DNA of 33,602 bases, from positions 55,124 through 88,725 of the forward strand of contig JAMYWO010000158.1 in assembly GCA_024220525.1 (NCBI GenBank), written 5' to 3'. The notes below the pieces were generated by a model. That model did not search any database and was not told where the DNA came from. It worked only from the letters and a program-made list of their open reading frames with translations. The DNA comes from Cochliopodium minus (taxonomy: Eukaryota; Discosea; Himatismenida; Cochliopodiidae). Both the position numbers and the translations under genes were made by a program. Position 1 is the stretch's first letter. Each line of letters begins with the position of its first letter. Positions 1 to 33,602 of the stretch are shown here, one piece after another.

Positions 1-61
1 TATTTATTTAAAACATATTTTTTAAAAAAAAAATAATAGAATAGTGTGACACAACAATTGT

Positions 62-1230
62 TTATGATGGAACCATTTCGAAACAGGTGAGAGCATCTTG
101 GTGATTTTCACCTGAATGAACTATCTCTGTACCAGCCAAAATTCCTTTTAACAAAAAAGAAAAAAAATTTAAATGAAAATAAAAAATAAGTTAAATTAAC
201 AAAATAATAAAAAATAAAAAATAAAAAATAAATAAAATAAATAAAAAATAAAAAATAATAAAAAATAAAAAATAAAAAAAATAAAAAATAAATAAAAAAT
301 AAAATAAATAAAAAAAATAAAAAATAAAAAATAAATAAAATATTAATTAAAAAAAGAGGACAATAAATAATAGGTAAAGAAATAAAATAAGTTTTTTACT
401 CAAAAATTCTTCCATTCCGCCATAATTTTGATTTTTGATAGCACCTCTCTCCAAATAATCTTTTGCGACATCGAATTTTTCGACTTTGGCAGCGAGGGTT
501 GCGATGGCGATGTAGAGGGCAGGTTTGTTCAACTTTTCGGAGCATTCTATCAAAAGTTTCATTGCATCTTCATATTTTCCAACATTTGACAAAACCTAAT
601 ATTAGTAAATGATAAAAAATTTAACAATAAAAATTAAAAAATGAAAAATAATATTAAAATTAGAAAAAAAATAAAAAATAATAAAAAGAAAATAATGTTA
701 AAAAAAGAAAATAATTATGAAATAAAAAATTTAAAAAATGAAAAAATTAAATTAAATTTTAAATTAAAAATAGAAATATAAATAAAATAAAAAATTAATA
801 TTTTAAAGAAAAATATAAAAAATATAAAATAAAATTAACAAAAATAACAAAAAAAAAAAAAATTCAATTGAAATAGAAAATTAATTAAATTAAAAAAATA
901 AAAAAAGAAAAATAAATAAATTGACAAAAAAAAAGAAAATACAAATAAAAAAAGTTTTGGGAAATGAAACAAATATTTTAAAGAAAATAAATGATTGAAA
1001 ATTTTACGTTTGCAAGATTGGCTTGAGTGAAAGGTTGATCAGGATTAGCTTCGAGAGACTTTTTGAAGTACTTCTCACTTTTCTTCATCTCCCCCTTTTG
1101 CATTTGGATGAGTCCCAACTCATAAAGAGCAGCGGAGTAGTAAGGCTCCTCTGGTTTGAGTCTTTCGATGTTTTCATAATGTTTTTTTGAGTTTTCTACG
1201 TCCCCACTTTGTTTATACATGTCTCCCAAT
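62..1230 (-). CDS. TPR-repeat protein, 3' part only
   Basis: Three exons read right to left: 1230-1008, 595-400 and 144-62, ending in TAA. Junctions are GT..AG and keep frame (…LANVLSNVGKYEDAM… and …GGMEEFLRILAGTE…). The first two exons carry tetratricopeptide-type helical pairs (LGDMYKQSGDVENSKKHYE; ALYELGLIQMQKGEMKKSEK; ANLANVLSNVGKYEDAMKLL), so it is probably a protein-interaction scaffold. The exon at 1230 starts in phase 2 after an AG, so at least one earlier exon is missing. Bases 1231-1358 are A/T-only and run into the N at 1359, so the 5' end was lost at the assembly break. I cannot assign it to a named TPR family. It differs from the TPR gene at 19706-20708. Confidence 0.75.
146..399. 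repeat. A/T low-complexity intron with AAAAAAT-type runs
   Basis: The intron between the last two exons of the TPR gene. Much of 181-350 is short (A)nT units such as aaaaat and aaaaaat. No coding or RNA signal is seen. Confidence 0.7.
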
Positions 1231-1358
1231 CTTATTTTTAAAAATGAAAAAAAAAAAAAAATAAATAAAATAAAATAAATAAAAAAATTAAAAAAATATA
1301 ATTTTAAAAACAAAATATTAAATAGAAAATAAAAATAAAATAAAATGAATTAAAATTA

Positions 1359-1359
1359 N
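1359..1359. other. single N: assembly break (blocks 1/2)
   Basis: One ambiguous base. To its left lies the intron of a 5'-truncated TPR gene. To its right a minus-strand F-box exon is cut in the middle of a codon run (…FFILKEN). Both genes lack the part that should lie across the N, so this is an assembly join and not a polymorphic base. Confidence 0.8.
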
Positions 1360-1523
1360 TTTTCTTTCAAGATAAAGAAGAATGATTTGCATACCCTTGA
1401 TATTTCAAATAAATCTTCAAATTTGAGAAAGGAGAAGATAATGATCCAACATTGTTTTTTAAAATTATCTATCTCTTCCATTCCATCCTTTTTGATTGAC
1501 TTTAATTTCTTTTTAAAATTCAT
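1360..1523 (-). CDS. F-box protein, 5' end of first exon (cut by the N)
   Basis: The ATG is at 1523, and the frame is open to the N at 1359 (54 codons). The sequence is nearly identical to the first exon of the next gene (2744-2590). The shared core includes KKDGMEEIDNFKKQCWIIIF and the F-box segment FEDLFEISRVCKSFFFIL. Differences are scattered substitutions such as SFLKFED against SFLQFED, so this is a recent tandem paralogue and not the same DNA read twice. An in-frame ATG upstream in the other copy (2777) is out of frame here because of one extra A, which supports the MNF start in both. The missing 3' part may be the fragment at 29748-29963. Confidence 0.8.
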
Positions 1524-1606
1524 TTTTTGAGATTCTCAACAGAAGTTTTTACTCAATTTTTTTATAATTTTTGTATATTTTTTCGTGATTTTATTCAATA
1601 TTTTAT

Positions 1607-2744
1607 TTATTTAATTTCTTTCAAACTTTTTGAATCAACAAATCTGAATTTTATTTTCTCAAGAAAATCTTTTTCCATTCTAATTGGAGGTAAAATGTGA
1701 GCTTTTATTTCAGGAGTAGAACATCCAAAAAAGCCATACAACTTCTTGTCTTCATAAAGAGGAACGTCTTCAAATGAAATTTGGTATTCTATCTCTTCGC
1801 TGTTTGGTAAAAAAAACTGACTTTTGCACTTCCTTTAAATAAAAAAAAAATAAAAAAAGAAAATAATTAAAAGGAAAATAAAAATTAATAAAAAATATAA
1901 AGTTATAGTGTTAAAAAAGAAAAAAAGAAAAGAAAGAACTTTTTGAATAACTTCCATTGTGAACAAAGACAAGTAACTTGCATCCACTTTTCAAAGTCTT
2001 CAAATTTATATATTTTACTCCTCTCCCATTGTTACACAAGTAAACAATTTCATCCGCGAAATAATATCCGTGCCTAAATGTATCTGTGCCAAACCCATAT
2101 CTCGAGTCTAGTATTGCTTTGTCCGAAGAAACTCCTATTGGGAAATATGGTGAACCTTTTTTTTCATTTGTTTGATAAAAAAGATGGAAGGGGTACAAAT
2201 AGTTTTCTCTCAGATGATGTTTGGTGATACAACAATTCCAAACCCCAACTTTTTTTAAAAACAAATAATGAATTATTTTCTGACTTGTTTTTCAACTTTT
2301 TTAATTTTTTTAATTTTGAATTTTCTATTTATTATTATATTATATTTTATATTTATATTTTTATTATTTTATAAAGATTTTAAATATTTAGATACCTTCT
2401 TTCTCATTTGAAGTCAGTATCTTTTCATCATTTGGATCAAGATCGAAACAGGGCAACAATCTTTCTTTATTCCATCCTATCATCAATCCATCCAAACAAA
2501 ATCTTTTCCATGAAGTAAATTGATCTGTTAATTTGTTTACACAGAAATTATTTTGGGTGAATAAATTCCAAAATCTTTCATTTTCTTTCAAGATAAAGAA
2601 GAATGATTTGCATACCCTTGATATTTCAAATAAATCTTCAAATTGAAGAAAGGAGAAGATAATGATCCAACATTGTTTTTTAAAATTATCTATCTCTTCC
2701 ATTCCATCCTTTTTGATTGGCATTAATTTCTTTTGAAAATTCAT
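1607..2744 (-). pseudogene. F-box/SPRY-like gene with a frameshifted last exon
   Basis: Exons: 2744-2396, 2248-1940 and one beginning at 1832. The N-terminal F-box (about residues 20-60, WIIIFSFLQFEDLFEISRVC) would bind Skp1 in an SCF ubiquitin ligase. The rest resembles a divergent SPRY/B30.2 fold (IGVSSDKAILDSRYGFGTDT; LLVFVHNGS; FEDVPLYEDKKLYGFFG). In phase, exon 3 reads RSAKVSFFYQTAKR and stops at 1789, giving 233 aa. The same exon in the paralogue at 29748-29963 has seven extra bases between short CCAA repeats, and these keep the frame open for about 60 more residues, to the TAA at 1607-1609 here. This copy has therefore lost 7 bases by slippage and is truncated, unless this is an assembly error or a different splice is used. 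The coding sequence after the break still looks intact, so the loss is recent. Confidence 0.7.
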
Positions 2745-2922
2745 TTTGGAGATTCTCAACAGAAGTTTTTTTCTCAATTTTTTTTTTTTACATTTTTTTT
2801 ATTTCAATTAGTTTTCAAATAATCATTCAATTAATAAAAAAAATAGTTTTAAAACAATCAACATAAACCTTAAATTTCTTTTTTGGAATGTGATTTTGTT
2901 TATATATTTTAATATAATAATT

Positions 2923-4560
2923 TTAATTTAATTTTAAATATAAACCTTTGTATTGTTGAAAAAAATATTGATAAAGAAATAAAGAATGATTCAAATCTTT
3001 GATCTGAGTGACACAACCATCATAAACTAAAGCAACACGAAAATAATCCAAGACAGCTTCGAAAAAAAGAAGTAAAACATCTATCACTGAGGTATCCTCC
3101 ACTTTTCCAAGATTTTTCTTAACGAAAGAAATGCACCATAGTGAAATACCGAGGAGGCTTTTGTTGGGAATTATTTTCATTGTGGAAAATTGTCTGAAAA
3201 GCATGTTGTAGGTGAAGACAAATGGTTGAGGGAAACAGTTTAACTCAAATAATTTTTTCCACATCAATCTTGATCAAAAAAATTTTCAATATGAAATATT
3301 TAAACAAAAAAAAAATTTAAAAAACTAACAAGGTTAAAAAAAAAATACTAAATAAATAAATTTAAAAATAAAATAAAAGTTTCAAATAAAGTCACACTGC
3401 ATTATTTAGAAAAACTGAAATTCAAAATAAAAAATAAATAATAAAAAAAATAAATATAATAAATAAAAAAAAATCATTTTAAAAAATAAAAATAAAAAAT
3501 AAATGATGAATTTGAACCTTTTGATCTCAAATTGTTGTTCAAAAGGAACAAATTTAAGTTTTATTTCTTCTTTGGATTTGAAAACTCCTTTTTTCGGAAG
3601 AAGATTCTGAGATCGTTTTTGGGGTTTTATTTTTGGGTTTGGAGGTTTTTTGTTTGGCTTGTACAAATCAGAAGCAATGCTACAAATCAGTTTTTTAACA
3701 CCTGGAGGTAATTTCACTCCAGATCTATCCAAGACCCAAACCTATTTATATATAAAATTAAAATAAAAAATAAAAAAATATAAAATGAAAAAATAATAAA
3801 TAAAAAATAAAATAAAAAAAAAATAAAAAACAATAATAATAAAAAAATATAAAATATGAATAAAAAAATATTCACAAAAAATTTTAAATTTTTTCACCAC
3901 TTTTATTGCTATTTTATTTTTAATTTCCAATTTTTGATAGTAAATTTTGTATTCTTCAAAATGCTTAGTAAGATTTCTCTCAAAAGGAGATTTGATAGAA
4001 GAAAAGCCATAAGAAAGCCTCAAAAGCATGACAATCCCAAAAATGTACTGTTTGCCCATGTCTTTAAAAATCTCCGCTTTGTTTTTCATTTCGATTATTT
4101 TATCTTCGTTTTCGTGTTTTCTTCTTATTTCGTTGATAACTTTTTTCTTGTTTTCCATCTCCTTTTCCGTTTCAATCATTTTGCTTTTTCCATTTTTGAT
4201 CCTTACATTCACATTTATTATCTTTTCTTTAATGTATTCACAAATCAAATCATATTTCCTTCCATTGGATCTATATTCAAAAAAGAATATGATTATATTA
4301 ATTTCTATTTATTCAAAAAAAAAGAAAAAAAAAAAAAATTTAATGGATCATAAAGTTTATATTGACTTTCATAAAGAATGATCATACCCCACTTTATCAT
4401 TTTTGTTGTAATTCTTGTCATATAAATTCTCCCAATATTTCGCTTTGTGATAAAGATTCTTTCTAAAAATTCTATTGCAAGAAGATAAAGAAACAAATCC
4501 CTTTATATCAAGATGATCCACGATTATATCCAAAATTCCATTATTATTAAAAATCTCCAT
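2923..4560 (-). CDS. F-box-like coiled-coil protein (371 aa)
   Basis: Four exons: 4560-4388, 4270-3898, 3741-3518 and 3268-2923. All junctions keep phase and the total is 372 codons including the stop. Residues 1-45 look like a divergent F-box (ILDIIVDHLDIKGFVSLSSC, then W-E-N-L). Residues 60-180 are a Lys/Glu-rich predicted coiled coil (ETEKEMENKKKVINEIRRKH). The C-terminal half has a basic Pro/Lys segment (PNKKPPNPKIKPQKRSQ) and a hydrophobic helical region that I do not recognise. The donor of exon 2 is uncertain by one codon, because GTGGTG offers two in-frame sites. It lies directly upstream of the F-box tandem pair on the same strand, so it may belong to the same expanded family. A role as a substrate adaptor is inference. 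Confidence 0.72.
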
Positions 4561-4750
4561 TCATCCAAACTCTATTTTTTTTATTATTATTCTCAAAGAT
4601 CTAAAAAAAAAAGATATTTCCGGAAAGAAAAAACAAAAGAAGGATATTTTGTATCAATTTATTTTATGTATAGAAAGAAAAGAAAAACAATAAATTCAAT
4701 TTTTTTTTAAATAATGATTCAATCAAAAAAAAGAGAGAATTTTTTTTTTT

Positions 4751-6179
4751 TTAGCCTCTGGCAGTCTCAGAACCACCAACGAGTTCAGAAAGTTCCTTGT
4801 TAATAGCAGCCTGTCTTCTGGAATTGTACTCAATGGTCAAAGCGTTGACAATATCTTTAGCATTGTTGGAAGCAGTCTCCATAGAAGTCATTCTAGCACC
4901 AATTTCAGAACAAGCATTCTCGACACAAGCATGGAAAACACTGGTAGCAACGAAAAACTCGGAAAGATGTTGTCTGGTCTCAGATGAAGGCTCTTCAAAC
5001 TCATAATCATCAAGATCTCTCTCCAAGATCTCCTTTTTGGAAGGGATGTAGTCGATGGTAGGTCTGCTGGTCAAGACGTTGACAAAGTAATTGTAGAAGA
5101 TGAAGATCTTCTTTCTCTCTGTTTGCAAGAGTCTGTCTGCAATCAAGGATGCTTCGAAAAAGCTGAGTGGATCTTTGGTGAGATCTCTGGTGAGGAACCA
5201 CATGTCGTATTGTCTTTCTCCGAATACGTTGAATCCCTTTGCTCCCAAGGATACGATCTTGGTATTTTTGGTCAATTTGGTCTTGATAGGTCTGATCAAT
5301 ACGGTATTCAATGAACCACAGAGACCTATTCAAAAATAAAAAAGTAAGATTTTGTAATAAAAGAAATATATCAAAAGAAAGAATATTTGTATTATACTAA
5401 CTTAATATAATTATAAGAGCATATATGGATAATAAACTGAATATAAATTAATAAAAGTTCAAATACTTGTTTTTTTATTGGTATAATATCATGACAGTTT
5501 AAAAAATCAACTATATATTTTCACTTTTAAAAAATTTTTGATAGTTTTACCTTTATCAGAGGTACATACAACCCAAAGAGAATCATTTCCTTCTTCAGGC
5601 AAAATGGAGTTTTCCAATCTTGGTTGTTTACCCTTTTCAGGAATTTCATATGGTTTATCTGATTTAAAGATGACACTTTGAGCAATTCCTTGATAAAATG
5701 GTCTTGCACTTTCAGTGTAATTTTGGTTTTGTTTCAATTTTGCAGCTGCAACTTGTTTCATTGATGTTGTGATTTTGGAGATTTGACGAATGGATGAAAT
5801 TCTTCCTTTCACTAAATAGAAAATCAAAAATATTTGTTAAAAGCAAATTTATATATTTATTTGTCAAAAATTCTAAATCAATCTTGGTTTATGTGTTTTT
5901 AAAAAATAAATTTTTTTTAATTTATATGAATATCTTACATTCTTTCAAAGTAGCCATTGATCTTGTATCAAATTTTCTAAATATAAAAATATTTGCATTA
6001 ATATATGTGTGATAAATTTTTATATTTTTATTTTTTGAAGGTAATATAAATATTATTTATTCAAAAAATATATTAAAAAAAATTTTATTTTACTGTGTAT
6101 CCCATTTCATAAAAGCAAAGGATTTCTTGCTAATTTTCAAATTTTTGAAACCTTTATTGAGATTAAAGTTCTTAATCAT
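4751..6179 (-). CDS. ATP5F1C: Mitochondrial F1 ATP synthase gamma subunit
   Basis: Four exons: 6179-6094, 5976-5939, 5811-5551 and 5325-4751, together exactly 320 codons (319 aa). The first exon encodes a basic, Asp/Glu-poor leader (MIKNFNLNKGFKNLKISKKS) typical of a mitochondrial presequence. The mature part begins near RSMATLKELKGRISSIRQIS, the conserved N-terminal helix, followed by KITTSMKQVAAAKL and the hallmark CTSDKGLCGSLNTVL, which spans the exon 3/4 junction. The C-terminal helix has the family signature MTSMETASNNAKD. Gamma is the rotating central stalk that couples proton flow to the catalytic sites. The gene is divergent from the MAPKKK gene across about 400 bases. No defect is seen. 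Confidence 0.95.
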
Positions 6180-6582
6180 TTTTCCTTTACAATTTTTTTT
6201 TATATATATATTTTTTAACAATCAAAAATATTTTTTTTTTGATATTCAAATAATCAAACTAAAAAGAAACTTTATTTGAATGAATATGGAATGTAAAATG
6301 TATCTTTTTGATTTTTTGAAAGTGAATTTTTTTTATTTTGTTTGAGTGGAAGTGAATCTTAATAAAAATATATTAAAAAAAAAATTTCTCTTATTTTTGG
6401 TCAAATTCTCTTCATAAAAACAACCTATCAATCAAACAAAACAAATCTTATTTATTTGGGTTGCATTTTGGAAAAATAGAAATAAGGAAATTAAGATATT
6501 TATTTAAAAAATATATAACACTATACACAAATCATAAATTTTGGAATTTTGGTCAATTCATATAGAAAGGAAATTGATATCA
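6180..6582. promoter_or_regulatory. Divergent intergenic region, ATP synthase gamma / MAPKKK
   Basis: About 400 bases between two divergent start codons, almost all A+T, with poly-T and poly-A tracts. It should contain both promoters. No specific element can be named with confidence. Confidence 0.4.
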
Positions 6583-9500
6583 ATGGATTTATTGTCAAAG
6601 AAGTTTGATATGAAAGATGTTCCACAAATAACACCCACAAATTTCATAAATACAATATCAAGTGAACCCCAAAGAGTTAAAATTTTTCAAAAAAAAAAAT
6701 ATAAAATTTTAGAATAACATATATAAAATGAAATCTTTATCCAATATAACAAATATTACTTTATTTTGAATCTAAATTTTCAAAAATATAAAAAATATAG
6801 GTATTTATTAAAATCATATTGGAACATAAAAACAGTGAATATATATTGGAATTATCAACACCAAGAAATGTTAGATTGGAACAATTGACGAAATTCATAG
6901 GAAGTCAATACAAAAATGAAATAGATATCACTTCATTTGAAGATAATGAAGGAGATAGGATAAGTATAAGACATGAAAGAGATTTGGAAGAAGCATTTTT
7001 GGGATATGACAAATCACTGAGATTAAATGGCTATTACGAGCCACCATCATTGAAATTATACGTGAAATATAGAAAAGAGGAAGGAAATAATGAAGAGGAG
7101 GAGAATAGGAGATCCTTATTGACGAGAAGTGGATCATTTGATTATTTGAATGTAACTCCCGAAAAGATAGGACCACCAGAAACGCTATCATCGATGATGG
7201 ATTCAAATTCAGATTTCTTCCATCCTTATAATATCACCCCACCAACCTCGCCAAGATCAGATAATAATAGGAAAAGATCCCAAACAGCACCAATGTACGA
7301 TAGCATCTCCAAAACACATTCAGTCACCCCTCCTTTATCTCCCAAGAAGAATTTGCATCAAAATCCCAGTCTGATGATCAATAGTGAGCCTTTAATGTCA
7401 CCCAATTCATTGATGAGAAGCTATAATGTCACACCACCTCGATCGCCGAGAAATTCCTCCTCCGATTCAGAGGAGAATCTCAATTTCTATTCATCTTCTT
7501 ACGATTCATCGCTCCAATCCACCTCCAACATCTCCCAGAACGAGATCAGATCGCCTCTGGACGAGATCTTCAGCTCTTCAATCCTCACCGTTGAGGTGAA
7601 CTCTTATTCATCTCCTCCGCTCGTCAAACCTCCGCTCATAGAAGACAGTAAAGACCTCCCTTACATCCAAGATGTTGCCAACAACATTAACATTAAAAAC
7701 TCTCCCATTCCTTTTGAAAAGCATCCTTTGAAGTTGCCTAGGCCTAAAATTGCAGATTCCAAAGATAACAAGTTTAATTATCAAAAGGGAGGAATTTTAG
7801 GGATAGGAGGTTTTGGTAAAGTCTACATGGCTTTGAGAGACAATGGTGAGTTGATTGCTATCAAAGAGTTGGAGCTTTCTATTGACGAGAACGATCAGAA
7901 AACACTTCAACTCGTTAAGAATGTGGAACAGGAGATTGCTCTAATGAAGACATTGAACCATGTTCACATTGTTAGATATTTGGGAACAAAGAGGGAAGCA
8001 AACGTGATAAACATTTTCTTGGAGTATGTCCCTGGTGGATCCATCCACGAACTTCTCAAAAAGTTTGGCCCCTTCGCTGAAAGTGTGACGAGGAAATACG
8101 CAAGACAAATCCTTCTTGGTTTGGAGTATCTCCACGAAAACCATGTCATACACAGAGATATCAAAGGAGCCAACATTCTGGTGGATACGAAGGGAAATGT
8201 AAAGTTGGCGGACTTTGGTTGCAGTAAACTTTTCAGTGATCTCAAAAACCAAACTAGCGGGTTCATTTCTGTTCTTGGAACTCCTAATTGGATGCCTCCC
8301 GAAATCATCAAACAATCGGGTGCAGGTCGATCGGCTGACGTTTGGAGTTTTGGTTGTACAATCATCGAGATGGTCACGGGTAAGCCTCCTTGGTCCGAAT
8401 GGAAGGAAGTCACTGCTTTGCTGTTTCATTTGGCTTCAAGTGAGGAGATCCCTGCCATCCCTGAAACTTTGCCAGAAGATGGAGTTGATTTCTTGAAGCT
8501 TTGTTTCACGAGAGATCCTAACTTGCGTCCTACTGCCACCCAACTCCTCACTCATTCTTTTGTAGGTGAATCCAATACCCCTGTGAATGAGAACGCGCTT
8601 CCCACGGAGATTTCGAATGGAATCAACGACAGGATAAAAGAAGATATGAATGATCATCTTCAGAGCATTGCTTCCATCTCCATGACTTTGCCTCTTGTCT
8701 TTTCTTTGCTTTCAAATGAGATTCTTCTTTACACTTTTCAATTCCTAGATTTCAACGATCTCGTCGTCGCTTCTTTGGTCTGCAAACATTGGAAGAAGCT
8801 GGTTGACACACCTTCTCTTTGGGAAGTTCGTGCAAAAAGAAGTTATTCTCGCCTTCAGTCCAACAAGAACTTCTCATGGAAACAGATCGTGTTTCAATCT
8901 CGCAAGAATCCTTCCATCCAAAGTTGGAGGGGTGTTGATTTCCACACCAAACGTTTCAAAGGCCATTCCAAGCCTGTTTATTGCGTACAAATGCTCGGGA
9001 ACAAGATCTGCGCTGGTTCCGAAGACAAGAAGATCAAGCTGTGGGATTTGAAGTCGTCTCGTCCCGAACACACTTTCAAAGGTCATCAAAAGGGGGTCAC
9101 TTGTTTACAATTTGACGAAACGAAGATTGTCAGTGGATCCAATGATAACAACATCAAATTTTGGGATCTCGCTTCGAAGAAATGTACATCTACTTTGCAG
9201 GGTCACACTTTTGGTGTATCTTCTTTGAAATTTCACAGAAATACTCTCGTGAGCTGTTCTGTCGACAAATCCCTTCGCATCTGGGACATTTCCAACTCGA
9301 TGGAGGTTTCTCTCATCACGGGACACACCAAAGGCGTTTTCACCATGCAAGTCGATTTCGAGAAGAACCTTTGCGTGACGGGAAGCAGCGACGAAACCAT
9401 TAAAACGTGGGATTTGAGGCTCAAAAAGTCTACTTCCACCCTCAAGGGACACTCCAATGAGGTTACTTCTGTTTCTTTGTTTGGTGACTTTGTCGCTTCT

Positions 9501-9827
9501 TCTTCTATCGACAAGACTGTTCGTTTGTGGGATCTCCGCAAGCCTTCTTCTTCTCTCAGCGTTTTGACTGGCCACACTGATGCTGTTTGGTCCGTTTCTA
9601 TTGATTCTAATGTCATTGTGAGTGGTTCTAAGGACAAGCAGGTTCGTCTTTGGAACTTTTATTCTGAGGAGCTTCTCCGTTGTTTTCAGGTTCACAATGA
9701 CACTGTTTTCGGCGTCAAGTTGTATGATGATCGCATCGTTTCTTGTTCCAAAGATAAATCTGTTGTTTGTTTGAGCTACAAAAAGTACAACCATTTCAAG
9801 AAAAAGAAATCTAACATAAAATTCTGA
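6583..9827 (+). CDS. PB1-MAPKKK-F-box-WD40 protein kinase (MEKK-alpha-like)
   Basis: Two exons: 6583-6675 and 6801-9827, giving 1039 aa. I placed the start at the ATG at 6583. The splice is in phase 0 and completes a PB1 domain (about 32-120, starting RVFIKIILEH). Residues 120-340 are Ser/Pro-rich with three TPPxSP sites near 175, 206 and 240, which look like MAPK/CDK targets. The STE11/MEKK-type kinase domain covers about 358-615: glycine loop GIGGFGKV (about 366-373), Lys386, HRD 482-484, DFG 502-504 and activation loop GTPNWMPPE, all intact. An F-box follows (about 661-710, LLSNEILLYTFQFLDFNDL), then WD40 repeats from about 750 to the end (GHxxxV…WD pattern). Kinase plus F-box plus WD40 matches Dictyostelium MEKK-alpha (mkkA) as I recall it. 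The protein could couple MAPK signalling to SCF-dependent ubiquitination. Confidence 0.93.
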
Positions 9828-10016
9828 AGGAAAAAAAAAGGGAAGTTTTGTGTGTAAATTAAAAAATAAAATGTATTCAAAAAAGTTTATTTTTAGTAAA
9901 TCAAAAGAAAGTAAGAATATTGTGACAAAGAGTATTTTAATTTTTATGTGAGAAAGTTGAATTCAACCATGAAAAAAACTTCTTGAAAAGACAACATTAA
10001 TTTAAAAAAAATCACC

Positions 10017-12702
10017 ATGAGACAAATTTGCTTATTTATAAGTTTTGTTTTATTTTTTAATTCATTAGTCAATCAACAAATTGTTCTAATCAACAATTGC
10101 AATGATCTTCAAACAGAATTTGTGGTTAATTATTTTTTCCCTTTTTGCAATTTAATTTCTCTTTTCAGCCTCCTCTCAATTCCACATATATTTTGAACAA
10201 TGATATTAATTGCAATGGAGCTCAAATTACAAAATTGGGGAATACAACAAATGTTTTCATGGGTTTCCATACAAGAATAGATTTAAAAAATTAATTCGAA
10301 AATATTTTGATTATTAGGGAAATTTGATGGAAATGGATTTTCAATCAGGAATTTTAGTATCAAAGACAATGATGATGATAATGTTGGATCATTTGGATAT
10401 GGCCAAAATGCAAGAGTGAAGAATCTTACTTTGTTGGATTTCTATATAGAATCGAATAGATCCAATATTGGTGCTATTTTTGGATATATGGTGAATTGTT
10501 CGATAGATAATGTGATGCTTAATACTTCAAGCCCATCAATCAGCAATATAATCAATGCAACAGGAAATGGGAGTTCAGTGGGGGGATTGGTTGGATTTAT
10601 ACCTTTTCCATCCGATATAACAAAATCATTGATACAAAATACCTTTGTAAATGCACTCAACTATCAATATGTTGGATCTTTCTTTGGGTAAAAAAAGAAA
10701 CTATGCTAAGATAAATCAAAAATTAAACATTTTGAATAGAACAATAAAATTTTCTACAATTACTAACTGCCATAACCTTGGTTTTCCAAGCGAACCAAGC
10801 AAAATTTTGGCGCTATCCAATGGCACAGTGGGTATTTAAAAAAAATTTAAAATTTTTATTGAAGTTTTTTTAAAATTGTGAAGGAGGAATTTGTGGATTA
10901 AGTTCATTAAAGTAAATAATTTCATATTTAATAAATTTATATAAATAAAATAAATAAAAAAAAAATTAAAAAATTTTCGAATCAAGCACCATTAGATATT
11001 CAGGAGTAAGAAATGGAGTGTTATTAACCAACATGCATGCAGGGGGTATTGTAGGACAATCTTGTTCAACCAACTTAAATCAATGCTATGTTAAAGAGAC
11101 AGTAATTATAAATAGTATTATTGGTGTTGGTGGAATGATTGGAACATCGGCAGCAACTGTATGTAAAATTTTAATTTTTGGATAATATTTCAAAATAATT
11201 CAACTATTTTTTTAAAAAATTAAATTGTACCTTTTTTTATAATTAATTACATTTATTTAAAGTTAATTCCTCTTTTTCCAATGTTTATTCAAGAGCATCT
11301 CTAAATGGACAGGAAGCTGTAGGAGGATTAATTGGGTAAAAATCACATTTATTTTTTATTTATTTTTTAAATTGGATTAATTTAATTTTTTTTTCATTTT
11401 ATTTTTCATTTTTATCCATTTTTTTTGTTTGAAAATAATCAAAAGGTTACTTACAACCAATGATGGTTTTTTTTTCACTATGGAAAATTCTTTTTCATCA
11501 AGCGTTCATTTGAATATGTCAGCAATCAATAAAGGAGCAATTGTAGGCCGAATACTTGATGTAAAATGTTCTTTCCAAAACGTTTATTTCAACAATGAAA
11601 CAAACATTTTGTTGAGCCCTATCGGAGTAGGAAGTTGTGGTAATGGCTCAATACCCATTGGTTTGAGTTGTAGTGATCTATATAATACCATTATTCTTCA
11701 AGACCAAAATACCACATGGTTTGGGAACAATTTGTATATAGGTAAATATTAAATTTAATAAACTTTTTTTGAAGAAATTCCTCGAACATTTGGTTTATTT
11801 AATTGTCCCTCTATGCCTCCCTCTACCCTTCCTCCGACTTTAGTTCCTTCAACTACAATTCCTTCAACTTTCTTTCCTTTTACTGAAGTTCCTTCATCTT
11901 TGTTTCCTTCTACTGAAGTCCCTTCAACTTTGTTTCCTTCTACTAAAGTTCCTTCAACGATAATTCCTTCTACAACACTCTCTTCTACCATTTTGCCTTC
12001 AAACTGTCAATTTAATGTTGTAAACTGTAATTTATGTCCAAAAACAGTAATGATTTTAAATTATACTCAATTCAATATTTCTTGTGAGTTCTATGAAAAA
12101 GAATGGGTGTGGTCTTTTCAAGCCAAAGAAATACAATTCAACTCATCATTGGAAATATCAAACTCTACTTTTTTCAATTCCAACATTATGTTTTCTCCAA
12201 ATTCATCTTTATTATTCAATTTCTACCAAAATGAAAACACATCCACATTTTTTTCAACTGGAAACATAACTTTTAATGGAACAATAATAGTTAATATTTT
12301 ATCTAGACCTAAAACAACAAACTTCACTTTAATTCTTTTGCAAAGTACGAACAACTCTGTCAATTTGATCAATTCCAAACTAAATGTTATTTCTGATTAT
12401 AAAAACTCTAAATGTGATAAATTCATCTTTTATTCAAATTTCCAACAAAGTGCTCTTTCTTTAAGTCTAAAATTTCAATTGAACACTTGTAAATCTTATT
12501 TGGGACTCATTCTTGGTCTTTCAATTGGTATTCCTGTATTTTGTTGGTGATTGTTGTCTTTTTCCTCTTTCTGAAAAGATATAAATATCAAAAACAGTCA
12601 GAGGAGTTTGTTTCCCAAAACAAGAGAGAATTCAATGAAAACAAAGCTTTCAAGGATAAATGGAATAACTTTCAAAAAGAAACAGGAAATGAAATGATAT
12701 AA
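10017..12702 (+). CDS. Secreted/type I surface protein: GLUG-like beta-helix, PST stalk, TM
   Basis: Ten exons: 10017-10124, 10169-10262, 10318-10687, 10740-10831, 10884-10911, 10987-11162, 11263-11335, 11446-11741, then 11775 onward (the first donor is uncertain by one codon). The signal peptide is MRQICLFISFVLFFNSLVNQ. Residues about 60-400 carry recurring G-G-L-V-G-type motifs (SSVGGLVGF, AGGIVGQS, EAVGGLIGL, GAIVGR) like the GLUG repeats of parallel beta-helix surface proteins, with many N-x-S/T sites. A stalk of roughly ten-residue PSTEVPSTLF repeats follows (11810-12000), then a second Asn/Ser-rich domain. At 12548 the frame stops (IPVFCW*), but one base over, the text continues LLVIVVFFLFLKRYKYQKQS and a basic tail to the TAA at 12702. 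That is a perfect transmembrane helix and cytosolic tail, so a single-base indel in a T run (real or a read error) is likely. Confidence 0.8.
11813..11995 (+). repeat. Coding minisatellite for the Pro-Ser-Thr stalk
   Basis: Imperfect tandem copies of a roughly 30-base unit beginning ccttctactgaagttccttc, encoding PST(E/K)VPST(L/I)(F/I). The repeats stay in frame and form an extended stalk that is probably O-glycosylated. Copy number is likely variable between strains. Confidence 0.8.
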
Positions 12703-12903
12703 TTATATTAAATATTATTACAAAAGACACTATTATTTAAACAAAAAAGTCGAGAAATTTGAGGATAGTTAATTTTTTTTAGTAAGTAAAAAATTTTTGT
12801 GAGAAAGATACTTTTTTTCCAAAAATTTAAAACATTTTCTAAAGTAAAAAAACCCAGAATCCTCCAAAAACAAAACAAAAAAAAAAAACAAAATTTTTTT
12901 TAT

Positions 12904-14236
<1,333 letters not shown>

Positions 14237-14638
14237 TTTTCTATTGATTTTTTTATTATAATTTAATTTTTAAAGGAAAATCTATCAAACAACTCTGTAA
14301 TAAATAAAAAAATCCTATTCATATAATATGGTTAATAAACAAGAAATAGAAACAGAATAAGAAGTAAAGGGAAGAACAAACTTAAATTAAAGAAATTTTA
14401 TTAAAAAGAAAATCAACTTATAGCAATTATAGTATCCATTTGAATCTGTATTGAATCTAAATATATATATGTGAATTGATATTTGTATTAATTTTGTCAA
14501 TATTTGATTTTTTAACTGAGATAAATAATTATATATTCTCCCAAAGATGAGTTAAAGCATTTACACCAAGAATTTGATGGTTGTTGATCTTGGAGTGATT
14601 ACAATAAAAAAATAAAAAATTGAAAAAAAAAGATAAAA
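14237..14638. promoter_or_regulatory. Divergent intergenic region, Rab2-like / oligopeptidase B
   Basis: About 400 A/T-rich bases between two divergent starts, with no open coding segment seen. It should contain both promoters, but no element is recognised. Confidence 0.4.
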
Positions 14639-17600
14639 ATGAGATTCAACAAAAATTTCACCAAAATAAAGAAGGTATCTCATACTGGAATCAATAATAT
14701 TCTTCATTGGTCCTATATGACCCCCAAGAGAAATTTATGGGGCTTCATCCAAAAGAAATTCACATCCAAGCCCACAATGAAGGAAATGCCTTTAGAAATA
14801 GTGTTGCATGGAAAGGTATTGAATGATCCATTTGGAGGGATGAGAGATACTACATCGCCTGATGTCTTGGAGTTTATGGAGCAAGAGAATATCTACATCA
14901 AATCACAGATGAGATCCACAAGCAAATTCTCGAATAGATTATACAAAGAGATGTCAACATTGAATCCAGCAGATGAAATAAGTCATCCAGAAAAGTAATT
15001 ATATTCGTTTTTTTTTCAATATATTGTAATTCAATGAAAAATCAATTTATTTGATTCATCTTGTTTGAAAAAGTAACGTAAAAGATTTTGATTGATTGAT
15101 CTTTTGATCCAAATGAAAAAAAACATCTCAACATAGTTTATTTCTAGAAAAAAAAATCTTTTGAAAACATAAAGATCGAAAACAAAATAGATTAAAATAA
15201 TTTTTTCTTTTAAAAAAAAATGTCATGGCAAATCAGTTTAAATATCTGAGACTTAATTCTATTAAAAACTTGAAGGTTTCCTAAAGGAGAATCTCAATTA
15301 TTTTAAAAAAGAACAATTTTATTACCAATTTTTTTTTTTTTGTAAAAATTGATATAAAAAGTTTTGAAAACTTTAAATTTTTATTTGAAAACTTATTTTT
15401 TAATTAAAACTAAATCTTATATTTAAAATGTTTTTAAAAAATTTTTTTTTAAGAATGGACAATTACATGTACTACACAAAAGCAATAGAAAACAAAGACT
15501 TTGAAGTGTACTACAGAAAGAAAGACGGAGAAAACGAGGAAGAACAAGTAGTGTTAGACTGCAACAAAGAAGCAGAGGGAAAGCCCTACTTCGCCCTCTT
15601 CCATCTCAAAATGTCTCATGACCACAAACAAGTTGCTTACACTGTTGATTTCGAGGGGAGGGATCAATATACTTTGAGGATCAAAAATTTGGAGACTTCT
15701 GAGGTGAGCGATTTTTCTTTTCTTGGTCCTGTTTTGTCTGTTGAGTGGGATGCTACTGGAAAAGTTATCTTTTATACTGTTCCTGACAGACTAGGTACTA
15801 AAAAAAAATTTTTTTAAAAAAATATATATTCATTTAATAATAGTTTGATTACCAATGATTTATTAAATAATGAACTAATGAATTATTGGATCAAATTTTT
15901 TTAAATCAGTATTATTAAAAACAAAATGATTTTAATAATTTAATGGTAATTTAATAAAATAAAAATAAATTCAAATAACAACCAGTTAAATAAAATGATT
16001 TTAATAATAATTTTATTATAATTTGTTGATAATTGATAAAATAAAAATAATTATTTTGGACTAATTAATAAAAAACCAAACTAATTAAAGAAAATAAATT
16101 TTTTTGTAAATTTAAATCAAACAAAATATAAAAATTTATTATTAAAAACTAAAAATGATGAATTAATCAAAAAAAAATTAATAAAGTTAATAAGAAAATC
16201 TTTTCTTATAAATTAGGAAGACCATCAAAGATTTGTAGATATAAATTAGAAGAGAAAGAATCTAATGCACAAAAATATGAAGACATCGTTTACGAGGAGA
16301 AAGATGATTCCTTCATGTTGGATGTGGGGAAAACAAAAGACAAAAAACTGATTCTCCTCATCTCAAACTCTAAAACCACTTCTGAAATTAGAGTCATTCC
16401 ATCCAATGAACCTTTATCAAGTAATTATAGAAGAAAAATTTAGTTCTTCATATATTTTTTTTTTTATTTGATTTTTTTTCATAAACAATAATTTTTTTAT
16501 TGGTACTTTTATTGTTATTGTTGATTTTAAAAAAAATTTTTTGTTGATTAATAATTTTTCTCAAATTTTTTTTTAAATTTAAAAAAACTATTTATTTTTG
16601 ATTTTATTAAAATTTTTTTATTTTTTTATTATTAATGTTATTGATTTTATTAAAATACATTTTCTTTGATAATTGATTAATATATTTTATTTCATTATTC
16701 TTAAAATTTTTACTTTTTTTTTTTCTTTTTTTCTTTTTAAATTATTTCATTGTTTTTGATCGACTTTTTTTTTTTTTTTTGAAAGTACCAAAGATTCTAT
16801 TCGAAAGAGAAGAAAACGTGCAATATTTCGTAGAACACAGAAAAGACTATCTCTACTTCATCTTCAACTCCTCCAAAGAAGACAAAGCAAACTACAACAT
16901 ATCCAAAGCTCCCCTCTCCAACCCCAAACAACTGGAAATTCTCCGCGAACTAGAGTCTTCCTGTTCGATAGAAGATGGCGACTTGTTGATGGATCACATC
17001 ATCACTTATGAACGTAGGAACAGTTTGCCTTTTGTAAAAGTTCAAAATTTGGACACTTTGGAGGCCAATGAGATTTTTTTGGAGGATCCTGTTGGTACAA
17101 TCATCCCTGGTATTATTTTTTTATTTATTTTTTAATTTAAGATTATTTATTTATTATTTATTTTATTTATTATTTCTTATTTATTATTTTTTTTTATTAT
17201 TTCATTTTTTATTATTTTTTATTTATTATATTTAATTTATATTATTTTTAATTTAAAATATTATTTTATTTTATTTTTTTATTTTTTTATTATTTATTTT
17301 TTATTTTTTATATTTTTATTTTTTATTTTTATTTTATATTTTTAATTAATTTTTAATACAATAAATATATTTATTTCATTTTCATTTTTATTTTTAAAAA
17401 TTTACATTATTTTTAATTTTACATTATGATTTTTTTTATTTATTATTTATTCAAGGGATAAATCAAGACTCAAATTCTGAATCATTTAGATTCAAATATT
17501 CCTCACCAAAAGTACCCGAAAGACTTTATGAATACTCCATCCCAAACAAAACTCTCTCCACCATCTCCGAATTAAAATTGGGTGTAAATTATCCTCTCCA

Positions 17601-19465
17601 AGATTTGAATGTGCAAAGATTAGAAGTAAATTAAAATTAAATTTATTTTAAAAATTTTTATAATTTTTTTTTTAATTTTTTAGTTTTTTATTTTTATTTT
17701 ATTATTATTATTATTTTTATTTTATTTTTTATTTTAAATTTTTTCTTCATTTATTTTTATTTAGATTTTTATTTTTATTTTTATTTTTATTTTTATTTTT
17801 ATTTTTATTTTTTATTTATTTTTTCATTTAAATTTTATTTTTTTTAATTGATTTTATTTTGATTTTTTGATTTTAATATTCTATTTAATTTATTTTTTTA
17901 TTTTTTATTTTATTATTTTAATTAAATTTAATAATAGGTAAATAGTACTGATGGTGTCATGGTCCCACTCACAGTAATTTTCCACAAGGACACAAAACTG
18001 GACGGAAATGCACCCCTCTTGCTTTCTTCCTATGGAGCTTATGGAATCAACAGTGATCCTGACTTTTGTTTAAAAAAACTTCCTTTATTATGTAATATTC
18101 TTTTTTTATTTTATGTTTTATGTTTTTTTTTTTATTTATTTTTTTTATTTTATTTTATTTATTGAATTATTCAAATATTTTTGTTTTATTATGTAATTTA
18201 ATTTGTTTTATTTTTATTATTATTTATTTTTATTTTTTTATTTTATTTTTATTTGTTTTATTTTATTTTATTTTATTTTATTATCTTTTATTTTATTTTG
18301 TTAAAATTTAAATTTAGCTAGAGGATGGATATTCGCTTTAGCTCATGTCAGAGGAGGACAAGAAATGGGTAATTTTTATTTTTATTTTTTATTCTTTATT
18401 TTATTTTATTTTATTTTATTTGATTTTATTTATTTTTTTATTTGGTTCATTTTTTTTTCAAAGGAAATCAATGGTATTTTGATGGAAGGAGGCTCAACAA
18501 GAAAAATTCTTTTAATGATTTGATTTCTTGTGCAGAATATCTTATATCTAATAAATACACAAAAAAAGAATTGTTAGCAGGAGAAAGTAATGAAAAGATT
18601 TTTATTTTTTATATTTTATTCATTATTTTTTATTTTTTATTTTTATTTTAATGAATTATTATTTTTTTCTTTTTCTTTTTTAATTCATTAAAAACAAATT
18701 ATTTTTTATTTATTTTTTATTATTTTTTATTTTTTATTTTTTATTATTTATTTTTTCTTTTATTTAATTTTTTAAATAATTTTATTTTCTTTATTTGTAG
18801 GCAATTCAGCTGGAGGATTACTTTTTGCTTCTGTAGTTAATATGAGACCAGATTTATTCAAAGCAGTTGTCTTGAAGGTATTTTATTTTATTTTTTTTTA
18901 AATTTATTTTAACAATTTTTTAATTTATTTTTGATCATTTCTGTTCAAAAGTGTCCGTTTGTAGATGTTTTAAATGCGATGAGAGATAAACTTTTACCAT
19001 TAACTATCCATGAAGTAAATTTATTATTTTTAAATTTATTTTATTTTTGATTTTTGATTTTTTATTTTTTGATTTTTTGATTTTTTGATTTTTTTATTTT
19101 TTATTTTTTATTTTTTATTTTTCAATATTATTTTTCATTTTTAAAAGTTCGACGAATGGGGCAACCCAGAGAAAAAAGAAGAATTTGATTACATTCTTTC
19201 CTACTGCCCCTACCAAAACATCAAGCCCCAAGAATACCCCCACATGCTCATCACCACCTCAACAAACGACAACAGGGTTCCCTACTGGCAAATCCTCAAA
19301 TACGTCGCGCGTTTGCGTAAAAACAAAACCGACAATAACATGCTCTTGTTGGACATTTCTGTTGATGGTGGCCATTTCGGTACTGGTGGTAGGTATGGCC
19401 AGTTGGTTGATTATTCTAAACATTTTGCTTTTTTGTACAAATCTTTGGGTTTGAGAATGGTTTAG
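14639..19465 (+). CDS. Oligopeptidase B-type serine peptidase (S9A)
   Basis: Eleven exons: 14639-14994, 15454-15794, 16217-16420, 16786-17109, 17456-17625, 17938-18091, 18318-18368, 18464-18586, 18801-18877, 18952-19014 and 19148-19465. All phases agree, giving 726 aa (bacterial PtrB is about 690). The N-terminal half is the beta-propeller gate (MRDTTSPDVLEFMEQENIY; YTKAIENKDFEVYYR). The C-terminal half is the alpha/beta hydrolase domain with AHVRGGQEMG, then Ser577 in NSAGG, Asp662 in NDNRVPYW and His697 in DGGHFG. The Ser-Asp and Asp-His spacings (85 and 35) equal those of PtrB. It cleaves peptides after basic residues. The residue two before the catalytic Ser is Ser instead of the usual Gly. 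The basic N-terminus could be an organelle-targeting extension. An extra last exon at 19588-19644 is possible. Confidence 0.93.
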
Positions 19466-19587
19466 TTTTAAATTAAAAATTAGTTTTGTTCAAATTTTTT
19501 TTTTAAATTATTTTTATTTTTATTTTTATTTAATTTCTTTTATATTTTAATTTCTTTGATTGTCGATTATTCTTGAATTTAAAACAG

Positions 19588-19644
19588 GTATCCAAGATTT
19601 CGAAAGAGGCAAACTTTAACTCTTTATTCAAAGAAATGATTTAA
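19588..19644 (+). CDS. Possible alternative last exon of oligopeptidase B
   Basis: After the TAG at 19463 an AG precedes an open segment reading VSKISKEANFNSLFKEMI and then TAA. A donor at 19460 (ATG|GTTTAG) would join it in phase 0 after …GLRM, adding 18 residues. Its composition is richer in G+C than the flanking DNA. It may instead be 3' UTR. Confidence 0.4.
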   Translation, partial: VSKISKEANFNSLFKEMI

Positions 19645-19705
19645 TAATTTAATTTTTAATTGAGAAATAATTTATGAAATAAAAATATTTTTGAAAATTT
19701 AAAAA

Positions 19706-20708
19706 TTATTTGTTTAGATTTGCTTTTTGAGCAAAAGTCAAAGCCTTGTCCTCATACTCCTTTGACTTCTTGTCATTGCCCAACTCCCTGAAAGCAACAG
19801 CCAAAACCTGGCAAACCATCTCAGGCTGAAAAGTCAAGTCCAAACCCAAAGCCATCTCACCATGATGAGCGGAACGTTCCCAATTGGACAACTTTGAAAA
19901 AGCAACGCACAAAGTAGAATGTAAAGGAGCAAAGTGAGAATGTTCTTGCAAACATTCTTGTAACATGGTGATTGCCTTGTCGACTTTGTTTTGGGTGAGG
20001 TAGCAGTTGGCTAGGTTGGCGACGACGACGGGGTTGTTTTTGTTGTATTCGAGGGACTTCTCGAGGTTTTGGATGCTCAGCTCTTGTTCTCCTTTTAGGC
20101 TGTGTGCCACTCCGATCTTTTCATACAAGAGACTTTTTAAAAAAAAAAAAATTTATGAATAAAAAAAAGAATTAATGCTCAATAATAAACAAAAAATAAT
20201 AAACAAAAAATAAAATAAAAATGAATATGAAAATTAAACAAAAATAAGTCAGAATTGAAAAATAAACAAAATGAAATAAATGATTTTAAAAAAAAATTTA
20301 ACAACATTCAAAAAGATCAAAATAATTTAAAATAAAGATGATTTTTAAAAAAAATTAATAAGTTCAAAATGGTCAAAAAAATTCAACAAAAAAATAATTT
20401 AAATATAATAAAAAATAAAATAAAATAAAAAAATAAATTAATACCCAGCAACATTTTGAGAACCGGGTACGTTAAGAGAACTCCTAATTTCAACAGGCTT
20501 CATCTCAGAAGCTTGCCCTCCCTTGCTCTCGTAGATCTGCAAAGCCTCCTTCAAAAAGTCCAAGCCCTCTTCCACGTTGTCCCCTTTGTTGATGAACATC
20601 TGCCCCACTGCGTATCTAGCCAAAAGAGGCAATGGATCTGTGTCTGGAACATCTTTTATTTCTGTTACTCTCATGTACATTTCTTTTGCTTCTTCTAACT
20701 TATCTATT
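19706..20708 (-). CDS. TPR-repeat protein, 3' part (5' exons lost)
   Basis: Two exons: 20708 (or 20703) to 20445, and 20130-19706. They join in phase (…SQNVAG|LLYEKIGVAHSLK…) and end in TAA. Helical TPR pairs are visible: LYEKIGVAHSLKGEQELSIQ, PVVVANLANCYLTQNKVDKA and PLHSTLCVAFSKLSNWERSA. The first visible exon begins after an acceptor with no start codon in a suitable context, and nothing coding is found between 20715 and the N at 21163. The 5' exons are therefore missing from this block. This is also a 3' end, so it cannot be the upstream half of the TPR fragment at 62-1230. The family is not assigned. Confidence 0.75.
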
Positions 20709-20714
20709 CTAATA

Positions 20715-21196
20715 AAATTATTTTTTTATAATAAAAGAAATTATTAAAATAAAATTATTTATTAATTTTAAATTTTTATTTAAATCTTGAATTAATTATT
20801 ATTTAATTTTATTTATTTTAATTTTTTTTTTGTTTTTTGTTTTAATTAGATTATTTCTCTTTATTATTTCATTTTTCATTTTTTTTTTGTAATTTTTTAT
20901 TTTTCTTATTTTTGAAAAATTATTTTTATTATTTATTCTTGAATTAATCATTTTTTTTAAATTTTTTTTTTATTTAGATTATTAATTCTAAATTATTTTA
21001 AAATGTAAAAATTTTTCATTTTTCATTTTTTATTTTTTAATTTTAATCTTTAAATTTTTTATTATTTTTTATAATCTTTTTCATTTTTATTTTTTTTGTT
21101 TTTTTTTATTAATTTTATATTTTATGTTTTATGTTTTATGTTTTATTTTTATTATTTTATTANAAAATAAAAAATAAAAAATAAAAAATAAAAAAT

Positions 21197-21233
<37 letters not shown>

Positions 21234-21338
21234 AAATAATTTAAAAAATAATTTAAAAAATAATTTAAAAAATAATTTAAATTTAAAAAATTTAAAGAAT
21301 TAATATAAAAATGATTTTAGAAAAAAAAATTTTTTTAC
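20715..21338. repeat. A/T low-complexity stretch around the block 2/3 join
   Basis: The left part (to 21162) is T-rich with ttttatg repeats. The right part (21164-21240) is a run of (aaaaaat)n units followed by four copies of aaaataattta-like DNA. No coding signal is seen. Both sides are intron DNA of truncated genes, the TPR gene on the left and the P450 on the right. Confidence 0.75.
21163..21163. other. single N: assembly break (blocks 2/3)
   Basis: Base composition flips from T-rich to A-rich at the N. On its left a TPR gene lacks its 5' exons, and on its right a P450 lacks its 3' exons. Neither missing part lies across the N. Confidence 0.85.
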
Positions 21339-23013
21339 GTGTCTTTTCCAGCTAACAAAAAATTCACAACAACGTCTCTCAAATATTGCCTCGTGAAAAG
21401 TTCTCCATTTTCGTCAGTTGTCTTCCAAAAATAAAAAAAAAATTTAAAAAAATTCCAAAACAAAAAAAATAAAAATAAGATAAAAAAAAAATAAATAAAA
21501 ATAAAAATAAATGAAAACAAAATAATTTAATTTTTTTTTTACATTTAAATATAGTTCCAAAATGTCTTCTTTGTTATTTCCATTTTCTCTTGTTTTGATT
21601 CTTTCGTCAATCACTTTGTAGACAAAGTCATCTACTATTTGCATGTTTCTTTTGAATTTCTTCTCCAAGTCGAAGATGTAGAAGAAGTTTCTGAAAGGGT
21701 TCTTCAAGTTAGCCAAAGGGAAACCTTTTTTAAAAAATAAATGAAATATTTAGACTAATTAAAATTATTTTTTAAAATAAAATAAGAATAAGAATAAGAA
21801 TAAAAAAAAATTTCAAATCAAGAAATATAAAAAAAATTGTTTCAAAATAATTTGATCATTGGGAATTTAGAAAAAAAATATTTTTCCAATCAAGAAATGA
21901 AAATCTTTTAATTCACTATCCAAATTGAAAAATAAAAATAAAAAATAAAAATGAATAAATAAAATAATTTAAAAAAAAAAATTTAAACAAATAAAATTAA
22001 AATGTTTGATGGATAAAAAAAATAAAAAAAAATCCACTAAAATTCTTTTTTACTTAAACAATCATCAAAAGCTTTCTGAATTATATTTTCAGATTTAATC
22101 GAATTCAAATCATATCCAAAACCAATCTCTACGAAAGTGTCCATGGTAAAAGAGTTGAAAAGTTTCTGTACGTCTACTTCTTTCGAAAGATTATCATACA
22201 AAACCTCCTCCAAGTCTTTGTTGTGTTTTTTGTATGTCTGCTCAAATTCTCTCATGTTTTTCCTTTTAAACAAATTTGAAGCTGTTTTTCTTTGTTTGTA
22301 CCTTTTAAAAATAATAAAAATGTCAAAAATAATTTTTTCAAAAAAACAATGTAAAAATTTTTTAAAACATTTAAATAAATGTTAAATGATTTTTTTACCA
22401 GTTGTCATAATTTGCAATGAATATTCCATTTCCCAATATTTTGGAAAGAGTATCTATTGACAAGTTTCCTTTTACATAATTGTCAAAATTGGTTTTCAAA
22501 ATGTGATCCACAATTTTGTCTTTTAATTTAAAAAAAAAAAATAAAAAAAATTTGTTCAAAAAATTAAAAATTTTTTTTTTACTATCACATGTAGTTATGT
22601 TGTTTGGATCTCCTATTGGACCTTTAAAGAAATATGTTTTTCCATATTTATGGAAATTTTTCATCATCACTTTTCTATTTATTTTATTTTTAGCTGAATT
22701 ATAATTATTTAATTTTTTATTTTTATTTACTGGTAGAAATCATCAGAGTTGATTACAAAATCAAAGAGATTATAGAAGAATGGCAATCCTTTAGGACCAT
22801 CAATTGGCCTATTCTTTATATAATAACAAAAAAAAAAAAAAGTTAAAATTTAAATAAATTGATGTTGTAAAGATACCATGATTGTATATATCCATTCAGC
22901 AACTAATTTTAAATAAAAAAAATTGAAGAAATTATATATTTTTAAAAATAAAACTAACCAATTAATAAAATAATTGCAATGAATGCTAGTAAATAGAAAG
23001 ATAAAGAGAACAT
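21339..23013 (-). CDS. Cytochrome P450, 5' eight exons
   Basis: Exons: 23013-22959, 22902-22877, 22813-22731, 22674-22583, 22519-22399, 22301-22054, 21724-21543 and 21421-21339, giving 296 codons plus two bases. The N-terminus is a membrane anchor (MFSLSFYLLAFIAIILLI). It is followed by the Pro-rich hinge RPIDGPKGLPFF, the C-helix NWYKQRKTASNLF with the Trp and Arg that contact haem propionates, and the I-helix VVVNFLLAGKDT. It stops in phase 2 inside the AGxDTT oxygen-binding motif. The remaining exons (ExxR, PERW, haem Cys) are absent here but are found, in the required phase, at 30861-31921. The protein should be an ER-bound monooxygenase. Its substrate is unknown. Confidence 0.92.
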
Positions 23014-23395
23014 GATTTTATTGTTATGTTTTTGTAGTTTATGTCACAATATTTTTTTTTTTTTTTAAATTGATTTTTTATTGAATTATTTTTTTGTTAA
23101 AAGTTGGGAGGATATTGAATTTATTGAAAACTCCTCAAAGAATATCCTCCAATCAAAAAAAGAATATCCTCCAAACTAAATTTAAAAAAATCGCAAAAAT
23201 TAAAATTGCGACAAAAAGAAATTTAGAAGAAAGAATTTAACAAAAAATCAAAATTAGATTAAAACAAAATTTATTTCAAAATTTCAATTAATTTTAATTT
23301 TCTTTCTTTTTCTTTATTCTTAAAGTATTTGCAAATACTTTATTTTCGTTTAAAATAGATGAATTTAATTAATTCAAAAAAAAAAAAAAAGGGGA
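23014..23395. promoter_or_regulatory. Intergenic region upstream of the P450 with AATATCCTCC repeats
   Basis: It lies between the P450 start and the RhoGEF stop. At 23141-23152 and 23163-23174 aatatcctccaa occurs twice in direct orientation. At 23104-23116 ttgggaggatatt is its near-perfect inverse complement. The cluster is about 90-160 bases upstream of the P450 ATG and could be a transcription-factor site or a hairpin. Confidence 0.4.
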
Positions 23396-26300
23396 TTATT
23401 TATTAGTGTAGTTGGAGTTCTGGATGTCGAGGATCTTCTTCTCCTTCTCGAAAATCTCGATCTTCTCTTTGATGCTCTCCAAACTCTTCATGATTTCAGT
23501 AGGAACTTCCTCAAAAATGATTTCATCATTGTCATTCTTAAGAATATCTTTAAAATAATTAAAAAATTAAAATTAAAACAAAACTATTAAAATAAAAAAT
23601 AAAAAGATGAAAAATATAAAATAGAAAAAAATATAATAAGTAAAATAAAAAATAAATGAATATAAAAAAAATAAAAAATTATTAAAAATAAAATTTAAAA
23701 TTTTAATTATAAAATAAAAAACATTTATAATTTTTCAAAAATTAAAAAAATTATAATTAAATAAAAAATAAAATTTTTTTTTTACTGTTTCCTTCTCCAA
23801 ACAAGACGGGAGAAGACCTGGAATTTTCGTTTGACATTCTCCTGAAAGAGTTGAGCTCGCTGTTCTTGAAGTTGCTCACATGAGCCAATCTCTGGAGGTT
23901 TTTGAAAGACCTGTCCTCGTCTGTTTCTTCCTTTTTCTCAAGACTATTTCTTCAAAAAGAAAAAAAAAATTATTGTATTAATTTTATTAATTATTTTTTA
24001 TTTGAAAGTCTTTTATTTGAAAGTTTTTTTAAATTATAATATTAATTTGAAACTTTTTTTTTTTTAATCATTTTTTTTTAATTTTATGGTTTTTTTTTTT
24101 AACACATATTTTTAAAGTTTTTTAATTTTTTATTTATTTTAAATATTTTTTTTTTATTAAATGTTTTTTGAATTAAAATATTAATTTGAAATTTTTATTT
24201 TTTAATCGTTTACTTTCTAAATAAAAATTTTATATTTTTAAAATATTTTATTGTTTTAATAATTTTTTTAAAAATATTTTATGATTTTAATAATTTTTAA
24301 TATTTTTTTTTTTTTTACTTGCTATCTTTGGTGTTGTGCAAAGTGTGGAGGGTGTGTTGTCTTCTGGGAGAGAAAAGACGTTCTTTCAACTTTTCTTTTT
24401 GTTGAGGTTTTTTATCGAAAAAGTTGTCCACTCTGGACATCAAATACTCTTTGTCTTGTAAATTTAATGAAGAAAACTATTTTTAAAAAAAATGTAAATC
24501 AAACTAAGTTATATTAATAAATTTATAAAAAATATTAATGAATAATATAATAAAAAATAAATAAAAATGAAAATGTTTTATTAAAAAAAAAAGAATGTCA
24601 AAAAAAATTTAAAATAAAAAATAAAATAATAACAAATGAATAAATGAAAAATAAATTTCGTATTACAGGCAATGTAATTTTTTTGAAAAGTAGAATGAAA
24701 AATATAATAAATTATTAAAAAATAAAAAAATAAAAATAAATTTCATAGTACGGGCAATGTAATTTTTTTGGAATTAAAATCATCAAACATGATTGAAAAA
24801 GCGTTCTCCATGTTTTCGCTATCCTCAAAATTGTTCAAAAGAAATCCATCATTAAACTCCCAACTCTCCACATACTAAAAATCAATGATTTTAAAAAACA
24901 ATAATATCAATAAATTTTAAAAAAAATTTTTAAAAAATAAAGATAAAAATAAAAAATAAATTTTGATGAGATAATAAAATGAATAAAAAATAATGAACTA
25001 CTTAAAATAAAAATTTATAAAATTTAATAAAAAGATTTAAAACAATAAAAATTAAATTAAAATAAATAAAAATGGTTAAAATGTAAAAATGAAAATAAAA
25101 TTAAAATAAAACGTATTTTAAACGAAAAATGTAATTGGAAAATATTTGTTTACGTTGAATTTTCCTTTCAATTTTTTTTTCGACTGTATAATCAAATCAT
25201 TGAAAATAATGAAATAAAACTTTGAAGATTCTTTGGGTTTGTAAGTGATATACAATGGACCCTTCCAAATGAATTCCCGGTTCTTCTTTTTGAGTTTGAA
25301 GGGCAGATTTTCAATTTTCGTTTCGAGTTTTATGCTTGTTTTGTTGTTGACGTCTTGTTTTTTCAGGTTGTTGATTTCTTGTGTGGTCAGCTCTATTTTG
25401 GCCAATGCTTTGGTTAAATTTACGTAATCTACCTTTTAAAAAATAATAATAAATTTAAATAAAAATAAATACTAAATTTAAAAAAATAAAAAATAAAAAT
25501 TTTAAAAATATTGGTTATAAAAATTAAATTGAAAAATTTTTTAGTTAAATTTAAATAAATTAAAAATAAAATCACCAAAAAAATTCAATAAAAAATATTT
25601 TTAAAAATCTCAAAATTCAATAAAAATCCGAAAATATTGGTAAAAAAAAACTTTACAAATAAAAATAAAATAATTTTGAATAAAGTGTTTTTTAAAATAA
25701 TTCTTACATGTGTTTCAGGAGTATTTTGTATGACCTGTTTAAGTAACATTTCGTATCTTGGTAGTCTTATAATAAAGAATAAATTAATTTAAGAAATTAC
25801 GAAAAAATAAGTATTTTCTATTTACCTTTGAACAGCTGCAAAAATAAAATTGATCAAAAAATTTGTTTTCTTAAATTAATAAAATCAATTTTTTAAAAAT
25901 TCATTTTTACGCAAAATAAGATAAAAATTAAGAGGATCATTTTTAGACTCGATTTCTTTCAAAAAATTATTAAAATTGTTATTGTGTTCCCTTCTCCTCA
26001 ACAAAATTCTTTTTCAAAAAAAAAAAAAGAGATTTGAAAAAAAAAATCAAAAATAAAAATGTAAATGAAAGGAATAGAAATAAAAATAATAAAAAAATGT
26101 TACTTTTGCCCTAACTCATAATTTCGGAGATAAAAAGAATAAATTTTGAAAACAGGAGCCAATTTTATGAAAATATCTCCAAATGAAAATTTGTTAGAAA
26201 CTGAATACATTCTATCTCTCATTTCACGCCTTTTAAAAAAAATAATAAAAAAAAAATAAAAAAATAAAAAAAAAATAAAGTTACAAAAAAGTGTCACTCA

Positions 26301-27431
26301 AATCCGCTATTATTTCTAACGTTGAAAAAATTTCATTGATATCTGTCCTACTGATAAAACCTTTAGTGTTCTTTTGTTCTAATTGAAAAATAAAAAAAAA
26401 TGAAAAAATTAATCTTTCAAAATAAAAAATAAAATTGAAAAAAAATTAAGAGAAAAAAATTGATACCTTCTTCAATCAATGGCTCATAAAAACTTTTGAC
26501 TGCTTTTTTAAGTTGATTGACATAAACTTTCTCCGAGCTTATAATCTCATTGATGAGTCTCATTCTCAACCTCTGAGTCTTGGAAGCCTCGTGCTTCGAA
26601 TAGTCGGATATTACCTTCAAAAATTTCCGACGAACGAATTTGGAGCGGAGATTTTCTTTCAAGAAAAGCAACACGTTGAATGGATAACCTTGTTTGGTTA
26701 GTTGAAACATTTTGGGGTCTATGTCTATTTGGTTTAGCTCGATGTTTTTGCTTATGATCGATTCTTTTCTTTTCTGGCTTATCTTGGACTTTAGAAGCTT
26801 GATTTCTTCGTCTTTGGTTTCCAGTTTCTTGAGCATTTGTTCGTATTGCTCTTCATCCAATTCCTGAATTTTTATTTTAAAAAAAAAAAATTATGATTAT
26901 TTTAAATGATTTTCTAAAAAAGATATTTTGTTTAGATAATCTTCTTTCAAAAATATATTTTGAAATTTTTTTGAAGATGAAGATATATATTCAGTATTAT
27001 ATAAATTAAAAAAAAATTTTGAAAAGGGAGATTGAAGAAATATTCAAAATTGATTAATTCCCAAAAGAAATCTTTATTATTTTATAATTTTATTATTTTG
27101 AAAGTGGAAATCTTTTCTATTTTAATATTCAATATTAAATTTAATATTTTTGTTTGATTAATTTATTTTCTTTTCTTACTTTTATCCTCTCTTTCTCTAA
27201 TCTCTTTGATAATGCTTTATTGCATATAATTATAGATTTGGATGGAACCAATCCCCTTGATTGCTCGCCTCTATATTCTTGCACCATCCAATATTCCTTC
27301 TCCCTGTAATTCTCCAACACTATGAATAGTTCTCCCTTCTCTATTTTCAATTCCCCTTCCAATTCTGATGAGTATGATTTGATGCATATCGCAACATCCA
27401 AAAAAATCAACTTTTCTTCAATGTTTATCAT
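23396..27431 (-). CDS. RhoGEF: SH3, coiled coil, DH, PH
   Basis: Twelve exons: 27431-27180, 26863-26467, 26378-26285, 26229-26104, 26008-25911, 25835-25826, 25765-25708, 25432-25154, 24874-24752, 24476-24319, 23943-23786 and 23547-23396. These give exactly 551 codons. The ATG at 27431 is the first after an in-frame stop. Domains: SH3 (about 12-70, ICIKSYSSELEGELKIEKGE … RGLVPSKSII), coiled coil (about 75-115), DH (about 145-285, LINEIISSEKVYVNQLKKAV … LPVQRLPRYEMLLKQV), PH (about 300-395, WKGPLYITY … FIIFNDLIIQSKKK), and a charged helical tail. DH-PH proteins load Rho-family GTPases with GTP at membranes and drive actin remodelling. Exon 6 is only 10 bases long, yet it encodes PVQR of the most conserved DH motif. 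Confidence 0.93.
24655..24775. repeat. Local tandem duplication of a 5' splice site
   Basis: The segment caggcaatgtaattttttt at 24668-24686 repeats cgggcaatgtaattttttt at 24751-24769, about 83 bases apart, with the adjoining aaataaatttc shared as well. On the minus strand this copies the end of RhoGEF exon 9 and its donor into the intron, creating a decoy donor. Confidence 0.6.
25826..25835 (-). other. 10-base micro-exon in the RhoGEF
   Basis: On the minus strand an acceptor (…TTTTTGCAG), then CTGTTCAAAG, then a donor GTAAATAG. It joins …LIL|PVQR|LPRYEML, the DH-family signature. The flanking introns are 75 and 60 bases. Skipping it would shift the frame. Confidence 0.9.
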
Positions 27432-27801
27432 TATGAATAAAGTTTCTATAGCTTGTATAATTCCTCTTATGAAATTGGTTGCCAATCAATATTTTTATTA
27501 ATTTTAATAATTTTATTTTTTTACTCAATCAAAAAATGAAAATCAAAGGAGATCGATCTAATTTGACGAAAAAAACCATAAATGTGGGATTTATGATAAT
27601 AAATATTTGCCCGGCACCTTATTCATTTAACAAGCAGAATTAAAAACAATTAAAAAATTATTAAAATTTAAAAAAATCTTTTTCAGTTCAAGTAAAAATA
27701 AGAAACAAAAGCAAATGAAAATGATTTGAAATGAACAAAATCCACTATCAAAATGAATTCACAAAGATTTCCTTAAAATATAATCGAATAATTAAAAAAA
27801 A
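27432..27801. promoter_or_regulatory. Divergent intergenic region, RhoGEF / ankyrin gene
   Basis: About 370 bases between divergent starts. It is A/T-rich apart from a short G/C island, tttgcccggcacctt, at 27607-27621. It should hold both promoters. The island may be a binding site, but no known element is matched. Confidence 0.4.
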
Positions 27802-29576
27802 ATGAGAAATAATCTTCTATCACAAATTCAAAAGAAGGTAGTTTTGAGAAATACAGAATCTATCGTCCCTGAAACCAAAATTTACCAAAATGAACCAGAA
27901 ATTAACAACATGTGGATCAGCAGTACAGAATATGATAATATATCCGATTATCATCTTGCAAAAGCATTTGGTAACTTTTCAACGATTAAAAGAAAACAAA
28001 TTAATATTTGAATTAAGTCATAAAAATGATTTCCAATTGAATTTTAGATTTTTAATATATTTGCAATCCAAGAAATACTTCAAATGAATTTGTAACAATA
28101 CCTTTAAATGAAAAAAACATAAACTCATATATGTTATAAAAGTTTAAATTATTATATTTCTTTAGAGATCTATATCAAATCATTTCAATAATGATGGATA
28201 TTTCTGTTCAATAGAAATCTCAATATCCATATAAATAATTCAAATTTGAATTTTTAAAGATTTACAAAAAAATTTTGGAGATACTTGTTTATAATATTTT
28301 GATTGGAAAGAGAAAAATTTCATTTTTGGTTTTTATTTCGATCAAATATTTGGTTTTTACTGACTTGTTTAAGTTTTTTATTTAAAAAAAAAAAATTTCT
28401 TAACTATTTCAATTAATCAACATTTTTTTAAGAGGCAAACAAAGCAACAGAAGCACTAAGCCTGCTCGAAAAAGAAAAAGGAAAAGTGAATATAAACTAC
28501 GTCTCCAAACAAGGGATCACCCTAGCCAACATCGCCATCCGAAACAAGAACCTCTCCCTCTTCAAAATCCTCCTCCAAAACGGTCTAAATCCAAACACGG
28601 AGAATTCCAACGGAGTTTCTCTTTTGATCGAAGCGACTCACTACAATTCCGTTTCCATTGCGGAGATTTTGTGCGAAAACAACGCCAACGTCAATTTTCA
28701 GACGAAGAACTTTGGGAGCACTCCTTTGATGAAGGCCATTTCCATGCAAAATCGCTCTATGACTTTGATTCTTTTGAGGTATGGCGCTGATACTTCCCTC
28801 AGAAATTTTGGTATATTTTTTAAAAAAAAAAATATAAAAAAAAAAAAATTTTAATAAAAATTTGATTAAAAAAACTTTTGACAACATACATTATAAAAAT
28901 AATTAACAAAAAAAAATTTATGATCAAAATCAAATTAAATGGCAAGTTTAAAAAATGACATTCACCATTAAAATCTAGTTTTTAAAAAAAATTAAAAACA
29001 CAAATAATTACAAAAAAAAAATACAAAAAAATTTAAAAATGAAAAATCTTTCTAAAAAAAATAAAAAGTTATAATAAAAAAACCTCATTTTTACCAATAA
29101 TAATTGAACATTTAAAGTGGATTTGGATTGTAAAAAAAAATCATCATTTTTTTTATTTTACCTGAAGACAAACTAAATAGTTATGAACTTTCTTCAAAGT
29201 CGGACTTGGTTTTCGACAAGTGGTTCAACGCTCTGTCCAGTAAATGGTCCACAACCAAGCACAACAACTTTCCTGTGGTCATGAAGAAAGTATTTAAATT
29301 TAATTAAATAATTTTTAATTTTTTAAGAATTTTTAATTTTTAATTTTTAATATTTAATAATTTTTAATTTAATTTTTAATTTAATTTTTAATTTAATTTT
29401 TAATTTAATTTTTTAATTTAATTTTTTAATTTTTTCATTTTTAATTTTTTAATTAGGCCATATTCCAAATGATGTGTTGGAGAACTTATGTCAAAGAAAG
29501 CTACTTTTTCAAGTCAAAACTTCCAAGAGGTGTTCTTTACATCATTTTCGAGAACATCCCCAAGACAAGTTATTAA
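27802..29576 (+). CDS. Ankyrin-repeat protein (262 aa)
   Basis: Four exons: 27802-27970, 28433-28810, 29168-29289 and 29457-29576, exactly 263 codons. Residues about 80-183 hold three ankyrin repeats (GITLANIAIRNKNLSLFKIL; GVSLLIEATHYNSVSIAEIL; GSTPLMKAISMQNRSMTLIL) with the usual TPLxxA and G-A-D loops. The N-terminal 56 residues are not recognised. The C-terminal 80 (VFDKWFNALSSKW … RGVLYIIFENIP) have no family I can name. Ankyrin stacks bind proteins, and no enzymatic motif is present. The coding exons are clearly richer in G+C than the introns. The gene is divergent from the RhoGEF and convergent with the F-box fragment at 29748-29963. Confidence 0.85.
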
Positions 29577-29747
29577 GTTTATCAAAAAAAAAAAAAAAAA
29601 TTTCAAAAACAAAATTTAAAAAAAAAAAAAATGATGTAAAAAATTTGTATTTGAATAAAGAAATCAAATGTTTAATTGTTAATTTATAATCATTATGCTT
29701 GCTATTTTCTACAAAAATAAGAAATAATTCCAATATAATTTTTTTAT

Positions 29748-29963
29748 TTATTTAATTTCTTTCAAACTTTTTGAATCAACAAATCTAAATTTTATTTTCT
29801 CAAGAAAATTATTTTCCATTCTAATTGGAGGTAAAAGATGAACTTTGATTTCTGAAGTAGAACATCCAAAAAACCCATACAACTTGTTGTCTTCATAAAG
29901 AGGAATGTCTTTAAATGAAATTTGGTATTCTATCTCTTCGCTATTTGGTTCTTGGTAAAAAAA
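29748..29963 (-). CDS. F-box/SPRY-like protein, 3' end (cut by the N)
   Basis: Reads FYQEPNSEEIEYQISF … CSTSEIKVHLLPPIRMENN… to TAA at 29748-29750, closely matching the last exon of the gene at 1607-2744. It keeps seven bases (in ccaagaaccaa) that are missing in that gene, so its reading frame is continuous. It is truncated at its 5' side by the N at 29964. It is a plausible other end of the F-box gene whose 5' part lies at 1360-1523. Confidence 0.8.
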   Translation of the reverse strand, partial: FFYQEPNSEEIEYQISFKDIPLYEDNKLYGFFGCSTSEIKVHLLPPIRMENNFLEKIKFRFVDSKSLKEIK

Positions 29964-29964
29964 N
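29964..29964. other. single N: assembly break (blocks 3/4)
   Basis: It sits in a run of A/T next to a minus-strand F-box exon on the left and the intron of a plus-strand SPRY-like gene on the right. Both genes lack their 5' parts, which would have to lie across it in opposite orientations. Confidence 0.85.
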
Positions 29965-30062
29965 TTTTTTATTTTTCTGTGAAATTTCCAATTTAAAAAT
30001 TTATAATTAAAAATTTAATTTTATAAATATTAAAAAAAAAAGCATTCAAAACACTCAAACAG

Positions 30063-30776
30063 GACATTGGAATAATTCTCTCACAAAAAGATCTTTCACA
30101 ACAGGAATACACTTGTTGGAGATCAACTTGGAACACTGTTGCCCAAACAACTTCATTTATCTTGGAGTCTCGATAAAGAATATTGATTACTCCAATTTCA
30201 TTGCGTTTCAAAGTAAAAATCTTTTTTGAACAAAATTTTTTGTTATTTAACAAAATTTTTTATCAAACAATTTAAACAGACAACCAATTATGTTTTACGA
30301 CTGGTTATAGTAAGAAATATTTTTAAAAATTTTTTATTATTTTATTCTTTTTATTATTTTTCAAAATAGCCACCAAAGGAAAAGGTGCTATTCATGATTT
30401 AAAGCAGGATTGGAAAACAAATGACAAAATAGGACTTATATTGGATATGAGAGTAAAAGAAAATATTCGATTGGGAATCTACCAAAATGGTAAAAATAAA
30501 AAATACATAATAGAAAATTAAAAATTAAAAAAAAATAAAAAAAAATAAAAAAATATAATAAAAAATATAATAAAAAATTAAATTAATTAAATAGGAAAAT
30601 TCTTTGATTGGTTCTTCATGAACATAACTCCTGGATATAAGGAAGATGAGTCTCTTTATTTTGTTGCAAGTTTTGGGAACCCTAACCAGTTAAAAATTAA
30701 CTTCTTTTTGTCCGGAGCTGGAAGTATCACTAACTATGTCAAAAAAAAGTACAATTCTGTTTTGAATCTTGATTAA
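30063..30776 (+). CDS. SPRY/B30.2-like protein, 3' part
   Basis: Four exons: 30063-30212, 30280-30309, 30370-30489 and 30595-30776, ending in TAA. Visible SPRY-type elements in order: RSFTTGIHLLEINLEHCC (exposed beta strand), NNFIYLGVSIKN (the IGV strand), DWKTNDKIGLILDM (the GDxIGvxLD strand), LGIYQNG (the FyxNG turn) and LYFVASFGNPNQLKINFF. SPRY domains are protein-binding modules, often fused to F-box, RING or SOCS parts. The first exon begins in phase 1 after an acceptor, so the 5' exons are missing to the left of the N at 29964. An upstream F-box is possible given the neighbouring family, but this is not seen. Confidence 0.8.
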
Positions 30777-30860
30777 AAAAAAATATTAATTGAAATTAAA
30801 AAAATAAAAATAATAAAAAAATAAAAATTAAATTCTATTTTTTAAAATTAATTTTAATTT

Positions 30861-31921
30861 CTATTTGACAAGTTTTTCCGGTATTAGCCACATTCCGTCT
30901 TTTGTGGATAAAGTAATACCCAAGACAGGAACAGGCTCAGAAGATCTCTGAGTGACCTCGAAAGAAAACTTGGTGATGATGTTTGCTATGGTGTAGGAAA
31001 GTTCTTCTATTGCCAGCTGCATTCCTAAGCAGATGCGTGGTCCACATTGAAAGGGAATGTATGGTGGTGACACTGATTTGTCTGATTGAACTCCTATCTT
31101 TCCGTTTCCTCCTTCCAACCATCTTTCTATTATGATAAAAATTATTTAGAAAAAATATATATAAAAATCAAAAAAAGATGAAATTTAAAATAAAAAAAAA
31201 AAAGATAAAATTTTTAAAATAAAAATAATAAAATATTTACCTGGCTATTTTTTAGATAAATTTTAGTTGGTTAAAAAAATTTAATAAAAAATTTTTTTAC
31301 TTGAAACTCGAGTGGAGATTCCCAGTAATCAGAATGTCTTTAAAAATTATGAAAAAATAACTAAAAAATTAAATTAAATTAAAATTAAATTGTTACCTTC
31401 CAAGAGCCCAAGCACACCAAGATATAGAAGTTCTAAATTTTTTCAATTATTATGTAAGTAAATATATTATAAAAATTTTAAAATTTTACCCGGCTTTAAT
31501 TTTGATGCCACCGGGCAATACATCATCTTTGAGACAAAGTTTCTCGTCACTAATGAAAAAAAATTTAAAAAAATTCCAAAAAAATTTTAAAAGAAAGATC
31601 TTACACTGGGACTGTGTTTTTTTTGGAACAAATTAAAATAAAAATAAAAATTAAAAAATTAAGTGAAAATTTTTAAAAAAAATAAAATAAAATAAAATAA
31701 AATAAAATAAAATAAAATAAAATAATTTAAAATGTTTACCAGGAGGACTTAATCTTAAAGTCTCGTTGATAACAGCTTTCAAATAAGGAATGTCAGTGAG
31801 AGATTTTAAGTTAAAGTCTTTTCCGTCATTGGTTTTCTTCATTACTTCCTCTCTCAATTTCTTTTCTATTTTTTTGTTTTTGCTCAAATAATAGAAGCAC
31901 CATGTAAGTGTCTGTCCTGTT
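30861..31921 (-). CDS. Cytochrome P450, 3' seven exons
   Basis: Exons: 31921-31740, 31611-31605, 31549-31490, 31432-31397, 31337-31301, 31244-31241 and 31126-30861. The first starts with a single base completing a codon: TTGQTLTWCFYYL, the second half of the I-helix. Then come ExxR (INETLRLSPP), PVPVDEKL, DDVLPGGIKI, PERW and the haem loop PFQCGPRICLG with its Cys ligand, ending at TAG. The phase fits the P450 5' part at 21339-23013. Together they make 494 codons, the normal P450 length, with Glu350/Arg353 and Cys438. Two exons are only 7 and 4 bases long. The DNA directly upstream belongs to a different gene (capping enzyme). Confidence 0.92.
31241..31244 (-). other. 4-base micro-exon in the P450
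   Basis: On the minus strand an acceptor AAAAAATAG, then CCAG, then a donor GTAAATAT. CCA plus G|AA AGA TGG gives the P450 motif PERW. Direct joining of the neighbouring exons gives AAA GAT GGT and soon a stop. The flanking introns are 56 and 114 bases. Confidence 0.85.
31605..31611 (-). other. 7-base micro-exon in the P450
   Basis: An acceptor ACACAG, then TCCCAGT, then a donor GTAAGATC. It turns …LSPP|DEKL… into SPPVPVDEKL, the conserved P450 PPVPV segment. The flanking introns are 128 and 55 bases. Omitting it breaks the frame. Confidence 0.88.
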
Positions 31922-31943
31922 CTAATTTAATTGGAAAAATAAA

Positions 31944-31976
<33 letters not shown>

Positions 31977-32086
31977 AAAAAATAAAAAATAAAAAATAAA
32001 AAATAAAAAATAAATAAAAAATAGAAAATAAAAATAAAAATAAAAATAAAAAATAGTAAATAAAAAATAAATAAATAAATTTTTAC
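31922..32086. repeat. (aaaaaat)n tract joining P450 and capping-enzyme introns
   Basis: Low-complexity run of aaaaat and aaaaaat units. The exon on the right ends in phase 0 and the exon on the left starts in phase 2, so this cannot be one intron. It is the likely site of a false or collapsed join between two unrelated introns. Confidence 0.65.
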
Positions 32087-33329
32087 TTGATTGTCATCAT
32101 CCACACATGCAAACCACATTGAATCTACCCAGTGGTCGAGATCTCTTGGGGGATCCTTGAAACAAAGTTTAAAATCAACAGAGATGAGTTCGGGGAATTT
32201 CCACTTGTACATATCATTATTAGTTCTGTTTCTGTAAGGTGTGTTTGGACTGAAAATTATTCCGTCTGTAAAATGGAACCCTATTGATAAAAAAATATAT
32301 TTTTATTTCTTTATTATTTTTTATTTTTTTATTATTTTTATTTTTATTTGCAATTAATTTTATTTTAAATTTTATTTTAATTTTATTTTTATTTTTAATT
32401 ATTTTTTTTAATTAATTATTTTTTTTAATTAATTATTTTTTTTTATTTTTTATTAATTTTATTTATATTTATTTTATTAATTTTTATATTTATACTTTTA
32501 TTACTTTTTCCGTCATTATAAACTCTCTTTCCGTCAGTGCTGTTTACAATGGATTTGAGAACAGAATGCAAGTGTTTGGAGGGATGGAATATTTTGGCAA
32601 TGATCTCAAAAGGAACTTTCTCTTTATTGTTTCTATACAAACTAACCAAATTTCCTAAATATATTTCATTATTGTTAGTTTTATTTTATTGATTTATTTA
32701 TTTATTTATTTTGTTTTTTTATTTTTTATTTTGTTTTTTTATTTTATTTATTTTATTTATTTGATTTATTTTATTTATTTTATTTATTTTATTTGATTTA
32801 ATTTATTTTTATTTTTGTTTTATTTATTTTATTTATTTTATTTATTTTATTTAATTTAATTTATTTTATTTATTTGATTTAATTTATTTTAATTATTTTA
32901 TTTATTGTGTTACCAAGTTGGGCCAATCTCTCTGAAAAAGGCTTTTCTCTGTGCGAAACTCCATTAACAATTAGAATATCAAATATCATAAAAACCTATT
33001 TAAAATTAAAAAATAAAAAATAAAAAATTAAAAAATAAATTAAATGAATGAATAAATAAATAAAAAAAAATAAAAAATAATTAATAATAAAAAAAATAAA
33101 AAATAAAAATAAATGAAAAATAAAAAATAAAATATAAATTAATTACCATTTCATTTCTTTCTAAATTACAAACTATTTCACCATCAATTAAGGTGGCTCC
33201 GTCGGGAGAATACAAGTTGATAAGTTCTTCACAACCATCCAAATAATTCACCTTGAACTTTCTGTCCACTACGTACACCCCTCTGAACTGTTGTGGAATG
33301 AAAAGGCAACATCTCACCCCGTCTGTTTT
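32087..33329 (-). CDS. mRNA capping enzyme guanylyltransferase, central part
   Basis: Four exons: 33329-33147, 32995-32914, 32654-32505 and 32280-32087, all in phase. It carries the nucleotidyltransferase motifs: I KTDGVR (Lys accepts GMP), III IDGEIV, IIIa FMIFDILIVNG, IV TDGIIFSP and V YKWKFPELISVDFKL. The protein transfers GMP from GTP to the 5' diphosphate of nascent RNA in the nucleus. The N-terminal part, including any fused triphosphatase, lies beyond 33602. The C-terminal OB fold with motif VI is absent: after …ACVDDDNQ the exon ends in phase 0 and the next exons to the left are P450. The gene is thus incomplete on both sides. Confidence 0.92.
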
Positions 33330-33602
33330 CTATTTTAAAAAAATAAATTTTAAAAAAATTAAAACAAAACATAACACAAAAAAATGAAAAATGGAAAATA
33401 AAAACAAAAAATAATTAATTAAAAAACAATTAAAATGATAAAAATGAATTATTAAAAAATTAGAATTAATTAATATTAAAAAAAGTAGTGGAGAAAAAAA
33501 ATAAATAAAAAATAGAAATAAAAACTAAATAAAAATAAAAAATAAAAAATAAAAAATAAAAAATAAAAAATAAAAAATAAAAAATAAAAAATAAAAAATA
33601 AA
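33330..33602. repeat. A/T intron ending in a pure (aaaaaat)n run
   Basis: The intron upstream of the capping-enzyme exon. The last 65 bases are nearly perfect ataaaaa units and end the window. No coding signal is seen. Confidence 0.7.

Follow-up and report, generated by a model that had tools for sequence, protein, structure and literature searches.

A predicted four-nucleotide coding exon in the PERW motif of a P450 gene from an AT-rich eukaryote

Introduction

Exons of a single nucleotide have been published in Arabidopsis, plant VPS55 genes and Fusarium P450s, and so do not support one point in a preliminary description of the present locus, that 4 nt is close to the smallest exon size known. 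In Arabidopsis, the 1-nt APC11 exon was tested by cDNA and reporter assays (relevant passages of PMC4674806), and the 1-nt exons of plant VPS55 carry conserved strong donors of the form GTRAGT (excerpts of PMC8831610). In the CYP621A P450s of Fusarium, a 1-nt exon is backed by RNA reads (Nelson and Syed 2026, PMC12940212). A passage of the same paper cites exons of 2-5 bp in Arabidopsis, Drosophila and humans, and a study of Creolimax applied a method that targeted microexons of 3-15 nt (in the part cited here, PMC4739763). A search of the open-access literature with a few terms returned no report of exons shorter than 5 nt in a free-living protist.

A coding microexon is taken here as an internal exon of at most 15 nt between spliceosomal introns. 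Such an exon, CCAG, is predicted in a P450 gene within the window, a stretch of 33,602 nt (24.5% G+C) that covers positions 55124-88725 at the end of contig C158, in an assembly of 44.65 Mb and 598 contigs. Like the Fusarium CYP621A exon, it is an ultra-small internal P450 exon between the EXXR and haem motifs, is needed both for the frame and for a 24-residue spacing (PKG to PERF in Fusarium, PMC12940212), and comes to light through orthologs and an uninterrupted relative. CCAG is nevertheless not an exon of the CYP621A type. The Fusarium exon is a single nucleotide of the glycine codon in PKG, known from 20-24 fungal genes and with RNA reads, whereas the exon described here places 4 nt in PERW itself, is accompanied by a 7-nt exon, belongs to an AT-rich eukaryote and is predicted from sequence.

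With APC11 the locus shares a constitutive ultra-small exon between GT-AG introns, for which intron definition and stepwise removal were proposed; the APC11 exon is smaller and was tested experimentally, while that of the window is predicted (relevant passages of PMC4674806). Plant microexons of at most 15 nt are likewise conserved, coding and mostly unannotated, and occur in gene families with copies both with and without the flanking introns. They number 2,398 cases established by RNA-seq in 10 plants (all in excerpts of PMC8831610), in contrast to the handful of predicted cases here. The present prediction would extend frame-essential ultra-small exons from plants, animals and a few fungi to an AT-rich eukaryote, with two microexons in one P450 gene, both retained in a paralog that has diverged from it. 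Exons this small tend to escape gene finders and standard aligners, which would report a broken gene; gene counts for genomes of this kind may therefore be inaccurate.

Frame and motif at the CCAG exon

The C-terminal half of the P450 gene is divided into seven exons (Table 1), separated in order by introns of 128, 55, 57, 59, 56 and 114 nt. Once spliced, it encodes 196 residues open up to the stop codon, and its match to Pfam p450 (PF00067) reaches 169.3 bits, where the cut-off is 22.8. The read contains the superfamily signatures ETLR (EXXR), PERW and FQCGPRICLG (FxxGxRxCxG).

Table 1. Predicted features of the P450 gene, its surroundings and related loci (window positions unless a locus is given)
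Feature	Position	Strand	Remarks
Capping-enzyme fragment	33330-32086	-	directly before the P450 C-half (31921-30861)
P450 C-half exon 1, 182 nt	31740..31921	-	I helix (TGQTLTW) to K helix (ETLRLSPP)
7-nt exon TCCCAGT (V-P-V), predicted	31605..31611	-	enumeration, paralog TTCCTGT, shuffles
P450 exon, 60 nt	31490..31549	-	length equal in paralog L031
P450 exon, 36 nt	31397..31432	-	length equal in paralog L031
P450 exon, 37 nt	31301..31337	-	last codons TTT CAA (F-Q); length equal in L031
56-nt intron, GTAAAA...AAATAG	31245..31300	-	sequence; 5' of CCAG exon
4-nt exon CCAG, predicted	31241..31244	-	Pro codon and first base of the PERW Glu
114-nt intron, GTAAAT...CATAATAG	31127..31240	-	sequence; 3' of CCAG exon
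Last P450 exon	30861..31126	-	haem motif FQCGPRICLG and stop codon
P450 N-half, predicted exons, gene start not fixed	21339..22813	-	ends LAGKDT; phase fits 31921
4-nt exon CCTG of the paralog	L031:5826-5829		borders AAG/CCTG/GTAAGT; introns 70 and 70 nt
9-nt, 3-nt and 10-nt exons, predicted	L048 (C51) 2343-2351, 2405-2407, 3253-3262	-	spliced alignment
2-nt exon TT, candidate	L035 (C44) 1828-1829	-	restores seven-residue GIF-to-W spacing

On the minus strand, ...AAAAAATAG stands before CCAG (31244-31241) and GTAAATAT after it, which gives the predicted borders TAG/CCAG/GTAAAT. The preliminary description had set the exon between AG and GT signals of introns of 56 and 114 nt, and these coordinates are confirmed. 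When CCAG is kept, the predicted junction of the 37-nt, 4-nt and last exons is TTTCAA-CCAG-AAAGATGG and the product reads ...SPLEFQPERWLEGG..., with FQPERW. When it is left out, the neighbouring exons are out of frame, as had been claimed, and the read continues ...LEFQ KDGWKEETER to a stop ten codons on, after residue 117; the Pfam score of this frameshifted product falls to 107.5 bits. A recursive (ratchet) site with a zero-length exon was considered and rejected: at the 31301 donor it would amount to leaving CCAG out altogether, which disrupts the frame.

The distance from the KAG motif to PERW is exactly 24 residues once CCAG is included. The same spacing is found in P0001, L035, P0005, P0007 and P0017. 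It is 25 residues in P0012 and P0104, and three other sequences fall outside the pattern used. A 24-residue spacing from a PKG-like motif to PERF has been described as nearly invariant (PMC12940212).

Seventeen relatives, 12 taken from the matches to paralog L035 and 5 from those to the window C-half, align without a gap across the site. PER stands there in 16 of them and PNR in one, followed by W in 13 and by F in 4. In a wider set of 240 relatives (the best 120 of 1,734 matches with the L035 query and the best 120 of 298 with the window C-half, many of them close kin), PER precedes F, W or Y in 237 and a close variant of this motif is present in all 240. The earlier statement that PERW is universal in P450s was thus nearly right: PER is close to constant and the fourth residue varies.

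The enumeration covered every splicing of the site that removes at most two GT-AG introns, each 20 nt or longer. Of the 33 splicings, three leave an open in-frame product, and among these only the one that uses CCAG gives PERW. The only other open in-frame product would make CCAG intronic, with a single intron running from a donor at 31307 (CTCGA/GTTTC) to an acceptor before 31122 (AAAG/ATGG) and yielding a P450 that lacks FQPER. This arrangement is highly improbable. It would delete the PER stretch that all 17 aligned relatives possess (one as PNR), its product scores 142.4 bits, 27 bits lower, and it needs a GTTTCA donor although 83% of the 72 reference donors have A after GT. It has, moreover, no counterpart among the two open splicings of the paralog described below.

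Dinucleotide shuffling of the intron interiors, with exons and the outer six bases held fixed and in-frame exons of 1-12 nt scored, recreated the motif at the 4-nt site in 1 of 5,000 shuffles for the window and in none of 5,000 for the paralog. Any open in-frame microexon, the motif disregarded, appeared in 58 of 5,000 and 98 of 5,000, respectively. By each of the tests that were run, CCAG is a predicted frame-essential coding microexon, and it would work like one: AG precedes it and GT follows it with plausible introns on both sides, the open frame and the conserved motif require it (the one other open product drops FQPER), and it is kept as coding sequence of equal length in a homolog, where CCTG is a synonymous change.

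A second exon of this kind, 7 nt long, lies upstream in the same gene; the preliminary description had passed over it (31611-31605). Its predicted junction reads CCTCCTG-TCCCAGT-TGACGAG, and skipping it leads to a stop as well. Among 34 one- or two-intron splicings at this site, 6 are open and in frame and a single one gives SPPVPVDEK. The corresponding intron of the paralog is longer; 28 of its 100 splicings are open, and again a single one yields the motif, as SPPVPVDDK. The motif arose in 4 of 5,000 shuffles for the window and in 0 of 5,000 for the paralog, and an open in-frame microexon in 652 and 340 of 5,000. As shuffles are so often open here, it is the motif, not openness alone, that carries weight at the 7-nt site.

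A diverged paralog with the same layout

A purpose-written spliced alignment that sets no limit on exon length was used to survey other P450 loci of this genome (both strands of L031-L050). One of them, L031 on contig C36, has exons of 182, 7, 60, 36, 37 and 4 nt followed by a last exon, so that the first six of seven lengths match those of the window. Its 4-nt exon is CCTG and differs from CCAG by a synonymous change; its 7-nt exon, TTCCTGT, stands at the equivalent place to TCCCAGT. Enumeration at the CCTG site gave 28 splicings, of which 2 are open and in frame and 1 gives PERW; the alternative uses an open 8-nt exon and yields PGKW. The claim that a spliced 4-nt exon restores the frame and PERW is backed by this paralog with its matching layout.

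The two proteins share 153 of 195 residues (78%). At fourfold codons, 37 of 60 differ and 23 of 60 (38%) are identical. The introns measure 52/247/71/79/70/70 nt in L031 and 128/55/57/59/56/114 nt in the window; introns 1, 3, 4 and 5 are no more similar than shuffles and can no longer be aligned, and introns 2 and 6 stand about 2-3 sd over shuffles. Synonymous sites and most introns have thus diverged while both microexons retained their length, frame and splice signals. The 4-nt exons of the window and of L031 share a common ancestry, a single origin kept twice and not two origins.

In the distant paralog L035, on contig C44, the region from RLAPPVP through beyond PERW lies in one 359-nt exon, and no intron pair around PERW was seen in the other surveyed P450 loci that align through the motif. 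From this we infer that the common ancestor of the window gene and L031 probably gained two introns, separated by four bases, and so acquired the 4-nt exon, although the other loci may instead have lost introns.

As to family, P450s are named by a rule that sets family membership above about 40% identity over full length. CYP704 is the nearest named family among the matches listed, and the named CYP704C1-like matches share about 31-36% with paralog L035 (the query being L035, not the window protein), which is below that level, and the gene is not assigned to CYP704. When L035 and the window C-half served as protein queries, identity did not exceed 48% in the best 120 matches to either, and no transcript of the window P450 appears in the best 120 of 1,734 (L035) or the best 120 of 298 (C-half). 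The collection searched does include an HSP90 that is 99% identical, from a EukProt Trinity transcriptome; RNA of this species or of a sister species has thus been sequenced. Lower in the HSP90 list, the named matches carry the labels Balamuthia (70%), Entamoeba (69%) and Vigna (67%, probably a contaminant), which hints weakly at an amoeba.

Splice donors and a possible order of removal

Exon and donor statistics were drawn from 12 better-aligned P450 loci; the window and the weakly aligned L033, L034, L042, L043, L045, L046, L047 and L050 were left out. The 84 predicted introns of these loci have a median length of 66 nt. Introns of about 66 nt fall in the size range where splice sites usually pair across the intron.

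Donors were scored by their matches to CAG/GTAAGT at 9 positions. The 72 reference donors average 5.35, with 1 reaching 8 and 11 reaching at least 7. Those of both 4-nt exons, in the window and in L031, match at 8 of 9 positions, which puts the CCAG donor at the 99th percentile of the reference set. In another locus with very small exons, L048, the donors score 7/9 (3-nt exon), 8/9 (10-nt exon) and 5/9 (9-nt exon), and those of the two 7-nt exons score 5/9 and 4/9; strong donors are thus not general to microexons. The string AGCCNGGT occurs three times in 333,204 strand-bases (the window and the 20 P450 loci L031-L050), at both 4-nt exons and at the end of the window's 60-nt exon.

It had been suggested that such an exon would be hard to define in A/T-rich introns. 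This objection presumes exon definition; the introns here are short (median 66 nt), as suits intron definition, and the donor is at the 99th percentile. The spliceosome would be expected to pair sites across short introns, in which case exon size would matter little. U1 and the U2AF/U2 factors would be unable to occupy both ends of a 4-nt exon simultaneously. Since the exon could not hold U1 and the 3'-splice-site factors together, stepwise removal is the natural reading: one intron would leave first, and the remainder would then be an ordinary junction. The downstream intron of CCAG itself could be the first to go, as its strong donor suggests; U1 pairs with three exonic positions, which 4 nt would accommodate. 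This proposed order resembles that of the 9-nt exon of potato invertase, whose second intron is lost first (as cited in a passage of PMC4674806).

An exon of 4 nt, not a multiple of three, whose omission brings an early stop could also be real yet optional, with skipping leading to a premature stop and lower expression as a regulated on/off switch. This is unlikely, as the strong donors in both paralogs would favour efficient inclusion. Frame logic, canonical signals, the 24-residue spacing, the unique GT-AG fit and a paralog layout with a synonymous change instead argue that CCAG is very probably an exon of 4 nt that the P450 gene uses constitutively, with sequential removal of both flanking introns as the predicted route of joining.

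Other very small exons in the P450 family

By alignment, 6 of 72 internal exons in the 12 better-aligned loci measure at most 10 nt, a 2-nt candidate included. Three are predicted in L048. The 9-nt and 3-nt exons rebuild DFLGDGIF, and the 10-nt exon, by alignment alone, rebuilds the I-helix sequence MIAG/RDT. Phanerochaete CYP5141A1 offers a parallel in its 8-nt exon in the I-helix motif, although it is another gene and belongs to a fungus (a passage of PMC12940212). For the 9-nt and 3-nt region of L048, 6 of 32 three-intron splicings are open, two of which yield DFLGDGIF, one of them through a 41-nt exon instead of the 9-nt exon; the frame also stays open in 7 of 76 splicings with two introns and in 1 of 29 with one intron, and the 3-nt exon keeps the frame whether used or skipped. 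A stop interrupts the L048 alignment just before the haem motif, and no canonical donor is apparent nearby, so this gene may be damaged.

In L035, a seven-residue spacing from GIF to W results from just one of 38 splicings, the one with the 2-nt exon TT; this spacing is present in 118 of 119 pattern-fitting relatives among the matches listed. It is treated as a candidate because 85 of 5,000 shuffles do equally well.

In L031, a further candidate exon of 10 nt, GCAAAGACAC, can be read by eye at 4818-4827 behind a GC-AG intron. This intron bears AGGCAAA at both ends, as expected of an intron gain with target duplication, and L035 has no intron at the matching place. The spliced alignment picked a 21-nt exon in this region, not the 10-nt candidate.

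A lineage rich in exons of 2-10 nt is plausible from these predictions, which lie within one gene family. A broader proposal draws on sizes of 2, 3, 4, 7, 9 and 10 nt in that family and is offered tentatively, at somewhat less than even confidence: ultra-small exons would be routine in this AT-rich lineage, with pure intron definition and stepwise removal leaving no practical lower limit of length, exons of 2-10 nt in the most conserved motifs and unusually strong donors at those of 3 and 4 nt. A lineage with several such exons would provide a natural test of whether short-intron pairing abolishes a minimum exon size, and could also serve to test which intron leaves first.

Assembly around the two P450 halves

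The fragment of an mRNA-capping enzyme that stands directly before the P450 C-half is recognized through its upstream exon (31.8 bits, above cut-off); its last exon scores 19.5 bits, below cut-off. Some 9 kb beyond the C-half, in the direction of transcription, sits the N-half of a P450, which appears to be the missing 5' portion of this gene, put out of place during assembly. The paralog is split alike: an SMC-hinge gene runs into the P450 C-half on C36 (L031 3000-6160), and a P450 N-half on contig C27 (L068 330-1880), whose alignment contains a single stop, located at the edge of an exon, extends to roughly the point at which the C36 piece starts and is followed by an N run. Misjoining within TTTTTATTTTT introns would likely account for both splits. 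A fusion of capping enzyme and P450 genes was considered for the window; misassembly is preferred. The evidence for the microexons lies wholly within the C-halves and is independent of the misjoin question.

Two further explanations take this disorder as their starting point. The C-half follows a capping-enzyme fragment with no P450 5' half directly upstream, as it might if it were a decaying pseudogene fragment and the microexon a relic. A relic is very unlikely: all seven exons are open in both paralogs, residue identity far exceeds that at fourfold codons (78% against 38%), the window contains a phase-matching 5' half, and for the paralog a fitting 5' half is present on a different contig, ahead of an N run. 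The probable chimaeric joins at low-complexity introns could likewise point to a sequencing or assembly error, in which PERW would truly lie in one exon and the apparent introns would be misassembled. Such an error is extremely improbable given two separate loci with equal exon lengths, different intron sequences and a synonymous difference.

An Rfam scan of the whole window returned no match. A single N at 21163 follows the P450 N-half at a switch from T-rich to A-rich sequence. Together with those at 1359 and 29964, it is one of three single Ns in the window, each at or near a switch between A-runs and T-runs and possibly marking an assembly join. Beyond the N-half, the C-terminal part of a TPR-repeat gene occupies positions 20706-19700 of the minus strand.
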